This document shows, piece after piece, positions 1 through 59,954 of a stretch of DNA of 59,954 bases. The DNA is taken from the NCBI GenBank assembly GCA_016871755.1, contig VHCJ01000018.1:1-59954 (forward strand), in the 5' to 3' direction. Both the position numbers and the translations under genes were made by a program. The DNA comes from Verrucomicrobiota bacterium. Lineage in GTDB: Bacteria; Verrucomicrobiota; Verrucomicrobiia; Opitutales; Opitutaceae. Every line of letters starts with the position of its first letter. Position 1 is the stretch's first letter. The notes beneath the pieces are model-generated. The model saw nothing but the letters and a program-made list of their open reading frames with translations, was not told where the DNA came from and did no database searches.

Positions 1-64
1 GCCGCAGCCAGGCCGCCACCGCGACCATCAACGCCAAGCCAAGCCATCGCACCGGCACCCTCAT
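1..64 (-). CDS. N-terminal end of an exported or membrane protein, cut by the window edge
   Basis: Reading leftward from an ATG at 62-64, the first 21 codons give MRVPVRWLGLALMVAVAAWL followed by Arg. That is a short basic start and a hydrophobic stretch, as in a signal peptide or first membrane helix. The frame is open to the window edge. A GGGAGGG run lies about 20 bases upstream, too far to be a convincing ribosome binding site. The product cannot be named. Bases 65-342, between this start and the rightward gene, would be a divergent promoter region, and I see no clear motif there. Confidence 0.3.
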   Translation of the reverse strand, partial: MRVPVRWLGLALMVAVAAWLR

Positions 65-342
65 CGCCCGCAGGCTCGCCCTCCCACCCGTCGCGGCGCA
101 AGCTCCGAAGCAACCGACCCCCATGCTGACCCCGCGGCCAAGCCCGAACCACCAACGCCTCCCCTCTGCTCCACTCAAGGTCGTGCGCTGACCGGTTTCC
201 GGGGCGGTCCGCGGACCGGTCGACGTGAACCTTCGCACGCCCCGGACGCCGGGCCCTCCCGGTCCCGCGCCACCCAACCTTGACGACCTCCAGTCGGCGG
301 GAGCACGCTTCCCATCCCACGACCCGCCACCCCTCTCCGGTC

Positions 343-3300
343 ATGATCGCCCGCGTCCTTCCCCTCGCCCGCCTGCTCCTCGCGTCCTGCTTCGTCACCC
401 TCGCCGCCCAAGCGGCCCCCGCGACACTGGAACTGCACGAGGGCGACCACATCTGCCTCATCGGCAACACGCTCGCCGAGCGCATGCAGCACCACAACCA
501 CTGGGAGGCGATGCTGCACCAGCGGTTTCCCCGCCACCAACTCGTGGTGCGCAACCTCGCGTGGCCGGCGGACGAGGTCGACCTCCGTCCCCGCGCCGAG
601 GGTTTCGGCGAGCCGGAGCAGCATCTCAAGGCCAACCGCGCCGACGTCATCCTCGCCTTCTTCGGCTTCAATGAATCCTTTGCCGGCCCCGACGGCCTGA
701 ACGCCTTCCGCGATCGCCTCGACGCGTGGGTCGTCGCCACGCCCCAAGCCGACTTCAGCGGCCGCGGTCGTCCACGCCTCGCGCTCGTTTCACCGATCGC
801 CCACGAAAACCTCCGCAATCCGGACCTGCCCGACGGGGACGCGAACAACCGCAACCTCGAGCTCTACACCGCAGTCATCCGCGACGTCGCCGCCCGGCGC
901 GGCGTGTTCTTCGCGGATCTCTTCCATCCCACCCGCGCGCTCTTCGCCTCCGGCAAGGGCCCGTTCACCGTCAACGGGGTCCACCTCACCGCCGCCGGCG
1001 ACGCCGCCGTGGCCCCCCTCCTCGACCGCGCGCTCTTCGGCCCCTCCGACGCTCCAAACAACGTGGATGAGACGCTGCGCGCGGCGATCGCCGACAAGAA
1101 CTTCCACTGGTACCATCATCACCGGATCGTCGACTCGTTCTACGTCTATGGCGGGCGCTCCGGGCTGAAGTTCGCCGATGGTCCCCAGACGAACCGCGAC
1201 GTCATGGAGCGTGAGCGCGAAGTGCTGGCGGTGATGACCCGCAACCGCGACGAACGGGTCTGGTCCCTCGCCCGCGATGGCCGCGTGCCGCCCCGCATCG
1301 ACGACGGCAACGTCCCTCCCTTCCTCCCAGTCGTCACCTCCTTCGGCATCAACCAGAGCAAGGACGCCGGCAGCAACACCGGCCAGACCAGCAAGTCGGC
1401 GGAGGGCAGCTCTGCAACCATCTCCCCTTCGGCGGAGACCTTGAAGAGCTTCACGCTCGCGCCGGGCTACGCGATCAACCTCTTCGCCTCCGAGGAACAG
1501 TTCCCCGAGCTGGGCAATGCCGTGGCCACGGCCTTCGACGCCCGTGGCCGCCTCTGGGTCTCGACGATGCAGACCTACCCGCAGTGGCGGCCCGGCGACC
1601 CGATGAACGACAAGCTGCTGATCCTCTCTGACACCAATCAGGACGGCCGGGCGGACACCTGCGCCGTCTTCGCCGACGACCTCCACCTGCCGATCGGCTT
1701 CGAGTTCGGTCTCGGCGGCGTGATCGTGAGCGGCCAGCGCGAGGTGCTGCTGCTGAAGGACACGAACGGCGATGATCGCGCGGACTTCCGCGAGATCCTG
1801 CTGAGCGGCTTCGATTCCGCCGACAGCCATCACGTGATCAATCAGTTCACGTTCGATCCGGGTGGTGCGCTGTACTTCCAGGAAGGCACGTTCCACTTCT
1901 CACAGGTTGAGACGCCCTACGGCCCCGTCCGGGCCAAGAACGCCGCCACCTACCGCTTCGCGCCCTTCTCCCAGAAGCTGGATGTGTTCGTCAGCTACAG
2001 CTACGCGAACCCGCACGGGATCACCTTCGACCGCTGGGGTCAGGCGTTCATCTCCGACTCCTCCGGCGGCGCCAACTACTTCGCCACGGCATTCTCGGGC
2101 TTCCTGCCGTACCCGGAAAAGCACTCCACGATGAAGCAGTGGTTCCCGAAGCGCGTGCGGCCGACCAGCGGGTGCGAATTCGTCAGCAGCCGCCACTTCC
2201 CGGACGAAGCCCAGGGGCTGTTCCTGCTCAACAACACGATCGGGGTGCAGGGCGTGCTGCAGCACCGCCGCACCGCGGCCGGCAGCGGGTTCGAAGGCGA
2301 GGAGATCGAGCCGCTGCTGCTGAGCTCCGACCGGAACTTCCGTCCGGTCGACCTTGAATTCGGTCCGGACGGCGCGCTCTACATCACGGACTGGCAGGAG
2401 GCCCTGATCGGCCACATGCAGTACTCGTTGCGCGATCCGCTCCGCGACAAGGCGCACGCCCGCATCTGGCGCATCACCTACCCGTCGCGCCCGTTGGTGC
2501 CGGTCGCGCGGATCGCCGGCGAGCCGATCGAGCACCTGCTCGAGTTGCTGCGCCTGCCGGAGGACCGGACCCGGATCCGGGCAAAGCAGGAGCTCGCGCT
2601 CCGGCCCCGCGCCGAGGTCATCGCCGCCGTCCAGCGCTGGGCCGCGCCGCTTGATCCGCGTTCCGCGGCCGATGCGTTCCTGCTCACCGAGGCGCTCTGG
2701 GTGCACCAGTGGATGAACGTGGTGAACCCCACCCTCCTCGCGCAGCAACTGCGCTCCCCCGAGCCGATGGCCCGTGCCGCCGCCACCCGCGTGCTCTGCT
2801 ACTGGCGCGATCGCCTGCCCAACGCGCTCGCGCTGCTGCGGGTGCAGGCCGCGGACGAACATCCGCTGGTGCGCCTCGAGGCGGTGCGCGCCGCCAGTTT
2901 CTTCACCGACCGCGCCGCGATCGACGTGGCCCTCGAAATCCTCAACCACCCGCGCGACTACTACCTCAACTACACGCTCGAGGAGACGATGCGCGCGCTC
3001 CAGCCCTCCCCGACGGAGATCAAGGATCCGCGCGCCCTCTCCTTCGTGCTCGGCCGGATGACCAACGCCGAGCTTGCCGCCGCGCCCGGTTCCGCCGCCG
3101 TCTACGCCGCCCAGGTCGAACGGGCGGGCCTCGACGCCGGCACCCGCGAGGTCGCACTCGCCGCGCTCGCGCAGCTCAACGGCACCACCCGCGAGGTCGA
3201 AATCGCCGCGGCCCTGACCCGCTTCGACGAACGCTACCAGGACCCGGGAACCGGCGGTGAGTTGGGCCGCCTGCTGGCGTCCTCCGCACCCGTCGACTTG

Positions 3301-4395
3301 CGGAAGGCCGAGGCGCAGATCATGCGCATGGCGTTGAAGGATCACGCGCTCACGTCCGTCCGCCGCGCCGGCCTCGCCGCGAAGGCCGTGATGGAGGGCT
3401 CCCCCGCCGGCGTGTGGCGGCAGACCGAGCCCAGCACCGATGGTCGCACCCTGCTGCTCGACGCCCTGTACCTGGTGGGCGACCCGGCCCTGCGTCTCCA
3501 GTTCCAGCCCCTCGTGGCCGGACTGCTCGCACCCGGGGCCACCGTCCCCGCCGCCAACGTCCGCGCCGCGGCGCTGCGCGTCCTCCCGATCCTCGGCGAG
3601 GAGCAAGCCGCAACCCACGCCCGCTTGATCGCCCCCTACGTGCTTCGCGAGGAGGATCGCGTGACCGCCACCCGCGCGTTGCTGCAGTTGCCCCGCACCG
3701 CATGGTCCGGGCTCGACGCCGCCACGCTCTCCCGCGGCATCCTCGCCCAGGCCACGCAGACGCCCGCCGCCGAGCGGTCGCAGCAGGAGTTCGTGGAGTT
3801 CACGCGGCTCGGCCAGGAACTCGCCGGGCTTCTCCCGGCCAAGGAGGCCGCTCCGCTCCGGCGCGCCTTCCGCGAACTCGGGGTCAGCGTCTTCGTCGTC
3901 AAGAGCGTGCGCGAACAGATGCGTTACGACACGACGCAGATTGTCGTACAGGCCGGGAAGCCGTTCGAAATCATCTTCGAGAACATCGACGTCATGCCGC
4001 ACAATCTCGTCGTCGTGAAGCCGGGCACCCGCGAGGCCATCGGCAACGCCGCCAACGTCATGCCGCCCACCCCGGACCGCCTGGGCCGGGCCTACGTGCC
4101 AGCCAGCAATGACGTCATCGCGGCCACCAAGATGCTCGAGCCCGGGCAGAAGGAGAAGCTGTTCATTCAGGCCCCGCGCACCGCCGGGAACTACGAGTTC
4201 GTCTGCACCTTCCCCGGGCACTGGCTCATCATGTGGGGCACGCTGGTCGTGACCGACGACCCGGAAACCTGGCTGCAGCAGCACGCCGCCGAAAGCCCCG
4301 CCGCCCCGGGTGCAACAGCACCCGCCGGCCACGGCGGTCATGGTGGACATGGCGGCGCCGCTGGCACCGGCAAAGACCACGCCCACGCCCCGTAG
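343..4395 (+). CDS. Exported SGNH-hydrolase / PVC-type beta-propeller / HEAT / azurin-like cupredoxin fusion
   Basis: A 1350-residue multidomain protein. The ATG at 343 is chosen because a signal peptide starts there, with likely cleavage after AAQA near residue 24; the open frame continues upstream to 280 without a signal. Cys16 within LLASC could alternatively be a lipobox. Order: SGNH-like domain (about 30-260, with FFGFNES and VNGVHLT blocks), a propeller of the PVC membrane-bound-dehydrogenase type (about 369-725, starting FTLAPGYAINLFAS), HEAT-like helices (about 726-1170) and a C-terminal cupredoxin (about 1183-1306). Type-1 copper ligands are visible: His1220 in MPHN, then Cys1288, His1293 and Met1297 in CTFPGHWLIM, spaced as in azurin. 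The tail is a run of GHGG repeats and HAHA, probably metal-binding. Relatives usually end in a CxxCH cytochrome domain; no CxxCH occurs here. A periplasmic redox enzyme carrying its own copper acceptor is inferred; the substrate is unknown. Confidence 0.85.
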   Translation: MIARVLPLARLLLASCFVTLAAQAAPATLELHEGDHICLIGNTLAERMQHHNHWEAMLHQRFPRHQLVVRNLAWPADEVDLRPRAEGFGEPEQHLKANRADVILAFFGFNESFAGPDGLNAFRDRLDAWVVATPQADFSGRGRPRLALVSPIAHENLRNPDLPDGDANNRNLELYTAVIRDVAARRGVFFADLFHPTRALFASGKGPFTVNGVHLTAAGDAAVAPLLDRALFGPSDAPNNVDETLRAAIADKNFHWYHHHRIVDSFYVYGGRSGLKFADGPQTNRDVMEREREVLAVMTRNRDERVWSLARDGRVPPRIDDGNVPPFLPVVTSFGINQSKDAGSNTGQTSKSAEGSSATISPSAETLKSFTLAPGYAINLFASEEQFPELGNAVATAFDARGRLWVSTMQTYPQWRPGDPMNDKLLILSDTNQDGRADTCAVFADDLHLPIGFEFGLGGVIVSGQREVLLLKDTNGDDRADFREILLSGFDSADSHHVINQFTFDPGGALYFQEGTFHFSQVETPYGPVRAKNAATYRFAPFSQKLDVFVSYSYANPHGITFDRWGQAFISDSSGGANYFATAFSGFLPYPEKHSTMKQWFPKRVRPTSGCEFVSSRHFPDEAQGLFLLNNTIGVQGVLQHRRTAAGSGFEGEEIEPLLLSSDRNFRPVDLEFGPDGALYITDWQEALIGHMQYSLRDPLRDKAHARIWRITYPSRPLVPVARIAGEPIEHLLELLRLPEDRTRIRAKQELALRPRAEVIAAVQRWAAPLDPRSAADAFLLTEALWVHQWMNVVNPTLLAQQLRSPEPMARAAATRVLCYWRDRLPNALALLRVQAADEHPLVRLEAVRAASFFTDRAAIDVALEILNHPRDYYLNYTLEETMRALQPSPTEIKDPRALSFVLGRMTNAELAAAPGSAAVYAAQVERAGLDAGTREVALAALAQLNGTTREVEIAAALTRFDERYQDPGTGGELGRLLASSAPVDLRKAEAQIMRMALKDHALTSVRRAGLAAKAVMEGSPAGVWRQTEPSTDGRTLLLDALYLVGDPALRLQFQPLVAGLLAPGATVPAANVRAAALRVLPILGEEQAATHARLIAPYVLREEDRVTATRALLQLPRTAWSGLDAATLSRGILAQATQTPAAERSQQEFVEFTRLGQELAGLLPAKEAAPLRRAFRELGVSVFVVKSVREQMRYDTTQIVVQAGKPFEIIFENIDVMPHNLVVVKPGTREAIGNAANVMPPTPDRLGRAYVPASNDVIAATKMLEPGQKEKLFIQAPRTAGNYEFVCTFPGHWLIMWGTLVVTDDPETWLQQHAAESPAAPGATAPAGHGGHGGHGGAAGTGKDHAHAP

Positions 4396-4436
4396 TTCGG
4401 GTCCCATCTTCCCCGCGCCGGGTACCGCGCTTCCCG

Positions 4437-4483
4437 CGCCGCCCGGCCAGACATTGCGGATTTCGCCGTCCAGCCGGGCGGCG
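4437..4483. terminator. Inverted repeat between convergent genes
   Basis: An 11-base inverted repeat (arms 4437-4447 and 4473-4483, core GCCGCCCGGC) with a 25-base spacer lies between the convergent cupredoxin-fusion and L,D-transpeptidase genes. There is no T-tract on either side, so it is at best a GC-rich hairpin terminator or transcript stabiliser. Confidence 0.3.
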
Positions 4484-4570
4484 GGGTGAACCACCTCCAG
4501 CGACGGTCGGCGCGCCGCGCTCCGTGCCGGTCCCAGCCGCCGCGCCGCCACCGACCGCCCGGGCCGTCGT

Positions 4571-5632
4571 TCAGGGCTCCACTCGCACCGGCAAGCCCAC
4601 CCACGCGAGTTGCAGCAGCGTGCGCGCGTCCCAGTTCGCGAGGCGGAAGCATCCATGGGACTCCGTCCTCCCCACCTGCTCGGGCGACGGGGTGCCGTGG
4701 AGCCCGTAGCCGGGGCGGTCGAGGCCGATCCATGCCACGCCGACCGGATTGTTGGGTCCGGGCGGGATCATCAGGCGCCGCCCCAAACGCCGGCCTTCCT
4801 CCGACTCCGGGAAGGTCTCGGGCTTGAACGTGTAGTCGGGGTCGGGAATCACCACCGTGACGCGCAATTCGCCCACGGGGCGCTTGGCGACGTCGCGCGC
4901 GATGCTCACCGGGCAGTGAAACACGATGGCGCCGCGGGCGTCCCGCGCCTGCAGCACGCGCTCGGCAAGCCGGATGTGCAGGTGCGCGGGGGATGGCAGC
5001 CTTCGCCGCGACTCGACATCCGGGACGGTCACCCGTGCACCCGGCACCGCCCGAGGCCAGTCAAATGCGGGATTGATCCGCTGGAGGAGGCGGGGATGCG
5101 CCCGGAATCGCTCCGCGATGCGCTCCAACAGGGTCTCATGCGCCAGCGAGGGCTGTTGCGACTTCTCGAGCCACGTCGCGCCCAGCGGTGACAGTCCCGC
5201 GAGGTCTTCCTCCCGCAACGTCACCTCCGCGAGCGGGGTCCGCAGCAGCGTGAGCCGGGCGCGGGTCGCTTCATCCCACTCGCCCGTGAGGCCGAGCGCC
5301 TCGCTCTCCTGAAAGGCCCGGAGTGCCGCGCGGGTCTGCGGCCCGGGAGTGCCGTCGATGGATCCGCTGGAGAAGCCGCGCTGCGCCAGCGCCACCTGAA
5401 CCTCAAGCCAGGTCGCCGCCACCCGCGGCTCCGCGGCCGGAGCGACGGCCTCCCCCACCCCGGCGGACGCGCCCGGGTCCTCCATCACCGCCGGGCGCTC
5501 GGGCCAGGGTGGCGGACGGAATTCCACCTGGGCCGATGCCGTGAGCCACGCTCCGGCGACGACGAGGCCGGCGCACCACGCGATGGCGTGGAACCTCGGG
5601 CCGCGAGCGACTCGCCCGGAGGCACGACGCAA
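4571..5632 (-). CDS. L,D-transpeptidase (YkuD fold) with peptidoglycan-binding domain
   Basis: A 353-residue exported enzyme that makes 3-3 peptidoglycan cross-links or attaches proteins to the wall (family knowledge). After the signal peptide comes a PG_binding_1-type helical repeat (SGSIDGTPGPQTRAALRAFQ), a linker with a possible LysM-like segment, and the YkuD catalytic core ending in HGTPSPEQ and SHGCFRL, with catalytic Cys328 and neighbouring His326. Start choice: a TTG at 5630-5632 directly precedes an ideal signal peptide (basic n-region, hydrophobic AGLVVAGAWLTASAQ). The frame is open further up, with an ATG at 5743 and a GTG at 5791, but that stretch has non-coding-like codon use. 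It follows the TPR gene on the same strand. Confidence 0.85.
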   Translation of the reverse strand: MRRASGRVARGPRFHAIAWCAGLVVAGAWLTASAQVEFRPPPWPERPAVMEDPGASAGVGEAVAPAAEPRVAATWLEVQVALAQRGFSSGSIDGTPGPQTRAALRAFQESEALGLTGEWDEATRARLTLLRTPLAEVTLREEDLAGLSPLGATWLEKSQQPSLAHETLLERIAERFRAHPRLLQRINPAFDWPRAVPGARVTVPDVESRRRLPSPAHLHIRLAERVLQARDARGAIVFHCPVSIARDVAKRPVGELRVTVVIPDPDYTFKPETFPESEEGRRLGRRLMIPPGPNNPVGVAWIGLDRPGYGLHGTPSPEQVGRTESHGCFRLANWDARTLLQLAWVGLPVRVEP

Positions 5633-5806
5633 ACGCGCAGCGGAGTCCGCTCCGCAGGGCTGTGACGGCGCAACCACGAACGCAGCCTGACGCGAGAGAC
5701 CGGCGGTGCCAAGCCCGTGGCCGCAGTGATGGCCGCGAGCCATCGCCGCGATCCGACCTGCGAGGCCTCGCTTCGCCCCGGCCAAGCCCACCGCGAGAGC
5801 CGGCGG

Positions 5807-6304
5807 TCAACCGGCAGCTCCGCCTGCGGCGAAAAGCGCCTTCAGGTCGGGATCGGACCGGGCGGTCTTCTCCCAATCCCCATCGAGTTTGCTCGCGCGC
5901 GCGAGCCGGCGGCGCGCCTCGGCGACGTTGCCGAGGAGGCATTCGTAGCAGGCGAGGTTGTACTGGAGTACGCCCGACGTGAATTGGTGATGGGGAAGCG
6001 CCTGAAGCAGCACCTCGCGGGCCTCGCTGATCTGGTTCAACTCGCGCAGCGCGTAGGCGAGGGCGATCCACGCGGCCTCGTAGCCTGGCTCCGTGCGCGT
6101 GATCGGTCGGGCCAGCAGGACCACCTGCCGCCAGTGCCGGAGGCCCATCGCGCAGTCCACCAGAAGCTTGCGCGCCGGCAACCCGCGGCGCTCCTCCCGG
6201 GGCAGGAGCATGAGTTCCCGCTTCGCCTCGCGGGCCAGACCCAGCGCGAGGTAGCCGGGCGCGTACGCGAGCCGGGCGGCAGCGGTAATGGAGGACTCAA
6301 CCAC
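5807..6304 (-). CDS. TPR-repeat protein
   Basis: A 165-residue, largely helical protein with tetratricopeptide-like spacing, for example EPGYEAAWIALAYALRELNQ followed by a second repeat around VLQYNLACYECLLGN. Such repeats mediate protein-protein contacts; no catalytic motif or signal peptide is visible. The chosen start is a GTG at 6302-6304. A nearby ATG at 6313-6315 is in another frame. It lies between the EamA-type transporter fragment and the L,D-transpeptidase on the same strand and could be co-transcribed with them. The partner is unknown. Confidence 0.65.
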   Translation of the reverse strand: MVESSITAAARLAYAPGYLALGLAREAKRELMLLPREERRGLPARKLLVDCAMGLRHWRQVVLLARPITRTEPGYEAAWIALAYALRELNQISEAREVLLQALPHHQFTSGVLQYNLACYECLLGNVAEARRRLARASKLDGDWEKTARSDPDLKALFAAGGAAG

Positions 6305-6382
6305 ACCGCTACCATGAGCCGCCCCGGCCGCGACGCAACGCCGGGGACTCCTCCCGCAGTTGCCCGAACCGGAGCACGGGGC

Positions 6383-7039
6383 TCACCCGACGACAATCAG
6401 CACGAGGCCCAGCAGGATCCCCGCCACCGCCGGGGCCTTGCGCCAGCCGTGGCGTTCGCCGAACCAGAGGAGCCCTCCGGCAAACGAGACCAGCACGCTG
6501 GTGCGACGGACCGCCGTGACCACGGAGAGCAGGGCGTCCGGGTCGCGTAACGACCAGAAGTACAGGTAGTCGGCCACGAGCAGGGCAAGGCCGATGCCGG
6601 GAATGCTCCAGCGCCACTGGAACCCCGCCTCCGCGGGCCCGCTCCACCCGTTGCGCCACGCGAGGTGGAGCGGAAGGAACAGGGCCGCCAAGTAAAGGTG
6701 AAACCACGCCTGCACGGTCGGCGCCCGGAACTGCAGCGTTCCGAAGAGGTACTTGTCATACAGGCCGCTCACCACCCCGAGCAACGTGCCGACAAGTAGG
6801 TAAGCCACCCAGCGGTTGCCGATCAGGCGCACCCCGTCGCGCCGGCCGGCCAGCGACAGCAACCAGAACGACGCCAGCGTCACGACGACGCCGACGGCCT
6901 GCGCGACGTGGGGGCGTTCCCCAAACCACACCAGCGCTCCGAGGAAGGTCCAGAAGGGGCCCGTCGACCGCACCGGCCCCGCCAGCGACACGGGAAGGTG
7001 CTTCACCGCGACAAACGTGAACAACCACGACACCGCCAC
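6383..7039 (-). CDS. EamA/DMT-type transporter, apparently missing its first two membrane helices
   Basis: 218 residues with about eight hydrophobic helices in the duplicated EamA arrangement. The first half has PVSLAGPVRSTGPFWTFLGA and WFGER; the second half repeats this as VVTAVRRTSVLVSFAGG and WFGER. EamA exporters normally have ten helices and about 280-300 residues. Here the open frame begins at what should be helix 3: a TGA lies upstream in frame (near 7097-7099), and the DNA beyond is the 3' part of the neighbouring hypothetical gene. The start used is a GTG at 7037-7039, though the homologous sequence continues a few codons further up (HGLILLKSLIV). It is either a 5'-truncated remnant or a reduced transporter. 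The substrate is unknown. Confidence 0.6.
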   Translation of the reverse strand: MAVSWLFTFVAVKHLPVSLAGPVRSTGPFWTFLGALVWFGERPHVAQAVGVVVTLASFWLLSLAGRRDGVRLIGNRWVAYLLVGTLLGVVSGLYDKYLFGTLQFRAPTVQAWFHLYLAALFLPLHLAWRNGWSGPAEAGFQWRWSIPGIGLALLVADYLYFWSLRDPDALLSVVTAVRRTSVLVSFAGGLLWFGERHGWRKAPAVAGILLGLVLIVVG

Positions 7040-7059
7040 GATCAGCGACTTGAGGAGGA

Positions 7060-7617
7060 TCAGGCCGTGCTGCGCGAGCGAGAGGGGGTCTGCACATCAT
7101 CGACCGCCCGTAGGCGCTGGCCATTGCTCCGCGTCACGTACTCCTCCTGCGTCGCCGGGTCGAGGACGACCGGATACAGACCGTGCTGCGCGCTCACCAA
7201 GGGGCAGAAGGCCCGCCCGTTCTCGCTCAGGAAGACAATGTAGGTCACGCCCGCCTCGAGTTCGGGCATTTCCGCGATCGTCATGGCGTCCGCCCCGACC
7301 CGTCCCCCGAGGAATCGGAGAGTAATGGTCGCCACCTCCGGACCCTTCAGCGTGCGCAGCACGCGACAGTCGACGTAGGTTCGGATCACCGCGCCCTGCG
7401 GCGTCGTGTCCCACCGGCTGGAGACGCGCTCAACCTGCAAGCGGAGCACCTGCGACGCATCGGCCACGAGTTCCTCGAAACTCGGCGGAGTCACCGACAG
7501 CGCCCGGCCCGGCAGGGCAAGGCCCATCCAGAGCAGGACCAACCCCAGCCACGTTCCCAACGCGGAACGCCCGGATCGCAACCGGAGGCGGGAAACAGGA
7601 GCGCAGCAACTGGCCAT
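7060..7617 (-). CDS. Exported protein of unknown function
   Basis: 185 residues starting at an ATG (7615-7617), with a basic n-region and a hydrophobic stretch (TWLGLVLLWMGLALPGRALS) that reads as a signal peptide. The mature part looks beta-rich (VLRLQVERVSSRW, YVDCRVLRTLKG, TITLRFLGGRVG, TYIVFLSENGRAF). I recognise no family with certainty. The last dozen residues (TPSRSRSTA) are of low quality and overlap DNA that looks like a transporter reading frame, so the C-terminus may be altered by the same event that truncated the neighbouring gene. Confidence 0.6.
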   Translation of the reverse strand: MASCCAPVSRLRLRSGRSALGTWLGLVLLWMGLALPGRALSVTPPSFEELVADASQVLRLQVERVSSRWDTTPQGAVIRTYVDCRVLRTLKGPEVATITLRFLGGRVGADAMTIAEMPELEAGVTYIVFLSENGRAFCPLVSAQHGLYPVVLDPATQEEYVTRSNGQRLRAVDDVQTPSRSRSTA

Positions 7618-7742
7618 GCGTCCTGAATCGGACGCATCCGGCGCAGATTGGGCGAAAAATCATCCCAAACCCGGCAATTGATTCGCCGACACGCTCCGGG
7701 AGCCGGCTTGCCGCCGCCCGTCGGATCGGATGGGCTGGAGCC

Positions 7743-8852
7743 ATGGCCCGCCTTCCCGCCGTCCGAAGTTTCGATGTCCAACCGCTTAACATCCCTCTGA
7801 CCAACCCTTTCGGCATCTCGGGCGGGGCGCAGAATGCGGCGGAAAACGTGCTGGTGCGGCTCGAGCTGACGGATGGGACCGTCGGCTACGGGGAAGCGGC
7901 TCCCCTCCCGCCGTACAACGGCGAAACCCAAGCCCAGGCGCTCGCCGCCCTCACGGCCGCCAAGCCGTGGGTCGAGGGCTGGGTCTTGGAAGACGACTGG
8001 AGATCCGCTGCGGCCCTCTTCCGCGAGCGGGGAGGCGCCGGCTGTGGCTCCGCGCAATGCGCCTTCGAGAGTGCCCTGCTGGATGCGTGGACGCGGCGCG
8101 CGCAGCTGCCGCTGTGGCGGTTCTTTGGCGGCGCGGAGACGACGCTGGAGACCGACATGACCGTCACCACCGGCTCCGCTGCGGAGGCGGCCGCGGCGGC
8201 GCGGGACATCCGCGCCCGCGGCATCCGCATGATCAAGGTGAAGGTCGGCGGCAAGGCCGGCCCCGCGCACGATCTCGCCCGGCTGCAGGCCATTCATGAG
8301 ACCGCGCCGGACTCCCCGCTCATCCTCGATGGCAACGCGGGGGTCTCCCGCGCCGATGCCCGGACCTTGGTGGAGGGCCTGCGGACGCGGCACATCACCC
8401 CAGCCCTCCTCGAGCAATGGCTCCCGCGCGACGATCTGGACGGAGCCGCCGCCCTCCGCCGGGAAACCAGCTGGCGGGTCGCTGCCGACGAGAGTGTGTC
8501 CACCCCGGCCGATGTCGCCCGCCTCGTCGCCGCCGGTGCGGCCGACGTGGTGAACCTCAAGCTGATGAAGGCCGGCGTCGCCGCCGCCTTCGACACCGCC
8601 GTTGCCGCCCGCGCCGCCGGCCTCGGCCTCATGATCGGCGGCAATGTGGAGTCGATCCTCGCGATGACGGTATCCGCCTGCCTCGCCACCGGGCTGGGAG
8701 GGTTCCAGTTTGCCGACCTGGATACTCCCCTCTTCCTTGCCGAGAATCCCTTCACCGGAGGCTTCACCTTGGACGGCGGAATTCTCTCCGTCGCCACCAT
8801 CACCGCCGGCCACGGCGTGGTGCCCCGCGCCGGATCGACCCGGACGAGTTGA
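7743..8852 (+). CDS. Dipeptide epimerase (L-Ala-D/L-Glu epimerase type), enolase superfamily
   Basis: 369 residues, a full-length muconate-lactonising-subgroup enolase member. The capping domain is N-terminal and the barrel carries the expected residues: Lys165 and Lys167 (MIKVKVGG), metal ligands Asp196 (ILDGN), Glu224 (LEQW) and Asp249 (AADES), and Lys273 (NLKLMKAG). The late block GGNVES is typical of dipeptide epimerases. The family interconverts L-Ala-D-Glu and L-Ala-L-Glu during murein peptide recycling, although many homologues prefer other dipeptides. GGCTGGAG lies just before the ATG. It is divergent from the exported hypothetical and followed on the same strand by the LOG gene. Confidence 0.88.
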   Translation: MARLPAVRSFDVQPLNIPLTNPFGISGGAQNAAENVLVRLELTDGTVGYGEAAPLPPYNGETQAQALAALTAAKPWVEGWVLEDDWRSAAALFRERGGAGCGSAQCAFESALLDAWTRRAQLPLWRFFGGAETTLETDMTVTTGSAAEAAAAARDIRARGIRMIKVKVGGKAGPAHDLARLQAIHETAPDSPLILDGNAGVSRADARTLVEGLRTRHITPALLEQWLPRDDLDGAAALRRETSWRVAADESVSTPADVARLVAAGAADVVNLKLMKAGVAAAFDTAVAARAAGLGLMIGGNVESILAMTVSACLATGLGGFQFADLDTPLFLAENPFTGGFTLDGGILSVATITAGHGVVPRAGSTRTS

Positions 8853-8905
8853 GTTCACGCGACCGGTGACTTCGGTGCGTAAACGCTGACCTCGCCCCTT
8901 CCGCC

Positions 8906-9619
8906 ATGCCCCAGAAAGAAATCACCTTCTTGGAAGGCCCGCGCTCCCGCTGGGCCGACCTCAAGTTCGTCCTCGAAATCGCCTGGGAATTCATCCGGGG
9001 CTTTCGCGCCCTGCACTTCTCCGGCCCCTGCGTCGCCATCTTCGGCTCCGCCCGGTTCCGGGAGGACAGTCCCTACTACGCCGCCACGCGGAGGCTCGCC
9101 GCCGAGATCGCGCAGCTCGGTTTCACCATCATGACCGGCGGCGGACCCGGCCTCATGGAGGCCGCCAACCGCGGCGCCAAGGACGTGGGCGGCCGCTCCG
9201 TCGGCTGCAACATCGTCCTGCCCATGGAACAGGAGCCGAACCGCTACCTCGACAAGTGGGTCAACATGCGTTACTTTTTTGTACGCAAGACTTTATTTAT
9301 CAAGTACTCGTACGCGTTCGTGATCGTGCCGGGCGGATTTGGGACCCTCGACGAACTCTTCGAGGCGATGACGCTGATCCAGACGGGCAAGATTCAGGCG
9401 TTCCCCGTCATCATCTTCGACCGTGCGTTCCACGCGGACCTCGCAGCGCACATTGAGCGGATGCGGAAGGAGAAGACGATTTCCGAGGAGGATCTCCGAC
9501 TGTTCCTCGTCACGGACTCGGTGGACGAAGCGGTTGGGCTGATCCGGGAAACCATCGCAAAGCACGGGCTGCGGTACGAGGAGCGGAAGCCGAGTTGGAT
9601 CCTCGGCGAGTCCCGCTGA
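8906..9619 (+). CDS. LOG-family protein (TIGR00730-like nucleotide 5'-monophosphate phosphoribohydrolase)
   Basis: 237 residues with the Rossmann-type LOG fold. The diagnostic motif PGGFGTLDE is present, preceded by MTGGGPGLMEAANRGA. Members cleave the N-glycosidic bond of cytokinin-type or ordinary nucleoside monophosphates; older annotations call them lysine decarboxylases. An N-terminal extension of about 40 residues precedes the core. Codons around 9268-9310 are strikingly AT-rich for this genome and include a TTA leucine codon. No Shine-Dalgarno is seen; the 15 bases before the ATG are nearly all pyrimidine. Confidence 0.85.
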   Translation: MPQKEITFLEGPRSRWADLKFVLEIAWEFIRGFRALHFSGPCVAIFGSARFREDSPYYAATRRLAAEIAQLGFTIMTGGGPGLMEAANRGAKDVGGRSVGCNIVLPMEQEPNRYLDKWVNMRYFFVRKTLFIKYSYAFVIVPGGFGTLDELFEAMTLIQTGKIQAFPVIIFDRAFHADLAAHIERMRKEKTISEEDLRLFLVTDSVDEAVGLIRETIAKHGLRYEERKPSWILGESR

Positions 9620-9699
9620 GCGGTGGGCGCGCGGACTGTCCGGACCGGACGCGCCGCTTCGCGCTGGCGCTTGGTCCCGGCGCGTTCCAAGGTCGCGGC

Positions 9700-10371
9700 A
9701 TGACCACCGTCACTGTTCCCACGGTCGGGCTGCGGACCTCGCCGACGTTAAAGTTGATGGCGATCGCGGCGATCGTGCTGCTGCTGCAGATCCCGTTGCT
9801 CTTCGTGAATGCGATCCGCGCCGAGCGTTTCCGCCTGCAGAAGGAGGCGAACGCAACGCTCTCGGCGGAGCGGATCGAGCAGATCCCGGCCGTGCAGGGA
9901 CACCGCATGGTGGAACGTTCCCTGAAGTACGGGGTGCTAGTGATGGCACCTGTCTTCGCCGCGTTCTTCCTCTTCGAGATCCTGCAGGGCCTGCGACTCC
10001 ACGTCGTGCACTACGTCTTGGTCGGCGCCGCGATCTGCCTCTTCTACCTCGCGCTGCTGGCGCTCGGCGAAATTCTCGCCCCACCCAGCGCCTACATCGG
10101 GGCCGCCGGGGCCTCGACCCTCATGATCACGCTCTACTCGAGCGCGATCCTGCGGAGCCGCCCGCGCGCGCTCGTCATCGGCGGGCTGCAAGTCGGGGTG
10201 CACACCATCCTCTTCACGATCCTGCAGATGGAGAAGTACGCGCTCCTCGCGGGCACCGCCGCCCTCTTCGCAGTGCTCGGCACGATCATGTACCTGACCC
10301 GCCGGATCGACTGGAGCCAACCGGCGCTGACGGCACCGCCCGCGCTGCCCGAACCGCCGGCGAAGGCCTAG
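9700..10371 (+). CDS. CreD-like inner-membrane protein lacking the large periplasmic domain
   Basis: 223 residues. An N-terminal helix (MAIAAIVLLLQIPLLFVNAI) is followed after only about 40 residues by the CreD C-terminal membrane block: VERSLKYGVLVMAPVFAAFFLFEIL, then the LHVVHYVLVGAAICLFYLALLALGE segment and further helices. CreD proteins are normally about 430-450 residues, with a periplasmic domain of some 250 residues between helix 1 and the rest; here it is missing and the two ends are joined in frame. The ATG at 9700 is preferred because AAGG lies 9 bases upstream and the first helix follows. CreD is associated with envelope stress and beta-lactam response in enterobacteria and with tolerance operons elsewhere. 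No creC or other cre gene is nearby. Confidence 0.75.
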   Translation: MTTVTVPTVGLRTSPTLKLMAIAAIVLLLQIPLLFVNAIRAERFRLQKEANATLSAERIEQIPAVQGHRMVERSLKYGVLVMAPVFAAFFLFEILQGLRLHVVHYVLVGAAICLFYLALLALGEILAPPSAYIGAAGASTLMITLYSSAILRSRPRALVIGGLQVGVHTILFTILQMEKYALLAGTAALFAVLGTIMYLTRRIDWSQPALTAPPALPEPPAKA

Positions 10372-10421
10372 TCGACGGGCGGTGCTTGCCCCAAGGCCGG
10401 GATTTGGGCACGGATAAGCTC

Positions 10422-10892
10422 ATGCTTTCCCGCCCACTCCCCACCCACGCCGGGCTCCCCTCCCTCGCCCGGGCCGCATTCGCCCTCCTGCTCCTCGCCG
10501 TCCTTCCGGCACTGCGCGCCGCGCCGGCCGACGACGTGCTCGCGACCGAGACCGCGCGGGCGGACGCGCTCATCCGCGCCGACTACGACGCCGTGGAGCG
10601 CATGCTCGGCGACGACCTCACGTACACCCACTCGACATCGGTGGTCGATACGAAGGCCGCGTTTCTCGAGTCGCTCCGCTCCGGGCGCCTCCGCTACCAG
10701 CAGGTCCAGCACGAGGAGCCCAAGGTGCGCGTGCTCGGCGATGTCGGGATCATCAACAGCACCGTGCGCATCGTGGCCGTGAACCGCGGTCAGGAGAACC
10801 GCAACCACCTGCGCGTGACCATCGTCTACGCCAAGCGGGATGGCCGCTGGCAGATGGTGGCGTGGCAGTCGACGCGCATTCCGGCGACCTGA
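10422..10892 (+). CDS. Exported NTF2-like (SnoaL/DUF4440-type) protein
   Basis: 156 residues: a signal peptide (LARAAFALLLLAVLPALRAAPA), then a compact NTF2-like alpha-plus-beta cone fold (ADALIRADYDAVERMLGDDLTYTHS, then beta strands ending in TIVYAKRDGRWQMVAWQSTR). Such domains bind small ligands or act as isomerases; catalytic assignment is not possible here. The ATG at 10422 is chosen because the signal peptide follows; the TTG at 10386 only adds an unrelated leader. It is convergent with the Tat-exported barrel protein. Confidence 0.72.
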   Translation: MLSRPLPTHAGLPSLARAAFALLLLAVLPALRAAPADDVLATETARADALIRADYDAVERMLGDDLTYTHSTSVVDTKAAFLESLRSGRLRYQQVQHEEPKVRVLGDVGIINSTVRIVAVNRGQENRNHLRVTIVYAKRDGRWQMVAWQSTRIPAT

Positions 10893-10901
10893 GGCGCGGC
10901 G

Positions 10902-10917
10902 CTCCGTCGCAACGGAG
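10902..10917. terminator. Short hairpin between convergent genes
   Basis: CTCCGT (10902-10907) and ACGGAG (10912-10917) form a 6-bp stem with a CGCA loop in the 32-base gap between the convergent NTF2-like and Tat-exported barrel genes. There is no T-tract. It may act as a weak bidirectional terminator. Confidence 0.35.
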
Positions 10918-10924
10918 ACGGGGC

Positions 10925-12757
10925 TCACGCCGTCGCGGTGCGGCGGGGCAAGACGCCGACCTCGATGCCGATCAGCGTCAGCAAGTCCGGTCCGCCATTC
11001 TCGACCACGATCTCGTTCCAGCCCTCCCGGACGAGGGAGATGGGGAAGCGGACGTTGAAGGCGACGTGGTCGGCGACGTGATGGGAGAGTGAGCCGCAGG
11101 GAACCAGCAGTTGGTCGGTTCGTTCGGTGGCCAGGCGCGGCCAACTCGCATTGAGGGAGACCGGCAGGGCTCCCATCGTTTCGCCCGCGCGCAGGATCAC
11201 CTGCACAACCACCTCCAAGGGGGCATCCGCCGGTTCCGCGCACATCGGAAGACGGAACGGGTGGTAGGCGGCTGCCGGTAGCGCGAGTGGCAGCTGCGGT
11301 GGCACCTCGAACGGGATGTGCGTCAGCACGTTTGCCGCGCGCGAAAGCACGTAGTGCTTCGGCTGCCCGCGGAGCCCATCGATCCGGTGCAGGTCGCGCA
11401 AGGCGGCGTAGTCAGAGACGAGGCCCGGGATATGAGCCTGATCCGTCGTGTAGAAGTTGAACCATTCGAGTGCATCCGCACCGAGGGCCAGCTTACCGGC
11501 CGCGTTGGCCCGAAGCATCTCGCGGCTCGAGGTGATCCGGCGGATCTGCTGCACCACCGCGCCATCGGCGGAGCGGGTGGGCATCACGTTCGCGCCCGCC
11601 TCAAGTCCGCCGTAGATGACGGTTTCGTCTCCAAGTCGCCGGCGCAGGTCGTCGTGGGGCATTTCCCACGGGGTGCACCAGAAGCCGGAGACTCCGACCC
11701 AGTCCACGACGCCTTGGCGGCAGAGGGCCTCCACATCGAGACCGATGCTTCGCAGCGTCTCCAGACGCCCGGGAATGCGCAGGCCAAAAGGATACGGGCG
11801 CCCGGTGCGCCGGGCTTGGGCATCGACGAGAGCGCGAACCTCGCGCAGCCACGTGGTCATCATCGCGATCATCTCCGGCGTCGCGTCCGGTTCGCAGCAC
11901 ATCGGGTTGCGGAGCCAGTCGAGCTCCAGTCCTCCAAAGTCGTAGTCCTCGACGACCTCGCGGATCTGGGCGAAGAGCGCAGCGCGGACCTCTGCCCGTT
12001 CGAAGTTGAGGCCCTCGCGGTACAACGGATTGCGCATCGTCGGCGAATAGGCCGAACGCTTCAGCCGCATCTCCAGCTGCGCCAGCAGCGGGTGATTGAA
12101 GAAGCTCCCAGCTGGGTTCGCCCAGCCGTGGAAGTCATTCATCCGGATGCTCACCCACGGCGTGATCCCGCTCGCCCGGCACGCCTTCGCGGTTTCCGCC
12201 AACCAATCCACCCCGGCGTCAATCAGATCCTGGTACAGTCCGAAGAACGCCTCGAAACGATCCAGGAAGTCCTCCACGTCCTCCGGCTTCACCGCACCCG
12301 CACTGCTCGCATGACCGCGGAAGAATTCCCGATCGCCCCGGCGGTAACCGTCCAGAATCGAGGGGATCTTGCGACTCGGGTACCACGCACGGGAGGCGTT
12401 GGCGTTGATCACGAAGGTGTCGATGCCGGAGTCCGCGAGCAACTCCACGTAACGGTGGATCGCCTTCGCCTGGAATGGGCCTCCGACGGGCAGACGCACG
12501 CGTCCGTTCCGACCTTGGCCATCCTTGAGCGTGAAGTCCTCCGGCTGCCACTTCTCGGGGTTGTAGAAGAAGGTGCAGGTGTCGCCGTTGAAGAGGTTGC
12601 GGTGCCGCGACCGGAGCCGTTCCCGCAGGCCCGCCCGGGCATCGGAAGGCGCAAGGCGCGCGGCTGCGGTTGCGGCCGTCGCCGGGGTTCCGGCGAAGGG
12701 GGCCAGCGCGGCGCCAGCCGCCGCCGAAAGAAGAAAGGAACGACGACTGGAGGACAT
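10925..12757 (-). CDS. Tat-exported TIM-barrel protein, glycoside-hydrolase-like
   Basis: 610 residues. The N-terminus MSSSRRSFLLSAAAGAALAP carries a twin-arginine motif (SRRSFLL) and signal. The central region (about 60-430) reads as a barrel: ADSGIDTFVINANAS, GITPWVSIRMNDFHG, YDFGGLELDWLRNP and VVDWVGVSGFWC. This resembles the poorly characterised GHL10-like or alpha-amylase-like glycoside hydrolases; acidic residues in LELDW are plausible catalysts (inference). The C-terminal 100 residues look like a beta-sandwich. It is the last gene of the run that begins with the ECF sigma factor, 77 bases after an Asp-box gene, so a role in the same glycan pathway is likely. Confidence 0.7.
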   Translation of the reverse strand: MSSSRRSFLLSAAAGAALAPFAGTPATAATAAARLAPSDARAGLRERLRSRHRNLFNGDTCTFFYNPEKWQPEDFTLKDGQGRNGRVRLPVGGPFQAKAIHRYVELLADSGIDTFVINANASRAWYPSRKIPSILDGYRRGDREFFRGHASSAGAVKPEDVEDFLDRFEAFFGLYQDLIDAGVDWLAETAKACRASGITPWVSIRMNDFHGWANPAGSFFNHPLLAQLEMRLKRSAYSPTMRNPLYREGLNFERAEVRAALFAQIREVVEDYDFGGLELDWLRNPMCCEPDATPEMIAMMTTWLREVRALVDAQARRTGRPYPFGLRIPGRLETLRSIGLDVEALCRQGVVDWVGVSGFWCTPWEMPHDDLRRRLGDETVIYGGLEAGANVMPTRSADGAVVQQIRRITSSREMLRANAAGKLALGADALEWFNFYTTDQAHIPGLVSDYAALRDLHRIDGLRGQPKHYVLSRAANVLTHIPFEVPPQLPLALPAAAYHPFRLPMCAEPADAPLEVVVQVILRAGETMGALPVSLNASWPRLATERTDQLLVPCGSLSHHVADHVAFNVRFPISLVREGWNEIVVENGGPDLLTLIGIEVGVLPRRTATA

Positions 12758-12834
12758 GGGCGGGGGCGATGGAACAGAAGGAAGGCCGGGTACAAACCCT
12801 CTTGCCGACCGGCGCGGCGGCCAGCCCGGAGCGG

Positions 12835-14025
12835 TCAGCGCAACTCGAGGAACGTCGCCGCAATGTGGCGTCGGCCACCGTCACGGTTGAAGTAATACAC
12901 CACGATCACGCGGGTGTCGTCGATCATCGCCGACCAGGGATAGCCGAGGTCGGTGGAGCCACCATCGTCCCGCAGAATCATCTCGGGCGCGGTCGCGAAG
13001 TCGGTGCACTCGGCATTGAGCACGCGGGCCCGGATGCCGTAGGGCTTGTGCCGATACCCGTAGGTCAGGAGAACGCAGTTGTCCGGGAGTCGGAGGGCGT
13101 GGAGCGGATGACCTTGGAAGCCCATCGGACGCCAGGGCTGGAAGGTCCGGCCGCCATCGGTGGAGCGGGCGATGCAGGCTTGGTCCTCGAGGTCCTCGCT
13201 GCGCAGGAACGCGATGAGATCGCCCTTCGGCGTCTCGTACATCGACGTTTCGTTGAAGGATGCCTTCGCGTCCGCGGCGATCGGCGCGCTGTAGGTCCAC
13301 GTCTGCCCACGATCCTCGGAGGTCAGGAGGTGAACCGAGGTCCGGCGCGGGCTGAGCTGATCGTTTGCCGCGACCGCCCAGAACAGACGTCCCTCGCGGC
13401 CCTGGATCGCAGCGCCGCGATTGTACGCCGGCAACGGATCGCCATGGGGGCTGAGGTACTTCTCCGGCGCGATCGTCGGCGGGGAGAACGGGCCCTTCCA
13501 CGAGGCACCCCCGTCCGAGGAGCGGATGAAGAAGCCGCCGCTGAAGAAGGAGCCCGGGTAGTTCTGGAACACGGGCGGCTTGAGGTTCGGGATCCCGTCC
13601 GGACGCACGAAGGTCCACAGATACGAGAGGCAAATCAGCTCCCCGTCGCTGAGCTGCAGCAGGCAGGGATCCTGCGAACCGCCGAGAGGATGCGCAAAGA
13701 GCGGCTCGGGGCCCGGACTCCAAGACTGGCCGCCGTCGCGGGACCGCACTGCGACGAGGTAACTGTTCGGATCGACGTGCTGGTTTCCCTTCTCGCCGAG
13801 GGCCCGGCGATCGGGAGCGCGACGGAAGGCGACGAACAGCTTGCCGTCCGGCCGCCGGACGACCGAAGGGAACGCGTTGTAGAAGCGGGGCTCGTCGTAG
13901 AGGACGGCGTCGCGGACCTTGTGGAGCTGCTTATCTGCTGCGGAGGCGGCGGGAGCCGAGATCGCAAGGACGGCGAGGACGAGGGCGGAAGGGAGAGCGG
14001 AGTTGAGCCGAGTCAGGAGTTTCAT
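12835..14025 (-). CDS. Exported sialidase-like protein with Asp-box (BNR) repeats
   Basis: 396 residues: signal peptide (SALPSALVLAVLAISAPAASA), then a six-bladed-propeller-type sequence with four Asp boxes of the S-x-D-x-G-x-x-[WF] form: RDGGQSW, SSDGGASW, SEDRGQTW and STDGGRTF. The ATG at 14025 is chosen because it starts the signal peptide; the upstream open stretch is unrelated leader. The fold is that of exo-sialidases, but many Asp-box proteins of this group cleave or bind other glycans, and I do not see a clear Arg triad. It sits 115 bases behind another Asp-box gene and before the Tat-exported barrel gene. Confidence 0.8.
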   Translation of the reverse strand: MKLLTRLNSALPSALVLAVLAISAPAASAADKQLHKVRDAVLYDEPRFYNAFPSVVRRPDGKLFVAFRRAPDRRALGEKGNQHVDPNSYLVAVRSRDGGQSWSPGPEPLFAHPLGGSQDPCLLQLSDGELICLSYLWTFVRPDGIPNLKPPVFQNYPGSFFSGGFFIRSSDGGASWKGPFSPPTIAPEKYLSPHGDPLPAYNRGAAIQGREGRLFWAVAANDQLSPRRTSVHLLTSEDRGQTWTYSAPIAADAKASFNETSMYETPKGDLIAFLRSEDLEDQACIARSTDGGRTFQPWRPMGFQGHPLHALRLPDNCVLLTYGYRHKPYGIRARVLNAECTDFATAPEMILRDDGGSTDLGYPWSAMIDDTRVIVVYYFNRDGGRRHIAATFLELR

Positions 14026-14140
14026 GAGGCGAGATGCGGAGTGCTGGGGGTTGCAGAGAGGCGCCCGGGAGGGCCGGTTTCGTTGCGGCCGGAACCGATC
14101 AGAGCGATGAAGCCACCCGCAGCCGTGAACACGAGCCTGG

Positions 14141-15343
14141 TCATGGCCGGGGGGCGAGTTTCCAAGTGACCGTCGCCATCTGGTAGCCTTCATGCCCGGG
14201 CCTACGTTTTGCGTAGTAGGCCGTGAGCAACCGGCCATCCCTCAATTGCACGGTGGCCGGGTAGCCGCCGTCCCCGTCGAAGGTCGCGATCCGCTCGGGC
14301 GGGCTCCACGTCCGACCCGCATCGGCGCTGACCCGCACCTCGATGCCGTGCGGAAACGTGGCCGAGCCGGGTGACCCCTCGGGCCACTTTGAACCCGGGA
14401 GAGCTCCTGTGCGATCGCCATAGGTGAGCACGATGCGTCCGTCCGCCAATGCCGTGAGATCCGCCGGATGTTCGCCGGAGGCGGTGACTGGACCCTCGGC
14501 CTTCCACGTCGCCCCGTGATCGGCGGAGCGGAACAATTCCAGATGCCGCCCCCGGGTGGTTCGCCCGCAGGCCAGAAGGGAGCCATCCAGGAGCAGGAGA
14601 GGCGTCGTCTCGTTCACGTCCTGAGAGGCGATCACCCCGGCCAGCGTCCAGGTTAGACCATCGTCCGCGCTGCTGAAAAAGTAGGAGGCGTGTTCGTGAT
14701 TGGAGTTCGGGACGCCGAGCGACTTGGGGGCGTAGAGGCAGACACCCAGCCTGCCGTTCCCCAGCTGGATGATATCGCCAAAGGGAATGAGGTGATCGGA
14801 CAGCGCGACGCCCTGAGCGGCCAGCCTGCTCCGCGACGGAAGCTCCACTCCCTCGCTCCGGGTCCACGTGCGACCGCCATCGGTCGAGCGGCACACCCAG
14901 ATCGGAAGGATCGCGGCGGGTGGATCAAAGCGTCGCGGCGTGCCCTCGGGTGGCGGGAGCGGGCGGTGTGACCAGCCGGCCGCCAGCACGATGAGTTCGC
15001 CCTTCGCATTTGTTCCCGCCGCCACATTCATCCGATTCGTCGTCGGCTCGTGCGGTGCGGGAGTTCCCCGGAGCTGCCAACTCGCGCCGCCGTCGACCGT
15101 CCCCCAGCAGTCGACGTCTCCTTCCCAGAAGCCGTGGCTCGGCTGATTAAAGATGGAGGCAATGATCGACCCATCGGCGAGCGGGGTCAGGTTGGGCCAC
15201 GCGGTCACGTTGCGCACGGCTACGGCATGCGCCTGCGTCGTGAAGTGAGGCGCCGCTGACTCAGCAAGTACGACGGAGATCATGACCAGCAGGACGCTGG
15301 CCAAGACGCAAAGGCGGGGAAGGGTGTTCATCGGGAGGGGCAT
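14141..15343 (-). CDS. Exported sialidase-like protein with Asp-box repeats
   Basis: 400 residues from the ATG at 15343 (a second ATG at 15331 is as good). The signal peptide LCVLASVLLVMISVVLAES is followed by five Asp boxes: VDGGASW, STDGGRTW, SADDGLTW, SADHGATW and SADAGRTW. The sequence is distinct from the neighbouring Asp-box protein, so the pair is not a recent tandem copy. The likely role is periplasmic or surface trimming of a complex glycan imported through the adjacent TonB receptor. True sialidase activity is not proven. Neither start has a Shine-Dalgarno. Confidence 0.8.
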   Translation of the reverse strand: MPLPMNTLPRLCVLASVLLVMISVVLAESAAPHFTTQAHAVAVRNVTAWPNLTPLADGSIIASIFNQPSHGFWEGDVDCWGTVDGGASWQLRGTPAPHEPTTNRMNVAAGTNAKGELIVLAAGWSHRPLPPPEGTPRRFDPPAAILPIWVCRSTDGGRTWTRSEGVELPSRSRLAAQGVALSDHLIPFGDIIQLGNGRLGVCLYAPKSLGVPNSNHEHASYFFSSADDGLTWTLAGVIASQDVNETTPLLLLDGSLLACGRTTRGRHLELFRSADHGATWKAEGPVTASGEHPADLTALADGRIVLTYGDRTGALPGSKWPEGSPGSATFPHGIEVRVSADAGRTWSPPERIATFDGDGGYPATVQLRDGRLLTAYYAKRRPGHEGYQMATVTWKLAPRP

Positions 15344-15491
15344 GGGGTGGTCGGGGGAACGTCGTGAGCCGCTTGATCCCTGAGCCGCGAGGCAGCGGAA
15401 ACGGATCGGCTTAAGCGACACTGCTGCACTGCCACGGAAGCGCCGCGGGGCAAAACGCACGAGCGCCTGACCCCGCTCCCGTCGCAGACGG

Positions 15492-18131
15492 TCAGAAGCG
15501 ACAGATCACGGAGAGCGACAACGTCCGGGGAGGGCTTGGATCCACAAAGTACGCATTCTGCGCCCCGAGCGGATACGCCTCATCTAGCACATTATCGAGA
15601 TTGCCGCGGAGGGTCCAGCGGGAGTTGAGCCGGTAGGTGCCGAACAGGTTCACGAGGTTGCCGGGGTCCATCTCGATCAACGGACCCTGACCGACCACGC
15701 CGGTCCTGTACGCGCCGATCGCAACCTGCCGACCGCTGATGCGCGAGACACCCGCCCCCAGCATCAATCCCTTCAACGCCCCACCCTGAAACTCATAGCG
15801 CCCGACCAAGCTCAGGTCGCCGGAATAGGAGTTGGCCACCTTGTTTCCCGCTTGGTCGCGGACCTTGCCATTGTAGTAGGTGGCCACGAACTGCAGCCCG
15901 GGCACCGGCGACAGGGCGAGATCGAAGTCGAAGCCCTTTTGGGTGGTTGATCCAATGGGAGCAAAGTAGCTGATTCCGTCGGGCCGCACCCCGGCGAAGA
16001 AAGACTGATTGGTCAGCGCCAGATTGAAGAAGGAAAGCGTGGAGGAGATCCGGCCGTCGAGAAAGGCGGTCTTGATGCCTGCCTCGCGCCCCTTGCCCTC
16101 GACGCTCGGCAAGAGATTGAGGTTCACGTCACGGTTGCCCGAGGGGGAGAAGTTCGTCGACTCCATCCCGTAGACGACCATGTCCTTCGTGAGGTTGAAC
16201 ACGAGACCGAAGCGGTGCAGCAATTCGTCGCCCTGCGTGACCGTGGCGGGCGGCCGCGTCGCGAGATTGGCGATCCGGTTGGTCTTGATCTTGCTCTGGG
16301 TCACGCCGACGACCGCGGTCAAACGATCCGGCAGCAGTTCGACACTCTGTTGGATGTAAGCGTCGCCGCGGTAGGTCGTCGTTCCCGATCCGGGGTTCGC
16401 CGGGGCGGTGTAGTCGCGGGTCAGAGGCGCGGTGAGGAGGTCGAGCCGGGGATTCGCGATCGGCACCGTCTTGCTGCCGAATGCGGCTGAAGACCAGAAT
16501 CGACTCTTGCCGATCTCGTCACTGTAGCTCGCACCGAGCGCGGTGGACATGCCGATCCTGCCGAGTTGGTACTTGCCGTTGATGTCGAGCAGCGCGACCG
16601 AAAAGTCGAACTTCTCGTCATTGCGTCGCGCGGTGAACGTCACGGTTTGATTCGGCCAATTCACGCCCCCGGCCGGGAAGACCACGCTGCCCAGACGCGA
16701 AAACCACCAACGCGTGGCGGCAACCTTCACGTCCCAGTTCTCCGAAAGTTTCTGGATGGCGATGAAGCGGAATCCGCGGCGATGGAAGTCTTCCATCGTT
16801 CCCTTGACGAAGTAGCCCTCATCGCGGCCCGCTCCGGTGTAGAGCTTTCCCGTTGGGGTGATGAAGTTGTTGGCGTTCGGGATGTGCAGCAGGTGCTTAT
16901 AATCGAACGCGACGCGCACCACGGTGTTCTTGGCCGAGAACTGGAGTGTGGGGTGCACCACCGTGCGATCATCCGCCATGTTCTTGAAGTACTGGTCGCC
17001 CCCCTGCTGCGCCGCCACCAAGCGATAGGCCACGGCGATGTCGCCGATCTTCGCGACGGGTCCAGTGAAGTCGACCTCACCCCGGTAGGCGCCATTCTGA
17101 TTGACGCGTGCCGTCAGCACATACTGCGCCTTGTTCAGGGGTCGCTTGGATGTCTTGAGCACTGTTCCACCGAGGGATGCGCCTAGGTAGAGGGTCGCCG
17201 CCGGACCGCGGAGCACGGTGTACGAGTCGATATTGACGTTGTCGAGGTACGGCGTGCCGTCCCGCATCTCGTCAAGATAAGGGTTGTTGATGCGGGTGCC
17301 GCGCATCGCCATTGCCTCGCCAGCGTAGAAATTTGAGACGCCGGCAAACTGGAGGATGTTGGAGGAGTCAGCGTATCCCATGTCGTCGATCAAGTCGCGC
17401 GTGACCACCGTGACCGCCTGAGGAATCCGCAGCAGGGTTTCATTCGTCTTGAAACCCGTCGCAGCGTTGTTGGACGTATAGCCGCGGTCCTGGGTGGAGT
17501 TGACTTCGAACGCGGAGAGCAGCACCCGGTCATCCTCCGGTGGCTTCGTTGAACTCGGGCCGTCGGACGAGGCCTGCTGGGCCTGCAGGGGCGGCAAGGC
17601 AAACGCCAGCCAGGCGGAGAAGAGCGTGATGGGGTTCTTGGACTTCATCGGTTTGGACTTGGATTTGGGTTCTGCAGAGGGTGTGGACTCGACCGCACTG
17701 TGGCGCGGGCCGTCTTCGGGGGCGCGCCGTCGGCTCACCACCCATGCGCCTGTGGCGGTGTCATGGAGCGCTTGAAGGCCGGTGCCCTCGAGCATCAGGT
17801 CGAGCGCATCGTCGGGCTCGTACTCGCCGGACACTTCGTTGGTTCTCATGCCCCGGACGCGGTCGGTCAGGTAAACGATGGGGCTTCCGGACGTGGCGGC
17901 GAACTGACGCAGCGTGACCGCCGCATCCCCACTCGGCACGTTGAACGACCGCTTGGCCGTCTCGCTGGCCCGCACCGTCGGCGGCGACGCGATCGATGAT
18001 CCAAGAGCCACAGCGACCGGAAGGGAGACACAAGGCGTTACCATGCGGATGAGGAATCCCACCTCTAAAACGCAGCGGAGGAGAAAACGGCCTAGTCTCA
18101 CGGCAGGGATTCGCTTCATTCCTACGGACAT
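15492..18131 (-). CDS. TonB-dependent outer-membrane receptor with N-terminal STN signalling domain
   Basis: 879 residues starting at an ATG (18129-18131) with a strong Shine-Dalgarno, GGAGGAG, 6 bases upstream. Residues about 1-55 are an export signal; 60-135 form the secretin/TonB short N-terminal domain (SFNVPSGDAAVTLRQFAATSG, then DDALDLMLEGTGLQAL) that relays ligand status to FecR. The plug follows (VTVVTRDLIDDMGY, TVLRGPAATLYLG), then the barrel, ending in Phe (SLSVICRF). A second, complete signal-peptide-like sequence begins at Met162 (ATG at 17646-17648: MKSKNPITLF, then SAWLAFALPPLQAQ), between STN and plug. Together with the sigma and FecR genes just upstream this forms a cell-surface signalling cassette; the substrate is probably an oligosaccharide, judged by the downstream enzymes. 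Confidence 0.9.
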   Translation of the reverse strand: MSVGMKRIPAVRLGRFLLRCVLEVGFLIRMVTPCVSLPVAVALGSSIASPPTVRASETAKRSFNVPSGDAAVTLRQFAATSGSPIVYLTDRVRGMRTNEVSGEYEPDDALDLMLEGTGLQALHDTATGAWVVSRRRAPEDGPRHSAVESTPSAEPKSKSKPMKSKNPITLFSAWLAFALPPLQAQQASSDGPSSTKPPEDDRVLLSAFEVNSTQDRGYTSNNAATGFKTNETLLRIPQAVTVVTRDLIDDMGYADSSNILQFAGVSNFYAGEAMAMRGTRINNPYLDEMRDGTPYLDNVNIDSYTVLRGPAATLYLGASLGGTVLKTSKRPLNKAQYVLTARVNQNGAYRGEVDFTGPVAKIGDIAVAYRLVAAQQGGDQYFKNMADDRTVVHPTLQFSAKNTVVRVAFDYKHLLHIPNANNFITPTGKLYTGAGRDEGYFVKGTMEDFHRRGFRFIAIQKLSENWDVKVAATRWWFSRLGSVVFPAGGVNWPNQTVTFTARRNDEKFDFSVALLDINGKYQLGRIGMSTALGASYSDEIGKSRFWSSAAFGSKTVPIANPRLDLLTAPLTRDYTAPANPGSGTTTYRGDAYIQQSVELLPDRLTAVVGVTQSKIKTNRIANLATRPPATVTQGDELLHRFGLVFNLTKDMVVYGMESTNFSPSGNRDVNLNLLPSVEGKGREAGIKTAFLDGRISSTLSFFNLALTNQSFFAGVRPDGISYFAPIGSTTQKGFDFDLALSPVPGLQFVATYYNGKVRDQAGNKVANSYSGDLSLVGRYEFQGGALKGLMLGAGVSRISGRQVAIGAYRTGVVGQGPLIEMDPGNLVNLFGTYRLNSRWTLRGNLDNVLDEAYPLGAQNAYFVDPSPPRTLSLSVICRF

Positions 18132-18187
18132 CCCGTGCTCCTCCGCGTAGGTCGTACCGGGTCGAAGCAAGGCGCTGGCCGGGGAGT

Positions 18188-19231
18188 CTATTGGGCGAGA
18201 CGCAGGTGGATTTCGCTCTCGCTACGACGGTCCACCACGATGGTCCCGTCCCGCTCGAGCAGACGCACGAACGCCTCCGCTTGGTCGAGCGCAAACGTGC
18301 CGCCAATCCGGCGACTCGCCAGCTCAGGATCATCCACAATCAACTGGACTCGGCTTCGCGTGTTGAACCGGGCGACCGCGTCGCCCAGCGGCATGTCGGC
18401 AAACTCAGCCAGGGTCGATTGCCATTGCAGCGCCTCCCGCAGCGCGCCGGAACTCACGCGTTCGACCGTCGCCGAGGCGACGCGGTTGGGCGTATGTAGG
18501 CGCTCCCCGGCGGAAAGCAGCGAGGCATCCTCGCTCCCCAGAAGCACACCGCCGGGCGAACTCACGCGCACCTTGCCCTCTGTGACAATCACCTCGATCG
18601 CACCGTTGGACCCATACCTCACGTTGAACGCGGTGCCAACAGCCTGCACTGATACGTCGCCAGCGCGGACGACGAACGGTCGCGCAGTATCCTTCGCGAC
18701 CACGAAATTGGCCTCGCCAGCATCCAATTGTACCTGCCTCGCCTCGCTCGAGAAGCGTACCCGGACGCGGGATGCGCCATTAAGCTCAAGTGTAGAGCCA
18801 TCCTCCAGTTGGGCGCGCTGATAGCCTGAGACCGTGGTCGCATAGCGCACCTCCGAAGGAGCCGATCGGAGGGACCATCCGAGGAAAGCACAGGCGAGCA
18901 GGGCTGCGCTGGCGGCGCCCCATCCGAGCCAGGTGGTCCGGCGGTCCCGGGGGCGACTGAGCAGGCGCGGGAAGGGGACCACCGCCGCCGCAGGCCGGAA
19001 GGCGGTCGTCAGCTCAGCGCGAAATGCCGGCATGTCCTTGATCACGCTCAGCGACTTCTCCAGCCGGGCGATGGCTTCGGTGCGGCGAGGGTCCTCACGA
19101 AGCCATTGCGCAAACTCCCGTTCACGATGCGGGGTGAAGCCATCGTCTCGCTCAATCAACCACGCCGTGGCGGCGGTCTCGATCATCGCCAAATCAGGCG
19201 GAGGTGTCTCGGAGGGTGTCGGCGGAGTCAT
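18188..19231 (-). CDS. FecR-family anti-sigma / signal-transducing membrane protein
   Basis: 347 residues. The N-terminal cytoplasmic DUF4880-like part (AATAWLIERDDGFTPHREREFAQWL) binds the sigma factor; a single membrane helix (WLGWGAASAALLACAFLGWSL) follows; then the periplasmic FecR beta domain (YQRAQLEDGSTLELN, AVGTAFNVRYG) and a C-terminal STN-like segment (ADMPLGDAVARFNTRSRVQ). The ATG at 19231 overlaps the sigma gene by 38 bases; an ATG at 19186, 8 bases beyond the sigma stop, is an alternative. The family activates or restrains the cognate ECF sigma factor on receptor signalling. Confidence 0.88.
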   Translation of the reverse strand: MTPPTPSETPPPDLAMIETAATAWLIERDDGFTPHREREFAQWLREDPRRTEAIARLEKSLSVIKDMPAFRAELTTAFRPAAAVVPFPRLLSRPRDRRTTWLGWGAASAALLACAFLGWSLRSAPSEVRYATTVSGYQRAQLEDGSTLELNGASRVRVRFSSEARQVQLDAGEANFVVAKDTARPFVVRAGDVSVQAVGTAFNVRYGSNGAIEVIVTEGKVRVSSPGGVLLGSEDASLLSAGERLHTPNRVASATVERVSSGALREALQWQSTLAEFADMPLGDAVARFNTRSRVQLIVDDPELASRRIGGTFALDQAEAFVRLLERDGTIVVDRRSESEIHLRLAQ

Positions 19232-19787
19232 GGGAAGAGTTGCGACTTGGACGTGCGTCCACGAGGCCCTGCGCCTCAAAGTAACGGGCACAGTCACGCA
19301 CGCCCTTTAGGAGGTGCCCTTTGACCGTGCCGAGCGAAATCCCCAGCCGCGCGGCGATCTCCTTGCCGGCGAGACCGTCCAGGTAGCGCAGGAGCATGAC
19401 TTCACGGCACCGCTCCGGAAGCAGAGCCAGCGCGCGAAGCAGCGCCTCGCGCCGCTGCCTTCGCTCCAACGTCTCCATCACGTTCGGCGGCGTCTCGAGC
19501 AGCACCAACTCGACCAGGCCTTCCGGGTCAGTGACGGGATTGGCCGGCTGGGAGCGCAGGCGTCGCAGGAGGTCGATGGCGGCGTTCCGCGCCGTGGTGA
19601 ACAGGAACGCTTTGGGATGCGCGAGGCGATCGGGATCCTCCACCCGCAGCATCCGAACGTACGCTTCCTGAACCAGATCATCGTGATCCGGCAACCCGGG
19701 AAACCGTTTCGAGAGGTACGCGCGAAGCGCCGGTTCATGCGCCTGCACCTGCTCTGCGAACCAGCGAGTCTTGTCGGGAATCGACAT
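19194..19787 (-). CDS. ECF RNA polymerase sigma factor (FecI-like)
   Basis: 197 residues. Region 2 is intact (RAYLSKRFPGLPDHDDLVQE, YVRMLRVEDPDRL, AFLFTTARNAAIDLLRR) and region 4 contains the helix-turn-helix GKEIAARLGISLGTVKGHLL. It heads the minus-strand run sigma, FecR, TonB receptor, two Asp-box enzymes, barrel protein, and is expected to direct transcription of that receptor module when FecR is signalled. The 198 bases between its start and the divergent Asp-box gene hold the probable promoters. Confidence 0.92.
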   Translation of the reverse strand: MSIPDKTRWFAEQVQAHEPALRAYLSKRFPGLPDHDDLVQEAYVRMLRVEDPDRLAHPKAFLFTTARNAAIDLLRRLRSQPANPVTDPEGLVELVLLETPPNVMETLERRQRREALLRALALLPERCREVMLLRYLDGLAGKEIAARLGISLGTVKGHLLKGVRDCARYFEAQGLVDARPSRNSSHDSADTLRDTSA

Positions 19788-19861
19788 GCGGAATCGACGT
19801 TCTCACGCGCCGACCCCCCATACCTAACGCCCTGATCGCCCGATAGTCCAGAGGCATGGCG

Positions 19862-19885
19862 AAGCGGGATAATTTTCCGCTTTTT
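19862..19885 (+). promoter_or_regulatory. AT-rich hairpin with T-run in the divergent sigma / sialidase-like control region
   Basis: AAGCGG (19862-19867) and CCGCTT (19877-19882) form a 6-bp stem with the loop GATAATTTT, and more T residues follow on the plus strand. This is the only AT-rich patch in the 198-base divergent gap. It could be a leader terminator for the rightward transcript, or the core of the leftward sigma promoter; the loop and flanks are themselves nearly palindromic (GGATAATTTTCC). Confidence 0.35.
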
Positions 19886-19985
19886 CACCAGGTCCAATCC
19901 GCCCGTACTGCGTCTTGTGGAAGGGCATGCTCCACAACGGGGCCGCCCGCGTGCCCTTGGAGTTCCTCCACCGCCACCCGCCTCG

Positions 19986-21227
19986 ATGTCACCCTTCCCC
20001 ATGACCCGCATCGCTCTTGCCGTCGGATTGCTCTTGCTCACGCCCTTCGCCGCAGGCGCTCCATCGACCGGCGTCGGCCAATTCGGCCTCGAGATTGATC
20101 TTGGGCCCGAGCAGCCAGTGGCTCGGGGCGCCGGATGGCCCTACGTTTTCCAGGCCGCAAACGGAACAACGGCCGTCCTCGGGCACGTCCGCTGGCTTCC
20201 GGGTCAGCGCGACCCGATCGTCTTCCTCAATCGCTCGTTTGACGGGCGGAGGTCGTGGGAGCCGTGGACTCCTTCGGCCATCCATGGCGGCGGACCCGTC
20301 ACCGAGGGCGTGGTCGTGGAGCTGCCCGACAGTCGAATCTATGTCTACGACGTCTACGCCTACCATACGGCGGGCGAGACATTCACCGGTCGCCGCTGGC
20401 TCTCCCGCGACGGCCTGAGGTCGCTCGAGCCCGCCGAGGAGATCACGGTGCGCGTCCCCGGGATCGCCACCTCGGGTCAGATCGACGATCGCGGCGAAGC
20501 CGTCAACCGCCTCTACATCCGGCGGTCCATGCTGCGGCTGCCCTCGGGTGATCTGCTCGCCTGCGCCTACGGTCGGTTCCGCTGGGACACCGCCAAGGTC
20601 GAGTATCTTCCGACCATGAACCAGAGCAGTTCTTACCTGCTTCGCTCCGCCGACGAGGGTCGCTCGTGGCAACTGCTCTCCATCATCGCCACGTCACCCC
20701 TTGGCCAGGAGGGTGCCGGTGAGCCCGTGCTGGTGCGCGTCAGCCACGGCCCGAACGCCGGGCGCCTGATCTGCCAGATGCGCGTGGGACGCGAACACGC
20801 GGTCTGGCAGGCGGAATCCGACGACGACGGTCGAACATGGACGGCGGCCCGCCCGCTGCGATGGACCTACAGTCGTTTCGGGCGATCGCGGGAAATCGTC
20901 GGGGTCGATCCCGACCTCACGGAGATGGCCGACGGCACCCTCGTCATGTCCTACGGACACAAGATCGATTATCAGGACGATGGGAACTTCCTCGCGTTCA
21001 GTCTCGACCACGGTGCCACGTGGACGGCCGAGACGCGTCTCAGTTCGACCATGACCGTCGCCTATACCGGAGTCCGCGAGGTGGCCCCGGGGGAACTCTT
21101 CGTCGTCTACACGACCACGGACGAGCACCGTCCAAGGGAATACCGTCGAACCGTCGACGAGGGGCGGTTCACCACCGTGGGCCGCTCGGTCAGGATCCGC
21201 CGCTCCGCCGCGTCACCTAAGCCGTAA
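19986..21227 (+). CDS. Exported sialidase-like protein with Asp-box repeats, divergent from the sigma operon
   Basis: 413 residues (ATG 19986; ATG 20001 is an alternative closer to the hydrophobic core). The signal peptide is IALAVGLLLLTPFAAGAP. Asp boxes or their remnants: FDGRRSW, SADEGRSW, SDDDGRTW and SLDHGATW. It resembles family members acting on plant or algal glycans rather than proven neuraminidases. It sits back to back with the ECF sigma gene, which suggests membership in the same regulon although transcribed separately. No Shine-Dalgarno is seen. Confidence 0.78.
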   Translation: MSPFPMTRIALAVGLLLLTPFAAGAPSTGVGQFGLEIDLGPEQPVARGAGWPYVFQAANGTTAVLGHVRWLPGQRDPIVFLNRSFDGRRSWEPWTPSAIHGGGPVTEGVVVELPDSRIYVYDVYAYHTAGETFTGRRWLSRDGLRSLEPAEEITVRVPGIATSGQIDDRGEAVNRLYIRRSMLRLPSGDLLACAYGRFRWDTAKVEYLPTMNQSSSYLLRSADEGRSWQLLSIIATSPLGQEGAGEPVLVRVSHGPNAGRLICQMRVGREHAVWQAESDDDGRTWTAARPLRWTYSRFGRSREIVGVDPDLTEMADGTLVMSYGHKIDYQDDGNFLAFSLDHGATWTAETRLSSTMTVAYTGVREVAPGELFVVYTTTDEHRPREYRRTVDEGRFTTVGRSVRIRRSAASPKP

Positions 21228-21365
21228 CCGCGCGGCCGGAGGCGGAGTAGCGGGTAAGAGGGCGAGCGCACTTCCAAGGCGGAAGGCCGAGGGATACACG
21301 GCGGGACCCGGAGAGGGTCCGCTCATCCCCCGACTGTTTCCCGCCGACGAGTTCGACATTGTTTG

Positions 21366-21393
21366 AGAGAAAAATCGCCGAGAAAAACGGCGA
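21366..21393 (-). terminator. Intrinsic terminator on the minus strand without an intact upstream gene
   Basis: On the minus strand TCGCCG and CGGCGA (plus-strand arms 21375-21380 and 21388-21393) form a 6-bp stem with a 7-base loop, followed directly by TTTTTCTCTC (21374-21365). This is the clearest rho-independent terminator in the window. The only thing it could serve is whatever was transcribed leftward from about 21.7 kb, where a decayed sigma-factor fragment lies. Confidence 0.6.
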
Positions 21394-21501
21394 GCCGTTC
21401 GAAAGTCGATTCGTGCCATCGCTGTCGACGCCCCGATGTAGCCGAACTATGACGTGGGCACGACCAGCTCGCTGACCCCGCAGCCCGGAAAACCGCACGC
21501 T

Positions 21502-21657
21502 TCAATCTCCTGGCGCCGCCGCCGGCCCCGGGAACACACTCCGGAGGTAGGCCTTCAGGGATCGCTCATGCGGCTTGACCTCATCCGCAAACCAGCGCGC
21601 CAAGTTCGGGGACGGCACCCCGGCGGTGTTTGTTTCGGAAGGCGTCACAGGACGCAT
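21502..21657 (-). pseudogene. Remnant of an ECF sigma factor, N-terminal part of region 2 only
   Basis: From an ATG at 21655-21657 the minus strand encodes 51 residues and then stops. The middle (LARWFADEVKPHERSLKAYL, then RSVFPG) closely matches the start of the intact ECF sigma factor 2 kb away (TRWFAEQVQAHEPALRAYL, then SKRFPG). After that match, where region 2 should continue with a DDLVQE-type block, the frame runs into PGPAAAPGD and a stop. No sigma-like sequence is recognisable downstream. It is read as a truncated sigma gene; a very short functional peptide is less likely. Confidence 0.55.
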
Positions 21658-21962
21658 CCTTGAACAGGGTCCGAACCACACGGTGTCGAGCCTGTTTCAA
21701 GAGGTCACAAAATATTGCCAGTCGGCATAGCCCACCACCCTCCGGCGCTCGTCTTAACTCTGTTTCCCAAGTCGACGCGTCCCCACGGAGGTTCCCGTGC
21801 CGCGCTGCGGCGCACCCCAAACCATGGGGAGCAACACTCTGCGCCGCGGGGTCTTTTCAATCCGCATTGACCACACGCCCGGCCGTACGGTCCGGACTGC
21901 CCGCACGGCCCACGCCCCCTTCCCCGGCCCGCGCCCTTCCGACACCTCCCGACAACTCCGGG

Positions 21963-21994
21963 CCCTGCCGGCCTGCCCGGCCTGCCCGGCAGGG
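21963..21994. repeat. GC-rich inverted and direct repeat upstream of malQ
   Basis: CCCTGCCGG (21963-21971) and CCGGCAGGG (21986-21994) are perfect 9-base inverted arms, and the unit GGCCTGCCC recurs in tandem between them. It lies 41 bases before the malQ start, in the leader. The rest of the 21228-22034 gap holds only the sigma remnant and the orphan terminator; I see no other gene there. Confidence 0.4.
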
Positions 21995-22034
21995 TTGCCT
22001 TGCCGACCGCCGCGCTTCCCGCTGGACTGGAGCA

Positions 22035-23594
22035 ATGCCGACCGCCTCGACCCGCACCGCCGAGCCTCCCGCGCCGGGGGGGCCGTTGTTCTCCTGGCTG
22101 CAGGAGCGCGGCGCCGGCGTGCTGCTCCACCCGACGTGCCTCCCGGGAACGCAGGGCATCGGCACGCTGGACGGGGCCTGCGAGCGGTTCCTCGACTTCC
22201 TGACGGCTGCCGGGCTGCGGCACTGGCAGATCTGCCCGCTCGGGCCCACTGGTTTCGGCGATTCTCCGTACCAGTGTTTCTCCGCCTTCGCCGGCAACCC
22301 CTACCTCATCGATCTCGAGGCCTTGGTCCGCGCCGGGTTGCTCGACGCGGCCGACATCCGCCCCCTGCGCGCCCTGCCCGAGGACCGGGTCGATTTCGGC
22401 GCGCTCTACCACCTGAAGTGGCCGCTGCTTCACGCCGCCCACGCCCGCCTGCGCGAGGGCCGGGGCCGCGAGCCCTACGGCTCCTTCGCCGCCTTCCAGC
22501 GTCTCCACGCCGCGTGGCTGGAACCCTACGCGCTCTTCCGCGCCCTCAAGGACCACCATCAAGGCCGACCGTGGTGGGAGTGGCCCGCCGGCCTGCGCAC
22601 CCACGCGGACGCCGCCGGCTCGAAACTGGCGCGCACGCTCGCGCCCGCAGTCGAGTCCCACGCCTTCACCCAATACCTCTTCCTCGGCCAGTGGGACGAG
22701 GTGCGCGCCGCCGCGGCACGCCGGCGGATTTCGATCATCGGCGATCTCCCCATCTTCGTCGCGCGCGACAGCGCCGACGTCTGGGCGGACCCGGCCCGCT
22801 TCGAGTTGGATCCCCGCACCGCCCAGCCCCTCGCCGTCGCCGGCGTGCCCCCCGACTACTTTTCAACCGAGGGGCAGCTATGGGGCAATCCCCTCTACCG
22901 GTGGGAAAACCACGCGGCCGACGGCTTCGCTTGGTGGCTGCGCCGACTGCAGACCGCGTTCGAGCTGCACGACATCGTCCGGATCGATCATTTTCGCGCG
23001 TTCGACGAGTACTGGCGCATCCCGTTCCCCGCCGCGACGGCCCGCGAGGGAACGTGGGAGCCAGGCCCGGGACGACGGTTCTTTGAGAAGGTGCGCGATG
23101 CGTTCCCGGACGCCCGCATCATCGCCGAAGATCTGGGCGAACTCACGCCGTCGGTCATCCGCCTGCGCGAGGAGACCGGCCTGCCGGGCATGGCGATCCT
23201 GCAGTTCGCCTTCGGCGGAGGATCCGACAACAGCTACCTGCCGCACCAACTCTCCCGCAACTCCGTGCTCTACCCGGGCACCCACGACAACGACACCACG
23301 CTCGGCTGGTACGGCTCCGCACCGGAGGCCGCACGGGATCACGCCCGTTGCTACCTCGGGGTGGACGGAGTGGAGATCGGCTGGGACTTCGTCCGCGCCG
23401 CCTACCGCAGCGTCAGCCGCCTGGCCATCCTGCCACTGCAAGACCTCCTCAGCCTCGACAGCCGCGCCCGCCTGAACACGCCGGGGCGGCCCGAGGGCAA
23501 CTGGCAGTGGCGGTACCGCGCCAGCCAACTCGCCGCCCTCGGGGGCGAGACGACCGCCTATCTTCGCCGCCTCGGCGAACTCTACGGTCGATGA
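22035..23594 (+). CDS. malQ: 4-alpha-glucanotransferase (amylomaltase, GH77)
   Basis: 519 residues, the normal size for a bacterial amylomaltase. It transfers alpha-1,4-glucan segments between maltooligosaccharides and releases glucose; it is cytoplasmic. Visible landmarks: RGAGVLLHPTCLPG and GIGTLD at the start, LPIFVARDSADVW, the nucleophile region VRIDHFRAFDEYW, the acid/base region IIAEDLGELTP, and YPGTHDNDTTLGW. The ATG at 22035 is preceded by GGAG and starts the conserved protein; the frame is open for another 400 bases upstream but that part is unrelated. The next gene overlaps its stop by 4 bases (ATGA). Confidence 0.93.
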   Translation: MPTASTRTAEPPAPGGPLFSWLQERGAGVLLHPTCLPGTQGIGTLDGACERFLDFLTAAGLRHWQICPLGPTGFGDSPYQCFSAFAGNPYLIDLEALVRAGLLDAADIRPLRALPEDRVDFGALYHLKWPLLHAAHARLREGRGREPYGSFAAFQRLHAAWLEPYALFRALKDHHQGRPWWEWPAGLRTHADAAGSKLARTLAPAVESHAFTQYLFLGQWDEVRAAAARRRISIIGDLPIFVARDSADVWADPARFELDPRTAQPLAVAGVPPDYFSTEGQLWGNPLYRWENHAADGFAWWLRRLQTAFELHDIVRIDHFRAFDEYWRIPFPAATAREGTWEPGPGRRFFEKVRDAFPDARIIAEDLGELTPSVIRLREETGLPGMAILQFAFGGGSDNSYLPHQLSRNSVLYPGTHDNDTTLGWYGSAPEAARDHARCYLGVDGVEIGWDFVRAAYRSVSRLAILPLQDLLSLDSRARLNTPGRPEGNWQWRYRASQLAALGGETTAYLRRLGELYGR

Positions 23595-24718
23595 AACGTC
23601 CGCCTGAGGCAGCGTCCCGGCGCCGCACCAAGATCCTGCTTCTCGGCCTCAGCGGCTGCGTCTTCGTCGCCGTCGTGCTCTTCGCCGGCGGTCCCCTCGC
23701 CGGCGGTCTCACGCGGCTCCTGCTCCCCCGCGTCATCAGCGAGGCGCGCGCCGGCGGGTGGGTTGTCCGGACGGTGACGTTCCGCGACGCCGACCTGCGG
23801 CCATGGGCGACCCTGCGCTGGTCCGATGTCGAGGCCGAAATCCTCCCGCCTCCGCCCCGTCGGAGCGCCTCCCCGCACGGCCCGCCGATCCGCGTCCGCG
23901 CCACGGGCATCGAGGCGGGACTCGCCGGCCTCTTCCCGCCCCGCGTCGATCTGAGCGTCCAGGGCATCCGGATCAACTCCGCCATCCGCGTGGCCGGGCC
24001 CGAGGACACGCCGTTCGCCAGCGCGGACCTTGATGTGCCGGTGGAGCGGGTCGACCGGGGTTCGTTCGAGCTTCCCGACGTACCGCTTGGTTTCCGGCCC
24101 CGCACGATCGTGCGCCGCGAGGTCGAAGCGATGCACGCCCTGCTGATCGAGGGCTCGGTCGCGCGGCCGGTCACCTTCGGCGCCCGTCTCCACTTCCATC
24201 TGCGCGGATCCGCCCATGAGCTTCGGCTTCAGTCCGAATGGTCCGAGGGCCGCACATGGCTGCGCATCCACCGCGGGGACCTTGATACGCTCTCCGCACG
24301 CTACTACCGGCCGCTCACCCCCACCGAACGCGATTTGCTCGCCCGCCACCCGGTCCGCGCCCCCGTGCTGCTGCGGATCAAGGACTACGCCGAGCGCGCC
24401 GCCCGGCGACTGGCGGCGTCGGATCCGGTCTACGTGGAGGACTCGACCCGCCATGTGCTCTGGAGCTACTGGCTCGCCCGCACCTTCGACGCCGACTTCG
24501 CCCGCGAGGTGGGCGAAGCCCATGAGATCGGCTCCGACAATTCCGCCGAGGAGTCCGCGCGCGATCGCGCCAATAATGCACTGGGGCGCGACTTCGCGGC
24601 CGACGGCAAGACCGAAGGCCAGGTGGTCAACCTGATCCGCAAGGATCCACGGCTGGTCCGCGCCGCCCAGCCTTCCTTGCTCCGCGCACCGCAGCCCTCC
24701 GGCCCGCCCCGCCGCTAG
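23591..24718 (+). CDS. Membrane-anchored protein with a conserved His/Asn motif block, function unknown
   Basis: 375 residues, translationally coupled to malQ by an ATGA overlap. An N-terminal basic stretch and one membrane helix (ILLLGLSGCVFVAVVLFAGG) are followed by a beta-rich middle with AsmA-like flavour (VDLSVQGIRINSAIRV, SADLDVPVERVDRG). The C-terminal helical block has RHVLWSYWLARTFDADFARE, GEAHEIGSDN and RDRANNALGRDFA. The pattern H-x-x-W, A-H-E, D-x-x-N-N-x-x-G-R recalls the DUF6973-type domain (from memory), whose function I do not know. The stop codon overlaps that of the convergent octahaem gene. Confidence 0.65.
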   Translation: MKRPPEAASRRRTKILLLGLSGCVFVAVVLFAGGPLAGGLTRLLLPRVISEARAGGWVVRTVTFRDADLRPWATLRWSDVEAEILPPPPRRSASPHGPPIRVRATGIEAGLAGLFPPRVDLSVQGIRINSAIRVAGPEDTPFASADLDVPVERVDRGSFELPDVPLGFRPRTIVRREVEAMHALLIEGSVARPVTFGARLHFHLRGSAHELRLQSEWSEGRTWLRIHRGDLDTLSARYYRPLTPTERDLLARHPVRAPVLLRIKDYAERAARRLAASDPVYVEDSTRHVLWSYWLARTFDADFAREVGEAHEIGSDNSAEESARDRANNALGRDFAADGKTEGQVVNLIRKDPRLVRAAQPSLLRAPQPSGPPRR

Positions 24719-26937
24719 CGTCGCGCCGCCTGCAGGACGTCCCGGGCACCGCGGTGCGACGGATCCAGCGCGAGGGCCCGCTCCGCCGCCGCCGCCGCCG
24801 CCGCGCGGTCACCTTGCCGCAGCCACACCGTCGCCAGGGCATACGGATAATCCGGCTCCCGCGGCGCCAGACGCTCCGCCTCCGCCAGCGCCGCCGCCGC
24901 CTCCGGGAGGCGCGGCGCCTGCGCCAGCAGGAGTCCCAGATTGTACCACGCCCGGTGCAGCGCCGGATCCTGCGCCACCGCAAAACGCAGCGAGGTCTCC
25001 GCCTCCGCCGCGCGCCCGGCCTCCGCATACGCCAGCGCCGCCCGCAGCGCCGCCGTGCCGTCACCCGGCCGCTGCTGCGCCACGCGGTAGAACTTCGCCG
25101 CCGCTTCCAGCGGCCGACCCATCGCGCTCAGAACAAAGGCGTGCGCTTCATGCAGGCCGGCCGAATAGGGGTCCCACTCCGCCGCGCGCCGCATTTCCCG
25201 CTCCGCTTCGTCGAGACGACCGCGATTCGCCAAATCCTGACCGAGCCGGAGGCGGCCCGAGGGCTGCTCAAGCGAAAGGCGCAGGTAGGCATCCAACTCC
25301 GCCCGCGCCGCCGACTCCGTCGGCAACTCCGCCGACAAGGCCCACGCCGCATCGAGCCGGACGAGTCGGGTCGGATCAGCCAACAGCGGTCGCACCCGAC
25401 TCCGGGTTTCGTCCATCGCCCCAAGGACTTGCACGGCGGCCGAACGCTCAAGGGGATCTTTCGCCGTCAGCGCCGCTTCCGCCGCCGCCACGATCCGCGC
25501 CCCGTCCGCACCCGACGCAAGGGGAGCCAGCAACTGCAGGCAGGTCGCCCGCCACGCCGGGACGTCCTCGACCGCAAGGATGTCGAGTAGCCGCCCCGCT
25601 GCCTCCGGTCGCCCCGCCTGCGCCGCCGCGACGGCCCGCGCCCGGGCGCGTTGGCGCGATTCCATCTTCGGTCCATACCACGCGTCCGTCTGCTCGATCG
25701 CCCAGTCCACCGATTGGTCTGTATGGCATCCGTTGCACGCATTGGGAATGCCGAGCTCCTTCGTCAGGAGGGGGTCCGGCTTCAGCCAGCCATGGTCATG
25801 CCGCGGCGAGCGCTGCATGTAAGTCGTGGTGGGCATGTGACAACTCACGCACTGGTTGCCGACGCTGCCCGCGGCGTGGCGCGAATGCGCGGTCGGGTCG
25901 ATCGGCACCGCCCGCGTCCCGTTCGGCTGCACCCGGCCGGGCGGGGCATGGCACTGGAGGCACAGCGCATTGTTCTCCACGGGCAGGATCGGTCGGTTGG
26001 TGTGCGGGTCGTGACAGTCCAGACACGTCACGCCGGCATGGCCCATGCGGCTCAGCAGCACCGAGGTCCAGTTGAAGTCTTCGTCGCGTTGCTGGCCGTC
26101 GGGATGAAAGATTCCCGGCTCGACCGGCAGGGTCACGCGGAAGTGGTCGTGGTAGGAATCACCGGGCTGAAAGTCGGCCGTCAGGGGTTCGTTCCGCGCG
26201 TGGCAGGGCGCACAGGTCTGCATCATCCGACTCCGGTCGCCGTGGAAGGGCGGATGCGTCGCCGCACCCGCTCCCGCCGCCGTCGCGCGCCCGTGGTCCG
26301 ACCCGGTCGGTCCGTGGCACTGGATGCAACCCACGCCGTGCTCCACCCACGTCGAGTGAAAAATGTCGGTCGCCGCATCGTACCCCTTCGTGAAGCCGGT
26401 CATGTGGCAGTGCGCACACATGGAGTTCCAATTCATGCCCCGACCCGTCCAGTGTCCCCACTCACCTTCCTGGCGCCGTTCGTCGCCGAAGATGCTGAAC
26501 CAGTCCTTCCGCACCGGATCGTACGCGAGTTCATGCGGTTGCCAGCGCCCGCCCGGACGCGGGACGAGGGGCTGCCAGGCGGGGAGATGACCGAGGATCA
26601 GGTCCACCGTCGCCGGGGCCGCACCCGCATCGACCGGGAAGGTCGCGAGGGCCGCCTCCGCCTCCGGCACCGCCACCCGCGGACGGTTCGCCAGCCCGTG
26701 GGCCGAGTCGGCCCAGCCGGCATGAATCTCGCGGTGACACTCCCGGCAACTGGCCGAGGTCTGGTTCTTCGCCGTCGCAACGCGCTGGGCCCGGGGTTCC
26801 GCCGCCGCAGCCGGGACGGCCAACCGCGTCGGCGCCGGAGCGGCGGCCCCCGGCGATTCCGGGGAGGACGCGGGGTCCCGGGGCGCGCAACCGAGGAGCG
26901 CACCCAACGCCAACGCCATCCCGACGCCACGAATCAC
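24715..26937 (-). CDS. Octahaem c-type cytochrome lipoprotein with HEAT-like and TPR domains
   Basis: 740 residues. The GTG at 26935-26937 is chosen because it begins a lipoprotein signal (MIRGVGMALALGALLGC). Eight CxxCH haem sites lie between residues 64 and 405: CRECH, CAHCH, CIQCH, CAPCH, CLDCH, CLQCH, CVSCH and CNGCH. A HEAT-like part follows (about 420-540), then TPR repeats to the end (for example LGQDLANRGRLDEAEREMRR and AWYNLGLLLAQAPRLPEA). Such proteins are outer-envelope electron carriers or reductases; no substrate can be assigned. It stands alone, with no oxidoreductase partner next to it, and is convergent with the malQ pair with overlapping stops. Confidence 0.85.
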   Translation of the reverse strand: MIRGVGMALALGALLGCAPRDPASSPESPGAAAPAPTRLAVPAAAAEPRAQRVATAKNQTSASCRECHREIHAGWADSAHGLANRPRVAVPEAEAALATFPVDAGAAPATVDLILGHLPAWQPLVPRPGGRWQPHELAYDPVRKDWFSIFGDERRQEGEWGHWTGRGMNWNSMCAHCHMTGFTKGYDAATDIFHSTWVEHGVGCIQCHGPTGSDHGRATAAGAGAATHPPFHGDRSRMMQTCAPCHARNEPLTADFQPGDSYHDHFRVTLPVEPGIFHPDGQQRDEDFNWTSVLLSRMGHAGVTCLDCHDPHTNRPILPVENNALCLQCHAPPGRVQPNGTRAVPIDPTAHSRHAAGSVGNQCVSCHMPTTTYMQRSPRHDHGWLKPDPLLTKELGIPNACNGCHTDQSVDWAIEQTDAWYGPKMESRQRARARAVAAAQAGRPEAAGRLLDILAVEDVPAWRATCLQLLAPLASGADGARIVAAAEAALTAKDPLERSAAVQVLGAMDETRSRVRPLLADPTRLVRLDAAWALSAELPTESAARAELDAYLRLSLEQPSGRLRLGQDLANRGRLDEAEREMRRAAEWDPYSAGLHEAHAFVLSAMGRPLEAAAKFYRVAQQRPGDGTAALRAALAYAEAGRAAEAETSLRFAVAQDPALHRAWYNLGLLLAQAPRLPEAAAALAEAERLAPREPDYPYALATVWLRQGDRAAAAAAAERALALDPSHRGARDVLQAARR

Positions 26938-27273
26938 GCGGAGCGACGCTCCACGGATCCAACGGAGGGCATGAGCGCACCGGGTCAGGCGGGCGGGCGG
27001 GCCATGAGGCAACTCGTCAAGCGTCGGCACCGTCCGCCAAGCAAACGACGCGCCGGCGCCAAGTCGACGCGGAATCCAACCCGGCGCGCCTCCATGACAG
27101 ATCACGTTCAACCCCGGCGCGATCCGAGCGCGATCGCGCCGAAGCTGAGCCGCCCGGCCGAGCCCTGACACGCGTCCGCAGGCCGGGCCTCCCGCAGGGA
27201 CGCCGTGCTCGTCGGCGACATTCCCGCTCCGCCGTGCCCGCCGGGAGGACCCTTCGGCAGGGCGGCGGGCGGC
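26938..27273. other. Intergenic region between the octahaem and glycyl-tRNA synthetase genes
   Basis: 336 bases with no convincing gene. The leftward octahaem promoter must lie in the left part. Open frames crossing it are extensions without similarity to anything recognised. The right end holds the hairpin listed separately. Confidence 0.5.
27236..27270 (-). terminator. GC-rich hairpin just after the glycyl-tRNA synthetase stop
   Basis: GCCCGCCG (27236-27243) and CGGCGGGC (27263-27270) are perfect 8-base arms around a 19-base loop, beginning 3 bases beyond the glyS stop on the minus strand. No T-tract follows, as is common for terminators in this window. Confidence 0.42.
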
Positions 27274-28800
27274 TCAATGGACGTGCTTGTCGAGCAACGC
27301 GAAGAGTTCGGCCTCCTGAATCCGCCGCTGCTGCATCGAGTCGCGTTCGCGCAGGGTGAAGGACCCGTCCTTCTCAACCGTGTCGAAGTCGATCGTGACG
27401 CACCACGGCGTGCCGATTTCGTCCTGACGGCGATACCGCCGGCCGATCGCGCCGCCGTCGTCGTAGAACACCGCGTAGCGGCGTTGCAGGCGCTGGTAGA
27501 GCTCGCGGGCGCGGGCGACGAGGTGCTCCTTGTTCTTGAGCAGCGGCAGCACCGCCACCTTCACCGGCGCGATGCGCGGGCTGAGGCGCAACACCGTGCG
27601 CTTCTCCACCGCACCCTTGTCGTCGGTCACGTCCTCCTCCGCATACGCCGCGCAGAGGACGGCGAGGAAGATGCGGTCGACGCCCACGGCGGGCTCGATG
27701 ACGTGCGGGACGAACTTCTTCTTCGTCGCTTCGTCAAAAATTTCCTGCGGCTTGCCCGAGGCCTGCGCGTGCTGCCCGAGGTCGTAGTTGCCGCGGGCCG
27801 CGATGCCCCAGAGTTCCTGCACGCCGAAGGGGTAGCGGAACATGATGTCCACCGTGCCCTTGGAATAAAACGCGAGCTTCTCCTTGGGGTGGGCGTAGAG
27901 GGACAGGTGCGACTCGGGCAGGCCGATCGACATCAGCCAGCGGCGGCACCATTCGATCCACTCCTGGTGGCACTTCGCCCAGTCGGCATCCTCGTGGATG
28001 AAGTACTCCATCTCCATCTGCTCGAACTCGCGGGACCGGAAGATGAAGTTGCGCGGAGTGATCTCGTTGCGGAACGACTTGCCGATCTGCGCGATGCCGA
28101 AGGGCAGCTTCACGCGGCCGGTATCCACCACGTTCTTGAAGTCCACGAACATCCCTTGCGCCGTCTCCGGGCGGAGATAGCTCACCGACGACGCGTCGCG
28201 CAGCGCGCCGACGTACGTCTCGAACATCATGTTGAATGCGCGAGGCGGCGTCAGGCTGCCGGGCTCACCCGTCGCCGGCGACGGGATCCGGGCGATTTCA
28301 TCCGGCTGCGCTTCCGTCATGTCGCGCGGCTGCACCGGCGCGAGCGGGCCCTGCAGCGCCTTCTTGCGCTTGTAGGTCTCCGCCGCGGCCTGGAGCTGCG
28401 CCGCCGTGTCCTCGCTCTCCAACGCCGAGACGTAGGCGACGGTCTGGCCGTCGATCACCACCGGGGAGAAAAAGAGCTGGTCGGCGCGGTAACGCTGCTT
28501 GGAGACCTTGCAGTCGACGAGCGGGTCGGTGAACCCGTCCACGTGGCCCGAGGCCTGCCAGACCTTCGGGTGCATGATGATCGAGGTCTCGATGCCCACG
28601 ACGTCGTCGCGCCGCTGTACCATGTCCCGCCACCAGGCGTCCCGGATGTTCTTCTTCAGCTCCACGCCGAGCGGGCCATAATCGAAGAACCCGTTCAGGC
28701 CGCCGTAGATTTCCGAGGACGGGAAAACGAAGCCCCGCCGCTTGGCGAGCGAAACGATGGCCTCCATCAGGTTGTCGGGAGTGGCGTTCGACGTGGACAT
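27274..28800 (-). CDS. glyS: Glycine--tRNA ligase, single-chain alpha2 type
   Basis: 508 residues. Charges tRNA-Gly with glycine in the cytoplasm. It belongs to the dimeric class II type found in archaea, eukaryotes and some bacteria, not the bacterial alpha2-beta2 enzyme. Landmarks: [18 protein letters not shown] near the start, [11 protein letters not shown], motif 2 ([19 protein letters not shown]), and motif 3 ([17 protein letters not shown]) near the anticodon-binding domain at the C-terminus. The ATG at 28798-28800 starts the conserved protein. The 257 bases upstream (28801-29057) contain no gene I can support. Confidence 0.95.
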
Positions 28801-29057
28801 AAGATGAAGAGGCTGGGCCACCGACGTCGTGGGGTCAACTGCAGGGATGCCCGAGGCGGACGGACCGACTCCGCCCTTCCTCGCCGAACCGGCGCGACGC
28901 GACCGGCGGGATCGAGCAGGGCAAGGCAAGGCAGCCCAGGCCAAGCCGCGACACGGCCGGGCCGATTCTGAGGCCGGGCCCGTGGCGCAGGCGCGGGCGG
29001 GGAACGGCCGCAGGAGCGCCGAATCCGATGAAATCCGTGCGGCGCGAAAGCCGCTGG

Positions 29058-29345
29058 CTAGCGGGAGGCGCGGCGGACGCGTTCTTTCTCGTCCTCGCGC
29101 TCTTCTTCGAGCCGCGCGCGCTCGGCGACGATCTGGGCGCGGATTTTCTCGACGTCGTCCGGCTTGCCCTCGGTCAACGCCGTCTCGAGTTGCTGCTTGA
29201 GGAAGATCTCCCGCTCCGCGATCCGGCCCTTGTACACGGTGTCGATCTCGGCCAGCCGGGCCTTCTTCTCCGCCGAGAGCGGCGCGCCCGCCGAGGGGTC
29301 AGACTTGGCGAGGCGCTCCATCGCGAGTTCGTAGGCGCTTTTCAT
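29058..29345 (-). CDS. Small charged coiled-coil protein
   Basis: 95 residues from an ATG at 29343-29345, almost entirely charged helix ([20 protein letters not shown], then [19 protein letters not shown]), with an N-terminal helix [14 protein letters not shown]. No signal peptide or catalytic motif. The composition and position look like a real small gene. It starts 13 bases past the comEC stop on the same strand, so the two may be co-transcribed. Function unknown. Confidence 0.65.
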
Positions 29346-29358
29346 GATGCCGCCAGCA

Positions 29359-31020
29359 TCAGCCCGCCGGGCCGCGGATGACCAGCCAGATCAGCACCAG
29401 CGCCGCGAAGCCGAACGGGGGCCAGAATCCGCCGCGCCTCGCGTCCCAGCCATGGTGGAACCCCACGAGAAGGGACGCGAGCACCACCCCGAGCGCAAGG
29501 AACCCGAGCCGCGCGTCGCCGAAGGAGGCGGGACGGTGCATCCCGGGCCATCCTTCGGCGAGGACAAGGAGGCGCTCCATCACCGCCAGCACCAGCGCGG
29601 CGCCGTGGTTGAAGAGCACGCTGGCGCTTTCCAATCCCATCAACCCGCTCACCATCGACGCAAATCCCGCCAGCAGCGCGAGCGACGCCAGGGGCACCAC
29701 GACGAGGTTCGCGGCCACCGCTCCCAGGGTGAGCAGGCGAAAGTAGACCACGCCCGCCAGCAGGCTCACCGGCGCCGTGGCCACGCCGATCGCCAGCGAA
29801 GCCGCAAGGCCCCGCGCCGCCGCCACCGCCGCCCGCTGCAGCCACGTCCACGTCTCCGGCGGCACCAAGGCCCACGGGCGAATCCGCTCCTGCCACGCCT
29901 CCCCAAGCGGAAGTCCAAGCATCAGGAGCGACGCCACAATGCCGTAGCTCATCTGAAAACTCGCGCCGAAGAGTTGCTGCGGCGCCGCGAGCAGCACCAC
30001 CAGCGCCGACGCCACCAGTGCCGGCACCGCCGCCCGGGGCCGCCGCCACACCCACGCGGCCTGCACCAGCGCCACCATCGCGAACGCACGCACCGCCGAG
30101 GGCGCCCGCCCCGTCACGTCCACGTAAAGCCAGAGCAACGCCGTCGATCCCATGAACGTGCCCCACGCGCCGAGGCGCAGGAGTCCCAGCACGCCGGCGA
30201 TCGCCACCGCGATCACTCCGATGTGCAATCCGCTGATCGAGAAAACGTGCAGCGTGCCCGTCCGCATGAACGTCTCCTTCTGCCGCGGGGTCAGCGCCTC
30301 CTGCTCGCCCAACAGCATCGCCCGCAGGATCGCCGCCTCCGCCGGTCTCTCTTCCAAGCCAAGGGCAAGAACGACGCGCAGGCGCTCCGCCACGCGCTGA
30401 CAGAAGGTCGCATACGCTCCGGGGGCCCGGCGCTCTTCTCCGACCACCCCCGGTGACAGCGAGAAGTTGATTCCCTGCCCGGCCAGGTACCCCGCAAAGC
30501 TGTCCGGGGCCGGATTGCGCTCCACCCGCGTGAGCCGTCCTTCCACCCGCACCACCGCCGCCACCGGCGGTCGACGGCCGCGCCACTCCGGTCCCATCCG
30601 CACCGAGAGGTGAATGCGCTGCCCAATCAGGTCCCGCAGGTGCCGCGGGGCATCCACCACCTCACCCCATCCCGAAACCACCCGGGCGTCCCGCCCCACC
30701 CCGAACCGCCGCTCCCATCGCACGTCCAACCCCACTTCCCGCGGCGGCAAGGTTTCCCATTCATCCAAGCGATCCCGCGCCACTCCGTAGGCCACCATCC
30801 CCGCGCAGGTCAGGCCGCCAACCACGGCCGCCGCCCATCGCCAGCCACCCGACGGCGCCTGCCGGATCGCGACGACCCCCAGGGCCGCCGCCACGCCAAG
30901 CAACGTCGCCTCTCCCATCCGCGTCAGGTCGGTCATCCGGCCCGCGATCAGCCCGACGATCCACGGCAGCAGCAGCCAGAGGAGCGGCGCTCGCTGCCCC
31001 AAGACGCGGGTCCTTCGCAT
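29359..31020 (-). CDS. comEC: ComEC/Rec2-type DNA-uptake channel protein, short form
   Basis: 553 residues with many membrane helices. The N-terminal soluble domain contains DSFAGYLAGQGINFSLSPG; the competence domain begins with FMRTGTLHVFSISGLHIGVIA and continues with LLWLYVDVTGRAPSAVRAF, both typical of ComEC. ComEC moves single-stranded DNA across the inner membrane in natural transformation. The C-terminal metallo-beta-lactamase-like domain of longer homologues is absent; the protein ends after helices in VLIWLVIRGPAG. The ATG at 31018-31020 starts the first helices. It is divergent from rarA. Confidence 0.85.
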   Translation of the reverse strand: MRRTRVLGQRAPLLWLLLPWIVGLIAGRMTDLTRMGEATLLGVAAALGVVAIRQAPSGGWRWAAAVVGGLTCAGMVAYGVARDRLDEWETLPPREVGLDVRWERRFGVGRDARVVSGWGEVVDAPRHLRDLIGQRIHLSVRMGPEWRGRRPPVAAVVRVEGRLTRVERNPAPDSFAGYLAGQGINFSLSPGVVGEERRAPGAYATFCQRVAERLRVVLALGLEERPAEAAILRAMLLGEQEALTPRQKETFMRTGTLHVFSISGLHIGVIAVAIAGVLGLLRLGAWGTFMGSTALLWLYVDVTGRAPSAVRAFAMVALVQAAWVWRRPRAAVPALVASALVVLLAAPQQLFGASFQMSYGIVASLLMLGLPLGEAWQERIRPWALVPPETWTWLQRAAVAAARGLAASLAIGVATAPVSLLAGVVYFRLLTLGAVAANLVVVPLASLALLAGFASMVSGLMGLESASVLFNHGAALVLAVMERLLVLAEGWPGMHRPASFGDARLGFLALGVVLASLLVGFHHGWDARRGGFWPPFGFAALVLIWLVIRGPAG

Positions 31021-31143
31021 GCCCGCCGACTTCGCCGCCGCTCCGCCGTCGCGCAAGGCCGCCGCGATCCCTTCTTGGGTCGCTCCTCGCGAAACGCTTT
31101 GCCTCCCCCGTCCGCTTCCCGCCTGCTGGACCCAGACCCGCGC

Positions 31144-32508
31144 ATGGCCGCCGCCGATCAACCCGATCTGTTCGCCACCCCCGAGGACCCGCCGTCCCCC
31201 GCCGAGCCGGGGCGCACCTTCGCGCACCAGCCGCTCGCCGCCCGGATGCGCCCTACATCCCTCGCGGACATCGCCGGGCAGGAGCACCTCACGGCTCCAG
31301 GGAGCCTGCTTCCCCGTCTCGTCGCCAGCAATCGGTTCGGTTCGCTCCTCTTCTACGGGCCGCCCGGCTGCGGGAAGACGAGCTTCGCCGAGGTGATCGC
31401 CCGCGAGACCGGAAGCCGCTTCGTCCGCCTCAACGCCGTGATGTCGAACGTCGCCGAACTGCGCGAGATCCTCGCCACCGCGCGGCGGCGCCCCGGGGAC
31501 CGCACGCTGCTGTTCATCGACGAGCTGCACCGGTTCAACAAGTCGCAGCAGGACTTGCTGCTGCCGGACGTCGAGGAGGGCACGGTGCGGCTCATCGGGG
31601 CCACCACCCACAACCCAGGCTTCTACGTCAATCCGCCGCTGCTGTCCCGCAGCCACCTGTTCCGGCTCGAGCCCTTGCCCACGGCCGCCGTCGCGCGGGT
31701 CCTGCGCCGCGCCCTCACCGATCCCGTCCGGGGGCTGGGCGCCACCGGGGTCAGCGCCGACGACGCCTTGCTCGAGGATCTGGCCGTGCTCTGCGGAGGC
31801 GATCTGCGCCGCGCGCTCAACGCCCTCGAGGTGCTCGTCCTCGGGCTCGAATCCCGCCAGGCGCTCGAGCCTTCCGACCTCAGCGTCTTCGCCCGCGAGC
31901 GGCGCATCCGCTACGATGCCGACGAGGATGAGCACTACGACACGATCTCCGCCTTCATCAAGAGTTGCCGCGGGAGCGACCCGGACGCCGCGATGTACTG
32001 GCTGGCCAAGATGCTCGCCGGGGGCGAGGACCCGCGGTTCATCGCCCGCCGGTTGGTCATCCTCGCCAGCGAGGACGTCGGGCTCGCCGATCCCCAAGCC
32101 CTGCCGCTGACGGTGGCCGCGCACCACGCGTGCGACTTCATCGGGCTGCCCGAGGCCGAGCTGACGCTGGCGCACGCCACGCTCTACATCGCCTCCGCTC
32201 CGAAGAGCAACTCGGCCACCCTCGCCCTCGCCGCCGCGCATCAGGCCCTCAAGGACGCGCCGGTGCAAAGCGTCCCGCTGCCGCTGCGGGACAAGAGCGG
32301 AGAGGCCAGCAAGCGCGCCGGGCATGGCGTCGGGTACCGCTATTCGCACGACTACCCCGAGGCCATCTCCGGACAGGACTACCTCGAACGCCCCCTCACA
32401 CTCTACGAACCAAAGCCCGCCGGCTGGGAGGTCCGCATCGCCGAGCGGCTCGCCCGCTGGCGAACGCTGAAGGACGAGTTGCAGGGCCGCCCGCCGACCG
32501 GCGGGTGA
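31144..32508 (+). CDS. rarA: Replication-associated recombination ATPase RarA (MgsA)
   Basis: 454 residues. AAA+ ATPase of the clamp-loader/RuvB-like group that acts at stalled forks. The short N-terminal segment has DQPDLFATP; Walker A is GPPGCGKTS, Walker B LLFIDELHRFNKSQQD; sensor region IGATTHNPGFYVNPPLLSR; C-terminal tetramer domain contains SFIKSCRGSDPDAAMYWLA-type and ARRLVILASEDVGLADPQAL blocks and the late GYRYSHDYPEAI. The ATG at 31144 begins the conserved protein. It is divergent from comEC. Note that the residue before KSCRGSDP is Ile-Phe context AFIKSCRGSDP. Confidence 0.94.
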   Translation: MAAADQPDLFATPEDPPSPAEPGRTFAHQPLAARMRPTSLADIAGQEHLTAPGSLLPRLVASNRFGSLLFYGPPGCGKTSFAEVIARETGSRFVRLNAVMSNVAELREILATARRRPGDRTLLFIDELHRFNKSQQDLLLPDVEEGTVRLIGATTHNPGFYVNPPLLSRSHLFRLEPLPTAAVARVLRRALTDPVRGLGATGVSADDALLEDLAVLCGGDLRRALNALEVLVLGLESRQALEPSDLSVFARERRIRYDADEDEHYDTISAFIKSCRGSDPDAAMYWLAKMLAGGEDPRFIARRLVILASEDVGLADPQALPLTVAAHHACDFIGLPEAELTLAHATLYIASAPKSNSATLALAAAHQALKDAPVQSVPLPLRDKSGEASKRAGHGVGYRYSHDYPEAISGQDYLERPLTLYEPKPAGWEVRIAERLARWRTLKDELQGRPPTGG

Positions 32509-32559
32509 ACCGCGCCGCCGGGCAAATTCCCGCAGAACGATGGACGCTTCATCGCGCGC

Positions 32560-32691
32560 TCACCGCTGGTCCGCGCCGACGCTCTCGTCCGGCGCCACGG
32601 AGTCGATGGACTCCGCAGGAGGCCCGGCAACGTAACGCACCCGCTCCGCCGTCCAGCCATCGAGGTCCCTCTCACTGACATCCGGAGGCAG
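32560..32691 (-). CDS. Possible 43-residue small ORF with a strong Shine-Dalgarno but no standard start
   Basis: AAAGGAGG lies on the minus strand at 32710-32703. Eleven bases on, an in-frame CTG opens a short protein-like reading (PPDVSERDLDGWTAERVRYV and so on) to a TGA at 32560. There is no ATG, GTG or TTG near the site in this frame. It occupies most of the 32509-32774 gap, which is otherwise empty. It may be chance, a decayed gene end, or a small protein with an unusual start. Confidence 0.2.
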   Translation of the reverse strand: MPPDVSERDLDGWTAERVRYVAGPPAESIDSVAPDESVGADQR

Positions 32692-32774
32692 CGATGCCTT
32701 CGCCTCCTTTGCTTTTTACACCCGGCCCGCCGCGCGCAAGGCTCCTCGCCGCTCAACATACCCCGCCGCCCATC

Positions 32775-33722
32775 ATGTCCCCGCTTCGACTCGGCGTCCT
32801 GCTCGCCCTTCCTCTCCTGTCCGCCGCATCCGCGTCTGCGGCGGAGAACGCCGGGGCCGCGTCCCTGATCGCCATCCCGAAGGTCCCGCCCACCCCCTAC
32901 CCGCTGATTCCCGGCCCCATCCGGCTCTGGGAGGGCGACGCGCCCGGAGCCAAGGGTCAACGCGTGCAGGATACCCCGACGCTCACGCCGTTCCCCGCCG
33001 ACCCGGCAAAGCGCACCGGAGCTTCCACCCTGATCTTCCCCGGCGGCGGCTACGGCAGCCTCGCCGAACACGAGGGCACCGGCTACGCCGAATGGTTCGC
33101 AGCGCACGGCATCACCGCCTACGTGCTCAAGTATCGGCTGGGCTCCAACGGCTACCGCCACCCCATCATGCTGCAGGACGCCGCCCGCGCGCTGCGGATG
33201 GTCCGCGCCTTCGCCCGCCGCGACGGACTCGATCCGAACCGCATCGGCGTCATCGGCTCCTCCGCCGGCGGCCACTTGGCGTCCACGTTGAGCACGCACT
33301 TTGACGCGGGTGACCTCAACGCCGCCGACCCCGTCGAACGCGAACCTTCCCGGCCCGATCTGGCCGTGCTGTGCTACGCCGTGATTTCGTTGGGCGAATT
33401 CGCGCACGCGGGCTCCCGCCGCAATCTCCTCGGCGACAACCCCGGTCCCGAATGGATCCGAACGCTGTCGAACGAGCTGCAAGTCAGTCAGGCCACTCCC
33501 CCCACCTTCCTTTGGCATACGATGGAGGCCAAATCCGTGCCGGTCGAAAACTCGATGCTGTATGCGGCCGCACTGCGGCGAGCCGGCGTCCCGTTCTCCC
33601 TTCACATCTACGAGACGGGAGCGCATGGCCTCGGCCTCGGCCGCCCCGGAAAACCCGCCCCGCCCTGGGGGGACCAACTGCTTTATTGGTTCAAGGAGCG
33701 CGGGTTCACCCCCGGCCCGTGA
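32775..33722 (+). CDS. Exported alpha/beta-hydrolase, esterase type
   Basis: 315 residues with a signal peptide (LRLGVLLALPLLSAASASAAE). The catalytic core shows an oxyanion motif (IFPGGGYGSLAEHEG), nucleophile Ser163 in GSSAGGH and late His284 in GAHGLG, as in the acetylxylan-esterase-like and BD-FAE-type hydrolases that deacetylate plant polysaccharides. The acidic triad member is probably in the VPVENS region (inference). The ATG at 32775 starts the signal peptide; the frame upstream to 32694 is leader. The substrate is not established. Confidence 0.8.
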   Translation: MSPLRLGVLLALPLLSAASASAAENAGAASLIAIPKVPPTPYPLIPGPIRLWEGDAPGAKGQRVQDTPTLTPFPADPAKRTGASTLIFPGGGYGSLAEHEGTGYAEWFAAHGITAYVLKYRLGSNGYRHPIMLQDAARALRMVRAFARRDGLDPNRIGVIGSSAGGHLASTLSTHFDAGDLNAADPVEREPSRPDLAVLCYAVISLGEFAHAGSRRNLLGDNPGPEWIRTLSNELQVSQATPPTFLWHTMEAKSVPVENSMLYAAALRRAGVPFSLHIYETGAHGLGLGRPGKPAPPWGDQLLYWFKERGFTPGP

Positions 33723-33813
33723 GGCGCCCCACCGCGGGATCCGGGCCGGAACTTTACCCGTTGTTCGCGCAATCACTCTCGTCCGCCGCCTCGGAGCCGA
33801 TAGCCTTTTCCTG

Positions 33814-34410
33814 ATGAAGCTGGGCGCGACCGTCCTGAAGACACTGCTCCTCGCCTTCGCCATGGGCGCGTTGCTGGCTCTGACGGCGAACGCCGCCTCC
33901 TCCACCTCGGGCATCCCGTCTCCGGGCGCTCCCCGCCGGAGCGCCGCCGCTCCCGCCGCCGTCACCCTTCCTGAGGCCTCGAACGCCCGGTTCGGCGGAA
34001 AGGCCACCGCCGCCAAGCCGTCCGCCGACGCGTCCACGGCGACCCCGGACGCGAAGCCCGCGGCCCCGGCGGCCGAGCGTCGTCCGGCCGAGGAGATTCC
34101 GCTCCCGGGCGTCAGCATTCCCTACGAAGGCGGCTGGATGAGCTTGGCCGTGGAAAGCGGCGTGTTTCACCTCCGCTTCTACGATGCCAAACGCGAGCTT
34201 CTACGCGTTCCCGCCATCCGTGCCACCGCCCGGTGGAACCCGCCGCTCAAGACGGGTTTCAGCCGATCCGTTCTGCTTCCCGCCAACGAAGGCCGCGCCT
34301 TGGTCGGAAACACGTTCGTCCGACCTCCGCTGCGGTTCCGCGTCTTCCTCACCCTCATCGGAGCCGATGATCAGGTGATGGGCAGCTACTCGATCGACTT
34401 CGAGTCCTAG
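33814..34410 (+). CDS. Exported protein with Ala/Pro-rich linker, function unknown
   Basis: 198 residues: signal peptide (LKTLLLAFAMGALLALTANA), an Ala/Pro/Ser-rich low-complexity linker to about residue 85, and a C-terminal beta-rich domain of about 110 residues (PYEGGWMSLAVESGVFHLRF and later FRVFLTLIGADDQVMGSYSI). I do not recognise the family. The ATG at 33814 starts the signal. It lies in the same direction as the esterase and the oxidoreductase genes, with a 132-base gap before the latter. Confidence 0.62.
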   Translation: MKLGATVLKTLLLAFAMGALLALTANAASSTSGIPSPGAPRRSAAAPAAVTLPEASNARFGGKATAAKPSADASTATPDAKPAAPAAERRPAEEIPLPGVSIPYEGGWMSLAVESGVFHLRFYDAKRELLRVPAIRATARWNPPLKTGFSRSVLLPANEGRALVGNTFVRPPLRFRVFLTLIGADDQVMGSYSIDFES

Positions 34411-34542
34411 GCACCGGGCGCCGCTGCGGCAGCGCAAAGGCAACCGGCCCACGCCGTCCGCCAGCGGACTCCGCACGGCATTGTTTTGACTTGGCCGGAC
34501 GCAAAGCGCAGGGTGGGCGAACCCATTTTCCCCAATTCCATC

Positions 34543-36372
34543 ATGGTCAGCCCCAACTCCGCTGCAACCCCGGGCCCGCAGGGCAACGCCGGGGAGGTCC
34601 GCACCCTCAACGACGTCGTCATCCGTCTCGCCGGCAACTCCCAGGACGGCATCCAGACGATCGGCGGCTTCCTCGCCCGCCTCGCCGGCCGGAGCGACCA
34701 GGAGGTCATGACGTACATGACCATCCCGTCCACGATCTCGGGCGGACCGTCGATCTTCCAGGTCCGCATGGGCAACGGCGACATCCTGTCGTCCGGCGAC
34801 CAAGCCGACTTCCTCGTCGCCTTCTACCAGCACAGCTACGAGAGCCACCTGTCCTCCCTGCGCAACGGGGGCGTGCTCATCTACGACACCGACCACGTCA
34901 AACCCAACCTCGACGACAAGCGGTTCACCGCCATCGGCGTGCCGATCACCGGCGCCACCGTCGAGGCCGTCGGCGGCTCCTCCAAGGACAAGGGCAAGAA
35001 CCTCTTTGTCCTCGGCCTGATCGCCCGCGTGTTCAACCTCGATGTCGAGAAGCTCGCCGCACTCGTGAAGGAACGCTTCGGCGGCAAGACCGAGGACATC
35101 GTCCGCAACGCCATGCTGGCGTTCGACGCGGGCTACGCCTGGCCGGCCGACAACATCCGCGACTGCTTCTACCGCTTCGACAAGGCCACCGCCTCCGCCT
35201 CCGCCTCGGGTCGCCCGCAGGTGACGATGGACGGCAACACCGCCCTGACGTACGGGCTGATCACCGCCGGCGTCCGCTACGGCTCCGGCTACCCGATCAC
35301 GCCGTGGTCCACCATCATGGAGATGCTCCGCGCGGAGCTGCCCAAGTACGGCGGTCTCTTCGTCCAGGCCGAGGATGAGCTCGGCGCCATCTCCTACGCG
35401 ATCGGGTTCTCGTACTCCGGCCACCTCGCCATCACCGGCAGCTCCGGCCCCGGCCTGTCGCTGAAGATGGAGGCCCTCGGCTGGGCCGTCATGGCCGAGA
35501 TGCCGCTCATCATCATCAACGTCCAACGCGGCGGTCCCAGCACCGGCATGCCGACCAACGTCGAGCAGAGCGACCTCATGCAGGCGCTCTATGGCAGCCA
35601 CGGCGACGCCCCGCGCGTCGTCCTCGCCCCGCGCAACGTCGAGGACTGCTTCTACATCGCGATCGAGGCCGCCCGCCTCGCCCGCGAGTACAGCACGCCG
35701 GTCATCATCCTCACGGACATGGCCCTCGCCTCCCGCATCGAGGCGTTCGACGAGCCCGATCTGGCCAAGATCATGGTGCCGCCGTCGCTCGACCTCTCGC
35801 CGCGGCCCGCCGACTTCAAGCCGTACCCGCTCGACCGCATCACCCGCCACGCTCCCCCGGGCTCCCGCATCGGCTCCGGCGTCTACCCGACCGTCACCGG
35901 TCTCGAGCACGACGAGATGGGCCACCCGACCGGCAGCCCGGCGCTGCACACGAAGATGACCGCCAAGCGGCGCGAGAAGTTCAAGGCGCTCGCCGCCACG
36001 CTGCCGGTCCCCGAGGTGTTCGGCGACGAGTCCGGCGAAGTGCTGCTCGTCGGCTGGGGTTCCACCTTCGGCCCGGTCCGCGAGGCCCTCGGCCGTCTCC
36101 GCCAGAACGGCACCCGCGCCGCCCAACTCCACCTGCGCCATCTCAATCCGCTGCCGCAGGGTCTCGAGGACGTCTTCAAGCGCTACCGCGATGTCATCGT
36201 CGTCGAAATGAACGACGAGGGGCTCTACGGCTACGGCCAGATGGCGTCCCTGCTCCGCGCCCGCTACGCCAATCCGTCCATCCGCAGTCTCACCAAGACC
36301 GACGGCCTGACCTTCCGCGTCAGCGAAATCGTCTCCGGCGTCACCCAGCGCCTCACCGCCGCCACGGCCTGA
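34543..36372 (+). CDS. korA: 2-oxoacid:ferredoxin oxidoreductase, fused gamma-alpha subunit
   Basis: 609 residues. The N-terminal gamma-like domain (VIRLAGNSQDGIQTIGGFLARL) is joined to the alpha domain that starts near residue 220 (GNTALTYGLITAGVRYGSGY, PITPWSTIMEML) and carries FVQAEDELGAISYAIGFSYSG. The C-terminal domain II includes LLVGWGSTFGPVREAL. Together with the beta subunit it oxidises a 2-oxoacid, most probably 2-oxoglutarate by similarity of layout, to the acyl-CoA with ferredoxin as acceptor. The start ATG at 34543 is chosen because the upstream 19 codons look like leader. TTGACT at 34486-34491 is a possible minus-35 element. Confidence 0.9.
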   Translation: MVSPNSAATPGPQGNAGEVRTLNDVVIRLAGNSQDGIQTIGGFLARLAGRSDQEVMTYMTIPSTISGGPSIFQVRMGNGDILSSGDQADFLVAFYQHSYESHLSSLRNGGVLIYDTDHVKPNLDDKRFTAIGVPITGATVEAVGGSSKDKGKNLFVLGLIARVFNLDVEKLAALVKERFGGKTEDIVRNAMLAFDAGYAWPADNIRDCFYRFDKATASASASGRPQVTMDGNTALTYGLITAGVRYGSGYPITPWSTIMEMLRAELPKYGGLFVQAEDELGAISYAIGFSYSGHLAITGSSGPGLSLKMEALGWAVMAEMPLIIINVQRGGPSTGMPTNVEQSDLMQALYGSHGDAPRVVLAPRNVEDCFYIAIEAARLAREYSTPVIILTDMALASRIEAFDEPDLAKIMVPPSLDLSPRPADFKPYPLDRITRHAPPGSRIGSGVYPTVTGLEHDEMGHPTGSPALHTKMTAKRREKFKALAATLPVPEVFGDESGEVLLVGWGSTFGPVREALGRLRQNGTRAAQLHLRHLNPLPQGLEDVFKRYRDVIVVEMNDEGLYGYGQMASLLRARYANPSIRSLTKTDGLTFRVSEIVSGVTQRLTAATA

Positions 36373-36429
36373 GCACCTGCCGCGCCCTCCCTCCACCCTC
36401 CTTTTCACCCCTCGTCCCGCCCCCCTCCC

Positions 36430-37377
36430 ATGTCCGCCCCCAGCACGCTCTCGCCCGCCGCCCCTGCGACCGATCGCGCCCCGCTCACCAAGAAGTCCCT
36501 GACCGCCGACCACCCGACGTGGTGCCCCGGCTGCGGCGACTTCGCCGTCCTCGCCTGCTACTACCGCGCCCTCGAAAAGCTCAATTACCCGCACGAGAAG
36601 ATCGTCACGATGGCGGGCATCGGCTGCTCCTCGCGCTTCCCGTACTTCGTCAACAGCCACGGCGGCCACTACATCCACGGCCGCTCGCTGCCGTTCTCCG
36701 CCGGCATCAGCCTCGGACGCGATGACCTGCATGTCTTCGTCTTCGGTGGCGACGGCGACGGTTTCTCCATCGGCGGCAACCACCTCGATCATGTCGCCCG
36801 CAAGAACGTGCGGCTCACGTACGTGATCATGGACAATTTCGTCTACGGCCTGACCAAGAAGCAGACGTCCCCGACGTCGCCGATCGGCTTCAAGACGAAG
36901 ACCGATCCGACCGGCTCCTTCGACCAGCCGATCAATCCGATGCGCAAGCTGGTGGACAGCGGCGCGACGTTCATCGCCCGCAGCCACGCCACGCAAGTCA
37001 ATCACATGACCGAGATGATCATGCGCGCGGCGCAGCACGACGGCTTCTCCGTCGTCGAAATCCTCTCCGAGTGCGTCGAATTCTACCCGGGCGCCTTCGA
37101 CGCCGCCAACCCGCGCAAGGGTGGCGCGTTCCCGCTCATCGACGAGAAGAAGCACGACGGCTCGCCGGAGGATGCGAACCGCCACGACACCAGCGACGAC
37201 CTCGCCGCTTTCCGGCTCGCCTCGGAGCTGTGGCCCGGCCGGTTCGGCGTCTTCTACGAGAAGAAGCGTCCGACCAAGAACCAGCTCGAAGCCGACCTGA
37301 TCGCCCGCGCCCGCGAGAAGACCAAGGGTGCGAGCGACCTGCAGTTGCTGCAGAACACGTTCGCGCGGATGCGCTGA
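36430..37377 (+). CDS. korB: 2-oxoacid:ferredoxin oxidoreductase, beta subunit (thiamine-diphosphate)
   Basis: 315 residues. Iron-sulphur ligand cysteines in WCPGCGDFAVL and GIGCSSRF; thiamine-diphosphate and metal site GGDGDGFSIGGNHLDH followed by VYGLTKKQTSPTSP. This is the catalytic partner of the subunit encoded 57 bases upstream. The intervening leader is a long C/T-rich run with no Shine-Dalgarno. The pair gives ferredoxin-linked 2-oxoacid oxidation, or its reverse in reductive metabolism. Confidence 0.92.
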   Translation: MSAPSTLSPAAPATDRAPLTKKSLTADHPTWCPGCGDFAVLACYYRALEKLNYPHEKIVTMAGIGCSSRFPYFVNSHGGHYIHGRSLPFSAGISLGRDDLHVFVFGGDGDGFSIGGNHLDHVARKNVRLTYVIMDNFVYGLTKKQTSPTSPIGFKTKTDPTGSFDQPINPMRKLVDSGATFIARSHATQVNHMTEMIMRAAQHDGFSVVEILSECVEFYPGAFDAANPRKGGAFPLIDEKKHDGSPEDANRHDTSDDLAAFRLASELWPGRFGVFYEKKRPTKNQLEADLIARAREKTKGASDLQLLQNTFARMR

Positions 37378-37472
37378 GCGCTCCCGCGGTCGTTTTCCAT
37401 CCCGCAGGCTCCGCTCCGACCGGCGCTTGCACCCGGGTTGACAGGTGCCGGAGCGTTCGCGACGTTCTGTCG

Positions 37473-38579
37473 ATGAGCCCCGGCTCCACTCCCTCCCCCT
37501 TCGACCGCGTTGAGGATGTCATCCAGGACGTCAGCGAGGGAAAGCTCGTGATCGTGGCCGACGACGAGGACCGCGAGAACGAGGGCGACCTGATCATGGC
37601 CGCCTCCAAGGCGACCCCGGAGGCGGTCAACACGATGATCCGCTACGGCAGCGGCATCGTCTGCGTCCCGATGCTCGAGCACCAGCTTCGCCGCTTCGGG
37701 CTGGGGCCGATGGTGGCGCGCAACCGCGAATCCCAGCGCACGGACTTCACGGTCAGCGTCGACGCCGCCGAGGGCATTTCCACGGGCATCAGCGCCTACG
37801 ACCGGACGCGCACGATCCGTATCCTCGCCGATGATACGTCGCGGCCGGAGCAACTGGTCCAGCCGGGCCACGTCTTCCCCCTCCGCGCCCGCAACGGGGG
37901 CGTGCTGGAGCGCGCGGGCCACACCGAGGCCGCGGTGGATCTCGCCATCCTCGCCGGGCTGCCGCCCGCCGGGGTGATCTGCGAGCTGGTCAACGACGAC
38001 GGCACGGTGCAGCGCCTGCCGCAGTTGCTGGAGTTCAAGCGCCGGTTCGGACTGAAGATGATCTCGATCGCGCAACTGATCGAATACCGCGTCCGCCGCG
38101 ACCAACTGGTCGAGCGGGTCGCGACCCAGCCGTTCGCCTCCCACTACGGCAACTTCACGCTGCACGTCTTCCGGAGTCGGGTCGACGGGCTCCACCACCT
38201 CGCGTTCGTGATGGGCCAGCCCGGACCCGAACCCACGCTCGTCCGGGTGCACCGCGAAAACCTGCTCAGCGACGTCTTCCGGGCCACCGGCAGCGGCAGC
38301 CGGCGGATGCTCACTGCCTGCCTCGAGCGCATCGCGCAGGAGGGCCGGGGCGTCGTGGTCTACATGGAGGCCCCCAACGGCGGCGAAGCCCTCGCCCGCC
38401 AACTGCAAAACGGGGCCGCCGCGCCGACGCCAGCGATGAGCTTCCGCGACTACGGCATGGGCGCGCAGATCCTCGCCGCACTGGGGCTCGGCCGCATTCG
38501 GCTGCTCAGCAACAACCCCCGCAAGGTGGTCGGCCTCGACGGCTACGGTCTCGAGGTCGTGGAACAGGTCCCGCTCTAG
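37473..38579 (+). CDS. ribB: 3,4-dihydroxy-2-butanone 4-phosphate synthase with degenerate GTP cyclohydrolase II domain
   Basis: 368 residues. The N-terminal RibB half is intact: DDEDRENEGDL, SGIVCVPM, and GHTEAAVDLAILAG. It makes the four-carbon riboflavin precursor from ribulose 5-phosphate. The C-terminal half has the RibA fold (EGRGVVVYM, RDYGMGAQILAALGL, LLSNNPRKVVGLDGYGL) but the zinc-binding cysteines and catalytic RQEGRG stretch are replaced: the region corresponding to GDVFGSLRCDC reads SDVFRATGSGS. GTP cyclohydrolase II activity is therefore unlikely. ribH follows. The ATG at 37473 starts the conserved region. No FMN riboswitch fits in the 95-base gap before it. Confidence 0.9.
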   Translation: MSPGSTPSPFDRVEDVIQDVSEGKLVIVADDEDRENEGDLIMAASKATPEAVNTMIRYGSGIVCVPMLEHQLRRFGLGPMVARNRESQRTDFTVSVDAAEGISTGISAYDRTRTIRILADDTSRPEQLVQPGHVFPLRARNGGVLERAGHTEAAVDLAILAGLPPAGVICELVNDDGTVQRLPQLLEFKRRFGLKMISIAQLIEYRVRRDQLVERVATQPFASHYGNFTLHVFRSRVDGLHHLAFVMGQPGPEPTLVRVHRENLLSDVFRATGSGSRRMLTACLERIAQEGRGVVVYMEAPNGGEALARQLQNGAAAPTPAMSFRDYGMGAQILAALGLGRIRLLSNNPRKVVGLDGYGLEVVEQVPL

Positions 38580-38731
38580 CCGCCTCAGTCGCCGGGTCGC
38601 CGGGTGGGCGTCGACGTTCCGGTATCTCCGAGCGGCTTCCGGCGACTCCCGCCGAAGCCCTGAACCCGCGGCAAGGCCGGCCCCACGCGGTCTTCCCTTT
38701 CGCCGTTTTCTTTCGTACCGTTCCTGCTTCC

Positions 38732-39205
38732 ATGAGTCTCGACGCCCCCGCACCGACCGCCGTCCGCGGTGACCGCCTCGCCTTCGCGATCGTCGCCGCG
38801 CGTTTCAACGGGGAACTCGTCGAGGCCCTGCTCTCCCGCGTGCAGGCGGGCCTCCTCGCCGCCGGGGTCCGCCCCGCCCGCATCCGGGTCGTCCGCGTGC
38901 CGGGCTCCCACGAGGTGCCCTACGCCATCGACGCCCTGCTGCGGAAGGGTCGCGCCGACTGCGCCATCGCCCTCGGCGTCCTGATCGGCGGCGACACCAA
39001 TCACCACGAGATGGTGGGCAACAGTGTCTCCCACGCCCTGCAATCCGTCTCGCTCGCCCGCCGCACCCCGGTGATCAACGGCGTGATCGTCGCCAACAAC
39101 CGGCGCCAGGCCGAGGACCGCTGCCGCGGCAAGATCGACCGCGGCGCCGAGTTCGCCCACGCCGCACTCACCATGGCCGCCCTCCGCCGCGAACTGCGGG
39201 CCTGA
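38732..39205 (+). CDS. ribH: 6,7-dimethyl-8-ribityllumazine synthase
   Basis: 157 residues. Condenses the RibB product with the pyrimidine intermediate in the penultimate step of riboflavin synthesis; forms icosahedral or pentameric shells. Motifs: FAIVAARFNGELVEALL, RVPGSHEVPYAID, GVLIGGDTNHHEMV with the catalytic His, and NRRQAEDRCRGKI near the end. It sits between ribB and nusB, a common order. The leader is pyrimidine-rich without a Shine-Dalgarno. Confidence 0.95.
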   Translation: MSLDAPAPTAVRGDRLAFAIVAARFNGELVEALLSRVQAGLLAAGVRPARIRVVRVPGSHEVPYAIDALLRKGRADCAIALGVLIGGDTNHHEMVGNSVSHALQSVSLARRTPVINGVIVANNRRQAEDRCRGKIDRGAEFAHAALTMAALRRELRA

Positions 39206-39278
39206 CATTTGCGGCTCGCGGGTCGATTGCCAGCCCGACGAGACACCTTCTTTCCCTGCCTCTTCGTCCCTCTTTCTG

Positions 39279-39728
39279 ATGAGCAAAGCTTTGTTCGCCC
39301 AACGCCGCGACGGCCGCGTCGCCGCCCTCCAATTCCTCTTCGCCTGGAGCCTGAATCCTCCGGCGAACCTGATGGAGGATCTCCGCGTGTTCTTCGAGAA
39401 CCAGGCGCATCCCCGCGATCACTACGCCTTCGGCGAGGAATTGATCCACGGGGCCATCGCCCACATGGCCGAAATCGACGGCCACATCCGCACGCTGGCC
39501 CAGAACTGGGACTTCGACCGGATCGCCAAGATCGACCTCGCCATCCTGCGGCTCGCCATCTTCGAGATGAAGTACCGGAACGACATCCCCCCCGTCGTCT
39601 CCATCAACGAGGCCATCGACCTCTCGAAGCAGTTCTCCAACGCCGACGCCAAGCGGTTCATCAACGGCATCCTCGACCGCTTCAAGGACCAGGTCGGCCG
39701 CGATGCCCGCAAGGCCGAGTCCGCCTGA
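39279..39728 (+). CDS. nusB: Transcription antitermination protein NusB
   Basis: 149 residues, all-helical. RNA-binding partner of NusE (S10) in rRNA antitermination. Typical segments: RDGRVAALQFLFAWSL at the N-terminus and IDLAILRLAIFEMKYRNDIPP, VSINEAIDLSKQFSNADAKRF near the C-terminus. It lies 73 bases after ribH and 12 bases before ftsY. The 40 bases before the ATG are almost wholly pyrimidine. Confidence 0.93.
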   Translation: MSKALFAQRRDGRVAALQFLFAWSLNPPANLMEDLRVFFENQAHPRDHYAFGEELIHGAIAHMAEIDGHIRTLAQNWDFDRIAKIDLAILRLAIFEMKYRNDIPPVVSINEAIDLSKQFSNADAKRFINGILDRFKDQVGRDARKAESA

Positions 39729-39740
39729 GGCCGCCACGCC

Positions 39741-40679
39741 ATGTTTGGACTGTTCCGCAAGTTCAAGGAGGGCCTCGCCAAGACCGTCGGGGCCATCGCG
39801 GCCAAGACGCGGGGGCTGTTCTCCGGCCGCGCCATCGACGCTTCCTCCCTCGAATCCCTCGAGGAGGCGCTCTTCACCGCCGACTTCGGCGTCGCCACCG
39901 CTGAGGAAATCCTCGCCGAGATCAAGGACGCCGCCAAGCGCGACAAGGAACTGCGGGGCCAGCAGGCCGCCGCGATCGGTGCCGCCGTTCTCAGCCGCGT
40001 CCTCGCCGGGAGCGAGGGCACCCTGACCCGCGCCGCCAAGCCGCCGACCACCATCGTGATGATCGGGGTCAACGGCTCCGGCAAGACCACCACCACCGCC
40101 AAGCTGGCGTGGATGCTCAAGCAGCAGGGTCACTCGGTCACCGTCGCCGCCTGCGACACCTTCCGCGCCGCCGCCGTCGAACAACTGCGCGCGTGGGCCC
40201 AGAAGCTCGACCTCGAACTGATCGCCAGCCACGCCGGCGCCGACGCCGCCGCCGTCGCCTTCGACGCCTGGCAGGCCGCCAGCGCCCGGGGCCGCGACTT
40301 TCTCCTGATCGATACGGCCGGGCGTCTCCACACGAAGAGCAACCTGATGGAGGAGCTCGCGAAGATCCGCCGGGTGCTGCAGAAGCACGACCCGTCCGCC
40401 CCGCACCACCGCTGGCTCGTCGTCGACGGTTCGCTCGGCACCAACTCCATCGAGCAGGCCCGGGTCTTCCACCAGAGCTTCGGGCTCACCGGCCTCATCG
40501 TCACCAAGCTCGACGGCACCAGCCGCGGCGGCGCCCTCGTGGGCATCTGGCGCGAACTGAAGCTGCCCATCTATTTCCTCGGTCTCGGCGAACAGGCCGA
40601 GGATCTCCAGCCGTTCCGCGTGGACCTGTACTCGCGCGCCGTCTTCGGCCTCGACGAAAAGTCCGGCAACGGCGGCTGA
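39741..40679 (+). CDS. ftsY: Signal recognition particle receptor FtsY
   Basis: 312 residues: a short N domain with a basic amphipathic start (FRKFKEGLAKTVGAIAAKTRG) and the GTPase NG domain. P-loop GVNGSGKTTTTAKLAW, CDTFRAAAVEQL, DTAGRLHTKSNLMEEL, and TKLDGTSRGGALVGI. It docks SRP-ribosome complexes at the membrane. The acidic A domain of enterobacterial FtsY is absent, as in many bacteria. Last gene of the ribB-ribH-nusB-ftsY run, convergent with the TonB receptor gene. Confidence 0.95.
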   Translation: MFGLFRKFKEGLAKTVGAIAAKTRGLFSGRAIDASSLESLEEALFTADFGVATAEEILAEIKDAAKRDKELRGQQAAAIGAAVLSRVLAGSEGTLTRAAKPPTTIVMIGVNGSGKTTTTAKLAWMLKQQGHSVTVAACDTFRAAAVEQLRAWAQKLDLELIASHAGADAAAVAFDAWQAASARGRDFLLIDTAGRLHTKSNLMEELAKIRRVLQKHDPSAPHHRWLVVDGSLGTNSIEQARVFHQSFGLTGLIVTKLDGTSRGGALVGIWRELKLPIYFLGLGEQAEDLQPFRVDLYSRAVFGLDEKSGNGG

Positions 40680-40710
40680 GGGCCACCTCGGTCCATCCGC
40701 CACCGCCGGC

Positions 40711-40762
40711 CCGCGTGGCGGCGCCCCGGACTGCCGCCGGGCACCGCGCCGCCGCCACGCGG
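40711..40762. terminator. Long-stem bidirectional terminator between ftsY and the TonB receptor gene
   Basis: CCGCGTGGCGGCG (40711-40723) and its exact reverse complement (40750-40762) give a 13-bp GC-rich stem with a 26-base loop that itself contains a CCCGG/CCGGG inner pair. It lies midway in the 122-base gap between convergent stops. There is no T-tract. Confidence 0.5.
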
Positions 40763-40801
40763 ATCGTCCGCACCCGAGGGCACGGACGCCGCGCGCGTGA
40801 C

Positions 40802-42952
40802 TCAGAACGCGAGCCGCACCCCCGCCGTCCACGAGCGCCCCACCCGCGGAGCCACGTCCTTCAGGAACGAGCTGTGCATACGCGCTTCCTCGTCCGCGAG
40901 GTTCCGCCCGCTCACGAAGAAGTCGAGGGTCGTGGTACCCACGGCCGCACGGTACATCGCATAGGCTTCGATCCAGGTGTAACCCGCCGTGGGCGTTTCC
41001 TGATCGGTGACCCGTCCTTGCCGGGCGACGCGCTGCACGCTCGCACCGGCCGCCAGGCCACCCGCCGACCAGTCGAGACCGGCCAGCGCCTTCGCCGCCG
41101 GGATCCGGGGCAGCGGTGCCCCGCCGCGCCCTTCCGCACGGGTGAGGTCACCCGCAAGCCGGAGATCCAGACGGTGCGTACGGCCTTCATGCAGGTGGAA
41201 GATCGCCTCCAGCTCCGCGCCACGGAACTCCGCCTTCGACTGCGTGAACCGGTACACCGGCAGTTCGTCCTTCTCCTCGCCCGTGGCGACTTCGTCGATG
41301 TAGCCGTTGAAACGATTGAGGTAAACGCTGGCCACGCCGGTCACGAAGCCTTCGCGACGGCGAAGGCTGAGTTCGATTCCGTTCGAGGTCTCCGCGTCAA
41401 GGTTCGGATCACCGATCTCGTAGGTCTGCGTGCCGACGTGCGCGCCGTCCGCAAAGAGTTCCTGCGCGTTCGGAGCCCGCTCCGTGCGCGAGAGCGAGAG
41501 CGCCAGCGAGTTCTCCGGCGACCATGGCCAGATCAGGCCCACACTCCCGCTCAACGCGTCGTCCTTGCGCTTCCGCTTCGTGTCTTCGTTTCGGACGCGT
41601 TGGTTCTCCACGCGCACGCCCGCCTGCGCCGTGACGGCGCCGGCCTTGTACTCTTCAAAGAGGAAGAGGGCTCGCTGCTCCGTGACCGTCGGGGGCAGGA
41701 ATGCCTCCGCCCCTTCCGCCGTGAAATCGCTCCGCGAGGCCTGCGCACCCCACGCGCCTTCAAATCCGGCGAGGGGCGCATGCAGCGCCTCAAGCCGGAA
41801 CTCGTGGGCCTCGTTGCGGAACGTCGTGCCAACTTCATCCCCTTCCAATTCCACGTGGCGGTAGTCCGCCTGACCCCATTTGAAGCGGAGGCCGGTGATC
41901 AGGCCTTTGCCACCCGACCAGTCGCCCTGCAGGTCCCAGCGGCGCTGGCGCAGGTCGATGCGCACGTCCTCCTCACCGTGCTCCTCCTCGGCGTGCTCTT
42001 CCTCTTCGTGCTCTTCATCGTGTTCTTCATGTCCATGATGAGCATGCGCACCTGCAGGAATGCCATAGAACGTGTCAAACCCACTCCGCACCAGTCCGAC
42101 GCGCAGGGTCGGCGAAACCCACGAGAGTCCCGCCGCTCCGCCCTTCGCTTCCACCGCCGTGTTGGGAATGACTCCCGCAATCTCCTCCGGGGGCGCCACG
42201 CCGGCTTCTTTTGCCTCCTCTGCTTCTTCCGCGCGCAGGGCCTCACTCTCCGCGAAGCCCGGGATTTCAAGGTCGCCCGCCGTCCGACGAAAGGCGTCCA
42301 AGTGCAGGATCAACGCGCGGTCCGCCGTCCGCGTGAGCGCCACGTCCACCCAGCCGCCCGTCTCCCGCTCATTCGCGCCGCTGCCAAGGCGAAACTCGCT
42401 CGTGCCCGACACGCGGCTCTCCGGCACTTCACGTTCGATGCGGTGCGAAATCACATTCACCACGCCGCCCACCGCCGAACTGCCGTACAGGAGCGAGGCT
42501 GGCCCGCGCACGATTTCCACGCGGTCCACCAGGAAGGGCTCCACGCTCACGGCATGGTCCGGGCTCACCACCGAGGCGTCCATCGTGCCGGCGCCGTTCT
42601 CCAGCAGGCGAATGCGGTCGCCGCCAAGGCCGCGAATGATCGGCCGGCCCGCACCGGGTCCAAAGGCGGTCGACGACATGCCGAGCTCGCCCGACAGGGT
42701 CTCACCGAGCGTACCCTGACGGCGCAGCGTCAACTGCCGGCCACCGAGGACCGCCGTCGCCGCGGCGATGTCAGTCTGGCTGCGTTGCAAGGGCAGCGCC
42801 GTAACCACGACGTGCTCGAGATTCACGGTCTCGTGGTCCGACGCCTTCGCTCCGGACGGAGAGGCGATAACCAATGGCGGCGCCACCAGAGCGAGAAGAG
42901 CTCCGAGCCGCAGCCCGGAGGAATGAGAAAAAAGGAAAAGGATAGATTTCAT
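40802..42952 (-). CDS. TonB-dependent receptor with histidine-rich loop, probably for zinc
   Basis: 716 residues. Signal peptide (SGLRLGALLALVAPPLVIAS), TonB-box-like LEHVVVTALPL, plug (GAGRPIIRGLGGDRIRLLENG, VDRVEIVRGPASLLYGSSAVGG) and barrel ending in VRLAF. A barrel loop around residues 330-365 is a run of His and acidic residues (AHAHHGHEEHDEEHEEEE and more). This matches the ZnuD-type arrangement, in which such loops capture zinc (family knowledge; the metal is inferred). The ATG at 42950-42952 starts the signal peptide. Upstream on the same strand is another histidine-rich gene, and beyond it a CobW-type GTPase. Confidence 0.87.
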   Translation of the reverse strand: MKSILFLFSHSSGLRLGALLALVAPPLVIASPSGAKASDHETVNLEHVVVTALPLQRSQTDIAAATAVLGGRQLTLRRQGTLGETLSGELGMSSTAFGPGAGRPIIRGLGGDRIRLLENGAGTMDASVVSPDHAVSVEPFLVDRVEIVRGPASLLYGSSAVGGVVNVISHRIEREVPESRVSGTSEFRLGSGANERETGGWVDVALTRTADRALILHLDAFRRTAGDLEIPGFAESEALRAEEAEEAKEAGVAPPEEIAGVIPNTAVEAKGGAAGLSWVSPTLRVGLVRSGFDTFYGIPAGAHAHHGHEEHDEEHEEEEHAEEEHGEEDVRIDLRQRRWDLQGDWSGGKGLITGLRFKWGQADYRHVELEGDEVGTTFRNEAHEFRLEALHAPLAGFEGAWGAQASRSDFTAEGAEAFLPPTVTEQRALFLFEEYKAGAVTAQAGVRVENQRVRNEDTKRKRKDDALSGSVGLIWPWSPENSLALSLSRTERAPNAQELFADGAHVGTQTYEIGDPNLDAETSNGIELSLRRREGFVTGVASVYLNRFNGYIDEVATGEEKDELPVYRFTQSKAEFRGAELEAIFHLHEGRTHRLDLRLAGDLTRAEGRGGAPLPRIPAAKALAGLDWSAGGLAAGASVQRVARQGRVTDQETPTAGYTWIEAYAMYRAAVGTTTLDFFVSGRNLADEEARMHSSFLKDVAPRVGRSWTAGVRLAF

Positions 42953-43184
42953 GAACACATACCCGATGAAGCGCCCCGACACCCGGTGGCCGGGGACGCA
43001 GGCCCGGGCGGGCCTGATGATGGAATGGCTGCCTGCGACGGGCCTCAGCCTCGCCGCGCTTAAGCGGTCAGGATGACCGACACGGAAAACGCTCCGAAAG
43101 GTGAAAGCGGACACATCGGAGAACCAGCCGGCGAGCCTCGCTCACCCGGTCTCGCTCACATGCCGCACCCGCGCGGGCGCGAAG

Positions 43185-43697
43185 TCAGGCCGTCGGCGGG
43201 CCGCGTTCCGGCCGCCGCAGATAACGCGTCGGCGCCAAGGCCAGCGCCTCGGGCGCGCGCGGCGTCTCCGCCACGACGCACTCGGGCGCCCGCACACTGA
43301 CCAGCGGAGCCAGACCGGAGTCGACTCCCTGGGCAAAGAGTTGCACCACGCATCCGGCATCGGACTCCGCCAGCGGATCACGCTCCGGGTGCGAGGAATG
43401 CTCGGCGTCATGCGCATGGCCACCCATCGGACCGTGCGCAGAGTGCGCGCCAGCGCCAAGGACATGACCGACACCGTGCGCGTGACCCGCGCGATGCGCG
43501 TCGTTGCGATCATCCGCGTCATGCGCGTGACCACAGGCCGCCACGCCCGTACCCGTGCCGTGCGCATGGCCGTGCAGCCACGCGTGCAGTTCCGGCGTCA
43601 CCGCCAACAGCCCGAGCACCAGCGTCAGCAACGCCAAGCCGCCCGCAATCACGCGGTGGCCGAGGGCCGGACGGCAGGGGCGACGGGATTGACGCAT
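43185..43697 (-). CDS. Histidine-rich exported protein, putative metal binding
   Basis: 170 residues. A signal peptide or anchor (HRVIAGGLALLTLVLGLLAVTP) is followed by HAWLHGHAHG and a long stretch with His-Ala, His-Asp and Gly-His pairs, then a Cys-containing segment (DAGCVVQLFAQG). It recalls DUF2946-like small proteins that precede metal TonB receptors. The ATG at 43697 is chosen because the arginine-rich n-region follows; ATGs at 43709 and 43721 are possible. The 232-base gap to the receptor gene could hold a Zur-type operator, but I cannot point to one. Confidence 0.6.
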   Translation of the reverse strand: MRQSRRPCRPALGHRVIAGGLALLTLVLGLLAVTPELHAWLHGHAHGTGTGVAACGHAHDADDRNDAHRAGHAHGVGHVLGAGAHSAHGPMGGHAHDAEHSSHPERDPLAESDAGCVVQLFAQGVDSGLAPLVSVRAPECVVAETPRAPEALALAPTRYLRRPERGPPTA

Positions 43698-43761
43698 GGC
43701 GGTCACCATGGCAACGAGCATCGCTTCGTCAACGCTTGCTGAACGGTTGCAGCCCAGGCGG

Positions 43762-44196
43762 TCATGGGCACAGGTGGAAGAAATCGAGGTCGGGGAAAGT
43801 GGTGAAATCGGAGTCGAAAGACACGACGCGCGCACCGGCAGACGAGGCGAGGGCGGCGATCCAGGCGTCATTCCAACGGTGAGAGGGAAAACCGGAGACG
43901 CGGCTCCAGCGTTCGAAGCGCTTTTCGGCGGCGAGGGAATCTTCGACGAAACAGACCTCGGGCAACCCCGCGAAGGCGCGGTAAGCATCCCACGCCTCGG
44001 CGGAGGTGAACGGCGCTCCGTGCATGACGCGGGGGTGGGTGAGCAGGCGAAGCAGACCCAGCATGGTCACGCGGCAAAAGGCGATCTCGGCGGCGGCCTC
44101 GTGTTCCCAGTAGCGGCGGGCGCGGGAGTGGTGCGCGTGGTCTGGGTCGATGAGGGCGAGCCAGAGGTTGAGGTCGGGGACGTCAATTGCCGCCAT
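43762..44196 (-). CDS. VapC-type PIN-domain toxin
   Basis: 144 residues with PIN nuclease landmarks: Asp near the start (AIDVPDLNLWLALIDPDHAHH), the mid helix region AEIAFCRVTMLGLLRLLTHP, a central acidic SAEAWDAYRAF and the late acidic pair WNDAWIAALA, then SFDSDF. PIN toxins cut RNA using Mg2+ (family knowledge). It overlaps the antitoxin gene by 14 bases, the usual arrangement. The pair is inserted between the histidine-rich gene and the CobW gene. Confidence 0.82.
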   Translation of the reverse strand: MAAIDVPDLNLWLALIDPDHAHHSRARRYWEHEAAAEIAFCRVTMLGLLRLLTHPRVMHGAPFTSAEAWDAYRAFAGLPEVCFVEDSLAAEKRFERWSRVSGFPSHRWNDAWIAALASSAGARVVSFDSDFTTFPDLDFFHLCP

Positions 44197-44443
44197 GGGT
44201 ATCCTCGGCGACGAGCAGGGCTTCGATTTCGCGGTTGGAAAGGGCGGGGCGGGCGACGCCGCTGGCCTTGCGAATCACAGGCAGCGGACTGCGCGGGCGG
44301 GCTTCGGCCTGGGCGGCGGCGGTTTGGGCTAGGCCGGTTTGGAGGATTTCGGCGACGAAGTCCTTGAGCGGTACACCGCGCAGGGCGGACCGGGCCTTGA
44401 GTTCGCGAAAGAGCGGATCGGGCAAATCGAGGGTGGTTCGCAT
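44183..44443 (-). CDS. VapB-type antitoxin, ribbon-helix-helix
   Basis: 86 residues from the ATG at 44441-44443. The N-terminus RTTLDLPDPLFRELKARSALRG is a ribbon-helix-helix DNA-binding domain; the C-terminal part is the toxin-binding tail. The start codon lies inside a 26-base palindrome, so the protein probably represses its own operon at that site. An in-frame ATG at 44479 would place 12 unrelated residues in front and is rejected. No Shine-Dalgarno is visible. Confidence 0.8.
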   Translation of the reverse strand: MRTTLDLPDPLFRELKARSALRGVPLKDFVAEILQTGLAQTAAAQAEARPRSPLPVIRKASGVARPALSNREIEALLVAEDTHGGN

Positions 44444-44462
44444 AAAAGCATTTTTATGCGAA
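44437..44462. promoter_or_regulatory. Palindromic operator overlapping the antitoxin start codon
   Basis: TTCGCATAAAA (44437-44447) and TTTTATGCGAA (44452-44462) are perfect 11-base inverted arms around GCAT. The antitoxin ATG sits in one arm on the minus strand. The AT-rich centre stands out from the surrounding GC-rich DNA, and the half-motif AAAATGCG recurs at 44461-44468. It fits an operator for autoregulation by the ribbon-helix-helix antitoxin; bound protein would also cover translation initiation. Confidence 0.62.
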
Positions 44463-44542
44463 AATGCGTGCTGGGTCAATCATGGCGAAACCCAGGCCAG
44501 CCAACCGAGGGCGACCTACAAAAACCTTTGATAAGCAGGTGC

Positions 44543-45967
44543 TTAAGCGAGACAGGCCTTGAAGGCCTCGGTCAAAGCGGTGCGGTCCAAGTTGCGGCCG
44601 ATGAAGACCAGCGTGTTGGTCCGCGGATCCCGGCCCCACTCGCGGTCGAACTTGGCGTCGAAGAGCATGTGCACGCCTTGGAAGACGAGGCGCTTGTTCG
44701 CTCCCTTCACGCTGAGCACACCCTTCATGCGGTAGATGTCGCCCCCCTTCGTCTTGAGGAGTTCGCTGATCCAGGTGTTCAGGCGGTTGCCGTCGAGGTC
44801 GCCGGGCTGGCTGATGCCGACGCTCGACACTTCGTCGTCGTGCGAGTGGTTCGCGTGATAATCCTGCTGCCAGCCGGGCCGCGCGTTCTGGCCACAGACC
44901 TTGATGTGCAAGGGCATCTCACCGTGCTGCTCGAACACGGCATAGCTGCCGGGTTCGTCGATCTGGAGGCGGAAGCGACCTTCGCCGTCGGTCAGTTGCA
45001 GCCGGTACAGCCGCGACCCGGGCACCAGGGTCTCTCGGGCCGACCGTCGCGCCTCCCAATCCGAGAAAATCACCACGGCTGACTCCCGCGCCGCCGCGAT
45101 GTCCTTCTCGTCGAACGAGCGCACCGGCAGCACCACGAGGTCGAGTTCGTTCTCGGCGCCGTGGTGGTGATGGTGATGGCCGTCCTCGCCGTGAGCATGG
45201 TCATGCCCGTGGTCGGGTCCGTGATCGTGATCATGCCCACAGTGCCCGACCTCCAGCTCCCACACCCCCTTCGGCAGCGCGTACACGCCGGCCCATTCAA
45301 AGGGATACTCCGGATCGAGGAACTTGGGATCCAGCTCCGTCGCCCGGGAAAGATTGAAACCACCCACTTCGAGCACGGCAGACAGGGGAACGTCGGCATT
45401 GCGGGCGCGGTGGACGCGCGCCGGGCTGTTCATCCGCCGGATCCGCTGCTCGAGGGCATCGAGGTCCGCGGCCGAAACGAGGTCGTTCTTGTTGAGGATG
45501 AGGACGTCCGCGAAGGCGATCTGCTTTTTTACCTCTGGCGAGGTATCAATGTGCTGCAGAACGTGGTGCGCATCGACCACCGTGACGATCGCATCGAGGC
45601 GGAACCGCGCCCGCATTTCATCGTCGGTGAAGAAGGTCTGCGCCACCGGGGCCGGATCCGCGAGGCCCGTCGTCTCGATCAGGATGCCATCGAGGCGGTC
45701 CTTGCGCTTCATCAGGCGCCCAAGGATGCGGATGAGGTCGCCGCGCACGCTGCAACAGATGCAGCCGTTGTTCATCTCGAAGATCTCCTCGTCGCTCTGG
45801 ATGACGAGTTGGTTGTCGACGCCGACTTCCCCGAACTCGTTCTCGATCACGGCAAGCTTGCGGCCGTGCTGCTCGGACAGGATGCGGTTCAGCAGCGTGG
45901 TCTTGCCGGCGCCGAGGAAGCCGGTGAGGACGGTGACGGGAATGGGGGCGGGCGCAGCGGTGGACAT
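44543..45967 (-). CDS. CobW/COG0523-family GTPase with histidine-rich insert, putative zinc metallochaperone
   Basis: 474 residues. Walker [13 protein letters not shown], then [13 protein letters not shown], the metal motif [11 protein letters not shown], Walker B-like [12 protein letters not shown] and NKND for guanine. A His/Asp-rich insert ([18 protein letters not shown] and onwards) lies between the GTPase and the C-terminal CobW_C domain. Family members insert zinc or cobalt into client proteins; with a histidine-rich TonB receptor two genes away, zinc is the likelier metal (inference). The ATG is at 45965-45967. Confidence 0.85.
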
Positions 45968-46278
45968 GGCGAAGAATCACCACAGTCCGCCACCGGCGGC
46001 GAGTCGTCAAGCGGACGCCCTTCCGGCGCCGCGGCGACCTCCGCCGCGAGCCGGCCGCGCTCCGGCCACAAACGCTCCACCGCCTCCTCGATGGTCCGGC
46101 ACCCCGCACTCCGCGGGAATCCGCCGGCCGTCGGTCCTCCGACGCTTTCCGCAACACTCCGCCGGACAGCCGACTTCCGCGAGCCACGTCATCGACCCGC
46201 GATGTCTCCGCCGGTTGTCCAGCGGACGCCGCGTGACTCCGGCGCGGGGGCCGACCGGCCCGTCCGGTCGGCGGCACA
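45968..46278. other. Intergenic region between the CobW GTPase and moaA genes
   Basis: 311 bases with no supported gene; it should contain the leftward promoter of the CobW gene. The right edge holds the moaA hairpin listed separately. No Zur-like or other AT-rich operator stands out. Confidence 0.45.
46250..46272 (-). terminator. GC-rich hairpin just after moaA
   Basis: GCCGACCGG (46250-46258) and CCGGTCGGC (46264-46272) form a perfect 9-bp stem with a 5-base loop, 6 bases beyond the moaA stop on the minus strand. No T-tract follows. Confidence 0.5.
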
Positions 46279-47298
46279 TCAGCCGCCAAGGTAGCTCATT
46301 TCCGCCTTCGGCCGCACTTCGCCGCGCGAGATCAGCTCCGCGCGCTCGTCACTGTAGCGGTCCATTCGCCCCGACCAGATGCGCGACAGGAAGGCCTCCA
46401 AGGCGGGCCCCCGCACCCCCGCGCGCACCGCGCCCAGCACGTCCCAGCCAAGCGCGGCAAAGAGGCAGGTGAAGAAGCGTCCATCCGCCGACAGCCGCGC
46501 GCGGTGGCAGTCGCGGCAGAAGGGCTCCGTCACCGAGGAGATGAGGCCGATCTCGCCGCGTCCGTCCGCATACCGGTACCGCGCCGCGACCTCGCCGCGG
46601 TAGGCCGGGCCAATCGGCTCCAGCGGCCAGCGCGCGTGGATGCGTTCGACGATCTCGCGCGCCGGCAGGACCTGCGCGCGGTCCCAGTGGTTCGTGTTGC
46701 CGACGTCCATGAACTCGATGAAACGCAGGGGATGGCCGCGCTCGCGGAAATACTCCGCCAGCGCGAGGATCTCGTGATCGTTCACGCCGCGCTGCATCAC
46801 GGTGTTGATCTTGATCGCGAGCCCGGCCTGCTCCGCCGCCGCGATGCCCGCGAGCACGCGGTCCACCGAAAAACCCAGGCCGTTCATCCGGCCCGCCGTC
46901 ACCGGATCCAGCGAATCCAGCGACACGCTGACGCGGTCCAGTCCCGCCTCCCGCAGCGCCGCCGCCCGCTGCGCCAGCAGCCAGCCGTTCGTCGTCAGCG
47001 CCACATCCCGCACACGCAGCTCCGTCTTCAACACGCGCACCAACTCCGGAAGATCGGCGCGCAGCAGCGGCTCACCGCCGGTCAGGCGCACTTTCTCCAC
47101 CCCCAGCGCCACGAACGCCCGCGCGATCTCCGCCACTTCGTCGAAAGACATCAGTTGCGGGTCGCGCAGGAACGCATAGCCCGGGCCGAAGACTTCCTTC
47201 GGCATGCAGTACGGACAGCGGAAGTTACATCGGTCCGTCACCGAGATCCGGAGATCGCGGAGGGGGCGCTGATGACGGTCGACGGGGCCGGCGGACAT
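46279..47298 (-). CDS. moaA: GTP 3',8-cyclase MoaA (molybdenum cofactor)
   Basis: 339 residues. Radical-SAM enzyme converting GTP to 3',8-cyclo-GTP with MoaC next. The N-terminal cluster motif is CNFRCPYC, SAM-binding GGEPLL, and the C-terminal cluster cysteines are in EPFCRDCHRARLSADG and TCLFA. The C-terminal Gly-Gly (MSYLGG) needed for activity is present. The ATG at 47296-47298 starts the conserved protein. It is divergent from moeA across 187 bases. Confidence 0.94.
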   Translation of the reverse strand: MSAGPVDRHQRPLRDLRISVTDRCNFRCPYCMPKEVFGPGYAFLRDPQLMSFDEVAEIARAFVALGVEKVRLTGGEPLLRADLPELVRVLKTELRVRDVALTTNGWLLAQRAAALREAGLDRVSVSLDSLDPVTAGRMNGLGFSVDRVLAGIAAAEQAGLAIKINTVMQRGVNDHEILALAEYFRERGHPLRFIEFMDVGNTNHWDRAQVLPAREIVERIHARWPLEPIGPAYRGEVAARYRYADGRGEIGLISSVTEPFCRDCHRARLSADGRFFTCLFAALGWDVLGAVRAGVRGPALEAFLSRIWSGRMDRYSDERAELISRGEVRPKAEMSYLGG

Positions 47299-47485
47299 GC
47301 TCAGGAAAGGGAAACGGCGAAGCGAAGCACTTGAACCAGCTTGCGCCGCGAAGCCACTCGAATCGCTCTCGGCCGCGACGGCCGAAGGCCCCTCCGCCGG
47401 GCCAAAGGCGACGCGGCTTTCCTCAGGCCACCTCACGCGATCCCCGGTTGCGTCGTCACCCTCGACCGCCATCATGTAAGCCGTC

Positions 47486-48751
47486 GTGTCCGCCTCCCCT
47501 TTTTCTCCGGCCCTGCTCCTGCCCGCCGACGCCGCGCGTCTGGTCCGGGAGGCGTGCACGCCGTTTCCAACGGAGGACTGCCCGATCGCCTCCGCCCACG
47601 GCCGCGTGCTGCGGCAAGACGTGATCGCGGATCGCCCGCTGCCGCCCTTCGATCGTGTCACCCTCGATGGCTACGCGCTGCGCGCGGGCGATGTCCGGGG
47701 GACGAGCGCGGCAACCGCCATCCGCCAGCCAGCACGATTCACGGTGTCGGGCACACCGCAGGCGGCGGGCATGATCGCCCGATCGCTGCCCGCGAGTCCG
47801 GGCGCGTGCATCGAGGTCATGACCGGCGCCGTGCTGCCGCGCGGGGCAGACTGCGTCGTGCCTTACGAGGACACCGACCGCGACGGCGCCACCGTCACGC
47901 TCGCCGCGGACGCAGCGGCGGGCCTGCAGCCGGGCGCTGCCATCCACCGCGAGGGCAGCGACCACGCCGCCGGCGATCGCATCGTCACCGTCGGCACACG
48001 GTTGTCCGGTCGCGAAATCGCCGTCGCCGCCGCCTGCGGCTGCACCACCTTGCGGGTCGCCGCCCTGCCGCGGATCGCCCTGATTTCCACCGGCGACGAA
48101 CTCGTCGAGGTCGGCGCTCCCGTCGCTCCGCACCTCGTGCGACGGAGCAATGATCTCGCGCTGCGCGCGGCCCTCGTCCACGCGGGCTACCCGCTGGTGC
48201 AGCGGTTCCACTACCGCGATGTCCCGCAGGAGATCGAGACCGGGCTCCACGGGGTGCTCGCGGAGTTCGACGTGGTCATCGCCACCGGCGGCGTCTCCAA
48301 GGGCCGGCACGATCATCTGCCCGCCACCCTCACCGCATTGGGCGTGATCAAGGTCTTCCACGGGGTCGCCCAGCGGCCGGGCAAGCCGATGTGGTTCGGG
48401 GTCAGCCGGCGGCGGACTCCGGTGTTCGCCCTGCCCGGCAATCCCGTCTCCTGTTTCGTGTGCCTGCACCGCTACGTGCTCCCGGTCTTCGCCCACGCCA
48501 GCGGCCTCGCCGCCGCGCCGGAGACGTGGGTCAGCCTCGCGTCACCGGTCGAGGGTCTCGCGAAGATGACTCGCTTCCTGCCGGTGCGGCTGCAGACGCA
48601 CCCCGATGGTCGCCTCACCGCCGCACCGGAGGCCAGCAACACGTCCGGGGACTTCGCGGGTCTCATCGGCACCGATGGGTTCGTGGAACTCCCGCCGCAG
48701 GCCACACGCTTCCCCGCCGGCCACGTCGCCCGCTTCTTTCCCTGGGCCTGA
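47486..48751 (+). CDS. moeA: Molybdopterin molybdotransferase MoeA
   Basis: 421 residues. Inserts molybdate into adenylylated molybdopterin. Motifs: PPFDRVTLDGYALRAGD, TGAVLPRGADCVVPYED, ISTGDELVEVG, and the late GVAQRPGKPMWFGVS with LPGNPVSC. The GTG at 47486 is the only reasonable start. First gene of a rightward run with moaC, moaD and moaE. Confidence 0.93.
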   Translation: MSASPFSPALLLPADAARLVREACTPFPTEDCPIASAHGRVLRQDVIADRPLPPFDRVTLDGYALRAGDVRGTSAATAIRQPARFTVSGTPQAAGMIARSLPASPGACIEVMTGAVLPRGADCVVPYEDTDRDGATVTLAADAAAGLQPGAAIHREGSDHAAGDRIVTVGTRLSGREIAVAAACGCTTLRVAALPRIALISTGDELVEVGAPVAPHLVRRSNDLALRAALVHAGYPLVQRFHYRDVPQEIETGLHGVLAEFDVVIATGGVSKGRHDHLPATLTALGVIKVFHGVAQRPGKPMWFGVSRRRTPVFALPGNPVSCFVCLHRYVLPVFAHASGLAAAPETWVSLASPVEGLAKMTRFLPVRLQTHPDGRLTAAPEASNTSGDFAGLIGTDGFVELPPQATRFPAGHVARFFPWA

Positions 48752-48777
48752 CGCTCTCACCTGCTTCCCTTCCCGCC

Positions 48778-49275
48778 GTGTTCTCTCATCTCGATTCCCA
48801 AGGTCGGCCCGCCATGGTCAACGTCGGCGCCAAGCCGGAAACCGCCCGCCTCGCCCGCGCCGCCGCCCGGGTCCGCCTGCCCGCCACCGTCGCGGCCCAC
48901 CTGCGCGACGGCGATCTGTCCACGCGCAAGGGGTCGGTGCTGCAGACCGCCATCCTCGCGGGAATCACCGGCGCCAAGCAGACGAGCGCGCTCATCCCGC
49001 TCTGCCACCCACTGCCGCTCACGGACTGCGCGGTGACGATCGAGCTGCACCCGCCCGCCGCCGATGGGTCCGTCATCGCCGCGATCGAATGCCGCGCCGA
49101 AACCGTCGGCCGCACCGGCGTCGAGATGGAGGCCATGACCGGCGCCAGCATCGCGGCGCTCACGCTCTACGACATGGCCAAGGGTCTCTCCCACGAGATC
49201 GTCATCGAGTCCGTCCGACTGCTGGAGAAGACCGGCGGCAAACACGTCTTCGGCTCCGCCGAGGCCCGCCCATGA
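48778..49275 (+). CDS. moaC: Cyclic pyranopterin monophosphate synthase MoaC
   Basis: 165 residues. Converts the MoaA product to cyclic pyranopterin monophosphate. Motifs: MVNVGAKPETARLARA, GDLSTRKGSVLQTAILAGI, the LIPLCHPLPLT block, TGVEMEAMTGAS and LYDMAKGLSHEI. The GTG at 48778 gives the usual FSHLDSQGRPAMV lead-in (ATG 48814 would cut into the fold). The stop overlaps the moaD start as ATGA. A C/T-rich leader precedes it. Confidence 0.93.
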   Translation: MFSHLDSQGRPAMVNVGAKPETARLARAAARVRLPATVAAHLRDGDLSTRKGSVLQTAILAGITGAKQTSALIPLCHPLPLTDCAVTIELHPPAADGSVIAAIECRAETVGRTGVEMEAMTGASIAALTLYDMAKGLSHEIVIESVRLLEKTGGKHVFGSAEARP

Positions 49276-49514
49276 CCACCGTCACGCTCCACTACTTCGC
49301 CCTGCTGCGCGAGCAGCGCGGGCGGTCGTCCGAGTCCCTCACCACGGGCGCCGCCACGGCCGGTGAGCTCTACGACGAGCTCGCCCGGCGGCACGGTTTC
49401 ACGCTGCCGGTGACGCACGTGCGGGTCGCGATCAACGGCGAATTCGCCGCCTGGGACACCACGCTGCGGACCGGCGACGAGTTGGTCTTCATCCCTCCGG
49501 TCGCCGGGGGCTAG
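49272..49514 (+). CDS. moaD: Molybdopterin synthase sulphur carrier subunit MoaD
   Basis: 80 residues with the ubiquitin-like fold (VTLHYFALLREQRG, VRVAINGEFAAWDTTLRTGD) and the C-terminal Gly-Gly (IPPVAGG) that is thiocarboxylated and supplies sulphur to the pterin. Coupled to moaC by a 4-base overlap and followed 30 bases on by moaE, its partner. Confidence 0.93.
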   Translation: MTTVTLHYFALLREQRGRSSESLTTGAATAGELYDELARRHGFTLPVTHVRVAINGEFAAWDTTLRTGDELVFIPPVAGG

Positions 49515-49544
49515 TCGTCCCACGGAACGCTTTTCGCGGACGCC

Positions 49545-50006
49545 ATGACGTTCAGGATTTCCCCGGAACCGCTCGATCCCGCCGCCCTCGCCGGCCAGTT
49601 GCTCGACTTGCGCGCGGGCGCGTACGTCGAATTCCAGGGCCGCGTGCGCAACCACAACGAGGGCCGCGCCGTGAATGCGCTCGAGTATGAGGCGTACGCC
49701 GCGCTCGCCGAAAAGGAGGGCGCGCGCATCGTCGCGGAGGCCGCCGCCCGGTTCCCCATCCTCGGCGCCGCCTGCGTGCACCGCGTGGGTCGACTCGAAC
49801 TCGGCGAGCTCGCCGTCTGGGTCGGGGTCACCTCCGCCCACCGCGCCGCCGCCTTCGAGGCCTGCCGCGCCATCATCGACGAAACCAAGGCGCGCGTGCC
49901 GATCTGGAAGAAGGAACACTACGCCGATGGCGCCAGCGGCTGGATCAATTGCGCCACCGCCGGCCCCGCTGCCGCCGCCACCGCGACCCCGCCCGCCGCG
50001 CACTGA
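49545..50006 (+). CDS. moaE: Molybdopterin synthase catalytic subunit MoaE
   Basis: 153 residues. Forms the heterotetrameric molybdopterin synthase with MoaD. Motifs: AYVEFQGRVRNHNEGRAV, LEYEAYAALAEKE, HRVGRLELGELAVWVGV, and the active-site lysines in VPIWKKEHY. The Ala/Pro-rich C-terminal tail after GWINC is extra. Convergent with modC. Confidence 0.94.
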   Translation: MTFRISPEPLDPAALAGQLLDLRAGAYVEFQGRVRNHNEGRAVNALEYEAYAALAEKEGARIVAEAAARFPILGAACVHRVGRLELGELAVWVGVTSAHRAAAFEACRAIIDETKARVPIWKKEHYADGASGWINCATAGPAAAATATPPAAH

Positions 50007-50035
50007 GCCGGTACTCGGGACGCGCGGTTCCGGGC

Positions 50036-50734
50036 TCACGCCCGCAGGCGGTACTGGGGCTCACCCGTCGGCACAAACAGCTCCGCTGGCGACCCGCGCC
50101 GGGTCACCCGACCCGCCGCCAGCACTACGACGTCGTCGCTGAGCGACAGGACCTCGTCCGCCGCGTGCGTGACCTGGATCATCGGCACGCCGAACGTCTC
50201 CCGCACGCGGCGGAGGTACGCTCCCAGCCGGTCCCGCAAGGCGTCGTCCAGGCCCGCCAGCGGTTCGTCGAGGAGGAGCAGGCGCGGGGCCGCCAGCAGC
50301 GCCCGGCCAAGGGCGACCCGCCGACGCTCACCACCGGAGAGTTCCCGGACCGATCGGTCCAGCAGGGAGCCGATCTCCAACGCCGCGACGACCTCCGCCC
50401 ACGCCGGGCCACCGGCTCGGAATCCGTAACGTAGATTATCCTCCACCGTGCGATGCGGGAAGAGCGCCCCGTCCTGCGGCACGTATCCGATCTGTCGATA
50501 CTCCGGCCGGACAAATTTCCTGCCTCCGTCCGCGTCGGTCAGGACCTCGCCGTCAAGGGCGACCACGCCCGCCGCCGGCCGCCGCAGGCCGGCGATCACC
50601 TCCAGGAGGGTGGTCTTCCCCGCCCCCGAGGGCCCGAAGAAGGTCGTGACCGGGCGGTCCAGGAGGAGGTCCACTTCAAGGGTGAACTCTGCCAGCGGCA
50701 CGCGCACGCCCCGCAGCTCGAGTCGCAGGCTCAT
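50036..50734 (-). CDS. modC: Molybdate ABC transporter ATP-binding protein ModC
   Basis: 232 residues: a compact ABC ATPase. Walker [14 protein letters not shown]-loop YVPQDGALFPHRT, signature LSGGERRRVALGRAL, Walker B LLLLDEPLAGLD and the His switch VTHAADEV. The C-terminal molybdate-binding (Mop) domain of E. coli ModC is missing. Overlaps the modB stop by 4 bases. Confidence 0.9.
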   Translation of the reverse strand: MSLRLELRGVRVPLAEFTLEVDLLLDRPVTTFFGPSGAGKTTLLEVIAGLRRPAAGVVALDGEVLTDADGGRKFVRPEYRQIGYVPQDGALFPHRTVEDNLRYGFRAGGPAWAEVVAALEIGSLLDRSVRELSGGERRRVALGRALLAAPRLLLLDEPLAGLDDALRDRLGAYLRRVRETFGVPMIQVTHAADEVLSLSDDVVVLAAGRVTRRGSPAELFVPTGEPQYRLRA

Positions 50735-51399
50735 CGCCGGGCCCTCCGCACGATGAACTCCCCGAGCGCCACCGCCGCGAACGCGAGCAGAAGCGAGAGA
50801 CCCGCGAGACCCAGCGCCGCCGCATCGCGGCCGAGCTGGACCTGTTGATAGATCGACAGCGCCAGGGTCGCGGTCTCGCCGGGAATGTACCCCGCCACCA
50901 TGATCGTCGCTCCAAATTCACCCAACGCCCGGGCGAAGGCCAGCACCGCCGCCGCGGCCAGTCCCGGCGCCGCGAGCGGGACGGTGATCGTCCACGCGAC
51001 GCGCGCGCGGCCGGCCCCTAGCGTGCTGGCGACCTGCTCAAGCCGCGGGTCAACGCCCGCAAACGCCACCCGCGCCGTGCGCACGAGCAGCGGGAACGCC
51101 ATGACTGCCGATGCGAGCACGACCGCCTTCCCGGTGAAGAGGATGTCGCCCGCGCCGAGCATCGAGACGAGCCCGCCGAGCGGTCCGCGCGCACCCAGCA
51201 GGTAGAGGAGAAACAGTCCCGTCGCCACCGGGGGCAGGACCAGCGGAAACACCACGAGGCTCTCCACCAGCGTTTTGCCGCGCCACTGCTTCCGCGCGAG
51301 GAGCCATGCGAGCGCGTATCCGGGAGGGATGATCAGCGCCGTCGCCAGCGCCGCCACTCCCAGTGAAAAACCGAGCACGCGCAGCGTCTCGGGACTCAC
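50731..51399 (-). CDS. modB: Molybdate ABC transporter permease ModB
   Basis: 222 residues with about five membrane helices and the BPD_transp_1 signature (ASTLGAGRARVAWTITVPLAAPG, then ALGEFGATIMVAGYIPG). Starts at a GTG (51397-51399) with a strong Shine-Dalgarno, AGGAGG, at 51412-51407, and overlaps the modA stop by 4 bases; the modC start overlaps its stop in the same way. The frame is open upstream to 51723, within modA, but no membrane segment lies there. Confidence 0.92.
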   Translation of the reverse strand: MSPETLRVLGFSLGVAALATALIIPPGYALAWLLARKQWRGKTLVESLVVFPLVLPPVATGLFLLYLLGARGPLGGLVSMLGAGDILFTGKAVVLASAVMAFPLLVRTARVAFAGVDPRLEQVASTLGAGRARVAWTITVPLAAPGLAAAAVLAFARALGEFGATIMVAGYIPGETATLALSIYQQVQLGRDAAALGLAGLSLLLAFAAVALGEFIVRRARR

Positions 51400-52172
51400 C
51401 GCGTTTCCTCCTGCAGCGGACCAAAGCCGCGTTCCGCGAAGCGCCGCTGCGCGACCGCGGAGAGAAGCGCCGCGATCAGCTCCGCCGCCCGCTCCGGCTC
51501 CGGCGCCGCGCGCAGCACCGCCGCGGGATAGCGGATCGCCGGACCGCGGTTGGCCGGCACCACCCACGCGAGCCGGACATCGGGGGAGACCGCGGCATCG
51601 GAGCGATAGACCACGCCCGCATCGGCGTGGCCCGCCGCCACCCGCGCCAGCGCCGCACGCACGCTGTCGGCCATCACCACCCGCGCCGACACCTTCGGCC
51701 ACACGCCTTCCTGCTCCAGCCACGCGCGCGCATACCGGCCCGCCGGCACCGTCTCGGTCTCCGCCAGCGCGAGGCGGCGGATCGCCGGACCCGCGAGGTC
51801 CGCCGGTTCGCGCAGAACCGCCGCCGACTCCCGCGGGACCACGACCGCGAGCTGATTCGTCAGGACCACCCGCCGGGATCCACCCCGGATCTCCCCCGCA
51901 CGTTCCAGCTCCGTCATCGTCTGCTCGTCCGCCGAGATGAAGACGTCCCCGCGCGCCCCGGCCCGAATCTGCCGCGCCAGGGTGCTCGTCGCACCGAACA
52001 CGGCGCGCACCCGGATCTCCCCGCGCGCCTCAATCTCCCGCGTCACGTCCGACAGCGCCTCCAGCAGACTCGCCGGGGCAAAAACGGTCACCTCAACCGC
52101 TCCCCGCCCCGCCCCGAGGAGCAGGAGCAGGCACGCGAGGAGCCGAGCAAGGAATCGGGGCCGCAAATCCAT
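51396..52172 (-). CDS. modA: Molybdate-binding periplasmic protein ModA
   Basis: 258 residues with a signal peptide (FLARLLACLLLLLGAGRGA). Mature part: VTVFAPASLLEALSDVTREIE, FGATSTLARQIRAGARGDVFISAD, TNQLAVVVP and the late GHADAGVVYRSDA, characteristic of ModA/Wtp-type oxyanion receptors. First gene of modABC; the cluster runs toward and converges with moaE. Confidence 0.92.
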   Translation of the reverse strand: MDLRPRFLARLLACLLLLLGAGRGAVEVTVFAPASLLEALSDVTREIEARGEIRVRAVFGATSTLARQIRAGARGDVFISADEQTMTELERAGEIRGGSRRVVLTNQLAVVVPRESAAVLREPADLAGPAIRRLALAETETVPAGRYARAWLEQEGVWPKVSARVVMADSVRAALARVAAGHADAGVVYRSDAAVSPDVRLAWVVPANRGPAIRYPAAVLRAAPEPERAAELIAALLSAVAQRRFAERGFGPLQEETR

Positions 52173-52327
52173 GGGCGAGGAACACCAGCGGTGCCCGAAA
52201 TCACCGCCGGCCTCAACCTCTTCCGCGTGAGCCCCCGTCAGCGGCGGGACCGCCTGCGGTTTGACTTCTCCCGACGACCCAACCCCGCCAAGCTCGATCC
52301 TGCCGCACCCGCACCCCCGTTACCCCG

Positions 52328-53746
52328 ATGCGACTCCGCACCCCTGCCGCACCTCCGCGTTCGTCTCGGTCCTCCGCCCCGCGCCCGTCCCGGTCCCGCG
52401 GGCCTCGCCCGTCCCGCGCCGCGAGCGGCCTGCTCGCCGCGATCGGCGTCGCGCTTGTCGCCCTCGCCCCCGTCGACGCGGCGGCGCAGGCCACCGGTGT
52501 CGCACCGCTGCCGTTCCGGCGCGAGGTGATCGACGCGTCCACTCGCATCGGCTACGGTCTGGCCATCGCCGACGTGGATGGCGACGGCCGCGACGACCTG
52601 CTCCTCGCCGACGCACGCGAGATCGCGTGGTACCGCAGTCCCGACTGGCGGAAGTCGGTCATCGCGCGGGAGCTCACCGCCAAGGACCATGTCTGCATCG
52701 CCGCACAGGACCTCGACGGCGACGGGCGCGCCGAGATCGCCGTCGGGGCCGGCTGGAATCCGGGCGACACGGTGGGCAGCGGCGCGATCTTCCTGCTCGA
52801 GCGACCGGCCGATCCGACCCAGCCATGGACGCCCCACGTGCTCCCGCACGAACCCACCACGCACCGCATGCACTGGATCGATGACGGCCGGGGCGCACCG
52901 CTGCTCGCCGTCCTGCCTCTCCACGGGCGCGGCAACCGCGACGGCGCGGGCGCGGGCGTGCGGTTTCTCGGCTACCGGTGGTCACCCCGGGGCCCCGCAG
53001 CCATCGCGGCGGAGGAGATCGACGCAACGCTGCACCTGACCCACAACTTCGAACCACCCGTCCGCGGTTCCGGCACCCCCGAACTCCTCGTGGCCGCCAA
53101 GGAAGGCGTCCACGCGCTCCGACCCAGCGGCAACGGTTGGTCGCGCCAGCGTCTCACTTCCCAACCCGCCGGCGAGGTGCGCCGCGGCCGCGCCGCCGAC
53201 GGCTCCGCCTTCATCACCACGATCGAGCCGATGCACGGCCATGAGGTCGTGGTCTATTCCGGCAGCCCGGAGGAGGCTCGAGTCGTGCTCGACGCGTCCC
53301 TCGTGCAGGGTCACGGCCTCGCCACCGGCGACCTCCTCGGCCGCGGGTCCGACCAAGTCATCGCGGGTTGGCGCGGCAACCCCGTGGGTCCCGCCACCGT
53401 CGTGGGGATCCGACTCTACGCGGCCACCGATCCCGCCGGCACGCGTTGGGAGCAGATCGGCGTTCTCGACGACAACGCTGTCGCGTGCGAGGACCTTCGG
53501 GTGGCCGATCTTGACCGCGATGGAGATCTCGACGTCGTGGCGGCCGGCCGCGCCACCCGCAACGTCGTCATCTACTGGAACGAACGCACGCCGCCCCGCC
53601 GGGGCCGTCGCCGGCACGGCCGATCCTCGCGCGCGGCGTTGCCCTCTGCGAAGATTCCAGCCCACAGTACCGGAGCGCCCTTTCCGGCCTCGCCTTCGAC
53701 CCCTCGCCGTCCTTCATGCATCCCGACCACGCTCCTCGCCTCCTGA
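52328..53746 (+). CDS. Exported VCBS/FG-GAP repeat protein
   Basis: 472 residues. A long, strongly basic Ser/Arg/Pro-rich n-region (about 33 residues) precedes a hydrophobic signal (GLLAAIGVALVALAPVDAAA). The rest is propeller-like with FG-GAP/VCBS calcium-binding repeats: IADVDGDGRDDLLLAD, AQDLDGDGRAEIAVGAGW, and near the end VADLDRDGDLDVVAAG. After VVIYWNER the last 50 residues are a basic, unstructured run, and the stop falls 31 bases inside the next gene. Probably an extracellular binding or scaffold protein; partner unknown. Confidence 0.72.
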   Translation: MRLRTPAAPPRSSRSSAPRPSRSRGPRPSRAASGLLAAIGVALVALAPVDAAAQATGVAPLPFRREVIDASTRIGYGLAIADVDGDGRDDLLLADAREIAWYRSPDWRKSVIARELTAKDHVCIAAQDLDGDGRAEIAVGAGWNPGDTVGSGAIFLLERPADPTQPWTPHVLPHEPTTHRMHWIDDGRGAPLLAVLPLHGRGNRDGAGAGVRFLGYRWSPRGPAAIAAEEIDATLHLTHNFEPPVRGSGTPELLVAAKEGVHALRPSGNGWSRQRLTSQPAGEVRRGRAADGSAFITTIEPMHGHEVVVYSGSPEEARVVLDASLVQGHGLATGDLLGRGSDQVIAGWRGNPVGPATVVGIRLYAATDPAGTRWEQIGVLDDNAVACEDLRVADLDRDGDLDVVAAGRATRNVVIYWNERTPPRRGRRRHGRSSRAALPSAKIPAHSTGAPFPASPSTPRRPSCIPTTLLAS

Positions 53747-54795
53747 CCAAGCCCCCCGTGGCGCCCGGCTCGCTCAGCTTCGCCGCGGTGCAGCTGGATC
53801 ACCCACACATCTACGACCAGTGCCGGGGCCTGATCTCCGCGGGCGCGGAGTTGGCCTCGGTCTATGATCCGCAGCCAGAGCGGGTCGAGGCATTCCGCAA
53901 GGTCTTCCCGCAGGCGCGCGTCGCGCGGAGCCTCGATGAGGTGCTCGCCGATCCGCGCGTGGCGCTCATCACCGCCGCGGCCGTTCCGTGCGATCGGGGT
54001 CCATTGGGCTGCCGCGTGATGCAGGCGGGCAAGGATTACCTCACCGACAAGCCGCCCTTCACCACGCTCGACCAACTCGCCGAGGCGCGTCGCGTGTCGG
54101 CCGCAACCGGACGCAAGTACATGGTCTTCTTCGGCGGCCGTCTGGGCGTCGAATGCGCCGTCCACGCCGAACGGCTCATCCGCGAGGGCGCGGTCGGCCG
54201 CGTGCTGCAGGTGATCGGGCTCGGGCCCCATCGCATCAAGAAGCCGCAGCGCCCGGCATGGTTCTTCGAGCGCGCGCGCTACGGCGGCATCCTCTGCGAC
54301 CTCGGCAGCCACCAGTGCGATTTGTTCCTCGCGTACAGCGGGTCGACCGATGCCGAGGTGCTGCATGCCGCCGTGGGCAACTTCGGCAATCCGGACACGC
54401 CGGAGCTTGAGGACTTCGGTGAGGCCAGTCTGCTCGGTTCCTCCGGCGCCACCAACCACCACCGGGTCGACTGGTTCACGCCGGCCGGCCAGAGCACGTG
54501 GGGCGATGGCCGCATGTTCGTCCTCGGCACGCGCGGCACCATCGAGCTGCGCAGCTTCTGCGACGTCGCGCAGAGCCCGCAGGGCGATCTGCTCATCCTG
54601 GTCGACGAGCAGGGCGAACATCGGATGTCCTGCGGCGGCAGGGTCGGGCTGCCGTTCTACGGCGACTTCGTGCGCGACTGCCTCGCGCGCACGGAAACCG
54701 CGATGACGCAGGCGCAGGCGTTCAAGGCGTCGGAGTTCTGCCTGCGCACGCAGGCCGCCGCACGCCGCGTCGACCGCCTGCCGGCGTCGTCCTAG
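53716..54795 (+). CDS. Gfo/Idh/MocA-family oxidoreductase
   Basis: 359 residues, NAD(P)-dependent sugar or polyol dehydrogenase family. The Rossmann part begins at FAAVQLDHPHIYDQCRGL rather than the usual G-x-G-x-x-G, so the dinucleotide loop is atypical. ADPRVALITAAAVPCDRG and GKDYLTDKPPF carry the family Lys-Pro motif. The substrate domain contains YGGILCDLGSHQCDLFL. No signal peptide. It overlaps the preceding VCBS gene by 31 bases and is convergent with the pectate lyase. Confidence 0.8.
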   Translation: MHPDHAPRLLTKPPVAPGSLSFAAVQLDHPHIYDQCRGLISAGAELASVYDPQPERVEAFRKVFPQARVARSLDEVLADPRVALITAAAVPCDRGPLGCRVMQAGKDYLTDKPPFTTLDQLAEARRVSAATGRKYMVFFGGRLGVECAVHAERLIREGAVGRVLQVIGLGPHRIKKPQRPAWFFERARYGGILCDLGSHQCDLFLAYSGSTDAEVLHAAVGNFGNPDTPELEDFGEASLLGSSGATNHHRVDWFTPAGQSTWGDGRMFVLGTRGTIELRSFCDVAQSPQGDLLILVDEQGEHRMSCGGRVGLPFYGDFVRDCLARTETAMTQAQAFKASEFCLRTQAAARRVDRLPASS

Positions 54796-54823
54796 TCGCG
54801 GAGTCTCACGCGGTTTTCCACTC

Positions 54824-56014
54824 CTAGCGCGAGCCCGGCTTCGCCGGCACCGCGGCCTTGACGCGCTTCTGCCAGCGGGGAAATTCGCGCTCGAGGAGGG
54901 ATTTCGCGCTGTCGTTGTACCACGCGTACCCGATGCGGCGCTCGTGCTCGATCTCCGCCACGGCGTAGTGGATCACCCGGTCGCGCCCGATGAAGATCGG
55001 TCGGTTCGTCCCGATTTCATAGAAGCGCGCCCACAGGGGTCCCGCCGCGGGATCGCGCCGGAACACGCGGTCCCGCCCCTTGGGCAGATCCGGTGCATCC
55101 ACCGTCTCCCACGCCGCCCCGTCGATGCGCACGGCCCGCAGCCACGCCACCGCAGCGTTCACCGCCGCGACGATCTCCGGAGTGGGATGCTCGTCGCGCA
55201 GGAGGAAGCGGACGATGCCGACGCTCTCCGCCGACGCGAGCGACACGGGCTCGAAGGTCCGCGCCACCGCCGGCGCGAAGGTGACTTCGTCGTGCTGCGC
55301 GCCCCACGCGGTGCGCACGCCGGCGGTCACAATCTGGCAGCGGAGGATGCACTCCACCCCGCGTCGCACCGCGTCGGCCGCCCGCGCCCGGAGCGCCGGA
55401 TCGGTCCAGCCAAAGGGACTCCTCCCGGCCGCCACGTCGTCGAGGACTTCAAGGGTCCGGACCATGGCCTGGTCATTGAAGGTGATCCGGCGGTAGTAGC
55501 CCGAGCGCAGCGGAAAGTACTGCGGCCACCCGCCGTTCGGGTACTGCGCGGCCAGCAGGTAGGCGATGCCCTTCTCCGCCGCCGCACGGAAGCGGGTCTC
55601 GCCGGTGGCGAGATGGATCGCGGCGAGCGCGCGGATTTCCCCCGTGGTCGCCCCGTTGTCGATCGTGGCCTCGGCGTCCGTCCGCTGCGCCACTTGCGTC
55701 TTCTCCGCAGCGGACAGCGGGCGCGCCATGTCCGTGTTCTTCGGCCATCCGCCGGAGGGCAGCTGATACAGGAGAAGGTTCTCCGCCAACGCCCGCGCTT
55801 CCGCCGAAGCCGTCCACGCCGGATCCTTCGGCACACTTCCTTTCCAGACAAAAGGAGCCGCGCCGGCCGGGGCACCCGCCGCCAGCAGCAGGACCATCCC
55901 GAGCCTACGCAGCACCACGGCCACCCCGCCGCCCGCCCGGCGTCGGACTGACGAAACCGTGCCCACCGCTGCCACGCCGGGAGTCGGTCCACCGGATGCC
56001 AACAACTGCTTCAT
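54824..56014 (-). CDS. Pectate lyase, polysaccharide lyase family 10
   Basis: 396 residues. Exported alpha/alpha-toroid lyase that cleaves polygalacturonate by beta-elimination. Landmarks: YQLPSGGWPKNTDMARP, IDNGATTGEIRALA, AAQYPNGGWPQYFPLRSGYYRRITFND and the catalytic-site block WARFYEIGTNRPIF, IGRDRVIHYAVAEIEHERR, GYAWY. Start choice is uncertain: ATG 56014 gives a long leader before the signal peptide; a GTG a few codons before Met at 55897 would give a neat one. The family assignment does not depend on this. Confidence 0.85.
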   Translation of the reverse strand: MKQLLASGGPTPGVAAVGTVSSVRRRAGGGVAVVLRRLGMVLLLAAGAPAGAAPFVWKGSVPKDPAWTASAEARALAENLLLYQLPSGGWPKNTDMARPLSAAEKTQVAQRTDAEATIDNGATTGEIRALAAIHLATGETRFRAAAEKGIAYLLAAQYPNGGWPQYFPLRSGYYRRITFNDQAMVRTLEVLDDVAAGRSPFGWTDPALRARAADAVRRGVECILRCQIVTAGVRTAWGAQHDEVTFAPAVARTFEPVSLASAESVGIVRFLLRDEHPTPEIVAAVNAAVAWLRAVRIDGAAWETVDAPDLPKGRDRVFRRDPAAGPLWARFYEIGTNRPIFIGRDRVIHYAVAEIEHERRIGYAWYNDSAKSLLEREFPRWQKRVKAAVPAKPGSR

Positions 56015-56103
56015 GCGAACACCGTGACGGCGACGGCCCCGCGCGACAATCCCGCCGCAGATCGTGGCCCGGGCGTTCGGCTGAACGTTGAACGGCGTTC
56101 GGT

Positions 56104-57918
56104 TCACGCCCCTTTCCCCGACGATGTCCTCCACGTCATCGCGCCCGCCGCAGTGCGGCGCCACGGACGGAAGATCGGCGTTCGCTCCAGTTCCAGCAGG
56201 GCCCGGACGCGCGCGAGCCGGGCTTCGTCACCCACCGCCTCGAGGAACGTCCATGCCGCCAGCACGCGGCGCCAGCGGAGGACGCGAAGGGCCGCTTCGC
56301 GGAGCGGCGGCTCGCCAAACTCCGCCCCCGCCGGAGCCAGAGTCTCCTGCGCGCGCCGCCACGAGCGCACCGCATCTCGCACGCGTGCGTTCGATGCTCC
56401 CGCCGCCCAGTCGAGGATCGCGCGTTCGCGTCGCGCTTCCCAGCGCGCCAGCGAGCGCACGCGCGAGGCCTCAGCGGTCGGATCCGCCGCGCCCGATTGC
56501 CAGTAAAGTTCCTCCTGCACCGCTTCACGGTCGCCGGGAAAGAAGAGGGGCTCGCGCGCGCTCTCCTCCCATGCGATCAGGTGCCGCTCGAACGCCGCCT
56601 CCGCTTCGCCTACGCCCTTGACCGCGCGGGACTCCAGGGCCCGGCGCCACGCCGGCCGGATGACGTCGACCCACGCGCGCCGCAGCTCGCGCTTCGCCCG
56701 CTTTTCCTCGCGGCTGGGCTTCGGCGCCGGCGCCGGCGGCGCACCGAGTTGCTCCAGGTCGGCGAAGCGTCCGCGTTGCAGCGTCTCCCCGATCTCCGGA
56801 AACTCCGCCGCCAGGATTTGCGTCCAACGACGGTACAGCGCCTCGCGACGACGCAGCTCGGCGTCATCCGACCCGACGCGCCCGCCGTCCGCCACCTCGA
56901 GGAAGCGTTCCCGCGCCGCCGCCGCGCGGGGCGTGAGTTCCCGCGCCGCCAGCGTCGTCTCGATCATCCGCGCCTGCAGCTCAAGCAAGGCTTCGGCGGT
57001 GCCGTGCGGCTGGTCGATCGTGACGTTCACCTCCATCGCGGCCGCGAAGGCCTCCGCGAGCGTGTCCCGGGGCAGTTCAAGCCGCGCCCCGGTGACGAGA
57101 TCAATCCCGAGCAGGGCCTCGGGCAGGAAGCGCTCGGACCCTTCCCAAGTGTGCGCATCCGGGTACGCGATGCAGCCCGCCGCCGGATCCGCCGCCGTCG
57201 TCGCGGTGAACCCCGCGATCCGCGGCGGCGGCCTTTCCGCGACGAGCGCGAGCGGCGCGGGTCCCGACCGCAGCCACGCCGGATCCGGGTGCGCCTTCTC
57301 CTCCTCGCCGAGGAAGTGAAATCCACCGGAGTGACAGCACGTGATGCAGAACACCACGCGTCCCCGGCCGAGGCCGTTCGCGAGCACGTCGCGCAGTTCA
57401 CGCACCCCGAGCACCTGCGCGGGATTGGTCAGCCACCCGCGCGGCGTGAGCGGCGCAGGTTCCAGCTGCCAGAGCACGATCTGACTCTCGCGGGGCTCGC
57501 GCTCCGAGAGCTCACCGTGGTCGCCGACGAAGAGAAAGAGCGTCCCGCCGTCCGCCACCCGCGGCAGAATTTCCCGGCGCAGGGCGCCCAGCACCTCCGC
57601 GCGCGTCGCCGGCCGGTTGCCGTCCAATTCACCGGGGAGCCACGACTCCAGCAGCACGCCGTCCTCTTCGACCTGCCGCCGCGTATCAGCCAGCCGCGCC
57701 GGCTTCCCCGGCACGTTGCCCGCACCAAAGAAAGTCCAGACCGCGTCAGCGGGCACCTGCTGTCGCAGCCAGCGGTTCAAGGCCCTCGCCTGCAGGTACT
57801 GGGAGTAATTGTTCGTCGTCGGCGTGCCGCCCCCCGACAGCACCACCCACGCATCCTGCGGCGCGGCCGTGGACCCAGCCACGCCGAGAACGCACGCCAC
57901 CAGGAGTCCCCGGCACAC
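56104..57918 (-). CDS. Exported caspase-fold (clan CD, metacaspase-like) cysteine peptidase with long helical tail
   Basis: 604 residues. The GTG at 57916-57918 directly precedes a signal peptide (RGLLVACVLGVAGSTAAP); an ATG at 58137 is in frame but the sequence between lacks coding character. The first 330 residues show the clan CD dyad: His134 in FLFVGDHGELSE and Cys195 in ITCCHSGGF, which resemble metacaspase HG and CHSG motifs. NYSQYLQARALNRWLRQQ and the LPGELDGN region fit the caspase-like core. The C-terminal 270 residues are long charged helices (RREALYRRWTQILAAEFPEI, RAKRELRRAWVDVIRPAWRR). It follows the FecR/sigma pair on the same strand. Confidence 0.72.
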   Translation of the reverse strand: MCRGLLVACVLGVAGSTAAPQDAWVVLSGGGTPTTNNYSQYLQARALNRWLRQQVPADAVWTFFGAGNVPGKPARLADTRRQVEEDGVLLESWLPGELDGNRPATRAEVLGALRREILPRVADGGTLFLFVGDHGELSEREPRESQIVLWQLEPAPLTPRGWLTNPAQVLGVRELRDVLANGLGRGRVVFCITCCHSGGFHFLGEEEKAHPDPAWLRSGPAPLALVAERPPPRIAGFTATTAADPAAGCIAYPDAHTWEGSERFLPEALLGIDLVTGARLELPRDTLAEAFAAAMEVNVTIDQPHGTAEALLELQARMIETTLAARELTPRAAAARERFLEVADGGRVGSDDAELRRREALYRRWTQILAAEFPEIGETLQRGRFADLEQLGAPPAPAPKPSREEKRAKRELRRAWVDVIRPAWRRALESRAVKGVGEAEAAFERHLIAWEESAREPLFFPGDREAVQEELYWQSGAADPTAEASRVRSLARWEARRERAILDWAAGASNARVRDAVRSWRRAQETLAPAGAEFGEPPLREAALRVLRWRRVLAAWTFLEAVGDEARLARVRALLELERTPIFRPWRRTAAGAMTWRTSSGKGA

Positions 57919-58553
57919 CCGCCGTGCCGCGTCACCGAGACCAGAGCTGCGCCGAAGCCCCGTACGCTGAAACCCGGCAAGGATCCGCCAAGCGCGGCCA
58001 AGCAGCGGATCAGCCTCTCTTTCCGAACGTCCACGGGGGCCACCCTCCAATGCCTCGAGCCGGGCCAACGCTGGGCCTTCCGCGGGGCCGGCAGCGGGCG
58101 CACGCGCCGCAGGAGAATCAGGGGCTGGGCAGACCATCACCGCCGAGCCTGCCCTTCCTCTTCGTGCTGCCAAGCCACTCCGACGCCTTTTCCAGTCCAT
58201 TCGGACCGATTGCGGACCTGTTTTTGTTCGTGGGGGACTCCAGGGCGCCTTGGAGTTCACGGATGGGTGCTCGGAGGGAAAACGGTTCAGGTCATAACCG
58301 CTTTCCGCACCCCCGTTCAGTCTATCGGGCAGTGGGGAAGTCTTGGGTCTGAATCCGTGACATCCGTGCAAGGGCATTTCTCGGGACCTGATGGATGAGG
58401 AAATCAGGGGGTCAGGAACCAAACCCATTCCCCAAGACCTGTTTTCCTGAGTTCCACATTCAATCCGTGGTCGATTCCGACTGAACGACCCCGGGGCAGG
58501 CGTCGGCACGAGGGGCGAAAACCTCACGCTTTCCGCTACGAATCGTGCGCGTC
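57919..58553. other. Non-coding stretch between the peptidase and the FecR gene
   Basis: 635 bases, noticeably less GC-rich in the 58180-58480 part. There is no gene I can support. The minus strand around 58440-58400 reads TCTTGGGGAATGGGTTTGGT and continues TCCTGACCCCCTGATTTCC. CCTGAT (58390-58395) and ATCAGG (58406-58411) are inverted arms. It resembles a dispersed intergenic repeat or the scar of an element (inference). A promoter for the peptidase gene may lie at the left edge. Confidence 0.4.
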
Positions 58554-59552
58554 TCACCGCGCGGCGCGGAGCGTGATGGTGTCGCCACGGCGCTCGGCGC
58601 GGACGGCGGCGGTGGACTCGAGCAGGCGGACGAAGCCCTCGACGTTGTCGGAGCGGACCGAGGCCACGATCGGCATGGCGGCGAGGGCGTCGTCGGCCAG
58701 CACGAGCCGCACGGCGTTGCGCGCGTTGAACTCCGCGACGACCCCGCCCAGCGGCGTGGAGTCGAAATCGAGCAGCCGCGGCTGCCAGACGAGCGCGCGT
58801 TCGACGGCTTCGGCGGTAACCGCCGCCACCCGGGGCGGCGGCGCGCCCGGCCCGAGGGCCACGACGGCCTGCTGGCCCGCCTCCAACGTCGGCAGTTCGG
58901 CCACGGCGGGACCGGCGGCGGGCGCCGGAGGCGTGACCTGCACGCGGCCTTCGGTGACGAGGACCGCGACCTGCGCGGCCTCCAGACGCACGTTGAAGGC
59001 CGTGCCGACGGCGCGGACGTCGACGCCGGCCGCGTGGACGACGAAGGGCCGGGCCGCGTTCTTCGCGACGGTGAAGAAGGCCTCGCCGCGCACGAGCGCG
59101 ACACGGCGCTCGCCGGCGGTGAACGCGGCGGCGATCTCGGAGTCGCCGCGCAGCTCGACGGTCGAGCCATCCTCCAGCACGCGCGTGCCCGCGTTCGCCG
59201 CGAGCCCGGCCGGCGCGGCGGGCTCGGGCCGCGTCCAGACGAAGAGGCCGACGGCGACGCTCGCGGCCAGCGCCAGCGGCGCGGCCCAGGCCAGCCACCG
59301 GACGCGCCGACGCGGCTTGGCCAGCAGGTCGGGATTGGGCTCGGCGCTGTGCTCGGGGCGCCATTGCGCGAGGAGGTTGAACTCCTTCCAGGTGCGCTGG
59401 TGGCGGGCGAAACACTCGCCGTGCCGCGGGTCGGCCGCGAGCCAGGAGAAGAACTCGTCCTGCTCGGCCGCGGTCAGCCCGCGGTCGCGGCGCACGAGCC
59501 ACTCCGCGGCCTGCGCGTCGATCCGGGCGTCGGCCTCGTCGCGCGGGTTCAT
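58554..59552 (-). CDS. FecR-family anti-sigma / signal transducer
   Basis: 332 residues. Cytoplasmic DUF4880-like N-terminus (QAAEWLVRRDRGLTAAEQDE), one membrane helix (WLAWAAPLALAASVAVGLFVW), periplasmic FecR domain (TRVLEDGSTVELRGDSEIAA, RAVGTAFNVRLEAAQ) and a C-terminal STN-like part (DFDSTPLGGVVAEFNARNA). The ATG at 59550-59552 has a strong Shine-Dalgarno (GGAGGGGAG at 59562-59554) and overlaps the sigma stop as ATGA. Unlike the module at 15-20 kb, no TonB receptor follows; the next gene is the caspase-like peptidase. Confidence 0.87.
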   Translation of the reverse strand: MNPRDEADARIDAQAAEWLVRRDRGLTAAEQDEFFSWLAADPRHGECFARHQRTWKEFNLLAQWRPEHSAEPNPDLLAKPRRRVRWLAWAAPLALAASVAVGLFVWTRPEPAAPAGLAANAGTRVLEDGSTVELRGDSEIAAAFTAGERRVALVRGEAFFTVAKNAARPFVVHAAGVDVRAVGTAFNVRLEAAQVAVLVTEGRVQVTPPAPAAGPAVAELPTLEAGQQAVVALGPGAPPPRVAAVTAEAVERALVWQPRLLDFDSTPLGGVVAEFNARNAVRLVLADDALAAMPIVASVRSDNVEGFVRLLESTAAVRAERRGDTITLRAAR

Positions 59553-59866
59553 GCTCCCCTCCCCTCGCGGCGGTACTTCGCCATGAACTGGGTGCATTTC
59601 TGCACGCCGATGGTGAGCTGGGCCGAGACGGTGTGCCCGGAGATGCCGAGCTTCCGGCCGATGTCGGCCTGGGCCATGCCGTACACCTTCCGCAGGGTGA
59701 AGACCTGGCGGCAGCGGTCGGGCAGCGATTGGATGGCTTCGGTCAAGAGTTCGAGTTCCTGGTTGCGGGCGACGGTCTCGGTGACGTCGTCCGCGTCATA
59801 CAAGACGTCCCAGCCGTCGTCGTTCACTAACCCAAGTTCCGCAGTTCGAAAATCCGGATCGTTCAT
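59549..59866 (-). CDS. ECF sigma factor containing region 4 only
   Basis: 105 residues from the ATG at 59864-59866, which directly follows an in-frame TAA. It contains a linker (LVNDDGWDVLYDADDVTETV) and a full region 4 (LTEAIQSLPDRCRQVFTLRK, GMAQADIGRKLGISGHTVSA), but no region 2 (minus-10 binding and core binding). ECF factors are usually 160-200 residues. Either the start of the gene is broken and the 5' part lies beyond the window in another frame, or this is a region-4-only regulator. Translationally coupled to FecR. Confidence 0.7.
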   Translation of the reverse strand: MNDPDFRTAELGLVNDDGWDVLYDADDVTETVARNQELELLTEAIQSLPDRCRQVFTLRKVYGMAQADIGRKLGISGHTVSAQLTIGVQKCTQFMAKYRREGRGA

Positions 59867-59954
59867 TTACAGGCACTTACGTGATTTAGGGGGTGATTTT
59901 CGGCACTACATGGCTGATTTCGCGAGAGCCTCTGGGGAGGCGGAGACCGAGGTG

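Follow-up and report, generated by a model that had tools for sequence, protein, structure and literature searches.

PVC genomes are rich in TIGR02604-type propeller proteins, among which one with an assayed activity was found: Lac161_ORF7 (AGW45552), from a metagenomic clone assigned to Chthoniobacter. The section of PMC5342196 that deals with this protein gives its arrangement as TIGR02604-HEAT-cytochrome c and reports hydrolysis of lactose with a Km of 1.8 mM; that section contains no dehydrogenase assay. CcPDH is described in part of PMC6881789 as an AA12 PQQ propeller joined to a cytochrome b domain, and Ttpf08450-X173, a propeller distantly like the sorbosone dehydrogenases, did not bind PQQ according to the portion of PMC10916295 that concerns it. 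Azurin genes are recorded in Verrucomicrobia in a passage of PMC8779525, where one hit in Planctomycetes was deemed to be contamination or a wrong annotation.

The gene described here (positions 343-4395, forward strand, as are all features given below) lies in a 59,954-nucleotide stretch of DNA from a Verrucomicrobiota bacterium of Opitutaceae type, referred to throughout as the window. Its product joins an SGNH fold, a PVC-type propeller, HEAT repeats and an azurin-type cupredoxin in one chain of 1350 amino acids, an architecture that was not found among the titles and abstract openings listed in searches of the open-access PMC literature.

Results

Domain organisation

The reading frame is open across all 1350 amino acids on translation of the window and the order of its parts is a signal-peptide-like start, the SGNH fold, a DUF7133/TIGR02604 propeller, a HEAT solenoid, an azurin/auracyanin-type cupredoxin and a His-rich tail. 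The Pfam models concerned match the protein with E-values of 2.2e-8 (Lipase_GDSL_2), 7.1e-62 (DUF7133), 1.8e-10 (HEAT_2) and 3e-10 (Copper-bind). Residues 1-25 (343-417) have, as judged by eye, the basic start, hydrophobic stretch and AQA end of a signal peptide, and the protein is probably exported. The HEAT solenoid occupies residues 716-1178 (2488-3876), where HEAT_2 matches residues 798-880 and the AlphaFold2 model (residues 341-1312; pLDDT 89.5, pTM 0.73) is helical. Chance does not account for the architecture, because loci labelled Verrucomicrobiota contain full-length relatives and those labelled Planctomycetota contain relatives that are fused or split. The motif CxxCH is absent from the reading frame and from all six frames of window positions 4251-6100. 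Both the single polypeptide with these four parts and the lack of CxxCH had been proposed in an earlier reading of the DNA (hereafter the sequence-only reading); the former was confirmed by Pfam, NCBIfam and full-length relatives, the latter by the searches of the reading frame and of the six frames.

The contig begins 342 bases upstream of the gene, and sequence on that side of it is limited to this length. A promoter and terminator scan gave no signal beyond chance, and the repeats near the 3' end amount to a single weak pair. Ten propeller loci were counted, from rows, in the source genome.

The propeller and its cofactor

The propeller (residues 364-713; 1432-2481) scores 195.7 bits against TIGR02604, for which the cut-off is 122.2, and lies above the curated cut-offs of both TIGR02604 and DUF7133 (PF23500). 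When compared using VIA-align, it matches AA12 6i1q with a Z of 29.1 over 290 residues at 2.8 Å, and 3a9g, CcPDH 6jt5 and sGDH 1qbi with Z of 28.6, 28.1 and 26.9; the first lactonase or DFPase rows of the list come below the PQQ sugar dehydrogenases, at Z 24.4. The absence of a structure from this list was not taken as evidence.

Residues of the PQQ site were mapped by eye through motifs. The pair His496-His497 (1828-1833) is kept in 74/74 and 73/74 relatives respectively, and His497 falls on the catalytic histidine of sGDH (His144) and of CcPDH (His363), as aligned through the motif of the genome's own GSDH. Asn556 (2008-2010), which is Asn in all 74 relatives, is motif-aligned with the PQQ-contact Asn431 of CcPDH, and Arg667 is kept in 69 of the 74. 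The residue preceding Asn556 is Ala555, and the arginine equivalent to Arg430 of CcPDH occurs in 0/74 relatives. PF07995 gave no match to the protein at E-values up to 1, and PqqC was not matched in any of the 21 family-bearing genomes. The first PqqC search had also given no match in its 14 controls and was therefore repeated across the phylum as a positive control; there, 5 of 194 genomes gave scores over the cut-off of the model. A haem-type paralogue (L045) has a weak GSDH match (E 9.6e-4) that lies below the cut-off.

The SGNH domain

The SGNH-fold domain spans residues 21-240 (403-1062); it is recognised by PF13472 (35.3 bits, cut-off 32.9), and the Foldseek matches of its model are GDSL/SGNH esterases. 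In alignments to 7br2 and 1yzf, Thr43 (469-471) stands at the position of the catalytic Ser and Asn211 (973-975) at that of the catalytic Asp, with the catalytic His kept as His214 (982-984). A complete Ser-Asp-His triad occurs in only one of 74 relatives. The sequence-only reading had assigned a de-esterifying step to this domain; since the catalytic residues are gone, such a step is unlikely and an esterase role was rejected on these residue counts.

The copper domain and tail

The evidence from Pfam, structure alignment and the model supports an azurin/auracyanin-type cupredoxin at residues 1186-1304 (3898-4254), predicted to be of the blue-copper type from its fold and C-x4-H-x3-M loop. 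The whole of the domain can be aligned with auracyanin A (2aan, E 4e-12), as well as with 6kol and azurins; against the azurin model TIGR02695 it scores 41.6 bits with a cut-off of 105.1, so that the equivalog threshold is not reached. His1220 (4000-4002) and the loop Cys1288-x4-His1293-x3-Met1297 (4204-4233) align with the conserved His, Cys, His and Met of auracyanin A and the azurins, which are the copper ligands of those proteins. The predicted ligand His1220 is His in 44/44 relatives, and each ligand of the loop is kept in all 43 readable rows, one of the 44 rows being gapped because its contig ends there. In the AlphaFold2 model the domain matches auracyanin A with a TMt of 0.89 at 1.9 Å, and therefore the four predicted ligands should be clustered in the fold. 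The sequence-only reading had named these four azurin-spaced ligands, which stand confirmed, and had placed a copper domain at the electron-carrier end of a haem-free PVC propeller protein, which the data support.

The His-rich tail noted in the same reading is real on translation: residues 1305-1350 (4255-4392) end in a His-, Gly- and Ala-rich stretch. When the tails of relatives were compared, at least two His were present in the last 15 residues of 20/57 SGNH proteins with copper and 2/50 without (Fisher p 7e-5), an association that is strong by raw counts but not significant once the kinship of the proteins is taken into account (median p 0.125); the tail was not retained as a copper partner. 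Among the split pairs, the mature second-gene product starts with a His-rich stretch in L026, L030, L040, L087 and L089, but not in L088, L110 and L043.

Copper and haem across relatives

Complete SGNH-propeller reading frames fall into 35 with copper only, 22 with copper and haem, 34 with CxxCH only and 16 with neither. In all 22 relatives with both, the haem follows directly after the cupredoxin and is of the same type as in the second gene of L026; both examples tested score above the TIGR02603 cut-off. Ordinary cytochrome c, by comparison, ends 27 of the 33 typed complete haem-only SGNH relatives and 0 of the 57 complete copper-bearing ones; in this set, therefore, copper and ordinary cytochrome c exclude each other. 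Thus the earlier claim of copper in place of cytochrome c stands for ordinary cytochrome c and falls for the TIGR02603-type haem, which accompanies copper in 22 of 57 proteins and also in split relatives, there on one subunit. The gene for this copper-haem subunit adjoins the first gene in L026, L030 and L040; for L028, L031, L032 and L107 it is found at another place in the genome. For 7 of the 16 complete proteins with neither carrier, no stand-alone HEAT-copper-haem partner was found in the genome at E <= 1e-20. No haem neighbour gene was seen for the 35 copper-only loci among same-strand reading frames of at least 100 amino acids starting within 1.5 kb downstream, a scan for which at least 900 nt were present in 25 loci and less in 10.

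On the tree, the carrier end changes at least 11 times for copper and at least 8 times for haem. A reconstruction with all haem pooled gives haem a probability of 0.99 in the ancestor of the window's clade and the next 61 rows, but when the types are separated the same ancestor has the L026/TIGR02603 type with a probability of 0.41 and the ordinary type with 0.00. Because the separated types do not give a loss, the claim of haem loss in the window's clade, given by pooled haem only, was withdrawn. Some rows with ordinary cytochrome c lie inside mostly copper clades; L111 is next to the copper-only L105 (support 93), which looks like a direct copper/haem swap there.

Gene neighbourhoods

Five loci from the clade of the window protein have 53 listed flanking reading frames, and the neighbour scan covered 10 of these. 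It gave at L020 an alpha-L-fucosidase, a Gfo/Idh/MocA protein and an aldo/keto reductase, at L024 a sulfatase, at L038 a BD-FAE-type esterase, DUF3500 and PGA_cap, and at L022 a doubtful ELYS match, with two further reading frames having no family; these ten have nothing in common that could serve as a clue to substrate.

Discussion

The window protein, a member of the PVC propeller family, is with a probability of about one half an exported carbohydrate oxidoreductase with exchangeable electron outlets. The propeller, built like those of PQQ-dependent sugar dehydrogenases, would oxidise a sugar or glycoside and hand the electrons to the C-terminal type-1 copper domain, from which a soluble carrier or an oxidase would take them up. 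The HEAT solenoid may space or dock the copper domain, and the SGNH-fold domain, a non-esterase here, is probably substrate-binding or structural. The outlets would be modular: copper alone as in the window protein, copper then TIGR02603-type haem, a separate copper-haem subunit, or ordinary cytochrome c. Redox catalysis, the sugar substrate and the direction of electron flow are what we infer from the PQQ-dehydrogenase-like fold, the kept His497, Asn556 and Arg667, the kept copper ligands, the relatives with both copper and haem, and the analogue CcPDH. Against the oxidoreductase stand the arginine absent from 74/74 relatives, the 0/21 result for PqqC, the lack of a PF07995 match, Ttpf08450-X173 with no PQQ, the reported hydrolysis by Lac161_ORF7 and the seven complete members for which neither a carrier nor a stand-alone partner was found.

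Several of these points would instead suit a propeller that cleaves glycosides in the manner of a hydrolase or lyase, the metal domain having a side role in attachment, stability or copper handling. The lactose hydrolysis reported in the section on Lac161_ORF7, the missing PqqC and PQQ arginine, and the members with neither a carrier domain nor a close partner all favour such an enzyme. However, the top matches of the propeller are PQQ dehydrogenases, and the section reporting the lactose activity gives no haem-free assay of it. Furthermore, the strict conservation of the carrier ligands and the repeated changes of copper and haem ends are hard to explain without electron transfer; glycoside cleavage is the less likely account.

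The sequence-only reading, when taken to mean a one-step replacement of haem by a cupredoxin together with an SGNH domain that would deacetylate the propeller's substrate, is improbable as a whole. The window protein does have copper and no haem, and the mutual exclusion of copper and ordinary cytochrome c, together with the L111/L105 pair, makes a copper/haem swap alone possible; the 22 complete relatives that carry copper and TIGR02603-type haem in series argue against a single replacement, and combining the swap with deacetylation is not likely, given Thr and Asn in the triad of the window protein and a full triad in 1 of 74 relatives. A protein for copper uptake, buffering or detoxification, with cupredoxin and His-rich tail handling the copper and propeller and HEAT repeats as scaffold, would account for the raw tail counts and the five His-rich second-gene products, but is poorly compatible with the loss of that association on allowing for relatedness, with an intact C-x4-H-x3-M loop typical of an electron carrier and with c-type haem adjoining the copper domain in 22 complete members.

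The oxidoreductase reading can be extended, tentatively, to the family: exported PVC sugar oxidoreductases may possess a built-in, evolvable electron wire that runs from the propeller through type-1 copper to a TIGR02603-type haem, within a single chain or across a pair of subunits. Lineages could have shortened this wire to copper alone or exchanged it for ordinary cytochrome c; the former esterase domain could now bind sugar without catalysis, and the cofactor could be of quinone type but other than PQQ made by the cell itself. With copper-only, copper-haem, cytochrome c and split members, the family offers a natural series of variants for tracing the substrate of the propeller and the route of its electrons. 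For annotation, the "haem" of PVC propeller proteins is two distinct domains, and the SGNH label is not to be taken as meaning esterase.

The protein shares with those named "PVC-type heme-binding CxxCH protein" (TIGR02604/Piru_Ver_Nterm, DUF7133) a large multidomain chain in which HEAT repeats follow the propeller, but it lacks CxxCH and ends in a cupredoxin; therefore this NCBIfam name would be wrong for it, and it is wrong for the copper subgroup. Lac161_ORF7, as the section of PMC5342196 presents it, likewise has a TIGR02604 propeller, HEAT_2 and a carrier domain, but differs in its cytochrome c end, its reported lactose hydrolysis and the lack of a reported SGNH domain. SGNH/GDSL esterases such as Axe2 and BT4096 (7br2) have the same fold, block III Gly and Asn and block V His, whereas here Ser is replaced by Thr and Asp by Asn, and Arg47 and Glu111 are instead near-invariant in the family. 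The cupredoxin has the fold and four conserved ligand residues of auracyanins A and B and azurin (PF00127); unlike these, it is the C-terminal part of a 1350-residue protein below the azurin equivalog cut-off, with Pro1219 directly before the first ligand His, where azurin has Gly. Lastly, the propeller fold, catalytic His and PQQ-contact Asn are common to the PQQ sugar dehydrogenases (CcPDH, sGDH and the aldose sugar dehydrogenases of PF07995), from which the family is set apart by the absence of one PQQ arginine in 74/74 relatives, of a PF07995 match and, in the 21 genomes, of a PqqC match; and where CcPDH has its propeller fused to cytochrome b, the window protein has its propeller fused to a predicted copper carrier.

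Architecture and copper ligands of the window protein

The open reading frame at 343-4395 (+) encodes a protein of 1350 aa with a signal-peptide-like N-terminus, in which Pfam and NCBIfam identify SGNH, DUF7133/TIGR02604 propeller, HEAT-repeat and blue copper domains; no CxxCH occurs anywhere in the ORF. The observation that these four parts share one haem-less chain is therefore confirmed, and the ligand numbering first read from the sequence is correct: His1220 is kept in 44/44 aligned family members, and Cys1288, His1293 and Met1297 are each present in all 43 readable rows, the one remaining row being cut by a contig end. TIGR02604 scores above its cut-off on this protein, so automatic annotation could name it a "PVC-type heme-binding CxxCH protein" despite the missing haem site.

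The closest named relative is L021, from an uncultured Opitutaceae MAG (92% in the best segment; 97% over 361 propeller columns). A search of genome contigs gave 25 loci with record labels of Verrucomicrobiota or Planctomycetota. In the window's phylum, at least 31 of the 387 genomes have a match at E <= 1e-100. The Rubripirellula-labelled locus L026 comes from genome G195, in whose phylum at least 40 of 199 genomes have such a match; both counts are lower bounds because two to three candidates were scored per genome.

Copper adjoins one kind of haem and substitutes for another

The survey sorted 151 distinct propeller- or cupredoxin-bearing ORFs by architecture; their proportions are biased since the loci were gathered through likeness to the window protein. 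Among complete SGNH+propeller ORFs, 35 (the window protein included) end in copper only and 34 carry CxxCH after the propeller without copper, but 22 have copper followed by CxxCH; a further 16 have neither. In three of these 16 (L026, L030, L040) a second gene encoding HEAT-cupredoxin-haem lies directly downstream, and in four (L028, L031, L032, L107) such a gene is found elsewhere in the genome. L110 adjoins a HEAT-cupredoxin gene without CxxCH, and in L128, from genome G582 in the window genome's genus, the cupredoxin overlaps the end of the HEAT ORF in a different frame, likely a frameshift. For the other seven, no stand-alone HEAT-cupredoxin-haem partner was found in the genome at E <= 1e-20; in two of them, L190 and L191, an ORF of ~600 aa comes next. 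The second genes of L043 and L044, labelled Verrucomicrobia, carry both copper and haem, and Pfam finds copper and cytochrome c together in the L026 second gene and in the fused relative L083. L083 also has a PA14 domain between its HEAT region and cupredoxin (about residues 1105-1196). The second genes of the split pairs L026, L030, L040, L087 and L089 have His-rich mature N-termini (e.g. DHDHGHH, DHSHHHH), and some fused forms have His-rich C-termini.

The haem domains are of two kinds. In all 22 copper-plus-haem ORFs the best match is the haem of the L026 second gene, which scores 88.0 with TIGR02603 (L083, 86.2; cut-off 68.15). The 34 haem-only ORFs divide by best match into 27 of the ordinary cytochrome c type of L059, six of the L026 type and one matching neither query; the three L059-type ORFs scanned (L111, L061, L064) all have full-length Cytochrom_C and no TIGR02603 match. 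From these counts and scans, the cupredoxin stands either alone or immediately before a TIGR02603 haem, and in the survey set never with an ordinary cytochrome c end. The proposal that copper takes the place of cytochrome c thus holds with respect to the ordinary cytochrome c end and fails for the TIGR02603 haem, beside which copper sits.

Direction of change

A tree of 126 propellers was built by a quick method with SH-aLRT support; for seven split proteins the partner gene supplied the state, and no score was assigned to rows that have neither domain. The window protein falls in a clade of eight rows (support 100), all Verrucomicrobiota by label or kinship, that is copper-only in 7/7 rows with a readable end. 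By parsimony, across the 111 rows with a score, the state of copper changes 11 times or more and that of pooled haem eight times or more. Under a two-state model, the ancestor that unites this clade with the next 61 rows (support 85 at its node) has P 0.88 for copper, which makes copper likely to have been present there, and P 0.99 for pooled haem. With haem types apart (108 rows), the same ancestor has P 0.41 for TIGR02603-like haem and 0.00 for the ordinary type; haem loss in the window's clade is supported with haem pooled but not once the types are separated.

Related genes in the window's genome, and the haem-type relative L064

A second copper-ending paralogue, L046 (G000:C6, 7027-10617), has ThuA replacing SGNH; its ThuA-DUF7133 and HEAT-cupredoxin parts share a frame with a single TAA stop between them, which could equally reflect decay, an assembly error or a split gene. 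L045 (G000:C9, 6061-10521, (-)) is a haem-type SGNH-propeller-HEAT paralogue with a 1487-aa open frame and CVACH, and here as well Thr takes the place of the SGNH nucleophile. In the haem-type relative L064 (88-4338) ThuA lies ahead of SGNH, so N-terminal domains that are separate in the window's genome can co-occur. At L053 (G000:C8, about 4420-4632), what is apparently the remnant of an azurin-type C-terminus lies in an open frame of 77 aa, closely preceded by in-frame stops. The stand-alone azurin-like protein L054 (G000:C13, 5098-5712), whose start looks lipoprotein-like by eye, may serve the window protein as an electron partner.

The SGNH domain

Pfam and structure matches uphold the SGNH fold, yet the de-esterifying step once ascribed to it finds no support in its catalytic positions, which are Thr43 (nucleophile), Asn211 (acid) and a retained His214. 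Across 74 rows, position 43 is Ala in 23, Thr in 21, Gly in 13, Ser in seven, Glu in six, Val and Asn in one each and a gap in two; position 211 is Asn in 60, Asp in 10, Gly in three and Gln in one; and His214 is kept in 61. The full Ser+Asp+His set occurs in one row (L023). Judged by these residues, the SGNH domain of the window protein is not a normal esterase. Haem-only rows are degenerate as well, so the degeneration is independent of copper. Arg47 and Glu111, conserved in 72/74 rows each, suggest a pocket that is retained yet different.

The propeller and comparison with known enzymes

A structure model of residues 341-1312 best matched AA12 and other PQQ sugar dehydrogenases (6i1q: Z 29.1, 290 residues, 2.8 A; 3a9g, Z 28.6; 6jt5, Z 28.1; 1qbi, Z 26.9), with HHIP and lactonase/DFPase folds from 24.4 down. 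The family motif HVINQFTFDPGGALYF was read against HFGGRLAFDRAGYLYF of the GSDH in L239, from the window's own genome, a bridge itself aligned to solved enzymes. By this reading His497 corresponds to the catalytic His144 of sGDH, the equivalent of His363 in CcPDH (PMC6881789). L239 (G000:C3, 1033-2550) is a cytochrome c-GSDH fusion with its HRNPQG motif intact. Asn556 falls on the PQQ-contact Asn of the sugar dehydrogenases, but their preceding Arg is absent in 74/74 family rows. PqqC had no match in 21/21 family-bearing genomes, the window's own included, so PQQ for L239 would need scavenging; the same model was above cut-off in 5/194 genomes of the phylum. The structural matches, His497 and Asn556 make a redox propeller likely, whereas the absent Arg and the lack of a PqqC match make PQQ no more than a possible cofactor.

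In the open-access literature searched, nothing was found on the copper architecture, and the SGNH-propeller-HEAT-cupredoxin combination looks undescribed there, although every part belongs to a known family. The one paper found there that mentions the family reports lactose hydrolysis by a protein with TIGR02604, HEAT and cytochrome c parts (PMC5342196). For a propeller of distant similarity, no binding of PQQ was reported (PMC10916295). Members of the family form a naturally occurring set that differs in electron outlet, built on an enzyme with very little experimental testing behind it.
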